In this document: piece by piece, positions 1-41,429 of the stretch
Layout of the letters: each line of letters starts with the position of its first letter
How positions within the stretch are numbered: position 1 is the stretch's first letter
DNA from: a virus
Virus record (IMG/VR): IMGVR_UViG_3300043446_002754
Span: 1 to 41,429 of that record
Strand: one strand, 5' to 3'
DNA length: 41,429 nt
Program-made: the position numbers and the translations under genes
Notes under the pieces: model-generated
What the model was told of the DNA's origin: nothing
The model's input: the letters and a program-made list of their open reading frames with translations, nothing else
The model's database searches: none

Positions 1-139
1 GCTCGCGGACCCGCAGGGGATTCGGAACCGGAGGACCCAAAGGGGTGGGGGGGTGGTTCCGACCGGTTCCGAGGGGAGGGAGGCGTCTGGGAGGCGCCTG
101 GGAGGCGTGTGGGAGGCAAGTGGGAGGGGAGATGGGGGA
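1..139. other. non-coding left edge
   Basis: No convincing gene is seen here. The stretch lies downstream of the gpZ-like gene on the minus strand. It holds GGAACC/GGTTCC words (about 25-30, 55-60 and 65-70) and a short tandem repeat listed separately. Plus-strand open frames crossing it (from 45 and 53) are antisense to the gpZ-like gene and low in complexity, so they are not called. The next minus-strand gene, if any, lies outside the window. Confidence 0.5.
78..130. repeat. 11-bp tandem repeat GGGAGGCNNNN
   Basis: Four full 11-bp units beginning GGGAGGC start at 78, 89, 100 and 111, followed by a partial unit GGGAGGGGA at 122. Only the last four bases of each unit vary. The period is close to one helical turn, so the array could be a protein-binding site, or it could be simple slippage. 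It lies just past the stop codon of the gpZ-like gene. Confidence 0.7.
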
Positions 140-694
140 CTACCTCCCGAAGCCCCGTCCCATGGCCTGCAGACGCTTGAGGATGCCCGCTTCGAGCTCT
201 TGCTCAATGCGCAGCTCAGTGCGTGCCTGGATGGCTGGTGCCCAATGCCCCCCCGTGTAGATGGCATGGATGGAGGGGCCATGGATCACGTCCAGGGGGT
301 AGCGCTCCTTGCCCTTGCGCTTGAAGGGGAGGCCTTTGGCCATGAAGCCTGACTTCACGAGGGTGCGCTCACCGCGGAAGATGCTCATGCGGAGGCCCTT
401 GCGGGTCTGCTTGGGCTTGAACTGCATGGCCGTGATGGGCTTGCGGCTGGTGCTGATCACCGCGGTCTGTCCGTTGTCGGAGAAGCGCGCGGGGTAGACG
501 TCCTGCTTGATGCGACCGGCTGTGAGTGCGTAGCGCTGGCCGATGGACTTGGCCATGGTGGTGCGTCCCTTGGTAGCGGCCTCACGAACGCCGGCCTTGA
601 TGGCCTTGGGAATGTCGTGGCTGGAGAGCTGGGAGAGGGTCTGAGCCAGCTCGGAGTCCCCGAGGATCCTGGCCGTGATGTCGATGCGTGCCAT
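140..694 (-). CDS. Minor tail protein Z-like (tail completion)
   Basis: The 184-residue product resembles the phage minor tail protein Z / tail completion family. Proteins of that family finish the head-proximal end of the tail, and many have this size and basic character. The start ATG at 694 was preferred over the longer open frame from 787 because the family-like sequence begins with MARIDITARI and an AGGAAC purine stretch lies about nine bases upstream. The middle is rich in Arg and Lys (QTRKGLRMSIFRGERTLVKS), and the C-terminal helix is charged. It is the only structural gene in the replication cluster, downstream of the primase. Family assignment is by resemblance; moderately sure. Confidence 0.65.
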   Translation of the reverse strand: MARIDITARILGDSELAQTLSQLSSHDIPKAIKAGVREAATKGRTTMAKSIGQRYALTAGRIKQDVYPARFSDNGQTAVISTSRKPITAMQFKPKQTRKGLRMSIFRGERTLVKSGFMAKGLPFKRKGKERYPLDVIHGPSIHAIYTGGHWAPAIQARTELRIEQELEAGILKRLQAMGRGFGR

Positions 695-703
695 GGGTGG
701 GGT

Positions 704-938
704 GTTCCTACTGGTCAGTCTGGTCAAAACGTAGACGGCGCCTGGGGTCTTCGAGGGTGTTCCAACCTGTTCCCACCGTCCTACCAAGTTTCATTCGCGG
801 GCTCACGCTCCCAATACCGCCCCTTATCCCCCCTTCTCCTATAACTCTTCCCTTTAGGTAGGAAGGTAGGAACAGTAGGAACAACGTAGGCAGGGACTGG
901 GGTCTGCCCGTTCCCACCTGCTCTGCCGAGGTAGGAAC
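704..938. repeat. Cluster of GTRGGAAC-type motifs, intergenic
   Basis: The 247-bp gap between the primase stop and the gpZ-like start carries eight copies of an octamer close to GT(A/G)GGAAC. Forward copies lie at 858 (GTAGGAAG), 866, 875 and 931. Inverted copies lie at 704, 759 (GTTCCAAC), 769 and 910. Two copies of a longer word, CTGGGGTCT, lie at about 742 and 896. Short frames through this gap encode only repeat-derived peptides. Iterated sites beside a primase suggest initiator or regulator binding; the function is inference. Confidence 0.65.
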
Positions 939-941
939 ACC

Positions 942-3179
942 TCAGGAGGGCGGAATGAAGACCCACTTCAGGCCACCGTCATGCCGACGCCTCACGCGAC
1001 CCCATCCGAGGTCCCGCATGATCGTCCCGACCTGCATCTGATCAGTCCGGGTCTGCTGCCCGATCGGCTTCTGCACGGCCTCGGTGAGCAGGAGTTCCGA
1101 GGTGACGATGCGGCCGAAGTTGGCCGGTTGCCGCAGCCAGGCCTCGATGGGCTCGCGCCATGGGTTGGAGACTTGGTAGGCCTCGTTCTCGGCGTTGACC
1201 TTGAGGGCCAGCTCGACGGGGAGGAAGTTGGGCTCGTTGGCCCTGAAGGCGTGCACGGCGGCGGACCAGATCGCGTCACGCTCAGCGGCCAGGGTGGGGG
1301 TGTCGATCGGCTCGGCCTCGTTGCGGGTGGTGGGGATCACCCAGAAGCGGCGGTTGCCGGTGTCGTCGACGAGGAAGCCCTCGGAGCGGTTGGTGGAGCC
1401 GACGATGATCCCCCGCCTGGGGCAGGCCTCGACGGCCTTGCCGTAGGGCGCGCGGAACAGGTCGGACTGGGTGGTGAGGAAGGACTTGATCTGGCCCGCG
1501 TGCTTCCTGCTGGTCACGTGGTCAAGCTCGGCCCACTCCATGATCCAGCTGCGGTGCAGCTTCAGGAGGTCGTCCTTGCTGGAGAGGTCCCCGAGGGAGT
1601 CGGAGAAGAAGGGTCCGCCGAGGCAAAACCAGAAGGAGCTCTTCCTGGCGCCTTGGTCACCGCTGAGAATGCAGGTGGTGTCGTGCTTGGTGCCGGGCTC
1701 GAAGGCGCGGCGGACGGCGCCGATGAGGGTGCAGCGCAGCATGTGGTCGTAGAGGGTGGGCTCTCCCAGGGCGGCATCCTCGGGCCGCAGGTAGGCGGTG
1801 GCGAGGCCGCCGATGTAGGCCGGGGGCACCGTGGCCGCAACGTGCTCCAGGTAGAGGGTCACGGGGTCGTAGGGCTTCTCTCGCGCGACCTGGACGAGGG
1901 CATCGATGGCGAGGTCCTTGGAGACCTTGAAGCCCTGATCAGCGAGCTTCAGGTAGAAGCGCTCGGCGCCTTCGAGGGCGCCACCGTCGATCTCGACCTG
2001 CTGGTGGAAGGTGTTCCACCGGATGCGCTGCCCGTCCTGGGCCTGCTGGCGGAGCATGAACAGCAGCTCAGCCGCTTCGAGCTTCTGAGGCTTGGCAAGG
2101 GTGGGTGCGTAGGCCTGCTGCGGGGGCGGCGGTGGGTCTGGTGGTGGCGGCCCGGGCGGTGCCTGCTGCTGCTGTGGGGTCGTGCTGGGCGGCGGCAACA
2201 GGGGCCTGCTGGTGCGGGTGTGGAAGCGCAGGCGGTCCTGCAGCTTGTCCTCGGGTGTCGAGGGTCTGGGGTTGCGGCTGGCGGCGCCGTCGAACCGATG
2301 CCAGGCCTTGCGCTCGTCGAAGTCACGGGCCTTGGGCTTGGCCGCGGCCACGTGCAGGGCGAAGGCCTGTGATGCGGTGATGTCGGGCTGATGACCCTGT
2401 GAGCGGATCCACTGCTCAGTGCCGCGAAGGTCGAGGGCCAGGCGGAGCTGGTCGTCGTTCCAGCTGCCGGGCGTGCCGCCGGACTCGACTAGCTCGCGGG
2501 AGTCGCGGCTGATGAAGTCGAGGAAGGGGAGCGGATCCCCCGGGCCGATCTGTGGGACGGCCTCAGGGGTGAACAGGGGCAGCGGCTCGGGCTCGGGCTC
2601 ATCCAGGAGGAGCTCGATGATCGCGTGCGGCGCGTCGACCAGGGCCTGCTCGGTGGGGCCGCGGCCCTTGAGCCAGCGGTAGCCGGATGTCTCCGGGTGG
2701 GCGCCGATGACGACCGAATAGTGGCGGGCCCAGCGGAAATCGATCATCTCGGCCTTGCCGTCAGGGCCGAGCACCTTGGTGGGCTTCCCGGTGGTGGGGT
2801 CCGGCTCACCGGTGTACCAGTAGCGGCGGTTGCGGAGCGCGGGCCAGAACTCCGGCGGCACCCGGTAGAGGATCTGGAAACGGCCATCTCGGCCTGAGGT
2901 GGTGGCCCAGGACTTGGGGAGTGAGCGCAGGGGGATGCCGAGCCGCTCCAGCTGGGTGGTGGCGGAGATGCCGTCGTGATCGACGAACAGCAGGCCACCG
3001 GAGGCGGGGCCGCCCTGGACGCCGACGGCATGAGCGCAGCCGGCGTTGATCTCGGCGGCGATCTGAGCCTTGGTGAGTGGGTTGTCCTGCCAAGCCTCCT
3101 GGTAGGCGCGCTTGTTGCCGTCGACGGCCACAAAGGCCCAGTCATCAGGCAGAGCCTGGAGCTGCTCGAGGAGCGACAT
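942..3179 (-). CDS. Prim-Pol primase / VapE-type helicase
   Basis: This 745-residue replication protein is expected to make primers and unwind DNA. Residues 1-190 look like an archaeo-eukaryotic primase/polymerase domain: LLFVDHDG carries D67 and D69, EMIDFRW supplies further acidic residues near 144-147, and ARHYSVVIG follows. A Pro/Gln-rich linker spans about 328-360. Residues 370-745 match the virulence-associated protein E family: P-loop GDQGARKS at 507-514, an acidic strand (WIMEWAELD) near 545, and arginine-rich GNRRFWVIP near 608. The P-loop has Arg where Gly usually precedes Lys. The start lies three bases after the upstream gene's stop. The fusion architecture is common in phages and mobile elements. 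Confidence 0.9.
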   Translation of the reverse strand: MSLLEQLQALPDDWAFVAVDGNKRAYQEAWQDNPLTKAQIAAEINAGCAHAVGVQGGPASGGLLFVDHDGISATTQLERLGIPLRSLPKSWATTSGRDGRFQILYRVPPEFWPALRNRRYWYTGEPDPTTGKPTKVLGPDGKAEMIDFRWARHYSVVIGAHPETSGYRWLKGRGPTEQALVDAPHAIIELLLDEPEPEPLPLFTPEAVPQIGPGDPLPFLDFISRDSRELVESGGTPGSWNDDQLRLALDLRGTEQWIRSQGHQPDITASQAFALHVAAAKPKARDFDERKAWHRFDGAASRNPRPSTPEDKLQDRLRFHTRTSRPLLPPPSTTPQQQQAPPGPPPPDPPPPPQQAYAPTLAKPQKLEAAELLFMLRQQAQDGQRIRWNTFHQQVEIDGGALEGAERFYLKLADQGFKVSKDLAIDALVQVAREKPYDPVTLYLEHVAATVPPAYIGGLATAYLRPEDAALGEPTLYDHMLRCTLIGAVRRAFEPGTKHDTTCILSGDQGARKSSFWFCLGGPFFSDSLGDLSSKDDLLKLHRSWIMEWAELDHVTSRKHAGQIKSFLTTQSDLFRAPYGKAVEACPRRGIIVGSTNRSEGFLVDDTGNRRFWVIPTTRNEAEPIDTPTLAAERDAIWSAAVHAFRANEPNFLPVELALKVNAENEAYQVSNPWREPIEAWLRQPANFGRIVTSELLLTEAVQKPIGQQTRTDQMQVGTIMRDLGWGRVRRRHDGGLKWVFIPPS

Positions 3180-3182
3180 GGA

Positions 3183-3389
3183 TCAGCCGGCCCCCTCAAG
3201 TGCTCGGGCTACCTTCTCGAGGACGCCGAGGGCGCCGCGCAGCTCACAGCTGGTGAACATGCCGGGGTCGACGATCAGTTCTTCCTTCATGGTGCGCAGC
3301 ACCTTGATGATCCGCTCGCATTCGTAAAGCGTGCCAGCGCGCCATGCGGCGCTGTCGGGGATGGAGAGGACGTCGCGATCGGCGTTCAT
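3183..3389 (-). CDS. Small hypothetical protein, replication operon
   Basis: A 68-residue protein with no family I recognise. It is mostly helical by composition, with a central amphipathic stretch (ECERIIKVLRTMKEEL) and an Ala-rich C-terminus. The ATG at 3389 overlaps the upstream gene's TGA in an ATGA arrangement. Its stop lies three bases before the primase start. This tight coupling on both sides is the main evidence that it is a real gene, and suggests a replication accessory role. No catalytic motif is visible. Confidence 0.6.
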   Translation of the reverse strand: MNADRDVLSIPDSAAWRAGTLYECERIIKVLRTMKEELIVDPGMFTSCELRGALGVLEKVARALEGAG

Positions 3390-3697
3390 GCCTCCACCTC
3401 CAGTTCGGGGCTGGAGGGGAAGGGCAGGGAGGTGACGAAGGCCTCAGGGGTGGCGCCCGCTTCGGTGGCGGCGCGGCTGATGCGGTTCGACAGGATGCGG
3501 CACTGGCGCAGGGTGGCCTCGCAGGCATGCCAGGACCAGTTGCGGTAGCGGATCTGGTGCTCAGCCCAGAGCTCTGGCTTGAGGGCCCAGGAGAGAGCCT
3601 GCCAGTTGGAGCGAGGGTCGCAGTGGTTGGCGTCGCGGTAGAGGCGACGAAGGCGGACCATGGCGGTCTCGGGGGCGATGCTCATGGTGAGAGGCAT
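3386..3697 (-). CDS. Hypothetical protein, Trp/Arg-rich
   Basis: A 103-residue protein of unknown function, rich in Trp, Arg and Leu (ANHCDPRSNWQALSWALK, QIRYRNWSWHACEATLRQ). It has no obvious catalytic motif or membrane segment. The long open frame extends far upstream over the nuclease gene; the start at 3697 was chosen because it is the first ATG downstream of the nuclease stop. ATGs at 3685 and 3661 are alternatives. It overlaps the next gene through ATGA. Translational coupling to the primase side supports it as real. Confidence 0.55.
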   Translation of the reverse strand: MPLTMSIAPETAMVRLRRLYRDANHCDPRSNWQALSWALKPELWAEHQIRYRNWSWHACEATLRQCRILSNRISRAATEAGATPEAFVTSLPFPSSPELEVEA

Positions 3698-3755
3698 GTG
3701 GCCCCCGAACGCTACGGGCCGCGACGGGTATGAGCCGGGGTGCTGTAACGCGTCG

Positions 3756-4106
3756 TTACATCCGCAGGATGGAGAGCGCGTCTGGGACGGAGCGCGCGAC
3801 GCCGGCCAGGCCGCCAGCCTGCTGGATGAGGTCGATGAAGGCCTGCTGCTGTTCGGTGGGGCGGCCGCGGTCCTTGACCTCGACAGCGCAGAACAGGGCG
3901 ACGCGCTGGCCCACCATGTCGGGCGTGATGACGATGCTGCGGTAGCCGATGAGGTCGGAGCTGCCCGGGCAGAGGCCGTAGCGAACGAGCTGCCCGCGGG
4001 CGTCCTTGAGGGCGCCGGTGTTGTTGCGCCAGAGGCGTGCAGGGCCGTTGGCGGCGAGCTGGATGTCGGATTGGATCCGGCGCTCATCCGAACGCTCTGT
4101 GGCCAT
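3756..4106 (-). CDS. VRR-NUC domain nuclease
   Basis: A 116-residue protein matching phage stand-alone VRR-NUC nucleases (PD-(D/E)XK fold), which are thought to cut branched DNA and often sit beside replicative helicases. Visible elements are the RLWRNNTGA strand, the CPGSSDLIGY segment carrying the acidic residue, and the core FCAVEVKDRGRPTEQQQAFI with E-x-K. The terminal GGLAGVARS is also typical. The ATG at 4106 was chosen because GAGGACAG lies just upstream. It overlaps the helicase gene by 23 bases, so the two are probably co-translated. Confidence 0.85.
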   Translation of the reverse strand: MATERSDERRIQSDIQLAANGPARLWRNNTGALKDARGQLVRYGLCPGSSDLIGYRSIVITPDMVGQRVALFCAVEVKDRGRPTEQQQAFIDLIQQAGGLAGVARSVPDALSILRM

Positions 4107-5487
4107 GGTGCTGTCCTCGCGCGGCGAGCATGTGGGCGACCCATCCTGGCTTGTAGCCACGGTCGCGAGCGATCGCCTCGAGCTCCTCGCGGGTACGGGC
4201 CTGGGCCACCTCGCGGCGTTCCTGGCGGCGCAGCTCGGCGCCGGTCAGCTCGCGCAGGTCGCCATCGATGACCGTGAGCTTGCGCTTCAGGGCCTGCTCC
4301 AGGTGGTCGCACTCGGAGCACGGATTGACCGCGGCCGGGATGATGCTGAAGCAGCTGGCGCAGGTGCGAACCGGCAGGGCGTCGCTCGGCTTCTTCGGCT
4401 TGCCTTTCGGCCGGCCCTCGAGGGACCACTCGCGCGGATCGGTCGGCAGGCCGTGGCGCAGGGTGTTGCCGACGTGGTCGTTGACGATGGCGTGGGGCTT
4501 GCCCGGGCAGGGGCGCAGGACGCGGCCGACCTGCTGGAGATGCAGGCCCAGGGAGTCGGTGGGGCGCAGCAGCATGGCGCCGGTGACCGAGGGGATGTCG
4601 GTGCCCTCGCTGATGATGTCGCAGGAGGTGAGCACCTTCACCTGACCGGTACCGAGGTCGGCGATGGTGCGGCGGCGGATGCCGCGGTCCATAGTGCCGT
4701 CGAGCGTGGCGGCGGCGATGCCGGCGTTGCGGAACGCCTCGGTGACGGCGTGGGCGTGATCGACGCTGACGCAGAAGGCGATGGCCGTGCCGTTGTGGGT
4801 GTCCTGGATGGTGCGGCGGTAGTGGGTGACGGCATCACCCATGGCCTGCCCCTGGCGCAGGATCTCCTCTGACTGCTGGTGGCCCTTGCGGGTGTCGAAG
4901 CGTCGGATGCCTGAGAGGTCGATGCCAGGCGGGGCGAAGATGCGGGCCGGCACCAGGAAGCCCTCCTGCGTGAGCCAGGCGGCGTCGGGGCCCTCGATCA
5001 GGATGTCGAACTGATCACCGAGGCCTCGACCGTCGAGGCGTTCTGCCGTCGCAGTGACCCCCAGGATGTGAGCGCGTGGCATGGCGGCCAGCACCTTGGC
5101 CCAGGTGCCGGCGACGGCATGGTGTGCCTCATCGACGATCAGCAGCTGGAAGAAGTCCGGCGGGATGGTGTGCAGGCGCCGGGCGAGGGTCTGCACGCTG
5201 GCCACCTGGACGGTGTGGGAGAGGTCCTGGCGGTAGCCGGCGGCGATCACGCCATGGTTGCAACCGATGGCATGGAGCGAGCGCGAGGACTGATCCACCA
5301 GCTCGGCGCGGTGGACCAGGATGCAGACCCGGTTGCCGCGGATCGCGGCCTGCTCGGCGATGTGGACAAAGGTGTAGGTCTTGCCGCCGCCGGTCGGCAG
5401 GACGAACAGCACGCGGCGGCGGCCGGCCATGTAGGCACCGCGAATCTCGGCGACGGCAGCGGCCTGAAAGGGACGAAGGGTGACCAT
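4084..5487 (-). CDS. Superfamily II DEAH helicase (SSL2/UvsW-like)
   Basis: A 467-residue DNA helicase/translocase. In order: RPFQ near the N-terminus (Q-motif type), Walker A LPTGGGKT at 30-37, DEAH box at 119-122, TATAER at 145-150, motif V with SEGTDIPS near 293-300, and motif VI QQVGRVLRP at 318-326. A four-Cys element (C376, C379, C390, C393) probably binds zinc and is followed by a basic C-terminus. Phage relatives act in replication-fork repair or origin opening. The start at 5487 gives the canonical N-terminus; upstream codons are not family-like. It is the first gene of the minus-strand replication operon. Confidence 0.92.
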   Translation of the reverse strand: MVTLRPFQAAAVAEIRGAYMAGRRRVLFVLPTGGGKTYTFVHIAEQAAIRGNRVCILVHRAELVDQSSRSLHAIGCNHGVIAAGYRQDLSHTVQVASVQTLARRLHTIPPDFFQLLIVDEAHHAVAGTWAKVLAAMPRAHILGVTATAERLDGRGLGDQFDILIEGPDAAWLTQEGFLVPARIFAPPGIDLSGIRRFDTRKGHQQSEEILRQGQAMGDAVTHYRRTIQDTHNGTAIAFCVSVDHAHAVTEAFRNAGIAAATLDGTMDRGIRRRTIADLGTGQVKVLTSCDIISEGTDIPSVTGAMLLRPTDSLGLHLQQVGRVLRPCPGKPHAIVNDHVGNTLRHGLPTDPREWSLEGRPKGKPKKPSDALPVRTCASCFSIIPAAVNPCSECDHLEQALKRKLTVIDGDLRELTGAELRRQERREVAQARTREELEAIARDRGYKPGWVAHMLAARGQHHGHRAFG

Positions 5488-5498
5488 GCGCGAATCGG

Positions 5499-5527
5499 TT
5501 GACGTGCAGTGAAGAATCCCAGATTGT
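5499..5527 (+). promoter_or_regulatory. Candidate promoter in divergent gap
   Basis: The gap between the helicase start and the divergent plus-strand genes should hold promoters for both directions. TTGACG at 5499-5504 is a good -35 match, but 17 bases on lies only GATTGT at 5522-5527, a poor -10. For the minus direction TTACAA and TTGATT hexamers are present without a clear partner. Treat this as a place to look, not a mapped promoter. Confidence 0.25.
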
Positions 5528-5584
5528 GCAGCGAAATCAACGGGTTGTAACAGTATGCGACAGGATGCGCGAGGAAACCGGATT

Positions 5585-5857
5585 ATGGTCAAGGAAGCCG
5601 GTAGGGTCTCCAACGACCCCCGCAATGGAGCCATGAGGCCCCTTTGGTTCGCCCTCCGAGAAGGATGGGCGGCATTTCGAGAAGAGCTTGCGCTGCAGGC
5701 TGCCAGCCGTGATCTCGCGGCCCAGCAGCAGGCGCGGCTCAGGGCTGCGAGTGATGCGGAGCTGCTGCGCTGGTCGATCCAGTGGGGCGGTGATTTCTGC
5801 TACCCAGAGCTGCGCCGCCGCGGCCTGCCGGTGCCGGGTGAGGTGACCAGTGCCTGA
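5585..5857 (+). CDS. Hypothetical protein upstream of RecE-like gene
   Basis: A 90-residue, probably helical protein of unknown function (REGWAAFREELALQAASR, LRAASDAELLRWSIQWGG). The frame is open from 5555. The ATG at 5585 was chosen because AGGA lies nine bases upstream; ATG 5633 is an alternative with a close GGAG. The stop overlaps the GTG start of the RecE-like gene by eight bases, which argues for a real, coupled gene. It would be the first gene of the plus-strand operon. No motif indicates its activity. Confidence 0.5.
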   Translation: MVKEAGRVSNDPRNGAMRPLWFALREGWAAFREELALQAASRDLAAQQQARLRAASDAELLRWSIQWGGDFCYPELRRRGLPVPGEVTSA

Positions 5858-6659
5858 GCTCACCTTCCACGAAGGCCTCACCAATGAGGCCTACCACGCG
5901 CTGAAGGCCGTCTCGCCCAGCCAGATCAAGACGCTGGCCCGGTCGCCGCTGCACTACTTCGACCAGTTCCTGGCGGACGACCGCGAGAAGAAGGAGTCTA
6001 CGCCGGCCATGGAGATGGGCACGGCGTTGCACACCGCCGTCCTCGAGCCTGACCTGTGGGACGCCACGGTGGCGGTGCCGCCGCACACGTTCGATCGCCG
6101 GACGAAGGTCGGCAAGGAGATGGCGGCTGAGTTCGAGCGCGAGAGCGCCGGGAAGATCGTCCTGTCGCTCGACGACGCGGCCCAGGTGCAGCAGATGGCC
6201 CAGATGGTGCGGTCGCACCCGGCGGCCAGCTTCCTGCTGGAGCTTCCCGGCCGCCGCGAGGCATCCTACACCTGGACCGACTCCACCACGGGCCTCGCCT
6301 GCAAGGTCCGCCCCGACTGGCACAGCGAGGATCGCCGGATTGTGGTCGACGTGAAGACCACGAAGGACGCCAGCCGCAACGAGTTCGCCAAGAGCATCGC
6401 CAACTTCGACTACCACGTCCAGGCGGCGTGGAACCTCGATGCCCTCGAGGCGGAGAAGTTCCTGATCATCGCGGTGGAGAACGTACGGCCGTTCGCGGTA
6501 GCGGTGTATCCGCTGTCGCCGTCGCTGATCGCTGCAGGGCAGCGGCGGATCAGTGCCGCGATGGAGCTTCTGGCTGAGTGCCATCGCACAGGCCTGTGGC
6601 CTGGCTATGGAGACCTGGTGCAGGACGACCTCGATCTGCCCGGGTGGGTGCGTGACTGA
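5850..6659 (+). CDS. RecE-like exonuclease (exonuclease VIII family)
   Basis: A 269-residue nuclease that probably resects double-stranded DNA ends for the downstream RecT-like protein. It matches the PDDEXK domain of RecE: SPSQIKTLARSP near the N-terminus, GTALHTAVLEP with H61, CKVRPDW with D156, VVDVKT with D167 and K169, and the motif YHVQAAWN at 188-195. The length is that of the isolated nuclease domain, not the long E. coli RecE. The start is GTG at 5850, preceded by GAGGTG and overlapping the upstream stop. Operon position beside RecT and SSB supports the role. Confidence 0.9.
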   Translation: MPELTFHEGLTNEAYHALKAVSPSQIKTLARSPLHYFDQFLADDREKKESTPAMEMGTALHTAVLEPDLWDATVAVPPHTFDRRTKVGKEMAAEFERESAGKIVLSLDDAAQVQQMAQMVRSHPAASFLLELPGRREASYTWTDSTTGLACKVRPDWHSEDRRIVVDVKTTKDASRNEFAKSIANFDYHVQAAWNLDALEAEKFLIIAVENVRPFAVAVYPLSPSLIAAGQRRISAAMELLAECHRTGLWPGYGDLVQDDLDLPGWVRD

Positions 6660-6726
6660 CGTGCAGCTCGCCGTGCTGCTGTGGGCCATCGCCTTGGGCG
6701 TGGCCTACCTGGCAGTCCGGCGCTGA
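6652..6726 (+). CDS. Possible 24-residue membrane peptide
   Basis: A GTG-started 24-codon frame overlapping the end of the RecE-like gene. It encodes a single hydrophobic segment (VQLAVLLWAIALGVAYLAV) ending in two Arg. It fills an otherwise empty gap before the next gene's strong Shine-Dalgarno sequence. Hydrophobic microproteins are common in phage operons, but so small a frame could be chance. No function can be given. Confidence 0.35.
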   Translation: MTDVQLAVLLWAIALGVAYLAVRR

Positions 6727-6741
6727 GAGAAAGGAGAGCAG

Positions 6742-6906
6742 ATGTCCTTGCCTGACTCGTTGCAGTTCCTGGAGCCGCCGACCGTGGTCGAGGCCCTCCA
6801 GTCCCTGGAGCACCTGGCAGCCACCATCCAGCTCCTGGATGAGCTGAGTGAGGCAGATCAGGACGCGATCGACCGCATGTTCCGATTCATTCAATCCAAG
6901 CGATGA
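6742..6906 (+). CDS. Small helical protein between recE and recT
   Basis: A 54-residue acidic, Leu-rich protein of unknown function (VVEALQSLEHLAATIQLLDE), predicted by eye to form one or two amphipathic helices. It has a very good ribosome binding site, AAGGAGAG, eight bases before the ATG. It overlaps the RecT-like start by ATGA (6903-6906). The strong signal and coupling make it a likely real gene, perhaps a partner of the recombination proteins; that role is inference from position. Confidence 0.65.
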   Translation: MSLPDSLQFLEPPTVVEALQSLEHLAATIQLLDELSEADQDAIDRMFRFIQSKR

Positions 6907-7661
6907 CCGATTCAACCGCGATCACAACGGTCGAGCAGCAGCAGCCAGCACCACTGGCGTTCCTGCACGACGGCAAGGCATTCGATCATCTGTGGCGGGT
7001 GGCGAAGGCGTTCAGCATGAGCGGCATGGTGCCGGCGCACTACCAGGGCAAGCCGGAGGCCTGCATGGTGGCGCTGATGTATGCCGAGCAGCTGGGAGAG
7101 CACCCGATGCTGATGTTCCAGGAGATGGGAGTTTTCAAGGGAAAGCCCATCACCTCGACCAGGTTCGCGATCGCCAGGGCGAACAAGTCAGGCCAGCTGA
7201 AGGGCCCGATCCAATGGAGCAGCAAGGGGCAGGGCGATGCGCTGGAGGTGACGGCTGCGGCGGTGCTGCGCGACACCGGGGAGAAGGTGAGCACCACGGT
7301 GACGATGCGCGAGGCGATTGCCGATGGGTGGACGAAGAATGACAAGTATCGGTCGATCCCCGAACAGATGTTGCGGTGGCGGTCAGCAACCAGACTCATC
7401 AACCTCTACATCCCCGAGGTGCTGTTCGGGTTGGGTGTGCGTGAAGAGGTCGAAACCGTAACCGTGAGGGGTGCGGATGTGTTGCCAGCCAGCAACGACG
7501 TCGTCGCGCAACTTAATGATCAAATCCGCGCGACTGCCGAGACTGTAGAAGTGCTGGATGAACGTCCGGCAGCAATCGATGCGGCGCCAGAAGCAACAAC
7601 AACAACGCCGCCTGCCGCGCAGCAGGTGGAGACTGTCACCGTAGAAGAAGATCCATTCTGA
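6903..7661 (+). CDS. recT: RecT family single-strand annealing protein
   Basis: A 252-residue recombinase of the RecT family, expected to bind single strands left by the RecE-like nuclease and anneal them. Family features include FSMSGMVPAHYQGKPEA, the ALMYAEQLGEHP segment, FKGKPITSTRFAIARANKSG and SIPEQMLRWRSATRLINLY. The last 60 residues are a disordered Thr/Ala/Pro/Gln tail ending VTVEEDPF. That end resembles the acidic tip by which SSB docks partners; the phage SSB ends SADDVPF. The start is coupled to the preceding gene by ATGA. Confidence 0.85.
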   Translation: MTDSTAITTVEQQQPAPLAFLHDGKAFDHLWRVAKAFSMSGMVPAHYQGKPEACMVALMYAEQLGEHPMLMFQEMGVFKGKPITSTRFAIARANKSGQLKGPIQWSSKGQGDALEVTAAAVLRDTGEKVSTTVTMREAIADGWTKNDKYRSIPEQMLRWRSATRLINLYIPEVLFGLGVREEVETVTVRGADVLPASNDVVAQLNDQIRATAETVEVLDERPAAIDAAPEATTTTPPAAQQVETVTVEEDPF

Positions 7662-7668
7662 GGATTCA

Positions 7669-7881
7669 ATGACAGACGACGCCTACCTGACGCCCAAGGA
7701 GCTTGCCCATCGCTGGCGGCTCAACCACCAGACTTTGGCCAACTGGAGGATGGCCAAGGCGGGGCCGCCGTACATCAAGATCGGCGCCCGCGTGCTCTAC
7801 CCCAAGGAGGGGATCCAGCCCTTTGAGAAGCTGAACCGCTGCTGGCTTGGTGACAGTCAACCATCGCAACAACAGACATGA
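7669..7881 (+). CDS. AlpA/excisionase-like HTH protein
   Basis: A 70-residue protein with a MerR/AlpA-type helix-turn-helix: YLTPKELAHRWRLNHQTLANWR, then PPYIKIGARVLYPKEGI, the usual wing of excisionase-like proteins. It probably binds DNA as a regulator or as a recombination directionality factor working with the integrase at 14365. TGAGGA five to six bases before the ATG is a good ribosome binding site. The stop overlaps the SSB start by ATGA. The fold is confident; the target is not known. Confidence 0.8.
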   Translation: MTDDAYLTPKELAHRWRLNHQTLANWRMAKAGPPYIKIGARVLYPKEGIQPFEKLNRCWLGDSQPSQQQT

Positions 7882-8450
7882 GTGAAGTTACGGACACCGT
7901 GATGCGCGCTTCGGTGCATCACTTCGTCGGTCGCATGGGTGCCGATCCTGAGATCAAGTACCTAAACGGCGGGACTGTGGTGGCCACCGGAAGGATGGCC
8001 GTCAATCGCCTGGGCGTGCAGCGCGGCCAGGACGTGCCGCCTGACTGGTTCACGGTGGAGGTCTGGGGCGACAAGGCCCAGGGCTTCGTGGACACCTGCC
8101 GGAAGGGCTGCCAGATCCAGGTGATGGGCCGGGTGAAGTCGAACCGTTGGACCGATCGGAACAACGTCCAGCGGCTCGACCTGATCATCCAGGCGGATGC
8201 GGTGCAGTTCATTGCGCCCCCGCGGGATCAGCAGCAGGCGCCGCCTGTGCAGCAGCAGGCGCCTGCGCCGGCCGGGTACGCTCCGGCTCCGGCTCAGGCC
8301 CCGGCGGGCTATGCCCAGCCGCCGGCTGGGTATCAGCAGCCTGCCCCGCAGCAGGCGCCAGCTGGCTGGGGCTACCAGCAGCAGGCGCCAGCACCGGCGC
8401 CGGCGCCGGCGCCCCAGGGCCCGCCCAGCGCCGACGACGTTCCGTTCTGA
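7878..8450 (+). CDS. ssb: Single-stranded DNA-binding protein
   Basis: A 190-residue SSB. Residues 1-115 form the OB fold: FVGRMGADPEIKYLNGG, VATGRMAVNR, PDWFTVEVWGDKAQ, GCQIQVMGRVKSNRW and the closing strand LIIQADAVQFI. The rest is a long disordered linker of Pro, Ala, Gln, Gly and Tyr ending in the acidic tip SADDVPF, the standard docking peptide for replication and repair partners. The start overlaps the HTH gene. It protects single strands made by the RecE-like nuclease and the helicases. Confidence 0.95.
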   Translation: MSEVTDTVMRASVHHFVGRMGADPEIKYLNGGTVVATGRMAVNRLGVQRGQDVPPDWFTVEVWGDKAQGFVDTCRKGCQIQVMGRVKSNRWTDRNNVQRLDLIIQADAVQFIAPPRDQQQAPPVQQQAPAPAGYAPAPAQAPAGYAQPPAGYQQPAPQQAPAGWGYQQQAPAPAPAPAPQGPPSADDVPF

Positions 8451-8466
8451 TCCCGTCCACCATCAG

Positions 8467-8486
8467 GGCCCCGGGCGACCGGGGCC
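8467..8486 (+). promoter_or_regulatory. GCGA-capped hairpin before winged-helix gene
   Basis: A perfect 8-bp stem (GGCCCCGG with CCGGGGCC) closes on a GCGA loop, a GNRA-type tetraloop, nine bases before the ATG at 8496. No T-run follows, so it is not an obvious intrinsic terminator. It sits between ssb and the next gene and could control translation or RNA stability. Similar capped hairpins precede other plus-strand genes. Confidence 0.55.
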
Positions 8487-8495
8487 TCTCCACCG

Positions 8496-8972
8496 ATGAT
8501 CGAGCCCGACTTCCTGGCCAGCCTGCGACAGCAGCACTACGCCTCCCAGCTGCTCCTGCTGGTGCAGCTCGAACAGGTCACGCCCGGTTACTGGCTGACG
8601 CAGCGGGAGCTGGCCGACCAGCTGAACATCAACGTCGAGACCATGCGCGACACGCTGCGGTGGCTGCGCGATCGCGACCTGGTGCGGTTCACGTGCACGA
8701 TGCGCGGCACGTGGGTCTGGTGGGTCGCGCGGAATCAGAGCGACAGGCCCGATCCTGCGCTCGAACCGTGCTGGCTGATCCGCAATGCGAAGAACCGGAT
8801 GATCCAGCGGGTGGCGCTGTCGAAGGTGAGCGAATGGGCGAAGGCGCGCGGCATCCACAAGGAGACGATGAAGCACTGGCTGATGGGGACGACGCGGCTG
8901 CTGGATGGCCGGTGGGAGCTGGCGGGGACGCCGATGGACACGTTCATGCCGACCGATTGTGAAGCTGCGTAA
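8496..8972 (+). CDS. Winged-helix DNA-binding protein
   Basis: A 158-residue protein with a likely winged helix at residues 30-75: YWLTQRELADQLNINVETMR reads as a helix-turn-helix, followed by RDTLRWLRDRDLVRFTCT and GTWVWWVAR as recognition helix and wing. The C-terminal half is basic (LSKVSEWAKARGIHKETM) and may hold a second DNA-binding helix pair. It could be a replication initiator-like or regulatory protein; no CI-type repressor is otherwise visible. A GNRA hairpin precedes it and no strong Shine-Dalgarno sequence is seen. Function inferred. Confidence 0.65.
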   Translation: MIEPDFLASLRQQHYASQLLLLVQLEQVTPGYWLTQRELADQLNINVETMRDTLRWLRDRDLVRFTCTMRGTWVWWVARNQSDRPDPALEPCWLIRNAKNRMIQRVALSKVSEWAKARGIHKETMKHWLMGTTRLLDGRWELAGTPMDTFMPTDCEAA

Positions 8973-9016
8973 CGATGCCTGTTCATGGCACCGGCCGCGC
9001 CGGATGATTGCATCAC

Positions 9017-9030
9017 GGGCGGAGACGCCC
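9017..9030 (+). promoter_or_regulatory. GAGA-capped leader hairpin
   Basis: GGGCG and CGCCC pair across the tetraloop GAGA, 15 bases before the ATG at 9046. The same element recurs at 12477-12492 before an unrelated gene, with matching flanks (CAC before; CACCCC between hairpin and start). This looks like a repeated 5' leader element. Confidence 0.6.
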
Positions 9031-9045
9031 ATCACCCCACAGGCC

Positions 9046-9315
9046 ATGACCACCCTCCCGACCATCCACCTCAACGGCACAGGTGCCGACAGCCTGCAGC
9101 GCGAATACCGCGCGGTGCGCAAGGCCATCGCTGCAGCCGCCGATGCACTGGCCGCTGCCACCTGCAACCGCCGCGACTTCTACCCCCAGGAACCGCTCGC
9201 CTGGCACACGGCCCAAGCCGAGCGCGCCGAGGCGTTCCGGCTGCTCCAGCTGGTCTCGGACTATGCCGAGGCCTGGGAACTCCACGCCATGGATGCCCGC
9301 CGCGGCCAAGGCTGA
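9046..9315 (+). CDS. Hypothetical protein, 89 aa
   Basis: An 89-residue mostly helical protein of unknown function. It has a conserved-looking core DFYPQEPLAWHTAQAERAEA followed by a Leu-rich helix with LVSDYAEAWELHAMDARRG. No catalytic or metal-binding pattern is clear. The ATG at 9046 lies after a GNRA hairpin leader; the longer open frame from 8905 overlaps the preceding gene and was not used. The stop is three bases before the methyltransferase start, so the two are probably coexpressed. Confidence 0.6.
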   Translation: MTTLPTIHLNGTGADSLQREYRAVRKAIAAAADALAAATCNRRDFYPQEPLAWHTAQAERAEAFRLLQLVSDYAEAWELHAMDARRGQG

Positions 9316-9318
9316 GCC

Positions 9319-10728
9319 ATGTTCAACCCCGACTTCTACCCCACGCCGCCGGAGGTGGCGGCCACCATGCTCGACCCGCTCGACCTGCGCGGTCGGGTGG
9401 TGGTGGAGCCCTCCGCCGGCAGCGGCAACCTGGTCACCGAGGCCATGGCTCGCGGCGCTGCTGAGGTGCTGACGGTGGAGCCTGAGCCGAAGCTGCGGGC
9501 AATCCTCGCCGCCATTCAGGGCAGCCGCCTGATCGGCAACGACTGGCTGGCCATCACCGCTGACCAGATCAGCCACGCCGACCTGGTGGTGATGAACCCG
9601 CCCTTCAGCGCGGACGAGCGCCACATCCTGCACGCCTGGGCCATCGCCCCGGCCGGCTGCGAGATCGTCAGCCTGTGCAACTGGAACACGGTTGATGGCT
9701 ACCGCAGCACCCGCATCCAGCAAGAGCTCTGCACGCTGATCGAGCAGTACGGCAGCAGCCAGAACCTGGGCCCGGTGTTTGAGGATGCCGAGCGCACCAC
9801 ACATGTCAGCGTTGGCCTCGTTCGTCTAACAAAACCCGGCCAACGTGTAAGCGGCGCTGATGAGTTCGACGGGTTCTTCCTGGGCCCCGACGACATCGAG
9901 GCCCAGGGCGAGGGCATCATCCCTTACCGCCGCAGCCGCGACCTGGTGAACCGCTACGTCGAGGCCTGCCGGATCTACGACCAGCAGCTCGAGGCCGGCG
10001 TGCGCCTGCAGGCCCAGGTGGGCGGCATCTACAAAGGCGAGCTGGGCCTGCAGATCACGATGGAGGGCTGCGCCGCCAGCCGCAACAGCTTTCGCAAGGA
10101 GCTGCAGAAGGCGTTCTGGGAATCGGTGATCGCCGAGATGCTGCCGCGCGAGATGGCCACCAGCCAGCTCCAGGGCGACATCAACACGTTCGTGGAGCAG
10201 CAGACGAAGGTGCCGTTCACGGAGCGGAACCTGTTCCGGATGCTGCAGATCATCGCCGGCACATCAGAGCAGCGGATCGACCGCGCGGTTGAGGCTGCGT
10301 TCGATGAGCTGACCCGCCACACAAAGGAAAACCGCTGGGCCGTGGAGGGCTGGGCGACGAACGACGCCTACCTGTTTAACCAGAAGTTCATCGTGCCTTA
10401 CCTGGCTGAGCCTGACTGGAGCGGCGGCACGGTCAGCATCCGCTACGGCGGCAACAAGATCCGCGTGCAGGATCTGGTGAAAGCCCTCTGCTACATCACC
10501 GGCAAGCCGTATGCGGAAGTGGAGAAGCCTGACCGACCTGGTGGCTTCGACCGACTCGAGCCCGGCGTTTGGCACGACTGGGGGTTCTTCGAGTTCAAGG
10601 TCTACAAGAAGGGCACCGGCCACTTCCGGTTCAAGGATCCGGAGGACTGGGCGGCGCTGAACGCCCGCGTCGCCCGGATCAAAGGCCTGGTGCTGCCGGA
10701 GAAGCTCCGGCGGAAGCGCCGGCCGTAA
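9319..10728 (+). CDS. DNA methyltransferase-like protein with DUF4942 C-terminus
   Basis: A 469-residue protein. Residues 1-180 are a class I SAM-dependent methyltransferase domain: EPSAGSGN at 30-37 is the SAM-binding loop and NPPF at 93-96 is the catalytic motif of N6-adenine or N4-cytosine DNA methylases. The C-terminal half resembles DUF4942, with WATNDAYLFNQKFIVPYL and FFEFKVYKKGTGHFRFKD. Phages use such enzymes to modify their own DNA against restriction. No cognate restriction gene is present. Target sequence unknown; domain calls are by motif recognition. Confidence 0.82.
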   Translation: MFNPDFYPTPPEVAATMLDPLDLRGRVVVEPSAGSGNLVTEAMARGAAEVLTVEPEPKLRAILAAIQGSRLIGNDWLAITADQISHADLVVMNPPFSADERHILHAWAIAPAGCEIVSLCNWNTVDGYRSTRIQQELCTLIEQYGSSQNLGPVFEDAERTTHVSVGLVRLTKPGQRVSGADEFDGFFLGPDDIEAQGEGIIPYRRSRDLVNRYVEACRIYDQQLEAGVRLQAQVGGIYKGELGLQITMEGCAASRNSFRKELQKAFWESVIAEMLPREMATSQLQGDINTFVEQQTKVPFTERNLFRMLQIIAGTSEQRIDRAVEAAFDELTRHTKENRWAVEGWATNDAYLFNQKFIVPYLAEPDWSGGTVSIRYGGNKIRVQDLVKALCYITGKPYAEVEKPDRPGGFDRLEPGVWHDWGFFEFKVYKKGTGHFRFKDPEDWAALNARVARIKGLVLPEKLRRKRRP

Positions 10729-10774
10729 CCTACCCACCACCGGGTCGGCCCCACCCGTAAGGGCGGGCACCGCT

Positions 10775-10798
10775 GCAGCAGTCCTGGGGTGCTGCTGC
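10775..10798 (+). promoter_or_regulatory. Leader hairpin before zinc-ribbon gene
   Basis: GCAGCAG (10775-10781) pairs with CTGCTGC (10792-10798) around a 10-base loop. It lies in the 105-bp gap after the methyltransferase, 35 bases before the next start. There is no T-run, so a leader structure is as likely as a weak terminator. Confidence 0.4.
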
Positions 10799-10833
10799 CT
10801 TGCGCGGTATCGGAGGCCCGGCCGCATTCCCCC

Positions 10834-11298
10834 ATGACGATCTGCCCCGTCTGCGACAGTGCCGACACTGTTGCTCTCGATTCACGCCGTCTGTCTGACG
10901 GCCTGCGCCGCCGCGTGCGGCGCTCCTGCCGCGCCTGCAGCCACCGCTGGAACCTGGTGGTGCCGATCAAAGATGCGGCGCTGGCGTGCGAGGCCTGCGG
11001 CAGCCTCAGCGCCGCGGTGCTCGAGTCACGCACCACCCAGGGCGGCCGGCGCCGCCGCCGGCAGGAATGCCGCGACTGCGGCCACCGCTGGACCGTCTGG
11101 CTCCTGTCCGACGGCTCGGTGAGCGGTGCTGCACATCGCCAAAGCCCGCAGAGCCCTCGCCGCAGCTGCCTCGACTGCGATCGCTGGCGAGGCGACGAGG
11201 CCGCGCACCCCTGCTGGTTCCGCTTCCCCGACCCGATCGAGGAGGGCCTGAGCTTCGCCGCCGACTGCCTGCAGTTTCGACCGCGTGAAGACTTATGA
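10834..11298 (+). CDS. Tandem zinc-ribbon protein
   Basis: A 154-residue Cys- and Arg-rich protein. The first ribbon is CPVC...CRAC and the second is CEAC...CRDC. Both are followed by an Arg-rich HRW stretch and resemble the NrdR-type zinc ribbon. A third Cys group (CLDCDRW...HPC...ADC) follows. It probably binds nucleic acid and may act as a transcriptional regulator; that is inference. The ATG at 10834 was chosen over 10789 because the ribbon begins immediately (MTICPVC). No enzymatic motif is seen. Confidence 0.7.
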   Translation: MTICPVCDSADTVALDSRRLSDGLRRRVRRSCRACSHRWNLVVPIKDAALACEACGSLSAAVLESRTTQGGRRRRRQECRDCGHRWTVWLLSDGSVSGAAHRQSPQSPRRSCLDCDRWRGDEAAHPCWFRFPDPIEEGLSFAADCLQFRPREDL

Positions 11299-11359
11299 CA
11301 GCAGCCTTGTCGCCGGCTGTGCCCTGCTCAAACTACCCACGTCCCACGTCACACCTACC

Positions 11360-11494
11360 ATGCGACTGCTTCTGCGCACAGCCTTGTGGCTGACCTGCTG
11401 CGTCTTCGGCTTGCACGCCCTGACTGCGACCCTGGATGCGATGACGGTGGCGGATTGCCGAGCGGGCGTCCACCGCGCGTGCGAGGCGCTGTGA
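11360..11494 (+). CDS. Small membrane or secreted peptide
   Basis: A 44-residue peptide with an N-terminal hydrophobic segment (LLLRTALWLTCCVFGLHALT) and a short tail containing two Cys (ADCRAGVHRACEAL). It could be a single-pass membrane protein or have an uncleaved signal. The frame is open from a GTG at 11285, but the ATG at 11360 is preferred because it starts directly at the hydrophobic segment. The stop overlaps the next start. Function unknown. Confidence 0.45.
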   Translation: MRLLLRTALWLTCCVFGLHALTATLDAMTVADCRAGVHRACEAL

Positions 11495-11697
11495 TGTACG
11501 GCCTGAAGCGCGGCCGCCAGTGGCTCTGCGCCCCGGAAGGGGAGGGCCCAGCTGGTCAGATCATCCCGCCGGTGCTCACGCTCGAAGACGACACCGACGC
11601 CGCATGGGTGGCCGCCAGCCTCGATGATGCTCTGGAGCGCCGCACGCTGCTGCAGATGGCGTTCGGAATCTCCACCGAGGTGAGGGCCATCCGATGA
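11494..11697 (+). CDS. Hypothetical protein, 67 aa
   Basis: A 67-residue protein of unknown function with a basic N-terminus (MYGLKRGRQWLC) and an acidic, helical second half (EDDTDAAWVAASLDDALERR). The ATG at 11494 overlaps the previous stop, and its own stop overlaps the next ATG. No motif is recognised. The run of overlapping small genes from 11360 to 11903 suggests one translationally coupled set. Confidence 0.5.
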   Translation: MYGLKRGRQWLCAPEGEGPAGQIIPPVLTLEDDTDAAWVAASLDDALERRTLLQMAFGISTEVRAIR

Positions 11698-11903
11698 ATC
11701 TCCGTCTCCTGAATCAGCAGCCGTGGCGGTTCAAGCCTGGCGATCGCGTCTATGTCCGCGGGTGGCACCCGGAACGGGTCGTGACAATCAGCCATCGGGC
11801 CATCGCCGCCATGCCCACCTACTTCTGCTACGACGAGCTGGGCAGCGTGTGGCGCATCGCCCAGCTCGAACTCAGCCGTCGTCCCATTTTCCCTGACTCA
11901 TGA
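11694..11903 (+). CDS. SH3-like small protein
   Basis: A 69-residue protein that reads as a small beta-barrel: WRFKPGDRVYVRGW begins a KOW/SH3-like strand pattern, followed by RVVTISHRAIA, PTYFCYDELGSVWRIAQLEL. Such folds often bind nucleic acid or protein. No catalytic residues are seen. It overlaps both neighbours by ATGA, placing it immediately before the dCTP deaminase. Fold inference only. Confidence 0.5.
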   Translation: MNLRLLNQQPWRFKPGDRVYVRGWHPERVVTISHRAIAAMPTYFCYDELGSVWRIAQLELSRRPIFPDS

Positions 11904-12409
11904 TCCTGCCTGATTTCGAGATCCGCCGGCTGTGCGAGACCGGCATGGTGGAGCCGTTCGATCCGTCGCTGGTGAATCCGGCGTCGCTGGACGTGCGGCT
12001 GGGCCACACGCTCCTGATCGAGGGGGCCGAGAGCCGCGCGATGGTGCAGTTCCCATTTCATCTGCACAGCGAGGAAGACCCCTACCTGATGGTCCCCAAC
12101 CAGTTTGTGCTCGCCCCGACGCTGGAGTTCGTGCGGGTGCCAGTGAACTGCAACGCTCAGTTCGTGCTGAAGTCGAGCAGGGCCCGGGAGGGGATCGAGC
12201 ACCTGCTGGCCGGCTACCTGGACCCAGGGTTCCACGGCGTGGTCACACTGGAGCTGCACAACAGCCGGCAGCTGCACGCCGTCCCGATCTGGCCCGGGAT
12301 GAAGATCGGCCAGCTCGTGTTCAGCATGATGATGGCGCTGCCGGAGCGCAGCTACGCCGTGACAGGCCGCTACCAGGGCGATGCCACGGTCATGGAGTCG
12401 AAAGGCTGA
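11900..12409 (+). CDS. dcd: dCTP deaminase
   Basis: A 169-residue enzyme of the dCTP deaminase/dUTPase family, which turns dCTP into dUTP (or dUMP in the bifunctional type) and feeds dTTP synthesis. Visible signatures: LVNPASLDVRLG near 24-35, LKSSRAREGIEHL near 90-102 with the conserved Ser and Arg, and GYLDPGFHGVVTLELHN with the likely catalytic E118. IGQLVF follows, as in the family. It would adjust nucleotide pools during replication. The length is slightly short for the family but all core motifs are present. Confidence 0.9.
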   Translation: MILPDFEIRRLCETGMVEPFDPSLVNPASLDVRLGHTLLIEGAESRAMVQFPFHLHSEEDPYLMVPNQFVLAPTLEFVRVPVNCNAQFVLKSSRAREGIEHLLAGYLDPGFHGVVTLELHNSRQLHAVPIWPGMKIGQLVFSMMMALPERSYAVTGRYQGDATVMESKG

Positions 12410-12461
12410 GCCGATTGTGAAGATCGGTTACAGCCGCTGCACCGGAGCGGGTTGGGATCCG

Positions 12462-12492
12462 TAGGGTGTGAGCACCGGGGCGGAGACGCCCC
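12462..12492 (+). promoter_or_regulatory. TAGGGT box and GAGA-capped leader hairpin
   Basis: GGGGCG (12477-12482) pairs with CGCCCC (12487-12492) over a GAGA tetraloop, 16 bases before the ATG at 12509. Just upstream is TAGGGT (12462-12467), which could be a -10 box placing the transcript start at or near the hairpin. The words TAGGGT and GAGCAC recur together at 16646-16657 before another gene. No good -35 is seen. Confidence 0.5.
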
Positions 12493-12508
12493 ACCACCCC
12501 CGACAGTC

Positions 12509-12796
12509 ATGTCCCGTCATCGCCAGAGCATCACGCTCGTCGGTCGCGCCAGCAACCTCGCCTTTCACGACGGCCTCGCGTCCTTCACCCTGACCGTCAA
12601 AGGCCGGGGTGAGCTCCCAGAGCTGGTCGTCAGGTGCGAGGGCCTCAGCTCAAACGTGCACGAGCAGTTCGAGCTGATGGACGAGGGCTGCCTCGTTGGC
12701 GTCATCGGCAACCTGGCCAAGCGCAACGAAGGCGCTCACGCGCTGGTTCTGCTGGTCCGCTTGGAGTACCTGGGCAAGCCGCTCGCCGCGGCCTGA
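12509..12796 (+). CDS. Putative OB-fold (SSB/PriB-like) protein
   Basis: A 95-residue protein with the strand pattern of a single OB fold: SITLVGRASNLAFHDGLASF, LTVKGRGELPELVVRCEG, then GCLVGVIGNLAKRN and LVLLVRLEYLGKPL. This resembles the core of SSB or PriB, without a disordered tail or acidic tip. It may be a second single-strand binding protein or a primosomal helper. Identity with a named family cannot be shown by eye. The start at 12509 follows a GNRA hairpin leader. Confidence 0.55.
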   Translation: MSRHRQSITLVGRASNLAFHDGLASFTLTVKGRGELPELVVRCEGLSSNVHEQFELMDEGCLVGVIGNLAKRNEGAHALVLLVRLEYLGKPLAAA

Positions 12797-12853
12797 TCAC
12801 GCGGCCCGCCGGAGCCGCGACCAATCCGGCAGCTACCCCATTCACCTCCTGCC

Positions 12854-13120
12854 ATGTCACTCGAAACCCGCACCGTCGTGCTCAACGGCACCACGTTCAC
12901 CCTGGGCCAGAAGTACCGCGACACCGTTCTAGGAACTGAAGGCGTCGCCATGGCCGGCGCCAGCTACATCACCGGCTGCGATCAGATCCAGCTTGCGGCT
13001 CGCGACGCCAACGGAATGCCATACAGCGTCTGGATCGACGTCACCCGCATCGAGGGCGTCACGGTCGAGGAACGCCCTGGCGGCCCCGGCCCGGACATCA
13101 CGGTGCGTCACCCGGTCTGA
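12854..13120 (+). CDS. Hypothetical phage protein, 88 aa
   Basis: An 88-residue, probably all-beta protein. The core LGQKYRDTVLGTEGVAMAGASY followed by ITGCDQIQLAARD resembles a small family found in phages and plasmids that carries a TGxEGxA...YxxGCxQ pattern. Its role is not known to me. It lies between the OB-fold gene and a secreted protein with gaps on both sides, so expression may be independent. Confidence 0.55.
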   Translation: MSLETRTVVLNGTTFTLGQKYRDTVLGTEGVAMAGASYITGCDQIQLAARDANGMPYSVWIDVTRIEGVTVEERPGGPGPDITVRHPV

Positions 13121-13127
13121 TCACCTC

Positions 13128-13167
13128 CCCGATCTTCGGGCACCAGCTCCCCGATCTTCGGGGAGCT
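13128..13167 (+). promoter_or_regulatory. Two tandem GATCTTC-loop hairpins
   Basis: Two hairpins share the same loop region. The first is CCCGATCTTCGGG (13128-13140; CCCGA pairs with TCGGG). The second, at 13145-13167, has a perfect 10-bp stem, AGCTCCCCGA with TCGGGGAGCT, around TCT. They fill the gap between two genes and end 20 bases before the ATG at 13188. No T-run follows, so they resemble a duplicated leader element more than a terminator. Confidence 0.6.
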
Positions 13168-13187
13168 CCACCTCGCTCCAACACCCC

Positions 13188-13433
13188 ATGAAGACCCTCA
13201 TTCTCCTCGCGATGCTCAGCGCCGCGCCGGTGCATGCGCAGGATCTGCGCGGCGCCGCGACACGGTTCTGCAACGCCGCCCGTCAGCTCAACAACCAGGG
13301 CCTCTCGGCCGCGCCTGGTTCGATCGCCGGCACGATGATCACGAACCAGTCGATGCAGACGCCAGCGCAGTACCGGCAGCTGTGGCTCGCCGCCAAGGCG
13401 ATGAACGTGCCCGCCTGCAGGGCCATGTGGTGA
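13188..13433 (+). CDS. Small secreted protein
   Basis: An 81-residue protein with a clear signal peptide (MKTLILLAMLSAAPVHAQ, likely cleaved after HA), so it is probably exported. The mature part is about 63 residues with two Cys (ATRFCNAAR and VPACRAMW) that could pair in the periplasm. Exported small proteins in temperate phages sometimes change the lysogen's surface or block superinfection, but nothing in the sequence shows that here. The start was chosen at the signal peptide; the upstream open frame overlaps another gene. Confidence 0.6.
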   Translation: MKTLILLAMLSAAPVHAQDLRGAATRFCNAARQLNNQGLSAAPGSIAGTMITNQSMQTPAQYRQLWLAAKAMNVPACRAMW

Positions 13434-13588
13434 GCGGCATGCCTGACCCCACCACCGAGACGCTGCCCGACGGCGCGATCCGCGTCTGCCTGGGCGGTGC
13501 CTGCGGCATCGTCAGCAGTTGGCATCTGGTCCCCGGCAAGATCCAGCAGCTGCGGCGGCTTTTGGCCACCACCACCGACATACCATGA
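13430..13588 (+). CDS. Hypothetical protein, 52 aa
   Basis: A 52-residue protein starting at GTG 13430, overlapping the previous stop by GTGA; ATG 13439 is an alternative. The sequence DGAIRVCLGGACGIVSSWHL looks like two short beta strands with two Cys, followed by a basic helix (KIQQLRRLLATT). Function unknown. The stop overlaps the next start by ATGA, supporting a coupled small-gene operon. Confidence 0.45.
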   Translation: MSGMPDPTTETLPDGAIRVCLGGACGIVSSWHLVPGKIQQLRRLLATTTDIP

Positions 13589-14016
13589 CCGACACATTTC
13601 GCGCCTTGTGCGCTGAGCTGGCCGATGCGCTGGATGCCTACCTCATTGGCGGAGGCCCATCTGAAGAAACCGCCGACATCGACGACGACCTGATCACCCG
13701 TGCCCGCACCGCCCTGGCCCAGCCGGCGCCGCTCGCCGAGGAAGAAGTGGGGGAGCTGGTGGCTGCATTGCGGGATCCGTGCGTCTCTCCGCTACTCATG
13801 GAACGCACCCGCGCCGCCGACCTGCTGGAGCGCCTGGCCCAGCCGGAGGCGGTGTGGCCGACGGATGATGCCGAGCTGCGCACCGTGTACGCCATGGGCG
13901 CAGAAGCTCGCTGGCGTGAAGGGTTCCCCGAAGCGTGGAGCCTGACCGACATGGAGCGAGCTGCCCACACCGCCGGCCTTCGCGCAGTCCTCGCTCGCTT
14001 GGGCCGTCATGGCTGA
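13585..14016 (+). CDS. Hypothetical protein, acidic, helical
   Basis: A 143-residue protein of unknown function. It has an acidic N-terminal helix (FRALCAELADALDAYLIGGG), the segment IDDDLITRARTALAQPAPL, then a second helical part with AADLLERLAQPEAVWPTDDA and a C-terminal Ala-rich helix. No catalytic motif is visible. The short repeat of ALAQP/RLAQP suggests an internal duplication. It is coupled to both neighbours by overlaps. Confidence 0.55.
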   Translation: MTDTFRALCAELADALDAYLIGGGPSEETADIDDDLITRARTALAQPAPLAEEEVGELVAALRDPCVSPLLMERTRAADLLERLAQPEAVWPTDDAELRTVYAMGAEARWREGFPEAWSLTDMERAAHTAGLRAVLARLGRHG

Positions 14017-14197
14017 CCACCTGATCATCGACGCGAGCCGCCAGCCCTCACAGATCCGCTGCACCCGCTGCGGTGCCGCTCAGGATCTGCAGCTGCCGAT
14101 GCCTATCACCTCGCTGGTTCGCCTAGAGCAGGAGTGGCGCCGCAAGCATCTCAAGTGTGGGAACGGTGTGGGAACGGTTCCGGCTGATCTTTGGTAA
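14009..14197 (+). CDS. Small zinc-binding-like protein
   Basis: A 62-residue protein with CTRC near residue 18 and HLKC near residue 48, the spacing of a degenerate zinc finger. The C-terminal end is encoded by the GTGGGAAC repeat pair, so the last residues (GNGVGTVPADLW) are partly repeat-derived. The stop codon lies within the start of the intrinsic terminator. It overlaps the previous gene by eight bases and is the last gene of the plus-strand accessory run. Confidence 0.5.
   Translation: MADHLIIDASRQPSQIRCTRCGAAQDLQLPMPITSLVRLEQEWRRKHLKCGNGVGTVPADLW
14157..14175 (+). repeat. Paired GTGGGAAC sites, 11 bp apart (left pair)
   Basis: GTGGGAAC occurs at 14157-14164 and again at 14168-14175, exactly 11 bases apart and so on the same DNA face. 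A second such pair lies at 14354-14372 at the integrase start. The two pairs flank about 180 bp that include a terminator. This arrangement resembles arm-type integrase sites around an attachment core, but no core identity can be shown. Confidence 0.5.
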
Positions 14198-14220
14198 CCC
14201 GTTGAGGCGCAACGGGTTTT
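14196..14220 (+). terminator. Intrinsic terminator after accessory operon
   Basis: A perfect 9-bp stem, AACCCGTTG with CAACGGGTT, surrounds an AGGCG loop and runs into TTTT. It begins at the stop codon of the gene ending at 14197 and separates the accessory operon from the integrase. The T-run is short, but the hairpin is strong. Confidence 0.75.
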
Positions 14221-14288
14221 GGCGCCGCCTTACTTGATCTTGGTTCACGTCAGGCGGCTTCCTTTCCTATCCTCCGGCATCCTCGAAT

Positions 14289-14302
14289 CGCAGATTTCTG
14301 CG
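14289..14302 (+). other. Perfect palindrome CGCAGATTTCTGCG upstream of integrase
   Basis: CGCAG pairs with CTGCG around ATTT in the 167-bp gap before the integrase. It could be an operator for integrase expression, part of the attachment region, or a weak terminator (GCTTTA follows). Nothing in the sequence decides between these. Confidence 0.35.
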
Positions 14303-14353
14303 GCTTTACCTTCCTTCCCGATTCCGGTACATCACCCCGGATCACCCTGTTCT

Positions 14354-14372
14354 GTGGGAACGCTGTGGGAAC
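14354..14372 (+). repeat. Paired GTGGGAAC sites, 11 bp apart (right pair)
   Basis: GTGGGAAC at 14354-14361 and 14365-14372 repeats the spacing of the pair at 14157. The second copy coincides with the proposed GTG start codon of the integrase. A protein binding here could therefore also control integrase expression. Confidence 0.5.
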
Positions 14373-15546
14373 GCTCAAGCTGACGAAGACCCTGGTGGAG
14401 GGCGCCGCACCACGCGAGCGCCGCTTCCGCCTCAACGACTCCCTGGTGCCCGGCCTGTCCCTGCTGGTGCTGCCGACCGGGGCCCGCACCTATTACCTCC
14501 GCCACCGCGTCGACGGCCGGCAGCGCGATCTGAAGCTGGGCAGTCCGGTTGAGTTGTCGCCCGACGATGCCCGGCGCCTGGCGCGCGACGCTCTCGCCCG
14601 CGTGCGCGAGGGCGGCGACCCGATGGAGGAGCGCCGGCAGCGGCGCGATGCGCCCACCGGCCAGGACCTCTATGAGCGGCACCGGCTCGCCCGGCAGGCT
14701 CGGCCCGGGTGGGTGACCGAGGAGTTCATCTGGCGCGGCCACCTGCTGCCGGCCTTCGGGCGGGTCCAGCTGAGCCGCATCACTACGGCGATGGTGCAGG
14801 AGTTCTATGACCGTGCCGGCCGGCGCCCCGTCGCCAGGGCGGCGGTGCTGCAGCTGGGCCGCGCGCTCCGGATGAGCGAGCGCTGGGACTGGTGGCCGGA
14901 GGGCCGGGCGCCGCGGCCGTGCCGTGGGGTGGAGCTCGACGTGAAGGTGACGCGCGAGCGCTACCTGAGCCACGACGAGCTGCGTCGCCTGCGCGACGCG
15001 CTGCAGCAGTGGGAGCTCGAGTCGCAGGGCCTGGGGGTGAGGTGGCGGTTCTGCCAGCTGATCCGCCTGCTGCTGCTCACCGGCTGCAGGTTGCGGGAGA
15101 TCCTGCACGCCCGCTGGGCCTGGGTGGACTGGGCCGGCGGCCGGCTGATCATCCCGGCGGAGCACCACAAGACGGGCCGGCGGACGGGCAGGGCCAGGCG
15201 GGTGCTGCTGGTGCCGCGGGCGCTGGAGATCCTCGAGCAGCTGCGGGAGCGCCACCCGCGGGACGGCGGCGACTGGGTGATCGCCGGCGGCCGGCCGGAC
15301 CAGCCGCTCGGTGGGTATCACTCGCTGTGGAAGGAGCTGCGGGACCAGGTGGGGCTGGAGGACTGCCGGCCGCACGACCTGCGGCACACGTTCGCCTCCT
15401 ACGGGCTGAGCGCGGGACACGGCCTGGATGTGATCGGCCAGCTGCTGGGCCACGTGAGCCTGCAGTCGACGCGCCGGTACGCACACCTGATCGAGGACGC
15501 GGGCCGAGCCGCGGCCGCGCGCGTGAGCGACGACTTGGGCATGTAG
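14365..15546 (+). CDS. int: Tyrosine recombinase / phage integrase
   Basis: A 393-residue integrase that would insert and excise the phage genome. The N-terminus is a DUF4102-type arm-binding domain (DSLVPGLSLLVLPTGARTYY, LGSPVELSPDDARRLA). A core-binding helical domain spans about 100-190. The catalytic domain shows R242 in LLTGCRLREIL, K269 in EHHKTGR, H337 and R340 in PHDLRHTF, H363 in LLGHVS and nucleophile Y372 in TRRYAHLI. All six residues are present, so it should be active. The start is GTG inside a GTGGGAAC repeat with no clear ribosome binding site; a further upstream start is possible. Confidence 0.93.
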   Translation: MGTLKLTKTLVEGAAPRERRFRLNDSLVPGLSLLVLPTGARTYYLRHRVDGRQRDLKLGSPVELSPDDARRLARDALARVREGGDPMEERRQRRDAPTGQDLYERHRLARQARPGWVTEEFIWRGHLLPAFGRVQLSRITTAMVQEFYDRAGRRPVARAAVLQLGRALRMSERWDWWPEGRAPRPCRGVELDVKVTRERYLSHDELRRLRDALQQWELESQGLGVRWRFCQLIRLLLLTGCRLREILHARWAWVDWAGGRLIIPAEHHKTGRRTGRARRVLLVPRALEILEQLRERHPRDGGDWVIAGGRPDQPLGGYHSLWKELRDQVGLEDCRPHDLRHTFASYGLSAGHGLDVIGQLLGHVSLQSTRRYAHLIEDAGRAAAARVSDDLGM

Positions 15547-15653
15547 CACCGGGGCACACTTATCACCCAGATTGCTTGCGCTGCAGTCGATGTCTTATTG
15601 AGAACCGCTGAGAATGGCCGATTATGAACGGACGTAACGACGGCCAGTGTGAC

Positions 15654-15681
15654 ACCTGTGGAAATCAAGTTATCCACAGGT
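15654..15681. other. Inverted repeat containing a DnaA box
   Basis: ACCTGTGGA (15654-15662) is repeated inverted as TCCACAGGT (15673-15681), with ten bases between. The right half includes TTATCCACA (15670-15678), a perfect match to the classical DnaA box. The left half reads as a box with two mismatches on the other strand. Two facing DnaA-like boxes next to a less GC-rich stretch are what an origin could look like; not proven. Confidence 0.55.
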
Positions 15682-15929
15682 ACGCCCGTACCAGTTTGGC
15701 CAGACCCCAGTTGCCGCAATGTATCTCAGCCGTGGTACGCCCGTACCATCTGGCCTCATTCGGTATCGCCTTGATACCAACGGCGCAACGCCTTGTGCCA
15801 ATTCCGGCCCGTTCCGTGTGCGAGCTGTGTGCCAGTTCGTGCTTATCGTGCCACTTGTTGACCGGCACACGCCCGGCCAGAGTCCTTGCGGCGCAACGCA
15901 TCTGGCCGCATCTGATACGCCCGTATCAG
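15679..15929. repeat. Array of covarying short palindromes
   Basis: Palindromes share a short CC-containing centre while the arms change in step. GGTACGCCCGTACC lies at 15679-15692 and 15734-15747. GGTATC...GATACC lies at 15762-15778. A GGCGCAA/TTGTGCC pairing lies at 15782-15799. CTGATACGCCCGTATCAG lies at 15912-15929. Several are followed or preceded by TCTGGCC or TTTGGCC, and GGCGCAACGC occurs twice. Paired changes in both arms point to selection for the fold or for two-fold symmetric binding. Confidence 0.7.
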
Positions 15930-15994
15930 CCGCATCGATGCCGCAGCGTGCAGCGCCTTGAAGCACATTGGAGCGGTTCACCGCACCACCCCCC

Positions 15995-16183
15995 ATGGGC
16001 GTCATCGCTGATTCACTCCGCGCCTCGCTTCGCGAGATGGCCGCCGCCGACGCGCGGCTCTACCGCGGGCTTGCCGCCGAGCTGGCCGACACACCAGCCG
16101 CTCGGCCGGCGCTCCCCGCCGACGAGATCGCGGCCGCCATCGCGCTCCTCGAGCGCCACGGCTACACGGTCACCCGGCCGTGA
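15995..16183 (+). CDS. Small helical protein, 62 aa
   Basis: A 62-residue Ala-rich helical protein (ADSLRASLREMAAADARLYR, ADEIAAAIALLERHGYTVTR) of unknown function. The ATG at 15995 was chosen; the open frame starts at 15968. It is the first gene after the palindrome block and is followed by a GC-rich hairpin. The C-terminal EIAAAIALLERHGY might be a dimerisation or DNA-binding helix, but nothing specific is seen. Confidence 0.5.
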   Translation: MGVIADSLRASLREMAAADARLYRGLAAELADTPAARPALPADEIAAAIALLERHGYTVTRP

Positions 16184-16221
16184 GCCACACGGGCCCTGCG
16201 GGGCCCCCAGCCGCCCCCCGT

Positions 16222-16246
16222 GCCCCCCAGCTGGGGGGGCTTCTTC
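16222..16246 (+). terminator. GC hairpin followed by TTCTTC
   Basis: CCCCCCAG pairs with CTGGGGGG (16223-16238) as a perfect palindrome, flanked by G and GC, and is followed by TTCTTC. It lies 40 bases past the stop at 16183. The imperfect T-run makes it a probable, possibly leaky, terminator; a leader structure for the next gene is also possible. Confidence 0.5.
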
Positions 16247-16291
16247 ATGCCCGTGGCCTGGGCAGAATCAGGCCGTCGCCCCCATCACGCC

Positions 16292-16636
16292 ATGACCACA
16301 TCCACCGACCGCGAGGCCGCCATCCAGGCGGCGCTTCGCCGCAAGCGCGCCGATGCCTGCCGCCGCTCGCGACTGCGTGCGGCGGGCCTGCTGGAGCCGA
16401 TCCCCCGCTGCTCGCGCTGTGACACCCGCTGCTTCACCGATCGCTGGCTGCCGCTGTGCTCGGTCTGTGCCCGGCGCCTGGGGCACGACGGCGGCCACAG
16501 CCGCCTGCGCGCGCGCCAGCATCGCCAGCCCCGTGAGCTAGTGCTGCTTGCGGATCAGGTGCTGGCGGAGCTGCGCGCCGAGGCCCGCGCGGAGGCGGCT
16601 GTTACGAAGTGCGACAGCACCCCGGCGCCCGGCTGA
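16292..16636 (+). CDS. Small Cys-rich zinc-finger-like protein
   Basis: A 114-residue, strongly basic protein. CSRC and CSVC, about 20 residues apart with CDTRC between, suggest one zinc site in the middle. Arg-rich stretches flank it (ALRRKRADACRRSRLRAAGL and SRLRARQHRQPREL). A nucleic-acid-binding role is plausible. It is the third Cys-rich basic protein in the plus-strand region, after those at 10834 and 14009. The ATG at 16292 was chosen over upstream starts that lie in the terminator-like hairpin. Confidence 0.55.
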   Translation: MTTSTDREAAIQAALRRKRADACRRSRLRAAGLLEPIPRCSRCDTRCFTDRWLPLCSVCARRLGHDGGHSRLRARQHRQPRELVLLADQVLAELRAEARAEAAVTKCDSTPAPG

Positions 16637-16645
16637 ACCTGTCGG

Positions 16646-16730
16646 TAGGGTGAGCACATCGGCAGGCCGAACGCGCCGCTGATCATCGGGGGAGCAATCC
16701 CCTCCGGGGCTCTGACCCCTGGCCCGCGGG
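16646..16730 (+). promoter_or_regulatory. TAGGGT box and structured leader
   Basis: TAGGGT (16646-16651) followed by GAGCAC recalls the element at 12462. The 156-bp gap then folds readily. GGGGA (16689-16693) and TCCCC (16698-16702) pair over a GCAA tetraloop. CCGGGG (16704-16709) pairs with CCCC and GG at 16716-16722. CCCGCGGG follows at 16723-16730. The gene start is at 16793. A structured 5' leader is likely; its ligand or partner, if any, is unknown. Confidence 0.45.
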
Positions 16731-16792
16731 AGCCTGGCAGGTAGTCGCCAATCCCGCTCACCCCACTCGCCCGGCACTGGCCGGTTCCGTTC

Positions 16793-17128
16793 ATGACCAC
16801 GACCACCGTCCTGCGCACCCTGCGCACCATCTGCACCGTCGCTGGCCTGGCCCTCCTGGCCACCGCCCGCTTCATCTGGGCTCACCGCGCGGAGATCCGC
16901 GCCGCCCTGGTCCGCACCCTCGCGGCCTTCATCGTTGCCACCGAGCTCGCCTACCGCGCCGGCTGCTGGACGCGCCGCACCGTCGAGGCCGTGAACCAGC
17001 GCTCTGCCGCGCTGCTGCCCCAGCAGCCGCTGCCTGCAGTCGCGCCGATCACCGCCACCGTTGAGGCCGCACGCGAGGCCCTTGCGCGCCTGATCGCTCG
17101 CCTCTACCCACAGCCGATTAACGCCTGA
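16793..17128 (+). CDS. Small membrane protein
   Basis: A 111-residue Ala-rich protein with at least one probable membrane helix (TICTVAGLALLATARFIW) and a second hydrophobic stretch (TLAAFIVATELAYRAG), separated by a short basic loop. The C-terminal part is a soluble Ala/Arg helix. Function is unknown. It is the last plus-strand gene before the convergent late operon and is followed by an intrinsic terminator. It has a long structured leader. Confidence 0.5.
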   Translation: MTTTTVLRTLRTICTVAGLALLATARFIWAHRAEIRAALVRTLAAFIVATELAYRAGCWTRRTVEAVNQRSAALLPQQPLPAVAPITATVEAAREALARLIARLYPQPINA

Positions 17129-17139
17129 GCAGCAGCCCG

Positions 17140-17228
17140 GCGGTCCGGTGTCCCTTCAGGACCGCTATGCTGCCCCTGGGTGAACGTCAAACCGAGCCCT
17201 TTGCCAGTCGTAGGCGATGGGCTTTTTT
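17140..17228 (+). terminator. Hairpin plus strong intrinsic terminator
   Basis: GCGGTCC (17140-17146) pairs with GGACCGC (17159-17165). A second stem-loop pairs AGCCC (17195-17199) with GGGCT (17219-17223), extended by TTGCC/GGCGA inside, and ends in TTTTTT (17223-17228). The second is a good rho-independent terminator for the plus strand, placed exactly where plus and minus operons converge. Confidence 0.8.
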
Positions 17229-17518
17229 CATGGCCCGCAGAAGACGTTCGGACTGCCGGCCGCGACGCTGGTGCAACCGCTGATCGCATCGCCGATCCGA
17301 CCCGCACCGCGGCCGTTCACGAACACGGTCGGGCTGCCGAATGCGATCGGTGCCGAGTGCGTCGGGCATGGATTCCCTGGCAGCAGATGCGGCGTGTTCA
17401 CGTCGCCCTGCCGGCTCCAGGGGATGCTGTTCACGAACACGTTCGGGGAGCCCTCGGCCCGGACCATGCCCGAGCAGTGGCTCACGTCGGCATCACCGAT
17501 CCTGGTCGCGGCGGGCAC
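17228..17518 (-). CDS. PAAR-domain baseplate spike tip
   Basis: A 96-residue PAAR protein expected to cap the central spike and sharpen the tail needle. It shows the usual duplicated hairpins: RIGDADVSHCSG and GSPNVFVNSIPWSRQGD, then HSAPIAFGSPTVFVNGRGAGRIGD and GSPNVFCGP. Metal-binding His and Cys residues (SHC, CPTHS, SGC) are present. It lies last in the late operon, after the lysis genes and far from gene V, as in some cyanophages (recalled, not checked). The start overlaps the preceding gene by 26 bases. Confidence 0.88.
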   Translation of the reverse strand: MPAATRIGDADVSHCSGMVRAEGSPNVFVNSIPWSRQGDVNTPHLLPGNPCPTHSAPIAFGSPTVFVNGRGAGRIGDAISGCTSVAAGSPNVFCGP

Positions 17519-17708
17519 GTTCCATCTCCATCAGGGTTTGCAGGCGAGCATTCCACTGCTCGATCTCAGCGTGCTGCTCGGGGGTGTGGGGCGGAGGCGG
17601 GATCTCCGGCTCGAACCGCACCACCCGATCGAACACGTAGGGGACATCCTCCCAGCGGTAGAAGGACCGCAGCACGCCATGCACGATCAGGTCGAAGCGG
17701 TGGCTCAC
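17493..17708 (-). CDS. Hypothetical protein between lysozyme and PAAR
   Basis: A 71-residue protein. It starts at GTG 17708, overlapping the lysozyme stop in a GTGA arrangement. The N-terminal half (HRFDLIVHGVLRSFYRWEDV) looks beta/alpha, then comes EPEIPPPPHTP, and the C-terminal half is a helix or coiled coil (EQHAEIEQWNARLQTLMEME). Pro-rich plus coiled-coil character might suit a spanin or tip-associated part, but there is no membrane segment or lipobox. Function unknown. Confidence 0.5.
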   Translation of the reverse strand: MSHRFDLIVHGVLRSFYRWEDVPYVFDRVVRFEPEIPPPPHTPEQHAEIEQWNARLQTLMEMERARRDQDR

Positions 17709-18142
17709 GACCAGAGCTCGCGTGGATCCTTGCCGGTCGCCATCATCCGGCTGAGGCGCTCGGCCCGCTGGCCCACCTGCCGCGCCCACTTGCTGTCGAG
17801 CATCATCGTCGCCGCCTGCTGGTACTGGCCGGCCTCGATGGCCCCGAGCGTCCGCTTGAACGACAGCAGTCCGGCCATGCCCAGGTTGAAGGCCATGTCG
17901 AGCAGCACCCGCTGGCGCACCTCGTCCAGCTTCGACACCCACGGCAGGGCCGCCTGGAGCTGGCGCTCCAGGTCGGCGATGTCGTTGGTCAGCAGCATCG
18001 CCGACTCAGCCTGGGTGATGCCGCGGTCCTCAAGGTTGCGGCCCACCCCGATCGTGAGCTTGCCGGCGGTGCAGCGGTAGGGCTTCAGCCGCTCCCCCTC
18101 ATGGAGGCGCAGCTGCCGCACCATGGCGTCGCGGTTGATCAT
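17705..18142 (-). CDS. Endolysin, GH24 lysozyme (RrrD/T4-like)
   Basis: A 145-residue muramidase cutting glycan strands of the host wall. The family signature is intact: LRLHEGERLKPY with the catalytic Glu, followed by GKLTIGVGRNL containing the TIGxG turn, and later AFNLGMAGLLSFKRTL and GLxxRRxxE-like WARQVGQRAERLSRM. There is no signal peptide, so it should need a holin. Its start overlaps the upstream small membrane gene by ATGA, a typical holin-lysozyme pairing. Confidence 0.92.
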   Translation of the reverse strand: MINRDAMVRQLRLHEGERLKPYRCTAGKLTIGVGRNLEDRGITQAESAMLLTNDIADLERQLQAALPWVSKLDEVRQRVLLDMAFNLGMAGLLSFKRTLGAIEAGQYQQAATMMLDSKWARQVGQRAERLSRMMATGKDPRELWS

Positions 18143-18333
18143 TTGCCGCGGAGCCGGTCGAAAGGGCCGCGGTTCTCGCGCGCCGGGGGCTCATAGGGGT
18201 AGGCGCGCATCGCCGCGCTGATGATCAGCTGCAACACGCTGTTCGAGCGCAGCTTGCTCATGCCGATCAGTTCGCTCACGACGAACAGGCCGAAGCCGAT
18301 CGCCGCTTCGTGCTGACTGGGATCAAAGGCCAT
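18139..18333 (-). CDS. Putative holin, small membrane protein
   Basis: A 64-residue protein with one clear hydrophobic segment (AAIGFGLFVVSELIGM) and a second, weaker one (NSVLQLIISAAM), followed by a basic tail (REN...FDRLRGK). It sits directly upstream of the lysozyme with an ATGA overlap, which is the main reason for the holin call. The pattern SELIGMSKLRSNSVLQLI recurs in proteins beside phage lysozymes as far as I recall. Not demonstrated. Confidence 0.55.
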   Translation of the reverse strand: MAFDPSQHEAAIGFGLFVVSELIGMSKLRSNSVLQLIISAAMRAYPYEPPARENRGPFDRLRGK

Positions 18334-18348
18334 GGTGATAGGTCTCCT

Positions 18349-19065
18349 TCAGGGTTGAGCAATGATCGCCCAGCCGGTGCCGGGCCCCTCGACCATCCAA
18401 CGACGACCGAGATTCTGGCGGGAGTAGCGCAGCCGCGCCCCCCAGTTGTTGATGTAGCCACCGTTCAGGAGGTCCAGCTCGCCGAACGGATCGTGGACCG
18501 TGATGGCCTCGGCGTCGTGGCCGATCGCGCAGATCCAGTGGCCGCCGCCGGTGGGTGCTGAGATCAAGCCCTTATGCAGGATGCCGATCGGCACTGGGAT
18601 GCCACGATCGATCTGCCCCTCGATGGTCCGCCAGTCCGCGGCCTTCGTCAGGCTGGCGGTGATGCCGAAGCTGGCCAGGGCCTTGAGCTGCGCCCCGGCA
18701 TCGGTGGTATCGCCGAAGCGCAGCACGCGGCCCAGGTAGGCATCGTCGCCGTTGGGGCCCTGGAGGCTGCCGGGCCGCAGCGTCTCGAGGAGCATGGCGC
18801 AGCTGGAGCTGAAGCACATCCGGAGGGCATGCTCCGTCGCGCTGTCGCGCTGGCTGAAGTACGGCACCCGCAGGGGGTTGGTCAGGGTCCTGGGCGTCTC
18901 CTGCTTGCCGCCGGCCTTCCAGGTCTCGTACCAGGCCGCGTCGCGCTTCTTCAGGCTGGCCGGCACCGCCTCCCAGAACTGCTGCACGGCGGCGCGCTGA
19001 TGCGGGAGGCCCTTCCAGTTCTCGAAGAACGGAACGATGTCCGGGATGAGTTGGTCATCGCTCAT
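18349..19065 (-). CDS. C39-like cysteine peptidase
   Basis: A 238-residue protein with a papain-like C39 domain. VPYFSQRD begins the domain at about residue 67, MCFSSSCAMLL carries the probable nucleophile C84, GGGHWICAIGHD the His at 176 and VHDPFG the Asp at 192. Such domains cleave peptide bonds, either in peptidoglycan cross-links or in proteins. Position between two lysis-type membrane genes suggests a second lysis or entry enzyme; the substrate is inference. The ATG at 19065 overlaps the upstream gene. Confidence 0.75.
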   Translation of the reverse strand: MSDDQLIPDIVPFFENWKGLPHQRAAVQQFWEAVPASLKKRDAAWYETWKAGGKQETPRTLTNPLRVPYFSQRDSATEHALRMCFSSSCAMLLETLRPGSLQGPNGDDAYLGRVLRFGDTTDAGAQLKALASFGITASLTKAADWRTIEGQIDRGIPVPIGILHKGLISAPTGGGHWICAIGHDAEAITVHDPFGELDLLNGGYINNWGARLRYSRQNLGRRWMVEGPGTGWAIIAQP

Positions 19066-19318
19066 GGGCCTGCGATGCGGGGGGATCGCCGAACTGTAGG
19101 CGCGGGTCGATGGCCTGCCAGAGCAGCGGCGCGACGACGGCAATCAGGACGGCGAGGATCACGCCCTGAGCCACCCGCTTCTCCAGATCGCCGAGCCTGC
19201 GGAATGCCTCTGAGAGGTCGGCCTGCTTCTGGCTCAGGATGCCGGTGAGGGCATCCACCTTGCCCTCCAAACTGCCGAGCTTGTGGTAGATGTCGCCATG
19301 CGAAACCTCTTCCGGCAT
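19055..19318 (-). CDS. Coiled-coil membrane protein, holin/XhlA-like
   Basis: An 87-residue protein. Residues 8-50 look like a coiled coil (LGSLEGKVDALTGILSQKQA, FRRLGDLEKRVAQG), followed by a membrane helix (VILAVLIAVVAPLLW) and a short polar tail. Coiled coil followed by one membrane segment is the plan of XhlA-type lysis accessory proteins, and the location in the lysis cassette agrees. It overlaps the C39-like gene by 11 bases. Confidence 0.6.
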   Translation of the reverse strand: MPEEVSHGDIYHKLGSLEGKVDALTGILSQKQADLSEAFRRLGDLEKRVAQGVILAVLIAVVAPLLWQAIDPRLQFGDPPASQAHER

Positions 19319-19356
19319 TGATGCGGTTCCTGATCTGGTGAGTCTACGGAGGGGTG

Positions 19357-20859
19357 TCAGCGGGCTGATCCGGCCTGCAGGTGAAGCAGACGGAGATTGC
19401 CTTCGGGTGTGCTGATCTCGACGACATAGCCACCAGCCCCGGTGTAGCCGAGGTTGCGCACGTAGGTGGCGCCATTGACGAGGGTGATAGCAGACCCTGT
19501 GGGTGTGCCGAAGTCAATCCCGGCGTGGAAGCTGCGGCCGAACAGGCTGCGGGGCCCGTACCCGCTCGTGACGCCGAAGGAGCTCGGTGGACGCCCGTTG
19601 ATGCGGATGTAACGATCGGCGACGCTGGCATTGATGGGCCGGCGATCTGCCCACCGCACATCCAGGTGGGGGCCAGTCGAGTCGCCGGTGCTGCCGGTCC
19701 TGGCAATCACCCCGCGCGTCCCCCCGGGACCGGCCGGACCGGACCGGCCGTAGCGACTGCGGCCGGTGCCGCGGCCCCCCGGTGCATCGTCCCAAGTGTC
19801 GGTGTCCTCGACCACCTGAGTGCCGCACTCGACCGTCGTGATGTAGCCGCCGCTGGCCAGTTCATGCGTCACTTGGCGGACGAACCACTGCCCGTCGATG
19901 TAGGGCCTGAAGTTCCTGAGGATGACCTGCCCCTCGGCATTGATCCTGAACGACGGGTCGCCGCTCATCCGCACCGTGATCTTCACCTCACCAGACTGAA
20001 GGCTCTGCAGCTGGCTCTTGGCCGCGGCCTCCGCCTCGACCTTGGTGCGGAACAGCTTCTGGATCTGGAACGGCGGCAGCTGCTGCCCACCGCCCCCGGT
20101 CCATGACGCGCCGCCACCATTGCTCGCGGTGGCGCCGCTGGCCGTCACCTTCTTCTCGGTGTTGCTCCACTGGCTCACCCCGCCTTCCGCCTCGCGGTCG
20201 ACGTAGCGGGCCTCGACCGAGCCATAGGCTCCGCGGTTCTTCAGGCTGGCGTTCCAATCCAGCGCCTGGGTGATGTCCACCTGCTGGATCGGGCCCGCTT
20301 GGCCGGCCGCCCGATCGACCAGCACCAGCTTGTTGTCGGCCGGCTTGATCACCGCCTGGAACCGATCGGCCAGGCGGGTCAGGAAGTTCTGGTCGCTCTC
20401 GTTCGTCTGGTCCTCATGGAGGATCTTCTGCTGGGCCGCCTTGCCCTTGATCGTGATCTGCAGGCCGTTCTCCTTCGCGATCTGCTCGGCGATCTCCTGC
20501 AGGGTCTTGTTGTCCCAGCTGCGGGTCTTCCGCTCCTTCACCAGGCCGGGGGCCACCGCGGCAGCGGAGGCCTTGACCGTCATGCTGCGGGGGCCGCCCA
20601 TGCTCAGGCCCACCTCATCGACGGCGTAGGACCCCATGTAGACCGGCGGGAGGCCACCGTCGCTGTAGCCGAGCCAGACCTTCAGGATCGCCCCGCTGCG
20701 GGGCACCGGCAGCAGCTTGTCCCGATCGTCGAGGGCGAGCTCCAGGCTGTCGCTCTGCTGTCCGCTGTCGTCGACGATCCGCAGGCTGGTAAGCCGGTCC
20801 TGCAGCTTCTCCGTGATGTCGTCGCCGTCGCAGACGATGCGGAATGCTGGTGTCGACAT
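19357..20859 (-). CDS. D: Late control gpD-like hub protein with M23 domain
   Basis: A 500-residue baseplate hub protein. Residues 1-355 match the P2 gpD family (RIVCDGDDITEKLQDRLTSL, AISxxLGL-like IAKENGLQITIKG, QTNESDQNFLTRLADRF). A Gly/Arg-rich linker at 358-385 leads to a probable M23 zinc peptidase: TGDSTGPHLD (H398, D400), FHAGIDFGTP (H445, D449) and LLHL (H493). The order is permuted: the STGPHL motif, normally last, comes first. The domain could cut peptidoglycan during entry. The stop of this gene lies downstream of two likely holins; the start overlaps gene X by one base. Confidence 0.88.
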   Translation of the reverse strand: MSTPAFRIVCDGDDITEKLQDRLTSLRIVDDSGQQSDSLELALDDRDKLLPVPRSGAILKVWLGYSDGGLPPVYMGSYAVDEVGLSMGGPRSMTVKASAAAVAPGLVKERKTRSWDNKTLQEIAEQIAKENGLQITIKGKAAQQKILHEDQTNESDQNFLTRLADRFQAVIKPADNKLVLVDRAAGQAGPIQQVDITQALDWNASLKNRGAYGSVEARYVDREAEGGVSQWSNTEKKVTASGATASNGGGASWTGGGGQQLPPFQIQKLFRTKVEAEAAAKSQLQSLQSGEVKITVRMSGDPSFRINAEGQVILRNFRPYIDGQWFVRQVTHELASGGYITTVECGTQVVEDTDTWDDAPGGRGTGRSRYGRSGPAGPGGTRGVIARTGSTGDSTGPHLDVRWADRRPINASVADRYIRINGRPPSSFGVTSGYGPRSLFGRSFHAGIDFGTPTGSAITLVNGATYVRNLGYTGAGGYVVEISTPEGNLRLLHLQAGSAR

Positions 20860-21068
20860 CAGTCCCAGATCCTGACCGTCGTGCCGATGCCGGGGTCAGG
20901 CAGATCAGGCAGGCGGATCACCAGCCCCTCGGGCAGGATCGGCATCATGTCGCCCAGGCCCGGGTTGGCGAGCATCACCGCCTCGACCGCCTGGCGGGTG
21001 CGGCCGTAGTACCGCCAGCAGATCTGATCCACCTCGTCGAACTGCTGGGTGATGTAGTTCTGGGCCAT
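20859..21068 (-). CDS. X: Tail protein X (LysM-like)
   Basis: A 69-residue protein matching P2 gpX, a small LysM-fold protein between tube end and hub. The core EVDQICWRYYGRTRQAVEAV followed by LANPGLGDMMPILPEGLVIR is characteristic, with the final strand IRLPDLPDP. It lies between genes U and D as in P2 and relatives, and shares one base with gene D. Small but confident because sequence and order agree. Confidence 0.9.
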   Translation of the reverse strand: MAQNYITQQFDEVDQICWRYYGRTRQAVEAVMLANPGLGDMMPILPEGLVIRLPDLPDPGIGTTVRIWD

Positions 21069-21069
21069 G

Positions 21070-22020
21070 TCAGTTCCCCGCGAGCTGGATGAGTGGCCGC
21101 AGCGCGTCGGTCACCTTCGGATCGACCTTCAGGATCTCGCCCAGGGTGGCGGTGCTCTGCAGCAGGGTGCCGATCGACTGGAGGTTCTGCGGGGTGACGA
21201 TGCCCAGCTGCTGCAGGGCCGGGGCGCCGACGGCGGACGCGGCATCGAGGGCCAGGGCCATGCCGGTCGATCCCTTCCCGTTGACGTAGGACTGCGCGAG
21301 GTTGGCGGCGTTGATGCCGACCTGCGCCCAAGCGCTGTTGAGGTCTGGCGCAATGCCGAATGCACCCATGGTGCCCAGCGCTGCACCCACGTAGTCGCCG
21401 CTCTTGACCTGGCTGGCGATCTTGATGCCCGTCTGCGCGATGCTCGCCAGCTGGCCCAGGTTGAAGCCCTTGCCTGTCGCCGCACTGGTCAGCGTGGAGG
21501 GCAGGCCGGCGAGCGCACCGAAGGCGCTGCCGGGATCGCTGAATGCTCCGGTGAGGCCGGCCGTGAGCGACGTGTTGAGGACTGTGCCGAAGGCGACCGA
21601 GAGCGGGCTGGCGGCGAGGCCCGGGTTGTCCTCGCCGTAGCGGACCAGCTCGACGGTGAAGCCGATCTGACGGGGGCTGCCACCTGCGACGAAGTGGGAC
21701 TGGCCCTCGCGGATGTTGCGGATCGCCCAGCGGCCGAAGATCTTGCCGTTGCCGGCAGTGAGCATCAGCGGCTTGCCGGCTGCCGCCAGGTCCCGAAGGG
21801 TGTCGAGCGAGCCGACGCGACCGGCGAAGCCTGTCTGCGGAAACAGGACACCATCAAGGGTGATCTGCTGGCTGCCGGCACCGATGAACTGCCAGGCAGG
21901 ATCGCGCAGCAGCCGTTGCTGTTCCTCCCATCGGTACTCCGCTCCGCGATCGAGGGTCTGCGGGACACCGTTCGGGAGGTCGAACTGGAAGTCGCCGAGC
22001 TGGAAGAGGGGGCTAGTCAT
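21070..22020 (-). CDS. U: Tail protein U (P2 gpU-like)
   Basis: A 316-residue tail protein. Residues 1-130 match P2 gpU, which sits at the tail end next to the hub: LGDFQFDLPNGVPQTLDRGA, WQFIGAGSQQITLDGVLFPQ, LTAGNGKIFGRWAIRNIREG and FTVELVRYGED. The remaining residues are Ala/Gly-rich helices (ATGKGFNLGQLASIAQTGIK) without a family I recognise, making the protein about twice the usual gpU length. The start overlaps the tape measure stop by eight bases. Confidence 0.88.
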   Translation of the reverse strand: MTSPLFQLGDFQFDLPNGVPQTLDRGAEYRWEEQQRLLRDPAWQFIGAGSQQITLDGVLFPQTGFAGRVGSLDTLRDLAAAGKPLMLTAGNGKIFGRWAIRNIREGQSHFVAGGSPRQIGFTVELVRYGEDNPGLAASPLSVAFGTVLNTSLTAGLTGAFSDPGSAFGALAGLPSTLTSAATGKGFNLGQLASIAQTGIKIASQVKSGDYVGAALGTMGAFGIAPDLNSAWAQVGINAANLAQSYVNGKGSTGMALALDAASAVGAPALQQLGIVTPQNLQSIGTLLQSTATLGEILKVDPKVTDALRPLIQLAGN

Positions 22021-24670
22021 GGAGCAGGGCCCGATAGGTGGACTCCAGCTCCCGCTGGATGTCGGCGAAGGCGAGCTCGACCTGGCGCCGCACTGCCATC
22101 GGATCCGCCGCTGCCGCTCCGCTGATGGTAACGGGGGCGTGGATGTTGACCGTGTGGGAGGCCGCGGCCGGAGCTGCAGCGACGGGAGCAGGAGTGGCCA
22201 GCAAGGCGGCCATGGCGGCGGCCGTGACGGGCTTGGCGACGCGGGGGATGACGGTGCCGTTCATGCCGGGCACGATGAGCTCTGCGCGGCGCTCACCCAC
22301 CAGGTAGGGCAGGCCGGCGCGGATGCGACCACCGCGCGCGCGGAATTGCGGCTGCCGACCAGGGGGCGTGCCAGGCACGGGCCTGGCCGCGGCGGATCTG
22401 CCGGGTGCCGGTGTGGGGGCTGCAGTCGGCATTGCCACGTCGCCGGGGTCTTCGGCGCCGCCGCTGACCATCCCCTTGATCCGGTCCCAGGTGGAGCTGA
22501 TCCAGCCGAACAGTGCGCTGGCCCTGGACTTCAGGCCGTTCAGGATCGCGTTGATCACGGCCTGGCCGACGCTGGCCACCTTGCCAGGGGTCTGCCGGAT
22601 GAAGGCAACGATGCTGTTGAAGACCGTTTGCACGCCGGGGATGATCCGCTGGAAGATGCCGATCACCTGGCCTGGCAGCAATGCCAGGGCGCCGAGCACG
22701 CGAGGCCCCCACGCGCGCACGATCGCCAGCATCTGATCCCAGATCTGCCCGATGGCCGGCACCAGCCGCTGGAAGACGGCGGTGATCAGCGCAGGGATCG
22801 GGAACATGATGGCCAGCACCTTTGGCGCCCAGGCGCGGATGATGCCGAGGCCCGCCTCCCACACCTGCCCGACCCAGGCCGTGAACCGTCCCCATCGCGC
22901 TTGAATGTCGGCCCATGCCTTGGCTCCGGAGGAGTTCACCTCCTCCCAGGCGCGGCCGGCGGCCTTGCTGATCTGCGGCCAGTATTTGACCAGGGCGTAG
23001 ATCGCTGCGCCGATGCCGGCGATCAGGGCAATCCAGGGAAGCAGCGGAAGCATGGCAGTGAACGCCGCGCCGGCGAAGGTGGTGAACCCTGTGACGGCGG
23101 TCGCAACGAAGCCTGTGATGGCTGTGCCGATCGCCGCAAATGCCGGACCGACGACGCCCAGGGCCCCGGCAATGGTCGCACCGAGACTGCTGAACCAGCC
23201 GGCTGCGATGCCGATGTACCCGAGCCATCCGGCGATCGTTGCGCCGATCGTCACGCCGGCCATTGCCGTGCCGATGGTGCCGATCGCGGTGATCACCCCG
23301 GCGATGATCGGCAACGCGATCACCAGGCCCGCCAGCGCGCCGCCGATCAGCACGATGCCGGTCACCAGGCCCTGGTTGTTCTGCGCGAACTCGGCGAACT
23401 TCACCAGCACCGGCCCGATCGCCTTCATGATCGCGTTCAGGCTCGGCAAGATCGCCGCGCCGATGCTCACGCCCAGGGCGTTGATCCCGTTCCTGAAGAT
23501 CTGCGCCTGCGCGGCGCTCGTCCCCATCTGGTTCTGGAACTCCTTCTGCATCGAGCCGGCGAACGCCTGCTTGTTGCGGATGAGGTCGAAGGCCTGTCCG
23601 ATCAGTTTGGTGTTTGTGAGCAGCGGCATGATCGCCGCCTTGCTCTCCTCGCCGAACAGGGCCCCGGCGATGCTGACCTGCTGCTCCTTCGGCAGCTTGG
23701 CCATCTTCTCGAGGACGCTCTTCATCGTCCCTTCCGGGTCGACCTGCATCCCCTTCGCCAGCTCCTGGGAGATGTCCATCGCGGCGCCCTTGGCCGCCTT
23801 CTTCGCCCCCTTCTGGCCACGCTTGATGGCCGCCCCCAGCCCGTCGCCGCCGAACAGGGTCGCCAGCGCATACTGCTGGTTCGTGGTCGCCTGCTCGCCC
23901 TTCGTGAGTGCGTTGAGGAAGTTCTTCAGGCCGGTGGCCGCCACCTCCGTCGGCGTGCCGCTGGCCAGGAACGCCGCGCCCATCCCGGCCACCTGCTCAG
24001 CGGTGAGGCCCGCCGCCTTGCCGATCGCACCGATCCGCCGCGTCACCTCCGTCAGATCCGCCGCGTTGACGGTGCCCTGGAACTTGTCCGACAGGTAGTT
24101 GATCGCATCGCCCAGGTTCTCGACCTGCGGCTGGGTCAGCCCCATCGAGGCCCGCAGCGCCACCATCGCGTCGCCGGCCTGCTCCGCCGTCATCTGGAAT
24201 GCCACCCCCATCCGAGCCGCAGCCCTGGTGAAGGGGATGATCTCGCTCTCCTTGTAGCCCGCAAAGCCCGCGCTCGCGGCGATCTGGCTCAGCTGCGCTG
24301 CGGTGTAGGGGAGCTCGGTCGACAGCTTGATCAGCTGGTTGCCGAACCGCTTGACGCCCGCCTCACCGTCCTTGAAGTCGATGGCCTTGCGGACATCGGC
24401 CATGCTCTTGTCGAACTCCATCGCGGCCTTTACGGACAGGCCGATGGCCCCCGCAAACGCCGTCGCCCCGATCGTGGCCTGCTGCCACAGGGCGTTGTCG
24501 AACATCGACTTGAAGCCCTTGCGGCCGGCGATTGCCGCATCGTTCATCGTCCGGGTGGTGTTCCGCCCGAACGTCGACACCTGCATCTGCGCAGTGCGCA
24601 GCGACTGGCCCAGCGAAGCGGCGATCTTGCCGCCGATCTCGACCGTGATCCTGCTGATGCCGCCGGTCAT
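22013..24670 (-). CDS. Tail tape measure protein
   Basis: An 885-residue tape measure protein that sets tail length and fills the tube. The N-terminal 350 residues match the TP901/P2 T core: GATAFAGAIGLSVKAAMEFD, KSMADVRKAIDF, TELPYTAAQLSQIAASAGFAG, then LTAEQVAGMGAAFLASGT. A long hydrophobic region (about 420-570, e.g. IAGVITAIGTIGTAMAGVTI) is usual and may cross the host membrane. The C-terminus is helical with a Pro-rich linker. If it obeys the usual scaling the tail is about 130 nm; this is a rule of thumb. Confidence 0.93.
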   Translation of the reverse strand: MTGGISRITVEIGGKIAASLGQSLRTAQMQVSTFGRNTTRTMNDAAIAGRKGFKSMFDNALWQQATIGATAFAGAIGLSVKAAMEFDKSMADVRKAIDFKDGEAGVKRFGNQLIKLSTELPYTAAQLSQIAASAGFAGYKESEIIPFTRAAARMGVAFQMTAEQAGDAMVALRASMGLTQPQVENLGDAINYLSDKFQGTVNAADLTEVTRRIGAIGKAAGLTAEQVAGMGAAFLASGTPTEVAATGLKNFLNALTKGEQATTNQQYALATLFGGDGLGAAIKRGQKGAKKAAKGAAMDISQELAKGMQVDPEGTMKSVLEKMAKLPKEQQVSIAGALFGEESKAAIMPLLTNTKLIGQAFDLIRNKQAFAGSMQKEFQNQMGTSAAQAQIFRNGINALGVSIGAAILPSLNAIMKAIGPVLVKFAEFAQNNQGLVTGIVLIGGALAGLVIALPIIAGVITAIGTIGTAMAGVTIGATIAGWLGYIGIAAGWFSSLGATIAGALGVVGPAFAAIGTAITGFVATAVTGFTTFAGAAFTAMLPLLPWIALIAGIGAAIYALVKYWPQISKAAGRAWEEVNSSGAKAWADIQARWGRFTAWVGQVWEAGLGIIRAWAPKVLAIMFPIPALITAVFQRLVPAIGQIWDQMLAIVRAWGPRVLGALALLPGQVIGIFQRIIPGVQTVFNSIVAFIRQTPGKVASVGQAVINAILNGLKSRASALFGWISSTWDRIKGMVSGGAEDPGDVAMPTAAPTPAPGRSAAARPVPGTPPGRQPQFRARGGRIRAGLPYLVGERRAELIVPGMNGTVIPRVAKPVTAAAMAALLATPAPVAAAPAAASHTVNIHAPVTISGAAAADPMAVRRQVELAFADIQRELESTYRALLHD

Positions 24671-24843
24671 TGGGTCAACTGCTGCGCCTGCTGAGCCATG
24701 TCATTCTCCAGCACCTGGGAGTGCTCCAGCCAGGACCAGAACTCGTCGCTGTCCAGGCCGAGGATCTCGGCCAGGCCCCAGCCGGTCCGCTTCGAGAGGA
24801 TCAGCACCCCCCGGCGCAGGTCGGCCTCTAGGGCCTGGCCCCC
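24667..24843 (-). CDS. -1 frameshift extension of tail chaperone (gpE+E'-like)
   Basis: This frame lacks its own good start but continues the upstream chaperone gene in the -1 frame. It encodes about 57 residues, ending with RTGWGLAEILGLDSDEFWSW and a Gln-rich tail, with its stop overlapping the tape measure ATG. The probable slip site is AAG GGG GCC, a run of five G at 24839-24843. The P-site GGG can re-pair perfectly after slipping back one base. The fusion product would be the long tail assembly chaperone, as in P2 E+E' and lambda G-GT. A downstream structure was not established. Confidence 0.75.
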   Translation of the reverse strand, partial: GGQALEADLRRGVLILSKRTGWGLAEILGLDSDEFWSWLEHSQVLENDMAQQAQQLTQ

Positions 24844-25091
24844 TTGAAATCCTGGAACTGCGCCTCGAGCTTGCCAAAGTCGCTCGAATCGAGCTCCATC
24901 AGATCCTCAGGCGTCACCTCGCAGAGGTTGGCCAGGAGCTGCAGGGTCTTGTCCGCATCGTCGCCGCTGTGCTTCGTGAAGGCCACCTCGTCACGCACCT
25001 TGGGGCGGCGCATGATCAGGTGCTTCACCTGGACCCCGCTGATCTCAACGGGGAAGTCCAGCTCGATCTTGGCGGTCGCTCTCTTGTTCAT
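24828..25091 (-). CDS. Tail assembly chaperone (gpE-like, short form)
   Basis: An 87-residue protein located between tube and tape measure, where P2-type phages place the chaperone that coats the tape measure protein. It has a beta-rich N-terminus (ATAKIELDFPVEISGVQVKH, LIMRRPKVRDEVAF) and an acidic helical C-terminus (LLANLCEVTPEDLMELDSSD) ending FQDFKGARP. Its stop overlaps a -1 frame that continues to the tape measure start. Assignment rests on order, length, sequence style and the frameshift. Confidence 0.85.
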   Translation of the reverse strand: MNKRATAKIELDFPVEISGVQVKHLIMRRPKVRDEVAFTKHSGDDADKTLQLLANLCEVTPEDLMELDSSDFGKLEAQFQDFKGARP

Positions 25092-25096
25092 TCAGA

Positions 25097-25606
25097 TCAG
25101 ACTCCGATTGCGGTGCGGATCGATTCCAGCTGGTCGACGCCGTTGATCCGGCGAATCATGTTCACCACGTCGATCTCGTGCACGACGCGGCCGCCGACGG
25201 TCACCTTCAGGTAGCGAAGGGCTGCGCTGAACTTGGAGGACGTCTGGTCGCCAGACTTCCAGTCGCCGGAATCGTGCTCCTTGATCACGCCAGTCATGTT
25301 GACGATCATCGCCACGGCGGCCTCACCATCACGGCGCAGAGCGCCGCGAGCGGTGAGCTGGGTGGCGGCACCATCGGCAAGGCCGTAGAGGCTGAGGATG
25401 TTCGGGTCGTACTCGAACAGCTCGAAGCTGGCCTCCAGCTTCTCCATGCCGAGGTCGATCTCGGCGGGGACATCCATCCCACCGCCGCGATACTCCTCCA
25501 TCTTGGTGGTGAGCTTCGGGAGGGTGAGGGTGGAGACGCTGCCGGCGAGGCCGCGGCCATCGACGAACAGGCTGAAGTTCTTCAGTACGCGGGGAATCTG
25601 GGCCAT
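25097..25606 (-). CDS. FII: Major tail tube protein (FII)
   Basis: A 169-residue tail tube protein stacking in hexamers to form the inner tube. It matches P2 FII: MAQIPRVLKNFSLFVDGRGL at the start, LTLPKLTTKMEEYRGGGMDV, the strand LEASFELFEYDPNILSLYGL and a C-terminal part with LKVTVGGRVVHEIDVVNMIR. Position after the sheath gene and length both agree with the family. No deviation noticed. Confidence 0.95.
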   Translation of the reverse strand: MAQIPRVLKNFSLFVDGRGLAGSVSTLTLPKLTTKMEEYRGGGMDVPAEIDLGMEKLEASFELFEYDPNILSLYGLADGAATQLTARGALRRDGEAAVAMIVNMTGVIKEHDSGDWKSGDQTSSKFSAALRYLKVTVGGRVVHEIDVVNMIRRINGVDQLESIRTAIGV

Positions 25607-25641
25607 GGGTCAGTCCTGCGGTGTGGGCGGTTGAATGACGA

Positions 25642-27060
25642 TCAGCGGAAGAGGTCGACGACGTAGGAGTTGACGAGGTGCGACCGGAAGGTCACACGCT
25701 CCGCCGGATAGGGCGGAGTGAATTCGAAGTCGAAGAAGACCTGACCGTTGGCGATGGTGGTCGGGCTGTTCAGCTCAGGATCCACCCAGACGTCACCGCC
25801 GAGGATGGCGCCACGGGCCTTGAGGTCGCGCAGGTAGCTGCGGACCGACTCCTGCACCTCCTCCAGGTAGGTAGCGGTGATGCAGCGGTCGACGGCCCAG
25901 AGGTGGCCACGGAGGATCGACTCGTTGATCATGTCGGCCGTGCGCCGCACCGACAGGAAGCAGTATTTCGGATCGCTGGCCAGGGTGCGGTTGCCCCACA
26001 GGCGGAAGCCCTGCTCGCGGACGATCGTCGCGATCTTCAGCTCGTTCAGCAGGTTGGCCCGGCTGGTGTAATCGCCCAGCGTGAAATCGATGGCGCGGGC
26101 GGTGCCCTCGATGCCGTTGATCTCGTTGTTCGAGGGGGACCACCAGAAGCCGCGCTCGTTGTCGATCTTGTTGATCAGACCGGCGACGGCTGGCGAGGCG
26201 GGGATGCTCTCGCCATCGCGGAGGACCCAGGGATCGACCACGTAGATACGATCGGAGCCAAAGTCGTCGGCGATCTGAATCACGGCCGCGTCGGTGGTGC
26301 TCGGGCCGTCGGCGATGATCACCGCGCGGAGGCGCTGCGCGATGCCGAGCATCTCGGCCAGCACCTCGGAGCGGACCACACCGCGGTTGACGGTGCCGGC
26401 AGTCGCCTGGGTGCCGCCGGAGGGGGGAGCACCGATCGTGACGGTCGGGCTGGTGGAGTAGCCGGAGCCAGGGTTCGTGATCGTGATGGAGACGACCTTG
26501 CCGGCAGTGTCGCCGGTGCCGAGCACCGCGATGGCAGTTGCCTGCTTGCCGGTGCCGCCGGGGGCCGCGATGGTGACAGCCGGGGCGGTGGTGTAGCCGG
26601 CGCCCTGGTTCTGAACGGCGATGCTCAGGATGCCGTTGGTGCTGCGCTGATGCGTGAAGCCAGGGGCGATCAGCACGCGGGGGGCAAAGCCCACCTCATT
26701 CTCGGCGGCCAGGAAGGCGTGGACCCCCTCGTAGGCGCCGGTGGTGTTGTTGATCCCGCCGCGGACGTTGTTGATGGTGGCGGCCTCGTTGACGCCCTGC
26801 GTCACCCGGACGACAACGACGACTGCGCCGGCCTGGTCATAGATCAGGTCCAGGGCGGAGTAGAGGGTGCCAGTTTCACCGAGGCCCACCATCTCCGACC
26901 GCCGGGTCAGCATGACCGGGGTGTTGAGCGGGAACTTCTCAGCATCGGCATCAGGCGCCGTACCGACGAGGCCGATCACGGAGGATCGGATGGTCTGAAT
27001 CGGCCGAGCCCCAGTGTCGATCTGGAGGACCTCTACGCCGTGCAGAAAGGTCGTTGTCAT
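25642..27060 (-). CDS. FI: Contractile tail sheath protein (FI)
   Basis: A 472-residue sheath protein, which makes this a myovirus. The N-terminal FLHGVEVLQIDTGARPIQTI and SSVIGLVGTAPDADAEKFPL are typical of P2 FI and relatives. The C-terminal domain includes GFRLWGNRTLASDPKYCFLS and VRRTADMINESILRG, plus the closing DFEFTPPYPAERVTF. A middle insertion near 145-230 contains two copies of a Gly/Pro-rich repeat (GAGYTTAPAVTIAAPGGTGK; GSGYSTSPTVTIGAPPSGGT), probably a surface domain on the sheath. Confidence 0.95.
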   Translation of the reverse strand: MTTTFLHGVEVLQIDTGARPIQTIRSSVIGLVGTAPDADAEKFPLNTPVMLTRRSEMVGLGETGTLYSALDLIYDQAGAVVVVVRVTQGVNEAATINNVRGGINNTTGAYEGVHAFLAAENEVGFAPRVLIAPGFTHQRSTNGILSIAVQNQGAGYTTAPAVTIAAPGGTGKQATAIAVLGTGDTAGKVVSITITNPGSGYSTSPTVTIGAPPSGGTQATAGTVNRGVVRSEVLAEMLGIAQRLRAVIIADGPSTTDAAVIQIADDFGSDRIYVVDPWVLRDGESIPASPAVAGLINKIDNERGFWWSPSNNEINGIEGTARAIDFTLGDYTSRANLLNELKIATIVREQGFRLWGNRTLASDPKYCFLSVRRTADMINESILRGHLWAVDRCITATYLEEVQESVRSYLRDLKARGAILGGDVWVDPELNSPTTIANGQVFFDFEFTPPYPAERVTFRSHLVNSYVVDLFR

Positions 27061-27112
27061 AGGTGGAGAGTCCTCCTGTCCGGTTGATTCTAGGACTGTC
27101 GATCAGGCCGCC

Positions 27113-28069
27113 TCAGGGCGTGAAGGTGCCAGAGGCAGTGAAGGTGTGGATGGTGTAGGAGACGCCGCCGATCGTGGCAGTGCTCACGGTGCCGCCGCTC
27201 CCGACCTGCGGGCCGGGGTAGCGGATGATCACCTGGCCAGCGGAGCCAGCGCCGCCAGCAACGCCAGTCGTAATGCTGGCTTTTGCGCCGCCGCCGCCTG
27301 AGCCGCGGTTGGCCGTAGCAGCACCTCCGGGGTTTTGAGCGGTTCCAGCTGTTCCGCCGACGCCATTGCCGCCGCTCCCAGCGGTGTTGCTGCCAGCGCC
27401 GCCGCCGCCGGCCGCGACCCAGGTCGTCACTCCGCCGATGAACTGCGACAGATCGTAGCCGGTGCCACCGCTGCCACCAGTGCCAGTGGTTGAGCTGCCG
27501 TTGCCGCCCGCGCTGCCATAGCCGCCGCCGCCGCCGGCACCAGAGTTGGTGCTGCCGTTGCTGGCCGAACTGCCGCCATTGTTCCCGGCTGATCCCGTGC
27601 CGCCACCTGCAGCACCGGCATTTTCGCTCGCCGAAGCACCGCCGCCGGAGGCCCCATCAGAGCCGGCGATTGCCGTTCCAGATGACACCCAAGCGCCGCC
27701 GCCGCCACCAGCGACCGTGAAGCCGAATGCGCTGGAGCTGCCGCCTGATCCTCCGCCGACGCCGTTGGCGCCGCCGCTGCCGCCAGTTCCGACCGTGATT
27801 GTGGCGCCAATGCCAGCGAGCACCGAGGCCGACCCGATGAGAATGCCACCGCCGCCGCCGCCGCCGCTGACTCTCCTGGTGCTGCCGGAATTCGCACCAC
27901 CACCGCCGCCGCCGCCGCCAAGCAGCAACACCTCGATGGAATAGAGCGCGGGCCAGGCGTCCTTTGCCTTCGCGTCGGACACCTCATCCATCCGCCAGAT
28001 ACCGGACGTCGTGCCGGTCTTGGTCGGGGTGTTCTGAATCCCGATCAATCCGCCCTGCTGCCTGCTCAT
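27113..28069 (-). CDS. Gly-rich tail adhesin / fibre protein
   Basis: A 318-residue protein. The N-terminus (SRQQGGLIGIQNTPTKTGTT, SGIWRMDEVSDAKAKDAWP) is an attachment segment found in many fibre-tip proteins. Residues from about 60 are a Gly-rich region with runs such as LLGGGGGGGG and repeats of GGGGG...GSA. The last part (VIIRYPGPQVGSGGTVSTAT, YTIHTFTASGTFTP) is a terminal beta domain seen in Gly-rich phage adhesins. It probably forms polyglycine-type helices and binds the cell surface. The ATG at 28069 overlaps the upstream stop by ATGA. Confidence 0.75.
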   Translation of the reverse strand: MSRQQGGLIGIQNTPTKTGTTSGIWRMDEVSDAKAKDAWPALYSIEVLLLGGGGGGGGANSGSTRRVSGGGGGGGILIGSASVLAGIGATITVGTGGSGGANGVGGGSGGSSSAFGFTVAGGGGGAWVSSGTAIAGSDGASGGGASASENAGAAGGGTGSAGNNGGSSASNGSTNSGAGGGGGYGSAGGNGSSTTGTGGSGGTGYDLSQFIGGVTTWVAAGGGGAGSNTAGSGGNGVGGTAGTAQNPGGAATANRGSGGGGAKASITTGVAGGAGSAGQVIIRYPGPQVGSGGTVSTATIGGVSYTIHTFTASGTFTP

Positions 28070-28431
28070 GCGATTTCGTCGTGGCTCAGGATCCACTCAA
28101 GATCGCCGTTCGCGCTGGCCAAGCCACTGATCTTGTCGCCCTCCTGGAGGCTGATCAGCGTGTCCTTCGCGATCACGACGAGCGTTGACTTTGCCGGCAC
28201 GGTGACGACGTTCGCCAGACTGCGGGTCGTGCCGCGGCTGGCGTTGAAATAAGTGATCGTCACGTTGCAGGCATTCACTCCATCGATGTTCGAGACATAG
28301 AGAGAGTTCACCCGCAGCACCTTGTTCGAGCCTGCTGCGTTGGTGAGCAGATCAGCCGATGATGTGGTGAGTGCGCCGGAATCGGTCTTGCCGTAGATGG
28401 CAGTCGTCGCGACGATGTTTGGTGCGGCCAT
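28066..28431 (-). CDS. Virion structural protein, cyanophage-like
   Basis: A 121-residue, mostly beta protein. The pattern APNIVATTAIYGKTDSGALT, then LLTNAAGSNKVLRVNSLYVS and NIDGVNACNVTITYF, closely recalls small virion proteins of marine cyanophages. It probably forms a beta-sandwich in or near the tail fibres. Exact role unknown. It is coupled to the Gly-rich adhesin gene, so the two may assemble together. Confidence 0.6.
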   Translation of the reverse strand: MAAPNIVATTAIYGKTDSGALTTSSADLLTNAAGSNKVLRVNSLYVSNIDGVNACNVTITYFNASRGTTRSLANVVTVPAKSTLVVIAKDTLISLQEGDKISGLASANGDLEWILSHDEIA

Positions 28432-28434
28432 GGC

Positions 28435-29232
28435 TTATCCGAAGATCAGGGAGAAGGCGACGGCCGCGCTGGTTGCGGCTGGCTTGACCTGGGCCATCAC
28501 CAGCGGGGGGACTGCTGCGGCGATCGCCTGATTGGTGCGTAGCGGACTCATCAGCTTGGTGGAGCTGCTGCCGGCCTCCGCCTCCGCCTGCGTGGCAAGA
28601 AGGGAAGCGATCGCCTGACCAGTGCGGATCGGGCTCATCACCCTGTCGGCTGCAGCCCTCGCCTCGGCCTCTGCCTGCGTGGCCCAGTCCGGGGCGATGG
28701 TGCGGTTCGCGCTCAGGTCGCCGCCGCCGGTCAGGCCTGCGCCGGTGAAGATCGTCCTGGCGCTCTGCACGAACGACTGCAGGATCACCCAGGCGGTAGT
28801 CGCCAGGCGAGTGCTGTCGTCTGAGGTGCTGGGTGTCGGGGCGGTCGGCGTGCCAGTGAATGCCGGGCTGGCCAGCGGCGCTCTGCTGCTGTCGGTCGGG
28901 TGTTGGTGATCGGCGCGCGCCAGCCTGGTGCTGGTGCCCACGGAAGCCGCGCCATCCATCTCGGGAACGGCACCGCTCAGCATCCCCAGCAGATACGCCG
29001 CGGTGATGATCTGCTGCGTGTCGCTGTCCAGTGCCGGCGTGGGGGCCGTGGGTGTCCCGCTGAAGCCTGGGCTGGCCAAGGGCGCCCTGAGCAGCACGGA
29101 TGCTGCCAAGGACGCCACGTCGCCATCGATCGCATCCAGTGCAGCTCGCAGCCGCACCACGTCCTCGCTCAGCAGGTTCGCCGCTGCCGGCTTCTGGTAG
29201 TTCCGGGAGGCTGTCCTGTCGTCAACCGGCAT
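28435..29232 (-). CDS. Tail fibre protein
   Basis: A 265-residue fibre protein made of phage fibre repeats: LASPGFSGTPTAPTPALDSD and LASPAFTGTPTAPTPSTSDD occur 65-70 residues apart, each preceding TQQIITAAYLL or TRLATTAWVIL. Another pair, ATQAEAEARAAADRVMSPIR and ATQAEAEAGSSSTKLMSPLR, follows. DHQHP is a metal-binding-like word frequent in fibres. The C-terminus is an Ala-rich beta strand. It likely connects the baseplate to the distal adhesin encoded downstream. Confidence 0.8.
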   Translation of the reverse strand: MPVDDRTASRNYQKPAAANLLSEDVVRLRAALDAIDGDVASLAASVLLRAPLASPGFSGTPTAPTPALDSDTQQIITAAYLLGMLSGAVPEMDGAASVGTSTRLARADHQHPTDSSRAPLASPAFTGTPTAPTPSTSDDSTRLATTAWVILQSFVQSARTIFTGAGLTGGGDLSANRTIAPDWATQAEAEARAAADRVMSPIRTGQAIASLLATQAEAEAGSSSTKLMSPLRTNQAIAAAVPPLVMAQVKPAATSAAVAFSLIFG

Positions 29233-29233
29233 G

Positions 29234-32200
29234 TCAGATCACCACCGCGCGAAGCTGACGCACCAGCGGGCGGGCCGCCGGCGTTCCGTTCAGGGTAAGC
29301 CGAACCCTGGTTGTGGTGCCCCCAGCCGTGAAGCTGGAGACCGTGTGGTTGAACTCCACCCAGCCGTCGCCGATCGAGCTGCTGGCCGTCTGGCTCACGG
29401 TCTGCCAGGTGCCGTCGCTCTTCTGCGCCTCCACCACGACGCTGGCCGCGGCCGGCACCAGGCCCTCGTAGGTGATGCTCACCCGCTTGTTCGCCGCGCA
29501 GGTGAAGGCCCGCGAGACGTAGGTGGCGCTCGTCGGCGTGTTGCCGAGCACGACCTGCGTGCCGGCGAACACGTAAGGGCTTTCGGTGGTCGTGCCGCTC
29601 AGCACCATCGCGAGCGTCATGCCCTGCGTGATGCGATCGGTCAGCTGCACCCGCCCATCGCCGCCGCTGCTGATCGTGGTGCCGTTGTCTAGGGTATAGA
29701 CGAACGACACATCGGTGGCCGAGGTGGGCCGTTCGATGTTGGCGATCGTCAGCAGATCGGACGTCAGGCCCGGCGCGACGTTGATGGTGCCGGTGGCCGG
29801 CGTCGTCGGACTACCGGCCACCGAGAAGGTGATGGTGTTGGCATCGACGACCGTGATGGTCTGCGCGCCGTTGTAGGCGGTCTGCACGGCGCCGCTCAGC
29901 ACCACCGTGCTGCCGGTGCTCAGGCCCAGCTTCGAGACAATGTCGGTGCTGGTCAGCGTCGCGGTGGTGCCGCTGCGCGTGAGGCTCGATGCAGTGGCGA
30001 AGGCGATCGGGCCCAGGCTGACCGTCCAGCTGGTGCTGCTGAACTGCGCAGCGTTGAGCCGGAACGTCAGGTCTGCCTCCTGGAACGGGGTCCAGGTGGA
30101 GGCATTGCTGGACTTCAGCAGCGTGCCGACGGTGTAGGGCTGCGAGGTGACGAACTGCTGGGCCGTCGCGTCGTACTTGCCGCCCTGGGCGATTGCGACC
30201 GCGTGCAGCGCGTCGTCGCTGAGCAGCACCATCGCGTACTCGACGCCGGCCTGCAGCCACACCGGCCGGCCAAGGGTGATCCGTGTCCATCCGGTCGTGG
30301 ACACCATGCTCATGTTGATGGTGCCATCGGCCAGGCTGATCGACGTGGGCAGGCCGAGCTCCGTCTCGCGGATCTCCAGGATCACTGGGTTCGCCGCGTT
30401 GCCCTTCACCTTGAATTGCACGTCCAGGCTGGTGATCCACCGGCTCTGCTCGAGTCGGAAGGTTTGCGCGATGGGGTCAATGCGACGCGCACGCCGGCGA
30501 CGCATCCGCGAGACGGTGATCTCTTCGCCTTCGCCCAGGAACTCCGCCTGGCCCGCGGTACCGGAAGCGCCGAGACAGGTGACGGCCTTCACGCCCGTGG
30601 GGACGTTCGCCGGGATCGTGAAGGTCCCGGTGATCACGCCCGATCCGTTCGCAGTCGGGGCAGGGCTTGGCAGCACGCTGATGCCGTCGAACCGCAGCTG
30701 CGTCAGCTGCTCCCCAGCAGCGAAGCCAGCGATCGTGAACGTCACGCTGATCTGACGCATGAACTGCGCCGGCTGCGTGCTGACGTCCGCCTGACGAAGA
30801 CGGCGCCACCAGCGGCGGCTGCTCACCCAGTTGCCGATCGCGGTGCCGGCAGTGCCGGTGCCGGTGATGACGACGCTGTCCTCGTCCTGCGTGACTGACA
30901 GGTTGGAGAGGTTGGGCCGCCAGCCCCAGAACCACCACCGCTGCGCCCACCAGGACCGCCGCCGGAAGCCCGACAGGTTGATGTCGATCTCGGTCCAGCG
31001 GTCCACCGCCGGATTGAGCGTCAACGTCGCGCCGATCGGGGCAAAGCTCTGGTAGGGGTTGATGCGCTCGTTGCCGGTCACCAGCTCCTGGCGCAGCACC
31101 GACACCTCGGTGAAGGGCAGGATCGCGTCGGTGCTGTTGTTGGTGGTCGGCAGGAATGGCGACGGCAGCATGGGGAGCATGAGCACCCCCTGGACGATCG
31201 CCGCGTCCTGGCTGATGCCGCCATCGCGCAGGTCGTCGTCGAGGAACGGATCCACGAACACGCCCAGCTTGCTACTGGGCTCGGTGCTGGCGATGTTCCG
31301 CTCCAGCCGTTCGAGGCTCACCAGCTCGAACAGGTCGTTGATCAGGCTGCGCATCTGCTGCAGCTGGCTAAACGGCATGGCCTTGATGCCGTCGTTGTTC
31401 ACCGCCGGCGTGCCGAGCCAGGTGCGGGAGATCGTCGCCAGGCTCAGCAGGCTTTCGGGGATGATCGGTGGCTGCGGGACGTACCGGCTCGCCAGGCCCT
31501 TCACCAGCTGGAAGTTGCCGTTCCGGTCGATGCAGATCCGATCGAGGCGCGACAGCTTCCACCGGTAGTCGGTGAGGATCAGCGTTCCGGCGACGGCGTT
31601 GTCGACCGTGAAGGTGCCGGCGTCGAGGTTGACGTTCTGCGGGGTGACGCTCGCGAGGTAGCGGTACTTCACCGTGTAGGTGCTGCCCGGCGACGGCTCC
31701 GCCCCGGCGGGGCTCCAGTCCACCTTGTCGCCGTTGAGGAAGTAGTCGGTCGTCGCGGTGTAGGTGGTGCCGCCCATCTTCACCTCGATGATGCTCGCGA
31801 CGGAGACATCGGGCAGGGCATCCTGGCCGCCGCTGGATCCGCCGCGGGTGAGGGTGACAGTCTTCTCCAGAGTGGCGACCACGCTCAGGATCTGCTGAAC
31901 GGGATAGCGGTTCAGCTGAATGGCCAAGCTGTTGTTGACGTAGGTGTCCGGCTCGCTGGTGACCTGCTCCAGGTCGGGGTCATCGAGATAGGTGAGGCGA
32001 GTCGCAGAGGGCTTGTCGACCTTGTAGCCAAAGATGTTGCCGACGCCTTCGCTGACGCTGAACACGCCGCTGCCGAGGGCCAGCACGGTCAGCCCCTGGA
32101 CGATGTAGTTGCCGTTGCTCTCCCGGTCGTACCGCGCCAGCGCCTCATAGAAGGCGTTGTCAGTGTCGGCGGTGGTCTGCGTGAACAGGACGCCGTTGAC

Positions 32201-32677
32201 GACCAGGTAGACGCTGAAGAACTCACCTGTCAGCTCGCCCTCGCGGCCCCACACGGGCGTCACCCGCAGGCGGCCGGCTCCAGGCTCGTTGTAGTTCCGG
32301 GTGCCAGGTGTCGGATCGCGCAGGCTGCTGTCGTCGTCCTCGGTGAGCTCCGCGCTCTGAAGGAACACGCCGACGCGCACCAGACCGGAGGTCGGGATCG
32401 TGAAGGTGCGGGCCGGCACCTCGCGCATCGCACCCCGGATGTAGATCCGGCTGTCGGGGCAGGTCGTCACCCCGGTGGTCGCGTTGATCAGCGGCGGCGT
32501 GCCTGAGATCACGGTGCCGTCGCGGAACACCGCATTGGCGATCCGCGTCAGCCGGTCGATCAGCGTGCTCTGGATCTCGTTCAGCTCGGCCGACTGCAGG
32601 CCCTTACTGGCGCGGAAGAGCAGCTCGTCGTAGCGATCGGTCGCGTCGAACCGGTTGTAGTAGCCCTGGAGTGTCAT
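29234..32677 (-). CDS. Large DUF4815-type tail/baseplate protein
   Basis: A 1147-residue protein. Residues 1-560 match the DUF4815 family of large phage structural proteins, seen here in YYNRFDATDRYDELLFRASK, GLQSAELNEIQSTLIDRLTR and LDDPDLEQVTSEPDTYVNNS. A Trp/Arg-rich patch (RRRSWWAQRWWFWGWRPN) lies near 580. Beta-rich Ig-like regions fill the C-terminal half (AQTFRLEQSRWITSLDVQFK, TLGRPVWLQAGVEYAMVLLS). It is probably a baseplate or side-fibre platform component. Its stop lies two bases from the next gene and the start shares one base with its upstream neighbour. Confidence 0.8.
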   Translation of the reverse strand: MTLQGYYNRFDATDRYDELLFRASKGLQSAELNEIQSTLIDRLTRIANAVFRDGTVISGTPPLINATTGVTTCPDSRIYIRGAMREVPARTFTIPTSGLVRVGVFLQSAELTEDDDSSLRDPTPGTRNYNEPGAGRLRVTPVWGREGELTGEFFSVYLVVNGVLFTQTTADTDNAFYEALARYDRESNGNYIVQGLTVLALGSGVFSVSEGVGNIFGYKVDKPSATRLTYLDDPDLEQVTSEPDTYVNNSLAIQLNRYPVQQILSVVATLEKTVTLTRGGSSGGQDALPDVSVASIIEVKMGGTTYTATTDYFLNGDKVDWSPAGAEPSPGSTYTVKYRYLASVTPQNVNLDAGTFTVDNAVAGTLILTDYRWKLSRLDRICIDRNGNFQLVKGLASRYVPQPPIIPESLLSLATISRTWLGTPAVNNDGIKAMPFSQLQQMRSLINDLFELVSLERLERNIASTEPSSKLGVFVDPFLDDDLRDGGISQDAAIVQGVLMLPMLPSPFLPTTNNSTDAILPFTEVSVLRQELVTGNERINPYQSFAPIGATLTLNPAVDRWTEIDINLSGFRRRSWWAQRWWFWGWRPNLSNLSVTQDEDSVVITGTGTAGTAIGNWVSSRRWWRRLRQADVSTQPAQFMRQISVTFTIAGFAAGEQLTQLRFDGISVLPSPAPTANGSGVITGTFTIPANVPTGVKAVTCLGASGTAGQAEFLGEGEEITVSRMRRRRARRIDPIAQTFRLEQSRWITSLDVQFKVKGNAANPVILEIRETELGLPTSISLADGTINMSMVSTTGWTRITLGRPVWLQAGVEYAMVLLSDDALHAVAIAQGGKYDATAQQFVTSQPYTVGTLLKSSNASTWTPFQEADLTFRLNAAQFSSTSWTVSLGPIAFATASSLTRSGTTATLTSTDIVSKLGLSTGSTVVLSGAVQTAYNGAQTITVVDANTITFSVAGSPTTPATGTINVAPGLTSDLLTIANIERPTSATDVSFVYTLDNGTTISSGGDGRVQLTDRITQGMTLAMVLSGTTTESPYVFAGTQVVLGNTPTSATYVSRAFTCAANKRVSITYEGLVPAAASVVVEAQKSDGTWQTVSQTASSSIGDGWVEFNHTVSSFTAGGTTTRVRLTLNGTPAARPLVRQLRAVVI

Positions 32678-33165
32678 CAGTAGGTCACCACGAACTCAAA
32701 CAGTTGGCGAGTGGTCACCTCGCGAAGGATCGGGCTGCTGTTCTGAAGAACAATCATCCGGCCCGGATCATTGATCTGACCTGGGGTCAGGTAGGCCAAC
32801 GAGGATGAGACTCCGGTGTTTCGCACCGTGTTCATAAAGATTGCCTGCTCACGGATCGTTTCGCCGAGAGCATCACCGAACTCGAAGAAGAACTTGAAGT
32901 AGAGGTTCGGAGTTGGAGTGTTCGTCAGCATGAACTGGCCATTGGGCACAATGATCGCGCCGCTGGAATCTGGAGTGCAGAACCGAACCTCAGTCGCTGC
33001 TCGCCGTCCAATCTCCGCCACCAGCGCGGTCGCGTTGATGGATGGGCTGGGAGGCGACGTGCCCCACGATGCGTCGCCATTGCCCCATGCCATGTGGATG
33101 GCGGATGAGGCCTTGATGGCCTCGGCAATGGCCACCCGCCCGGCCAGCGTCAGAACTGCAGCCAT
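32677..33165 (-). CDS. Tail fibre-associated or baseplate protein
   Basis: A 162-residue beta-rich protein (MAAVLTLAGRVAIAEAIKAS, IHMAWGNGDASWGTSPPSPS, FFFEFGDALGETIREQAIFM). The GNGDASWG...ATALVAEIGRR pattern resembles proteins between gpI and large fibres in P2- and Mu-like phages. It is likely a fibre adaptor or collar part. I cannot give a named family. It lies 27 bases downstream of gene I. Confidence 0.6.
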   Translation of the reverse strand: MAAVLTLAGRVAIAEAIKASSAIHMAWGNGDASWGTSPPSPSINATALVAEIGRRAATEVRFCTPDSSGAIIVPNGQFMLTNTPTPNLYFKFFFEFGDALGETIREQAIFMNTVRNTGVSSSLAYLTPGQINDPGRMIVLQNSSPILREVTTRQLFEFVVTY

Positions 33166-33192
33166 TGGTTCAGAGCCCTCGGGTCATCATAG

Positions 33193-34035
33193 TCACGTCA
33201 CCGTCGTGATCTTTCCGCCAGCGGCCACGCCCTGGCCGTCCCATGCCTGATCGGTCCACTGCAGCGCAGTCCACCGCAGCTCCACATTGCGGCTCGCACC
33301 GCCGGGAATGACATCGACGCAAGCGATCGGATCGTTCAGCAGGTGCCATTCCTCATCGACGAAGCTGTGATCAAGGATGAAGGTGTCGATGTACGGCACC
33401 AGGGAGGGGTAGGCATCGGTCCGAACATCTCCCACCTGCGGCTGGGCCTGGATCCACTCCGCGCGGAAGTCGCCGAAGCTGATCTGTGGACCATCGGGGC
33501 CCAGTGGGCGGGTCCCGGTGTGGTCGCTGAGCGGGCTGCCCTCGCTCAGCAGGCTGTCGTCCAGGACAAACCGGCGGTGGTCATAGCGGCTGAAGATCCG
33601 CTGCAGGCGCGACCGCAACGGCTGGCTGATGGTCGTCACACCCACCATCCGGTGGATGATCTCCAGACCCTGAACGGGTGCGGGAATGCCGATCTGGTAT
33701 TCAGCCCAGCGGTAGCTGCCCCCCTCGCTCTCGTCGATGCTGCCGCTCAGGCCCAACCAGCCGAGGCCGATCAGCACCGCCTGAGGTGTACCGCGCACTC
33801 GCTGCCAGGCGATCCCATCGATCAGGGCCTGGCGTTGATCCGGCAGGTACTCAAGGACCTCGCCGAGGCCGTATTCGTAGATCAGCCAGGGGACAACGGA
33901 CTCGGGGATGTCCAGCCGCTTGGCCGTCCGGATGATGGGCACCGGCCGGCCGATGCGCTCCAGGAAGGACGTGGCGCGCGAGAAGTCGCGCTCCAGCTGC
34001 GTCGCATTCGGTGGCAGGAGGTCGTAGCGGCTCAT
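33193..34035 (-). CDS. I: Baseplate wedge protein I (P2 gpI-like)
   Basis: A 280-residue wedge protein. Residues 1-190 match the P2 gpI family: YDLLPPNATQLERDFSRATS at the start, DIPESVVPWLIYEYGLGEVL, DQRQALIDGIAWQRVRGTPQ and the WLGLSG segment. The C-terminal 90 residues extend beyond the usual domain and end with VELRWTALQWTDQAWDGQGV. The stop of gene J overlaps its start by one base, the standard J-I order. Confidence 0.88.
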   Translation of the reverse strand: MSRYDLLPPNATQLERDFSRATSFLERIGRPVPIIRTAKRLDIPESVVPWLIYEYGLGEVLEYLPDQRQALIDGIAWQRVRGTPQAVLIGLGWLGLSGSIDESEGGSYRWAEYQIGIPAPVQGLEIIHRMVGVTTISQPLRSRLQRIFSRYDHRRFVLDDSLLSEGSPLSDHTGTRPLGPDGPQISFGDFRAEWIQAQPQVGDVRTDAYPSLVPYIDTFILDHSFVDEEWHLLNDPIACVDVIPGGASRNVELRWTALQWTDQAWDGQGVAAGGKITTVT

Positions 34036-35006
34036 CAGCGGTCACGACCCGCAAGGGTCAGCGACACGGTGCCGAGAGCCGGCGCCTGATTCGGGGAACA
34101 GATGACATTCGCCATGGGGCCTGTCAAGACGACCCGCTGCACGCCAGCAGGGTGGAGCTGGGCAATGATCCACGTCTGCGTCACGTCCCAGCCGAGACCA
34201 GACTGAGCGCTGAAGGCATCGCGCAGGCGCTGCTCCAGGCCGTCGAACACGGCGCTGGGTGACTCGTGGTAGAGCCAGACCTGCGCCGTCACGTTCACCG
34301 GCACGATCTCGGCGCCGACCACCGTCAGGACGTCGGTGATCACCCGCACGTCGTCGGCCTGCAGCCGATCATTCACCGCGGCCACCAGATCGTCGCTGGC
34401 GATGCCGTAGCCGCCGCCTGCCGTCACCTCCGCGAGGATCCGCGCGCGGTAGGCCTCGTCGCTCTCGCCCGTGGTGCGGACGATGCCGAACGCGACGCCC
34501 AGCTGGTCCAGGTTGGAGCCGGTGGCGGCCGGCACCTCCTCGGCCTCCTTGCTCAGGATGGCGACCGCCACCCGGCCGGGCTCCGGGCTGGAGACGTTCG
34601 CATCCTTCACCCGCGGGTCTGCCGCCAGGGCCTGGGCGCGATACCAGGCGCGGCCGCCAGCGGTGCTGCTGCCCATGATCCGCTCGATGGTCCGCAGCCG
34701 CAACGCATCGTCGCTCTCGCCCTGCAGCCTGGTCACCCCGTAGAAGGCGGCCAGGTTGTCCATGTCCGCACCCATGGCGTAGCGCAGCAGGGTGGCCTGG
34801 AGCGCATCGTTGATCCGCTGCCGGAGGATCAGCTCCCGGGCCGCGGCCACCTCGAGGATCTTCACCCCCGGGTCGCTCTCCAGGATTTCGCTGTAGGCCT
34901 GGTCACGGGCCTGGAGATCCGCGATCATCTCGCCGAGGATCGACTCGTAGTCGAGCTCCTCGATGATCTGCGGCGCCGGGATGACGCTGAAGTCGATGGT
35001 CGCCAT
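34035..35006 (-). CDS. J: Baseplate protein J (gp47-like)
   Basis: A 323-residue baseplate protein joining wedges around the hub. It matches P2 J / Mu gp47: PAPQIIEELDYESILGEMIA near the N-terminus, ESDPGVKILEVAAARELILR, DNLAAFYGVTRL, and VKDANVSSPEPGRVAVAIL in the middle, then VTAQVWLYHES and GWDVTQTWIIAQLHPAGVQ at the C-terminus. It shares one base with gene W upstream and gene I downstream. Confidence 0.95.
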   Translation of the reverse strand: MATIDFSVIPAPQIIEELDYESILGEMIADLQARDQAYSEILESDPGVKILEVAAARELILRQRINDALQATLLRYAMGADMDNLAAFYGVTRLQGESDDALRLRTIERIMGSSTAGGRAWYRAQALAADPRVKDANVSSPEPGRVAVAILSKEAEEVPAATGSNLDQLGVAFGIVRTTGESDEAYRARILAEVTAGGGYGIASDDLVAAVNDRLQADDVRVITDVLTVVGAEIVPVNVTAQVWLYHESPSAVFDGLEQRLRDAFSAQSGLGWDVTQTWIIAQLHPAGVQRVVLTGPMANVICSPNQAPALGTVSLTLAGRDR

Positions 35007-35347
35007 CAGATCACCAGCCCCTGGATTTCGACGCGCTTGCCGTTCAGCAGGTAGAAGCCGACAAGGCTGAGCTCGATGCGGCCATCAGCGCTCACGCTGT
35101 CGATCACCACCTTGTCCAGCCGGAGCCGAGGCTCCCAGCGATCGAGCGCCTCGGCGGTGGCCGCCACCAGCTCTGAGACGAGGCTGCGGTTGATCGGCCG
35201 GTCCACCAGACGGGGAAGGCGGCTGCCGTAGTCGCGGCGATGCACTCGCGTCCCGACCGGCGTCGTGAGGATGTCCTGGATGCTCTGGCGCAGGTGGTCG
35301 AACCCACCCAGGGCCTGGCCGGTGTCGCGACTCATCCCACGCGCCAT
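35006..35347 (-). CDS. W: Baseplate wedge protein W (gp25-like lysozyme fold)
   Basis: A 113-residue protein of the GPW/gp25 family, which fastens sheath to baseplate. The core LRQSIQDILTTPVGTRVHRR with DYGSRLPRLVDRPINRSL is the family signature, ending in ALDRWEPRLRLDKVVI. Order V-W-J-I agrees with P2. No unusual feature noticed. Confidence 0.95.
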   Translation of the reverse strand: MARGMSRDTGQALGGFDHLRQSIQDILTTPVGTRVHRRDYGSRLPRLVDRPINRSLVSELVAATAEALDRWEPRLRLDKVVIDSVSADGRIELSLVGFYLLNGKRVEIQGLVI

Positions 35348-35360
35348 CTGCCCGCCTCCG

Positions 35361-35843
35361 TCATGGGTTCAGGTCGATTCTCTCACCGATGATGGTGACG
35401 TTGCCGGTTGCCCGGATGGTGATGTCGCCCTGCACGTCCAGCAGGTAGTGGCCTTCCTCGCGGTCGTACTGGATCACGGTGCCGTCGCTGAACTCGGTGC
35501 GCTGCACCGTCTCCTTGTTCGCGATCTGCGGGAAGTCGCTGCTGATCTGCGCGGCCATCACCACTCCGTTGTGCAGCTCGCCGCTGGGGGCCAGCACCAT
35601 CACTCGCTCCCCCACCTCCGGCGCCCACCAGAAGCGGTCATTGCCGGAGCGTAGGGTGAGCCACGGCAGCCAGGCCGTCTCCAGGTCGCCATCCTGGATG
35701 TCGACGCGCAGCAGGCCCTTCTCGTAGTCGGCCTCCTTCACCTGCCCGTAGCGCATCAGGTTGTTGGCCACCCGGGCGTGGTTCGACGCCTCGCGGCTGC
35801 CGACACCGGACGTCGTGTGATCCGAGCGGTTGACGCCCAGCAC
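35361..35843 (-). CDS. V: Baseplate spike protein V
   Basis: A 160-residue central spike protein of the P2 V family. It has an N-terminal arm, an OB-like domain (YGQVKEADYEKGLLRVDIQD, WLPWLTLRSGNDRFWWAPEV, GERVMVLAPSGELHNGVVMA) and a C-terminal beta-helix start (QRTEFSDGTVIQYDREEGHY, ITIRATGNVTIIGERIDL). The C-terminal needle is short compared with P2 V, consistent with a separate PAAR tip protein (17228-17518). The start lies three bases after the upstream stop. Confidence 0.9.
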   Translation of the reverse strand: MLGVNRSDHTTSGVGSREASNHARVANNLMRYGQVKEADYEKGLLRVDIQDGDLETAWLPWLTLRSGNDRFWWAPEVGERVMVLAPSGELHNGVVMAAQISSDFPQIANKETVQRTEFSDGTVIQYDREEGHYLLDVQGDITIRATGNVTIIGERIDLNP

Positions 35844-35846
35844 AGA

Positions 35847-36143
35847 TCAGCCCTCCAGCTTCCAGTAGTACCGGACCACCAGGGGAATGTCGGCATCAGC
35901 CGGCGGCTCCTCGAGGCGGTGGCTCAGCAGCAGGCTGGCCGCCAGCAGCCGGACGCCCTGAGCCAGGTTATGCGACAGCTGGTCGGGCAGAGGCCGGGCC
36001 AGGAAGCGCTCAGCAGCGGCGGTGCTGAGCTCCAGGGCGGTAGCGATCTGCTCTTCGCTGCCAGGCAGCTCGGCGCCCAGGAACTCGCTGAGCTGCGTGG
36101 TGGTGATGCCCACCTCGGCGGGGGCTTGCTTGCGTGTGGCCAT
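35847..36143 (-). CDS. Head-tail connector-like protein
   Basis: A 98-residue helical protein with features of the phage gp6/head-tail connector family: a helix with LSTAAAERFLARPLP, then LSHNLAQGVRLLAASLLLS and the closing PLVVRYYWKL. Such proteins form a ring below the portal. It lies between the terminator-like gene and V. The call depends on sequence style and order. Confidence 0.65.
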   Translation of the reverse strand: MATRKQAPAEVGITTTQLSEFLGAELPGSEEQIATALELSTAAAERFLARPLPDQLSHNLAQGVRLLAASLLLSHRLEEPPADADIPLVVRYYWKLEG

Positions 36144-36748
36144 CAGTTGATCGGCTCCTCTTGGCTGAACAGTTCTGCCTCACCGATGGGGCAAGCCTCG
36201 CCGGTGTTGCCGACGGAGCAGCCTGCAGTGACCTGACCACCAGGGTAGGCACCCGAGCGGTAGATGCTGTCGGGATCCTCCTGGACGTAGGGGTTGCTGC
36301 AGTCGCGATAGGGCGCCCGGTAGGTGACGCCGTAGCGCAGCACTGTGGCGCCAGTGGTGAGACTGCCGTCGAACTCGGGATCGTCGGAACGGGTGTCGAG
36401 CAGCAGGGCATCGGACGACTCGAAGCCTGGGATCGTCCAGGCCTGGAGCTGGGCCTCCACGCCGGCCGTCATCTCGTCGAGCTCGCTGTCGAGGTCGTCG
36501 AACGACTGGGCCACGCAGACGACGGAGACGATGCAGCGGCGTTTCTCGAAGCCGTTCCAGCCGGAAGGCGAGCGCTCGAGGATCTCCTCGCGCTCGCGCG
36601 TGTGGACCACGATCGCCGGCAGGGTGGGGGCGTCCTCCTGATCACCGATCGGCATCAGCCGGCCAGCGTGCACACGCTCCTCGGCTGCAGTGGCATCGAT
36701 GAGCCGTTCGACGAAGGCGGCGCGGATCCTGGTGCGGGGGTGGGTCAT
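36143..36748 (-). CDS. Tail terminator / completion-like protein
   Basis: A 201-residue protein. The first 150 residues resemble phage tail terminator or minor tail proteins: RTRIRAAFVERLIDATAAEE, LPAIVVHTREREEILERSPS, RRCIVSVVCVAQSFDDLDSE and TVLRYGVTYRAPYRD. The C-terminal 45 residues are an unusual Cys-containing extension (GGQVTAGCSVGNTGEACPIG). It probably closes the tube top. It shares one base with both neighbours. Confidence 0.6.
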   Translation of the reverse strand: MTHPRTRIRAAFVERLIDATAAEERVHAGRLMPIGDQEDAPTLPAIVVHTREREEILERSPSGWNGFEKRRCIVSVVCVAQSFDDLDSELDEMTAGVEAQLQAWTIPGFESSDALLLDTRSDDPEFDGSLTTGATVLRYGVTYRAPYRDCSNPYVQEDPDSIYRSGAYPGGQVTAGCSVGNTGEACPIGEAELFSQEEPIN

Positions 36749-37395
36749 CAGGCGAAGGCACCAGCAGAAGGCGAAATGCGGCGGACCTCATAGAAGCTGC
36801 CGGCCAATGGTGTCACGGTGCCAGCGCTGCAGGTCACTTGCAGCTTGAAGGTCGTGGCCAGGTTTGCGATGACCACACCCCGGATGAGGAAGTTGGTGGT
36901 GACGTTGTTGCCAACCGATGCGGTCGCAGCGAACGCTGCGGTGGTGCCTGCGGTCGAGCCGGTGTAGGCCGTCACTGGAGCGCCAGCAGCGATGCCAGTG
37001 ACAGGCGAGGCGATGTAGTGGGCGCTCACCAGTGTGGGCGCAGAACTGGAGGTCAGCGTCCAGGTGATCGTACCGGCCGTGTTCTTCGCGCAATGAGCGT
37101 GGAACAGGAACTCATACACACCACCGGCCACCAGGTTGATGGAACTGGTGGCGCCAAAGAAATCGCCAATCGTGTTGCCGACGTTCGAGCCATTGCCGGT
37201 GAGGCGGAACGTGTGCAGGGACGGCAGGCTGCCCCGGCCGCTCGTGGTGTTTGGAGTGAGGTAAGCAAAGCTCCCGTCGTATTCGACGGCCCCCGCAGCC
37301 GCAGCGGTGAGGTTGACCCCCGCTGTGAACTGCAGTGGAGACGCCGTCGCGGTGCCGGCAACAGGTCGAAGGCTTGAGAGTACCTGCCGAGGCAT
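36748..37395 (-). CDS. Virion protein, beta-rich, role unknown
   Basis: A 215-residue Thr/Ala/Gly-rich protein, almost certainly beta-sandwich (TFRLTGNGSNVGNTIGDFFG, GGVYEFLFHAHCAKNTAGTI, TWTLTSSSAPTLVSAHYIAS). It resembles small structural proteins of cyanophages and other tailed phages that appear as fibre or decoration components. It lies among genes between head decoration and connector, so a head fibre or collar role is possible. No named family. Confidence 0.5.
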   Translation of the reverse strand: MPRQVLSSLRPVAGTATASPLQFTAGVNLTAAAAGAVEYDGSFAYLTPNTTSGRGSLPSLHTFRLTGNGSNVGNTIGDFFGATSSINLVAGGVYEFLFHAHCAKNTAGTITWTLTSSSAPTLVSAHYIASPVTGIAAGAPVTAYTGSTAGTTAAFAATASVGNNVTTNFLIRGVVIANLATTFKLQVTCSAGTVTPLAGSFYEVRRISPSAGAFA

Positions 37396-38183
37396 CAGCC
37401 AATCACCACGACGCGGTATTGGTTCGAGGTGGGAGCACTGGCAAACACAATGGTGAGCGTGTTGGTTGTCGCATGAACGACATCCGTGAACACTTCGTCG
37501 CCAGTTGAGTTGGCAAACACCGTTACGTTTACATCAAGAGTTCCCAGGTTATGGGTGACGGTGTAGCTCGTGTTAGTGCCATCACCGATGCTGGTGGCAA
37601 ACTTCTTGATCCGGCCAGACCAGTTAGCCAGCTTGAGAGGCGTAACGATGCGAAGGTCATCGGTGCCGGTATTGACCTCGGCTTGTGTGGCGAGCTCGGC
37701 AATGCCCGCCGTGGTTTCACTGGCGGCTGAGGCAGCAGTCCCGAACGACTGCCAGGTGACGGTGCTGGTGTCGATTGTGCCGTTGACCTGATCCTGCCGG
37801 TAGCTGGCGCCAGCGCTGGTTCCTTCCTCGACAGTGGTGATCGCCTGTTCGAGCTCAGCGAACGTGCTGGCGTCCAGGGCTCGGGACATCGCTACGGCAG
37901 CGCCATTCCAGACGTAGATGCCGTTCTGTGCTGCCGTTGTTTGCGCGCGAACCAGTACGCGGTCGCCGCTGACCATGGTGATGCCATCGATCGTCGCGCC
38001 GGGGCTGCTCAGGTTGATGTTTGCCTGCGTCGCGACCCGGCACGAGTCCTTCCATGCCAGGCCTTCAACAAGCGAGTCAACGTAGCCTTTATTAGCCGCT
38101 TCGCCTGCTGCCGTCGGAGCCGGAAGATTCGTGATCTTCGAAACCGACTTGAAATCGTAATCGGTAAGGATGGAGCGGGCCAT
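37395..38183 (-). CDS. Fibre-like virion protein
   Basis: A 262-residue protein. The N-terminal half has a pattern widespread in tailed phages: VSKITNLPAPTAAGEAANKG, YVDSLVEGLAWKDSCRVATQ, ITMVSGDRVLVRAQTTAAQN and GIYVWNGAAVAMSRALDAST. The C-terminal half includes TTAGIAELATQAEVNTGTDD, a fibre-type repeat, and the closing beta domain NTSYTVTHNLGTLDVNVTVF. It is likely a fibre or appendage, but sits in the head-proximal part of the late operon rather than with the tail fibres. Confidence 0.65.
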   Translation of the reverse strand: MARSILTDYDFKSVSKITNLPAPTAAGEAANKGYVDSLVEGLAWKDSCRVATQANINLSSPGATIDGITMVSGDRVLVRAQTTAAQNGIYVWNGAAVAMSRALDASTFAELEQAITTVEEGTSAGASYRQDQVNGTIDTSTVTWQSFGTAASAASETTAGIAELATQAEVNTGTDDLRIVTPLKLANWSGRIKKFATSIGDGTNTSYTVTHNLGTLDVNVTVFANSTGDEVFTDVVHATTNTLTIVFASAPTSNQYRVVVIG

Positions 38184-38184
38184 T

Positions 38185-38526
38185 TCAGTTCAGCCTTGCG
38201 AGGCCGGCGATGGGTTGATTGAAGTAGGCGACGCAGACATTCTCGCTGAGATGGAGAACATCCCCTTCGATCTCCTGACCGCCGGAGTTCAGGAGTTCGA
38301 CACTGGGGCGGAAGCCAAGGTTGTGCGGCATCGTCCAGATTGCTGCCGGTGTTGGCTGCGAGTGGGTGAACGCCATGCCTGCCGGCCCCTGCGGGCCGGG
38401 AGTGATGATCTCCACCGTCTCGACCTGAGTTGGCTGGTCGATCTCCACCACCAGGATGCCGCCGTCCTCGATGACCTCCACCGACACCGGCGGGGCCTCG
38501 ATGATTTCGACAGCAACCTGGCTCAT
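38185..38526 (-). CDS. Collagen-like short fibre protein
   Basis: A 113-residue protein. It begins with beta-strand repeats rich in Val, Glu and Ile (VAVEIIEAPPVSVEVIEDGG, ILVVEIDQPTQVETVEII), then a collagen-like GPQGPAG triplet stretch, then a C-terminal domain (WTMPHNLGFRPSVELLNSGG) seen in phage appendages. A trimeric short fibre is likely. The ATG at 38526 overlaps the upstream stop by ATGA; the longer open frame from 38586 is not used. Confidence 0.6.
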   Translation of the reverse strand: MSQVAVEIIEAPPVSVEVIEDGGILVVEIDQPTQVETVEIITPGPQGPAGMAFTHSQPTPAAIWTMPHNLGFRPSVELLNSGGQEIEGDVLHLSENVCVAYFNQPIAGLARLN

Positions 38527-38873
38527 GGCGTCACCGGCGGCGGAGCGCTGAAGTTGCGATCCAGGTAGGCGGTGCCCTCCAGCCAAAAGTAGCGATCACC
38601 GCTCGGCTCGATCACCAGCAGATCCCACTGGCCGTCCTGGGTGATGGCTGTCGTCGCCGGCCACTGGATGACCAGCTCGAACAGGCCGGTGGACTGATCG
38701 ATCCACTCGATCACGCCATCCGCCAGCTTGGTCGTCCGCCGCCGGTCCCAGACCTGCGCCACCAGCTCGTAGCCAGTCGCGATCAGCGGCACGCCACCGG
38801 CCTTGAGCCTCATCCGCTTGCGGAAGGTTCCCCGCTGCGGAATCGTGATGTCGTAGCGGGCGGGCGTCTTCAT
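38523..38873 (-). CDS. Hypothetical virion-associated protein
   Basis: A 116-residue beta-rich protein (RYDITIPQRGTFRKRMRLKA, TGYELVAQVWDRRRTTKLAD, LFELVIQWPATTAITQDGQW, DLLVIEPSGDRYFWLEGTAY). The fold pattern resembles the N-terminal attachment domains of receptor-binding or fibre proteins. It lies in the same coupled set as the collagen-like fibre. Function is inference from position. Confidence 0.5.
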   Translation of the reverse strand: MKTPARYDITIPQRGTFRKRMRLKAGGVPLIATGYELVAQVWDRRRTTKLADGVIEWIDQSTGLFELVIQWPATTAITQDGQWDLLVIEPSGDRYFWLEGTAYLDRNFSAPPPVTP

Positions 38874-39187
38874 CGGTTGCTCGTCCGGTGGAGCATCAGC
38901 AGCCAGCCGGTGTGCCCATCAGGTTGCGCATCCCGCACCTGGTATCGCATCTGTCGCGCCTCCACGATGTCACCCTGCTGCGGGCGCACCGGCAGGGCCG
39001 CTCCATTGACCAGCAGTACGGGCTGAGTGGAGCGAACCTGGACACCGGTCTCGGGATCGAGCGCGACGTGGCTTGCTTGAAACACCCCACTGGCCGGCCA
39101 CTGCTCTCCCCGACGGCGGTAGGTGATGGGTTCCCCCATCACACGCACCACCGCCTTCAGAGCAAGGCCGGCCAGGTCGGGGAGCAT
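38870..39187 (-). CDS. Head-tail joining-like protein
   Basis: A 105-residue protein of a type often found after decoration proteins: ALKAVVRVMGEPITYRRRGE, VFQASHVALDPETGVQVRST, QPVLLVNGAALPVRPQQGDI and YQVRDAQPDGHTGWLLMLHR. This resembles head-tail joining proteins of lambda FII or P22-like type and the corresponding Mu-like genes. The ATG at 39187 shares one base with the upstream stop. Confidence is moderate. Confidence 0.6.
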   Translation of the reverse strand: MLPDLAGLALKAVVRVMGEPITYRRRGEQWPASGVFQASHVALDPETGVQVRSTQPVLLVNGAALPVRPQQGDIVEARQMRYQVRDAQPDGHTGWLLMLHRTSNR

Positions 39188-39525
39188 CAGGCCACGAACT
39201 CGTTGAGGCGCACGCGGGCCACAGCGTCGGTGGTCGCCTTGGCGGCCAGGAACACGCCGATGTAGCTGTTGCTGGTGCTCACCGGGGTCACCTTCTTGGC
39301 GGTGTTGTCCCAGTAGGCCTTGGCACCGAACACGGCATCGGTGCTGGCACCGGTTGCAGCGGTGAGGTCGTAGACGCCCTCGGTGTGGATGTTGATGCTG
39401 GCGCCAGAGGCGCCATCCACCACGCACACACCAAACAGGCTGCCAACCAGCACGCCCTCGCCCGACAGGCGGGCGTAGGGAAGCGTGACCTCGACGTAAT
39501 CGCCCTCTTGAACGTAGTTCTTCAC
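39187..39525 (-). CDS. DUF2190-type capsid decoration protein
   Basis: A 112-residue protein matching DUF2190 (also seen as RecA/RadA-like in annotations), a head decoration or cement protein. Core: NYVQEGDYVEVTLPYARLSG at the start, VLVGSLFGVCVVDGASGASI, HTEGVYDLTAATGASTDAVF and AYWDNTAKKVTPVSTSNSYI. It lies directly after the capsid gene, the usual position. It probably sits on the shell surface. Confidence 0.88.
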   Translation of the reverse strand: MKNYVQEGDYVEVTLPYARLSGEGVLVGSLFGVCVVDGASGASINIHTEGVYDLTAATGASTDAVFGAKAYWDNTAKKVTPVSTSNSYIGVFLAAKATTDAVARVRLNEFVA

Positions 39526-39565
39526 GGGTCAGTCCTCAGATGGTGGTTGAAGGAAAGAGCGCGGA

Positions 39566-41429
39566 TCAGGCGCCGGTGGAGCGGTAGAAGCCCTGGTGCT
39601 GACCAACGGCGCAGCCGAAGTCGTGGCGCAGGTAGGTCACGATGCCGTCAGGGTCGCGCTTGATCTCCGACTCGATGGTCGGGCCGGCCTCGCCTTCGAG
39701 GTAGCCGTAGATCAGCTTGGTCACGCCGGGATAATCGCCGACAATGTAATACTGCGTGGTGCTCGAAGCATCCAGGCGGGGCTCAATGATCTTCTGCAGG
39801 TAGCCCGAGAAGATGTTGACGTTGCTGGTCTGGTTCGGAATGATCGACGAGTTGAACTTGTCGAACGCCGTCTCCAGCGCAGTCGGCAGCAGGATATACC
39901 GTGGCGTCACGTACAGCGGATTCTTGCCGGTGAAGTCCTTCTGATTCCGCATTGCCTGCCGCGCGGCAGAGATGGCGGTCTCACCGATGACGCCGGTGCC
40001 GGTGTTGTTGTGGTTGGCGTGGAACAGCGCCACACCGTCGCTCATGCACTTGGCATTGCCGGTGATCAGACCCCACATCTGGTTGGCCTCGAAGGTGGCG
40101 ACGCCACGGGCCAGAACCTGCACGGCACGGGTGATGTAGCCCAGGTTGTCGTTGATGATCAGCCGACGACCGATCACCAGCTTCTTGCCGTACTCGCTCA
40201 GGCTCCAGGAGCCCTGTTGCTCCTGCAGCGTCCCGGTCTTGTACTCGCCGCCTTCCTTGATCTCCTCAGGCAGCATCTGGCCGCCCACCTCGATCTCCTT
40301 CATCTCGCGGAAGTCCGGCAGGTTGCGCTGCTCCGCGAGCGGCGCCCAGGTCTGCACCTCCGCCCCATAGGCCGCCTTCAGCGTCACGCGCTGGATGCTG
40401 GCCATCAGCAGCGGGAAGTCGCTGGTGCTGTGCATCGCACGCACCGCGATCTCGCTCTTGTCCATCCCGCGGGCATTGATGCCAGCGAGCTCCAGCGACT
40501 CGCGGGCCATGTCCAGCAGGGTGGTGCCGCGATACTCACGGGCAGCCGGCGCATCGTCCAGGCTGGCCAGGCCAGCGCGGACCTTCAGGTAGTCGAGCTT
40601 GGCAGCAGCGCGCTTCTCGCCATGGTCGTGAGTCACCTCGACCCGAGCGATGCCGGGGGTCTTGCGCTGCTCGGCGGCCTGCGCATCGATCAGCTGCATC
40701 CGGGCCTCGTCGAGGGCCACGCCGTCGGCGATCAGCTTGTGGGCCAGTCCCTCGTCGACGTTCAGCTTGCGGGCGGCATCGAGGATGCCAGCAGTGCGGC
40801 GGCGCTCCTCAGCGCGCACCTCGTCGGCGTTCACCACCGACACGGCCAGGGTGGCCTCAGTGGCGGCCGGAGCGGCGGCGCGAGTCTCAGTGTCCTGGGT
40901 GGGCTCAGCAGCCTGCACCCCATTCGCGGGAAGGGTCATGGATCGTTCCTGTTCGGAAGGTTGGGTTGCAGGCGCCTCCTCAGAGCGCACCTGGGCCCCG
41001 GCATCAGCCGGGATCGGGACCAGCGAGAGCTCATACGGCTCCCAGTCCACTGCACGCTCAACCGGCGTTGTGCCGGTCTCGTCGCGCTCCGTCTTGTGGA
41101 CCTTGTAGCCCACGGAGACGTTGCGGTAGATGCCGTCGATCACATCCTGGAAGATGGGCTCGACGTCATCACGCCGGCTGAACTTCACCAGGGCGCGGCC
41201 CTCGTTGCCGTTCAGCCAGGCTCGCTGCACCACACCAATCTGGCTGCGCAGCGAGTAGGAGTCGTGCGCATCGAGCAGTGGCCCGCCCTTGTTCAGGCGG
41301 TCGAGCCGCACAGCGCCAGGCTGCAGGCTCAGCTCCTCGATGTAGTCGCCGCGCGACCAGCTCGCGCGCCGCACCTGGGCGCCGGTCGTCCAGACCAGCT
41401 CAACAGTTCGCTCCTCGACGTTGATCGTC
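39566..41429 (-). CDS. Prohead protease fused to Mu gpT-like major capsid (partial 5')
   Basis: The gene runs off the right edge; 620 residues are visible, and an upstream in-frame segment (VEERTVELVWTTGAQVRRAS) shows that the start is outside, not at the internal GTG 41374. The N-terminal part is a prohead protease domain (GPLLDAHDSYSLRSQIGVVQ, RNVSVGYKVHK, WEPYELSLVPIPADAGAQV). A charged, Ala-rich middle acts as scaffold (AQAAEQRKTPGIARVEVTHD). The C-terminal 300 residues match Mu gpT-type capsid proteins (GGQMLPEEIKEGGEYKTGTL, KKLVIGRRLIINDNLGYITR, VATFEANQMWGLITGNAKCM). The polyprotein would be cut during head assembly. Confidence 0.9.
   Translation of the reverse strand, partial: TINVEERTVELVWTTGAQVRRASWSRGDYIEELSLQPGAVRLDRLNKGGPLLDAHDSYSLRSQIGVVQRAWLNGNEGRALVKFSRRDDVEPIFQDVIDGIYRNVSVGYKVHKTERDETGTTPVERAVDWEPYELSLVPIPADAGAQVRSEEAPATQPSEQERSMTLPANGVQAAEPTQDTETRAAAPAATEATLAVSVVNADEVRAEERRRTAGILDAARKLNVDEGLAHKLIADGVALDEARMQLIDAQAAEQRKTPGIARVEVTHDHGEKRAAAKLDYLKVRAGLASLDDAPAAREYRGTTLLDMARESLELAGINARGMDKSEIAVRAMHSTSDFPLLMASIQRVTLKAAYGAEVQTWAPLAEQRNLPDFREMKEIEVGGQMLPEEIKEGGEYKTGTLQEQQGSWSLSEYGKKLVIGRRLIINDNLGYITRAVQVLARGVATFEANQMWGLITGNAKCMSDGVALFHANHNNTGTGVIGETAISAARQAMRNQKDFTGKNPLYVTPRYILLPTALETAFDKFNSSIIPNQTSNVNIFSGYLQKIIEPRLDASSTTQYYIVGDYPGVTKLIYGYLEGEAGPTIESEIKRDPDGIVTYLRHDFGCAVGQHQGFYRSTGA

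Follow-up and report, generated by a model that had tools for sequence, protein, structure and literature searches.

The window analysed here is the whole of the IMG/VR virus record IMGVR_UViG_3300043446_002754, a 41.4-kb stretch of DNA (41,429 nucleotides) with a GC content of 67%. Its minus strand carries the late operon of a tailed phage, and its gene content also includes a VapE-like primase/helicase, RecT, SSB, a DEAD helicase and a P4-type tyrosine integrase. The nearest relatives of the helicase are those of the Synechococcus phages S-LBS1 (54%) and S-H1 (52%), and the nearest match of smORF1, a small open reading frame (ORF) downstream of the integrase gene, is an unannotated stretch of S-H1 (77%). 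Because the helicase and smORF1 resemble S-LBS1 and S-H1 sequences, the host of the window phage is probably a picocyanobacterium.

Between the integrase gene and the small-ORF operon lies a block densely occupied by palindromes and shorter repeats (Table 1). The initial annotation had placed a palindrome array at 15654-15929; its sites are real, but the span was too small, and the true element measures about 370 bases, from about 15544 to 15930, plus a leader reaching to smORF1 at 15995. The DnaA-box-like repeat lies where it had been reported (TTATCCACA, 15670-15678, within the pair CCTGTGGA at 15655-15662 and TCCACAGG at 15673-15680), as do both copies of GGTACGCCCGTACC, the palindromes GGTATC/GATACC and CTGATACGCCCGTATCAG, and GGCGCAA/TTGTGCC (15782-15799), the last with one mismatch; the recurring word GGCGCAACGC was found at 15782 and 15890. 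These 276 bp hold 4 perfect palindromes with a minimum arm of 6 and a maximum spacer of 5, where 0.34 are expected from 1000 dinucleotide shuffles, none of which gave more than 3; just some 1% of the segments of this length in the contig contain as many as 4.

Table 1. Coordinates of the conserved block, its sites and its neighbouring genes in the window
Feature	Position	Strand	Remarks
P4-type tyrosine integrase gene	14365..15546	+	Pfam Arm-DNA-bind_3 and Phage_integrase; not an obligate partner of the block
Whole conserved block	15544..15930	+	Aligned in 32 distinct copies; each record has one
T1, LexA-type palindrome position	15544..15557	+	Degenerate in the window (TAGCACCGGGGCAC), clear in relatives (AGTACGGCTGAACT); alignment columns 11-24
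P1, 25-bp imperfect palindrome	15569..15593	+	Class AGATCnnYTGCnnnGCARnnGATCT
S2, HLR1-like direct repeat	15623..15638	-	GTTACATCCGTTCACA in relatives; degenerate in the window
D, inverted DnaA-box-like pair	15655..15680	+	CCTGTGGAAA...TTATCCACAGG; conserved in most copies
T2, palindrome GGTACGCCCGTACC	15679..15692	+	LexA-type class; LexA-matrix score only 5.2
P2, second P-class palindrome	15702..15726	+	Almost every copy has a GTRTYT-like right arm
T3, palindrome GGTACGCCCGTACC	15734..15747	+	
S5, GGTATC-5-GATACC	15762..15778	+	Class found 14 times inside blocks, 0 outside
V array	15794..15870	+	TGTGCCAATT 15794, GTGTGC 15816, TGTGCCAGTT 15828, GTGCCACTT 15848, inverted GGCACAC 15864
P3, third P-class palindrome	15879..15903	+	
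T4, CTGATACGCCCGTATCAG	15912..15929	+	Final site ahead of the operon leader
S8, conserved leader / putative promoter segment	15957..15994	+	Promoter function inferred
smORF1, 62 aa	15995..16183	+	First gene of the small-ORF operon; no PHROG match
Small Cys-rich ORF	16292..16636	+	Zinc-ribbon-like by eye; same array; no PHROG match

Homologous blocks were collected from IMG/VR contigs by searches with the integrase and with smORF1, by DNA patterns and then with a nucleotide profile (nhmmer). They are present in about 30 other contigs, with one copy per contig. The alignment holds 32 copies including that of the window, 31 of which share under 95% identity with each other, and pairwise identity ranges from 51 to 92%. 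The order of the sites is constant, T1-P1-S2-D-T2-P2-T3-S5-V array-P3-T4 followed by the leader S8 and a small ORF, and so is their orientation; five members carry an extra module of two additional P sites between P2 and T3. Across the family the T class is RGTACGNCYGTACY, the V class TGTGCCASTT and the D class CCTGTGGAAA...TTNTCCACAGG, and S2 contains its repeat on the minus strand. In 24 records totalling 666 kb, V (TGTGCCASTT/TGTGCCAATT) occurs 50 times in the blocks and never in the 652 kb outside them, full T sites are found 20 times inside and 0 outside, S5 is equally confined, and full P sites number 89 inside against 8 outside. The possibility that a phage carries these sites at numerous promoters, as a regulon would require, was rejected for the V class, for full T sites and for almost every P site, since they do not occur beyond the block. 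No close copies were found in GenBank phages and plasmids apart from a short match in phage S-CRES3, two block patterns gave no match in 84,980 bacterial and archaeal genomes, and such an array was not found in S-LBS1, S-H1, MinM1 or S-CBS4. The family is previously unannotated.

The absence of a gene from the block, as first described, was borne out: all six frames contain stops in every one of 26 homologues, which rules out a coding region. The arms of the palindromes had also been said to change together on both sides. Among the 26 homologues the named arms form standard pairs in 76.4% of cells, against 75.8% when the 3' letters were dealt anew among the sequences, and a second set of arms gave 77.9% against 77.9%; homologues with unpaired arm changes exist, and the claim of covariation is not upheld. 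The covariation score of the named arms was 0.166, a value reached by 17 of 500 shuffles, versus 0.152 in the shuffled controls. GGCGCAA/TTGTGCC is mostly private to the window (47.8% paired across homologues), and the GGTACG palindromes have one arm broken in several members. A mutual-information screen of the alignment found no helical runs, an Rfam search of the block gave no match, and the RNAalifold consensus of the 26 homologues, 481 columns long, folded at only -9.1 kcal/mol, with -0.02 as its covariation term. Because it is non-coding, its arms pair as in shuffled controls and its consensus fold is weak, the block is an array of DNA sites and not a structured RNA. An RNA, whether non-coding and structured or a long folded 5' leader, would agree with the several inverted repeats and with an orientation shared with the downstream ORF, but in view of the fold, the control-like variation of the arms and the empty Rfam search this role, one of three proposed at the outset, is highly improbable. 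The symmetry is kept as half-sites, as expected for protein-binding DNA.

The genes upstream of the block vary and may be an integrase, a DEAD helicase, or HNH-like or other small genes. An obligate link to the VapE primase was rejected, VapE being absent from several block-bearing records. In the window and several relatives the block lies directly 3' of the integrase gene, as would suit an attP or a set of integrase arm sites. Yet the Phage_integrase domain is absent from block-bearing records of considerable length, namely G003 (51 kb), G009 (42), G013 (38), G019 (45) and G026 (41), and in G011 an intact block stands beside an integrase that has lost a large internal part. Conversely, G037, a relative of 40 kb that possesses the integrase, the helicase and smORF, lacks the block, and L003-L009, close relatives of the window integrase, have it neither adjoining the integrase nor elsewhere in their records. 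The completeness of the contigs is uncertain and many records are fragments, so that each absence is soft and holds for the recovered sequence; taken together, the absences clearly speak against attP. On this pattern of co-occurrence, which also leaves the proposed integrase accessory sites unsupported, attP was ruled out as scarcely credible.

Downstream, the arrangement is far more regular. In copies that reach them, the small ORFs always follow just after the block and run in its direction, and the first of them starts at the same aligned position with a fixed spacing. In 18 of the 23 records examined this ORF is smORF1, and elsewhere a different small ORF starts there; the first downstream ORF can be swapped while block and leader stay. 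Some phages lacking the block keep smORF and part of the S8 leader, with partial nhmmer matches to S8 before the same ORF in L136 (62 bits) and L153/L154 (39 bits), and in the block-less G037 an HLR1-like site, GTCACAATCCGTCACA at 18115, adjoins the same smORF in place of the block. Polarity, swapped upstream genes and a retained leader therefore form the pattern expected of a region controlling the downstream operon. At the start of the operon no clear sigma-70 promoter could be recognised. Sigma-70 family factors are encoded by several of the phages (G009:22813-23799, corresponding to L202, and G010, G014, G017, G028, G029 and G033), and that of S-LBS1 is annotated as cyanobacterial RpoD-like. 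In all phage groups several small ORFs of unusual, C-rich composition (up to 73% GC) occupy a stretch of 1-1.5 kb downstream, and from the block to 1.5 kb beyond it there is a strong C excess whatever the GC content of the rest of the phage. At 16640-16790 of the window another conserved element between genes (GCAATCCCCTCCGGGGCTCTGACCCCTGGCCCGCGGGAGCCTGGCAGGTAGTCGCCAATCCCGC) precedes a further small gene, and an element like it precedes different small genes in L003-L006 and L009.

The T palindromes provide a link to a known regulator. The cyanobacterial LexA (SOS) box is RGTACNNNDGTWCB / AGTACWNWTGTACT (PMC3091678, citing Mazon et al.), and the predicted LexA site of recA in Synechococcus WH8102 is CGTACGCCTGTACT (PMC3091678). 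A matrix was built from the 48 published cyanobacterial sites (PMC3091678) with phage data excluded. At a score of at least 12 it finds 19 sites in the blocks and 8 outside, against a mean of 1.06 in 300 symmetric column shuffles, none of which reaches 19, and in 15 of 23 records the best LexA site of the record falls in the block (shuffle mean 1.3). The T sites of the family, as putative LexA sites, thus match cyanobacterial LexA boxes above chance. In most members the palindromes share length, GTAC-N4-GTAC core and flanks with those boxes, and AGTACGCCTGTACT is one base off the predicted WH8102 recA site. They differ in that the array, roughly 400 bp long, groups several boxes together with other palindromes, and in that the subgroup of the window has GGTACGCCCGTACC and scores poorly. 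The window itself holds the GTAC-N4-GTAC core twice, with low scores for its T sites (5.2, 5.2 and 3.1) from a matrix that may not match the LexA box of the actual host. Because its T sites are GGTACGCCCGTACC and score only 5.2, LexA binding in the window phage is inferred from the family.

The isolated Synechococcus phage S-CRES3 was the only GenBank phage with any blastn match to the family consensus (E = 0.1). Its five best LexA-type sites score 19-22 and fall into two clusters, one at 30.2-30.3 kb and one at 33.0-33.1 kb, on either side of the leftward small-ORF operon gp63-69. The first cluster is intergenic, and so is the second if the annotated hypothetical ORF gp71, which it overlaps, is a spurious call. 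One cluster has two V motifs 12 bp apart and the other an HLR1-like site. T arrays denser than that of the block were found in two contigs: L224, which has several LexA-type and HLR1-like repeats and one ORF whose nearest match is Synechococcus phage S-CBS4, and L222, with six LexA-type sites in tandem. The very dense box array of L224 extends over about 830-1215, with repeated GTTACATTCCGTCACA sites, and that of L222 (7369-7463) adjoins a tandem repeat.

Two further classes recall sites of host regulators. TTNTCCACA is present in 23 of 32 copies of the block, and the inverted DnaA-box-like pair is on this account a feature of the family. HLR1, bound by RpaB in other cyanobacteria, has the consensus (G/T)TTACA(T/A)(T/A)NN(G/T)TTACA(T/A)(T/A) (PMC11633204). 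The direct repeat of S2 has a similar 10-bp period in many members and beside small genes elsewhere, but departs from the consensus at two positions and is degenerate in the window. A relaxed HLR1-like pattern occurs 23 times in 13 records, as compared to 0.8 in locally shuffled sequence, and 0 times in the window. HLR1-like repeats (GTNACA-N4-GTNACA) were also seen at gene borders, as at 18115 in G037 and 37705 in G001, and could possibly be a general early-promoter operator of these phages. A protein with two NrdR-like zinc ribbons, encoded at 10789-11298 of the window and common to several block-bearing phages, is a possible DNA-binding protein.

Replication origins built from iterons and DnaA boxes are known, for example from lambda and P4-type phages. 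The block resembles them in having repeats and DnaA-box-like sites in one copy per genome, and differs in the strict operon polarity and in having neither a visible AT-rich unwinding region nor a fixed initiator gene. If the block were the phage origin, the remaining one of the three roles first proposed and the main rival, the V repeats would act as iterons bound by a phage or host initiator, the DnaA boxes would recruit DnaA, P and T would be accessory, and the link to the downstream ORF would be due to chance or co-regulation. Besides the single copy in every record and the conserved inverted pair, the confinement of DnaA-box/iteron-like repeats to the block and its position directly 3' of a replication-type DEAD helicase gene in several records agree with this role. 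It is nevertheless rather unlikely: the polarity towards the small-ORF operon is strict, inspection of the alignment by eye revealed no AT-rich unwinding stretch, no single initiator accompanies the block (VapE being missing from several records, as noted), and G037, a relative of 40 kb, does without it. The change in GC skew is only local, covering about 1.5-2 kb of C-rich DNA downstream with no genome-wide switch, and does not help the case for an origin, being a local effect of the C-rich small genes; the 33-kb T/V cluster of S-CRES3 lies away from the extremes of cumulative skew. No obvious iterons were seen near the VapE gene of the window. Fixed polarity and LexA-type boxes fit transcriptional control better than an origin.

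A packaging or DNA-end site (pac/cos-like), from which the early small genes would enter the cell first, agrees with the single copy, with contigs G001, G011, G013 and G020 ending in or near the block, and with a weak P-like site near the genome end of S-LBS1. However, that match has an E of only 0.1-0.5, a variable small-gene region would equally explain nearby contig ends, and in the window and G003 the block is far from the capsid genes and presumably from the terminase, which makes such a site improbable. Also very unlikely is a selfish, non-regulatory cassette that is mobile (MITE-like) or forms a recombination hotspot at which modules of small genes are shuffled. Genes on both flanks are swapped between phages, the block may be present or absent before the same smORF (L136 and L153 versus L158), and T-P palindromes stand at both ends; but more than one copy per record was never found, orientation, site order and distance to the downstream ORF are constant, and no target-site duplication was noticed.

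We consider it somewhat more probable than its negation, at roughly 0.52, that the block is a composite operator/promoter region controlling the downstream small-ORF operon, probably an early or a lysogeny/host-takeover operon, because of the conserved order and orientation of the sites, their fixed spacing, the single copy, the confinement of the sites and the match to LexA boxes at the level of the family. The block carries three to four palindromes of the class recognised by LexA together with conserved P, V, S5, HLR1-like and DnaA-box-like sites, and regulators bound to this array would determine how the small-ORF operon is transcribed. For the T sites the foremost candidate is host LexA; elsewhere in the array, phage proteins, further regulators of the host (DnaA, or a member of the OmpR family such as RpaB) or both may bind. 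From its position and gene size the operon would be early; binding, and lysogeny or SOS control of the operon, are likewise proposed. That a temperate phage may rely on the LexA of its host is known from Bacillus phage GIL01, in which LexA represses the early promoter P1 with the co-repressor gp7 (PMC4551915). As in GIL01, LexA-type boxes are found in what would be a phage early control region, and no LexA/CI-type S24 peptidase was found in the 22 records searched, fragments included; but the host of GIL01 belongs to another phylum, the block has many more types of sites, and no counterpart of the co-repressor gp7 was identified. By analogy with GIL01, host DNA damage and physiological state could set early transcription.

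A broader proposal is more doubtful, namely that the block is an early-gene switch widespread among cyanophages, which senses several states of the host together through LexA, DnaA, HLR1-type and two new classes of sites, and that is exchanged as a cassette. LexA boxes would report DNA damage, DnaA boxes replication and the HLR1-type site light or redox state. Such a switch might serve those phages whose records yielded no CI/LexA-type repressor gene, the cassette being swapped between otherwise different phages.

As a single-copy conserved element, the block offers a marker by which a group of cyanophages can be recognised although their genomes are mosaic. The array is also a sequence signature by which phages in which no S24-type repressor is found may be recognised. 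A conserved LexA-type array before the small-ORF operon would provide a concrete link from the SOS status of the host to the decision of the phage.

Follow-up and report, generated by a model that had tools for sequence, protein, structure and literature searches.

Hub gene and its surroundings

The window, by which we mean the whole analysed stretch of 41,429 nucleotides of viral DNA, carries a baseplate hub gene of the P2 gpD / pyocin R2 type within a P2-like contractile-tail gene cluster. The 500-residue product scores 48.7 bits against PF05954 (GPD), above the cut-off of 30.1, and 314 bits against the tail-protein family phrog_52, and it matches the pyocin R2 protein 6u5h with an E value of 2.7e-41. 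All three matches fall on the hub core, in agreement with the first-pass annotation, which had described an M23 peptidase domain fused to gpD. The likeness to the P2 gpD / pyocin R2 hub (6u5h, PF05954) spans residues 1-346 of the window protein, but 6u5h itself (329 aa) has no peptidase tail. Hub core and peptidase domain are separated by a linker, and residues 347-396 of an AlphaFold model of the full hub display low pLDDT. The features of the gene and of its cluster are as follows.

19357..20859, minus strand: baseplate hub gene (P2 gpD / pyocin R2 type), 500 aa, ATG to stop, permuted peptidase at the C-terminus
19810..20859, minus strand: hub core, aa 1-350 (phrog_52 aa 2-387, PF05954 aa 108-335, 6u5h aa 4-346)
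19711..19809, minus strand: Gly/Arg/Ser-rich linker, aa 351-383, of differing length between hubs in the alignment
19360..19710, minus strand: circularly permuted M23/LytM domain, aa 384-500 (~117 residues), from the rotation test, reversed profile pieces and AlphaFold
19648..19710, minus strand: piece 1, aa 384-404, the canonical C-terminal strand (IGxxGsTGxSTGPHLHxE; PF01551 positions 68-87, canonical HMM 86-106)
within piece 1, minus strand: GSTGDSTGPHLD strand, carrying H398 and D400, first in domain order
19585..19647, minus strand: new joining segment DRRPINASVADRYIRINGRPP, aa 405-425 (~21 residues), from conservation in the alignment
19360..19584, minus strand: piece 2, aa 426-500, the canonical N-terminal two thirds (TSGYGPR...HxGxD...LLHL; canonical HMM 3-71, PF01551 2-46)
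21070-22020: gpU gene, contractile-tail cluster
22013-24670: tape measure gene, contractile-tail cluster
25097-25606: phrog_55 gene, contractile-tail cluster
25642-27060, minus strand: sheath gene, contractile-tail cluster
34035-35347: baseplate wedge genes, contractile-tail cluster
35361-35843: base-V / gpV-type (OB-domain) gene, contractile-tail cluster

Three other genes of the window deserve mention. Directly downstream of the hub, the gene at 18349-19143 (minus strand) encodes a PF13529 C39-like peptidase domain and matches the endolysin family phrog_10051; it is probably a separate lysis enzyme. The sheath protein contains an insert at residues ~141-230 with a repeated GxGYxxxPxVTI motif, which matches tail-fibre and baseplate-wedge families rather than sheath. 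At 9319-10728, a plus-strand gene lying amid minus-strand genes resembles phage DNA methyltransferase families (phrog_32703 and others). The nearest bacterial match to the window region is a Synechococcaceae metagenome-assembled genome, two contigs of which share ~74% DNA identity with it, and hence the host of the phage is likely a cyanobacterium.

Order of the M23 motifs

On the translated minus-strand frame the residues H398, D400, H445, D449 and H493 fall exactly where the first-pass annotation had placed them, and the motifs run in the order it had reported, STGPHLD, then HxxxD, then LLHL. On the native domain, PF01551 matches split into two separate stretches, and neither the whole protein (22.9 bits) nor the domain alone (27.8 bits) reaches the curated cut-off of 28.7. 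Once the N piece is placed after the C piece, a single match over positions 2-87 emerges at 29.1 bits, now above the cut-off, while scrambling the N piece in this re-ordered construct leaves only 16.4 bits.

A canonical M23 profile of 114 positions, built from 24 natural canonical-order M23 domains, was used to score the window domain in each of its 127 rotations. The native order reaches 36.0 bits over positions 3-72, close to the median over rotations (36.4 bits), whereas the best rotation, starting at residues 414-424, reaches 63.4 bits over positions 3-106; with order ignored, M23 homology thus covers the entire domain. When the N piece was shuffled 1,000 times, the mean score was 37.0 and the maximum 49.3 bits. 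Re-ordering raised the score in all 46 permuted members to which it was applied, from a mean of 30.3 to 48.1 bits. These observations confirm that the permuted order in the window hub domain is real and not a product of chance.

The layout of the two pieces points at the position of the cut. Piece 2 runs into the stop codon just past the catalytic-His strand, which places the cut in the loop that follows the LxHL strand; there the hub form lacks most of the canonical V..G..V..GQ stretch. The joining segment links the old C-terminus to the old N-terminus, contains a short helix at residues 411-417 in the AlphaFold model (model H38-44, E45-47) and is conserved in alignments of the hubs and most tape measures.

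As circular permutations usually arise through tandem duplication, an intermediate with two M23 copies probably existed, and the hub might retain merely the end of a degenerate copy beside the start of a second one, with no working permuted domain. We regard such a remnant as very improbable, since the complementary halves that it would leave behind are missing. When whole proteins (2 hubs and 7 tape measures) were scanned with the canonical profile, all matched the C-terminal piece first (profile positions 86-106 in the window, ~76-86 to ~105 in the others) and then the N-terminal one (starting at 3 or 4 and ending at 71-92); no further complementary half rose above noise, and the order HxxxD, HL, HxH appeared in none of them. 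Moreover, the joining segment and both pieces are conserved with low dN/dS, the hubs all end at the same residue, other proteins start or end with the domain at the same cut, and AlphaFold returns a confident, single compact model. An artefact, be it a frameshift, a chimeric assembly or a misaligned canonical M23, is even harder to credit. Nothing except the odd order speaks for it, and against it stand a reading frame open to a conserved stop and the recurrence of this order across dozens of independent contigs, complete isolated-phage genomes and bacterial prophages. The circular permutation itself is therefore upheld by the rotation test, the reversed profile pieces and the absence of a leftover half, and no canonical order emerges after correct alignment.

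AlphaFold on residues 374-500 with 41 natural alignment rows gave a pLDDT of 89.7 and a pTM of 0.85; the full-hub model (16 rows; pLDDT 58.7, pTM 0.29) was poor and was left out of the fold assignment. On re-alignment of PDB chains with VIA-align, the six best entries (4lxc, 4qpb, 9gy1, 4rny, 4rnz and 5kqb) were all M23 proteins, among them lysostaphin, StM23, Csd3 and LytU, with Z of 5.2-4.8 against 3.9 for the next, unrelated entry. A Z of ~5 is weak on its own, and these alignments cover the C-terminal part of the model only, ending before the HxH strand. With lysostaphin, model residues 43/50-127 align with chain residues 252/256-335, reaching the strand of His329, which is catalytic in that enzyme (PMC9662197), and stopping before HxH. 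Both the partial coverage and the modest Z of 5.2 can be explained by the sequential aligner, which fits just part of a permuted domain. For the same reason, the lack of a Foldseek match in the PDB at E ≤ 0.001 is expected; 9gy1 is the only M23 entry there to align reasonably well over part of its length (TMq 0.40). The predicted structure appears M23-like across its C-terminal three quarters.

Full-length matches (TM ~0.7) are limited to virion proteins with the same permuted domain. In BFVD these are four viral proteins with TMq of 0.68-0.73, namely an internal virion protein of Synechococcus phage P60, a virion protein of S-TIM5, a tape-measure fragment and A0A510E7V3, whereas alignments with canonical M23 proteins span just 60-84 columns.

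Active site and predicted role

In M23 enzymes the HxxxD motif supplies zinc ligands, and the first His of HxH together with an upstream His activates the water (PMC9662197). The corresponding codons of the window hub gene are listed below.

19666..19668, minus strand: H398 codon CAC, equivalent of LytM H291 (catalytic)
19660..19662, minus strand: D400 codon GAT, at the position of LytM H293 (Zn ligand), His in most M23
19525..19527, minus strand: H445 codon CAC, Zn ligand position
19513..19515, minus strand: D449 codon GAC, Zn ligand position
19381..19383, minus strand: H493 codon CAC, at the position of LytM H260

Conservation was counted over 77 distinct permuted domains, in which the motif order is identical. 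H398 and the HxxxD pair H445 and D449 are present in all 77, H493 in all 76 domains in which it is aligned (one is not), and D400 in 76, the remaining domain having His. HLD accordingly replaces HxH in the window and in 76 of the 77 domains. D400 is expected, from its alignment, to occupy the place of the third zinc ligand, normally His, and the His-Asp-Asp zinc site predicted here would be unusual for M23.

The first-pass annotation had listed the Asp alongside the permuted order. The Asp is indeed present at D400, but the two features are independent. Three canonical-order phage M23 domains (L274, L276 and L277) also display HxD, with HxxxD and HL motifs intact, and HxH occurs in the permuted members L033 and S-TIM54. 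We therefore rejected a causal tie between permutation and the His-to-Asp change. The HxD variant appears to extend more widely than the permutation, a separate oddity that is nevertheless family-wide in the permuted domains.

We consider it probable, with good confidence, that the hub ends in a circularly permuted metallopeptidase of the M23 (LytM) type, ~117 residues long and predicted to cut peptidoglycan at entry. This reading draws on the motif order, the presence of a single complete domain, homology, conservation, purifying selection and location on a virion protein; zinc binding, catalysis, substrate and timing are what we infer as its best explanation. The chain would have been opened in the loop following the strand of the first catalytic His (LytM H260, here H493), with the old ends joined by the conserved ~21-residue segment, so that the HxD strand now comes first. 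All five residues would still gather into one site in three dimensions, the zinc being held by H445, D449 and D400, the latter in place of the usual third ligand His, and the water being activated by H398 and H493. Displayed on the tail-tip hub, or in relatives on tape measures or injected proteins, such an enzyme would cut peptide cross-links of the peptidoglycan locally while the contracting tail crosses the envelope, or during genome delivery. Judged by its sequence, the domain is most likely a virion-borne, putative Zn endopeptidase that opens peptidoglycan during entry. The entry role that the first-pass annotation had suggested from the hub fusion hence stands as probable and putative.

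The main competing explanation is that the fold is permuted but catalytically dead, the Asp change having removed the zinc and left a peptidoglycan-binding or assembly module as in EnvC/NlpD. Some M23 folds have degenerated and taken on non-enzymatic roles (PMC9662197), D400 substitutes a zinc ligand in nearly all members, and the first zinc His is also lost in P60 gp33 and in L272. However, 77 distinct sequences retain the five active-site positions, while dead M23 folds lose such positions freely, and HxD recurs in canonical-order phage domains that are otherwise intact. Asp, furthermore, commonly serves as a zinc ligand. A dead domain is thus unlikely for the family as a whole, although it carries more weight than the remnant or the artefact. 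Parts of the wider permuted group may be inactive, since distant members vary in the HxxxD motif (SFGVD in P60, NAID in L272). For the window hub, an active peptidase remains the preferred reading.

Comparison with known systems places the domain within M23 / PF01551 (LytM, lysostaphin, EnpA, StM23). It shares with them HxxxD, the catalytic His in an LxHL strand, the STGPHL strand, the glycine pattern and, as it appears, the predicted fold of the C-terminal three quarters; it differs in its permuted order, HxD for HxH, the new joining segment and a native score below the Pfam cut-off. M23 domains with a presumed entry role are also found on virion tail proteins in Listeria phage B054 (Tmp, which matches both halves) and in EnpA of an Enterococcus faecalis prophage (PMC8269130), but both have the canonical order, N piece then C piece, and HxH. 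Circular permutation of a peptidoglycan-peptidase superfamily is on record for NlpC/P60-related enzymes (LRAT-like, YaeF; PMC6403190), a precedent in an unrelated cysteine-peptidase fold. HABAS domains of RNA polymerase display topologies related by circular permutation, and their structural alignment includes an M23 protein (PMC11515920); these are not peptidases, have no active site and are only remotely similar in structure.

Carriers and movement of the permuted domain

The permuted domain is not a peculiarity of one hub, as the first-pass annotation might suggest, but a family spread across hubs, tape measures and internal virion proteins. Searches with tblastn recovered the same order in tape measures of Acinetobacter and Moraxella phages and in cyanophage S-TIM54. 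Two successive scans of viral contigs produced 88 and 280 relatives, many of these loci representing one and the same contig; with the S-TIM54 domain as query on viral contigs, just canonical M23s were among the matches listed. Carriers comprise hubs of sheath-bearing phages, tape measures, internal virion proteins of cyanopodoviruses and small cyanophage proteins. In P60 gp33, S-CBP1 and DSL-LC07 the domain is C-terminal on a T7-like internal virion protein, with the HxxxD His unaligned in P60 and the spacing one residue shorter in the other two. The isolated phage S-EIV1 has it at the start of a 248-aa protein annotated as M23, and two cyanobacterial genomes encode ~200-aa versions. In bacterial chromosomes the domain is rare. 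At 1e-6, 9 of 399 genomes from the cyanobacterial order gave a match, which was permuted in just some of them; at 1e-9, matches came from 2 of 386 genomes in the cyanobacterial phylum and from 1 of 398 in the Acinetobacter phylum.

Domains on hubs and on tape measures are up to ~75% identical, and from this similarity it follows that the permuted domain has moved between unrelated virion proteins. Among ten long records analysed by profile search, both hub-type records have GPD and sheath genes, and none were detected by these profiles in the eight tape-measure-type records, which may be fragments. In a tree of 46 domains the hub label needs at least 3 changes; with 11 of 43 branches starred and long branches for S-EIV1, S-TIM54 and L292, the branching is too poorly supported to tell whether the domain passed from hub to tape measure or the other way. 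The domain is under purifying selection, with dN/dS of ~0.04-0.14 in seven pairs. Wherever the context is known, the domain sits on a part of the virion that comes into contact with the envelope, namely hub, tape measure or internal virion protein. On balance we lean toward a naturally circularly permuted M23 lineage with a predicted His-Asp-Asp zinc site that serves phages as a transferable entry module, on hubs, on tape measures of phages with no detected sheath or hub gene, and distantly on cyanopodovirus internal virion proteins. With both chain ends at one loop after the cut, the domain may be easy to append or insert.

The full-text literature searched, which excluded subscription journals and preprints, contains no description of a permuted M23, and the domain is apparently an undescribed version of a well-known enzyme. 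Owing to the natural permutation, profile searches miss or split these enzymes; several are labelled tape measure, virion structural or hypothetical protein in phage records. With the permuted M23 one can ask directly which loops the fold can do without, engineered lysins with new termini could be built on it as a natural scaffold, and the movement of entry enzymes between contractile and non-contractile tails could be traced by it; the domain also shows how cyanobacterial and Acinetobacter/Moraxella phages may cross the cell wall.

Some relatives display further variations. A related hub (L110:1043-2905) has, besides the permuted M23, an SLT_3/SLT transglycosylase that interrupts the hub core midway, and so unites two wall-cutting domains in one protein. 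L292, a 611-aa open frame on the minus strand, encodes a divergent hub whose insert of ~150 aa (EGGYESFNRGTAGDSAG...) is a different one and matches no Pfam family; its permuted M23 has diverged as well (HFD, HRGWD, LHG). The 1716-aa tape measure L272 has a permuted-looking M23 with GAHLDIR and FLHG, and NAID for HxGxD, possibly a dead version.
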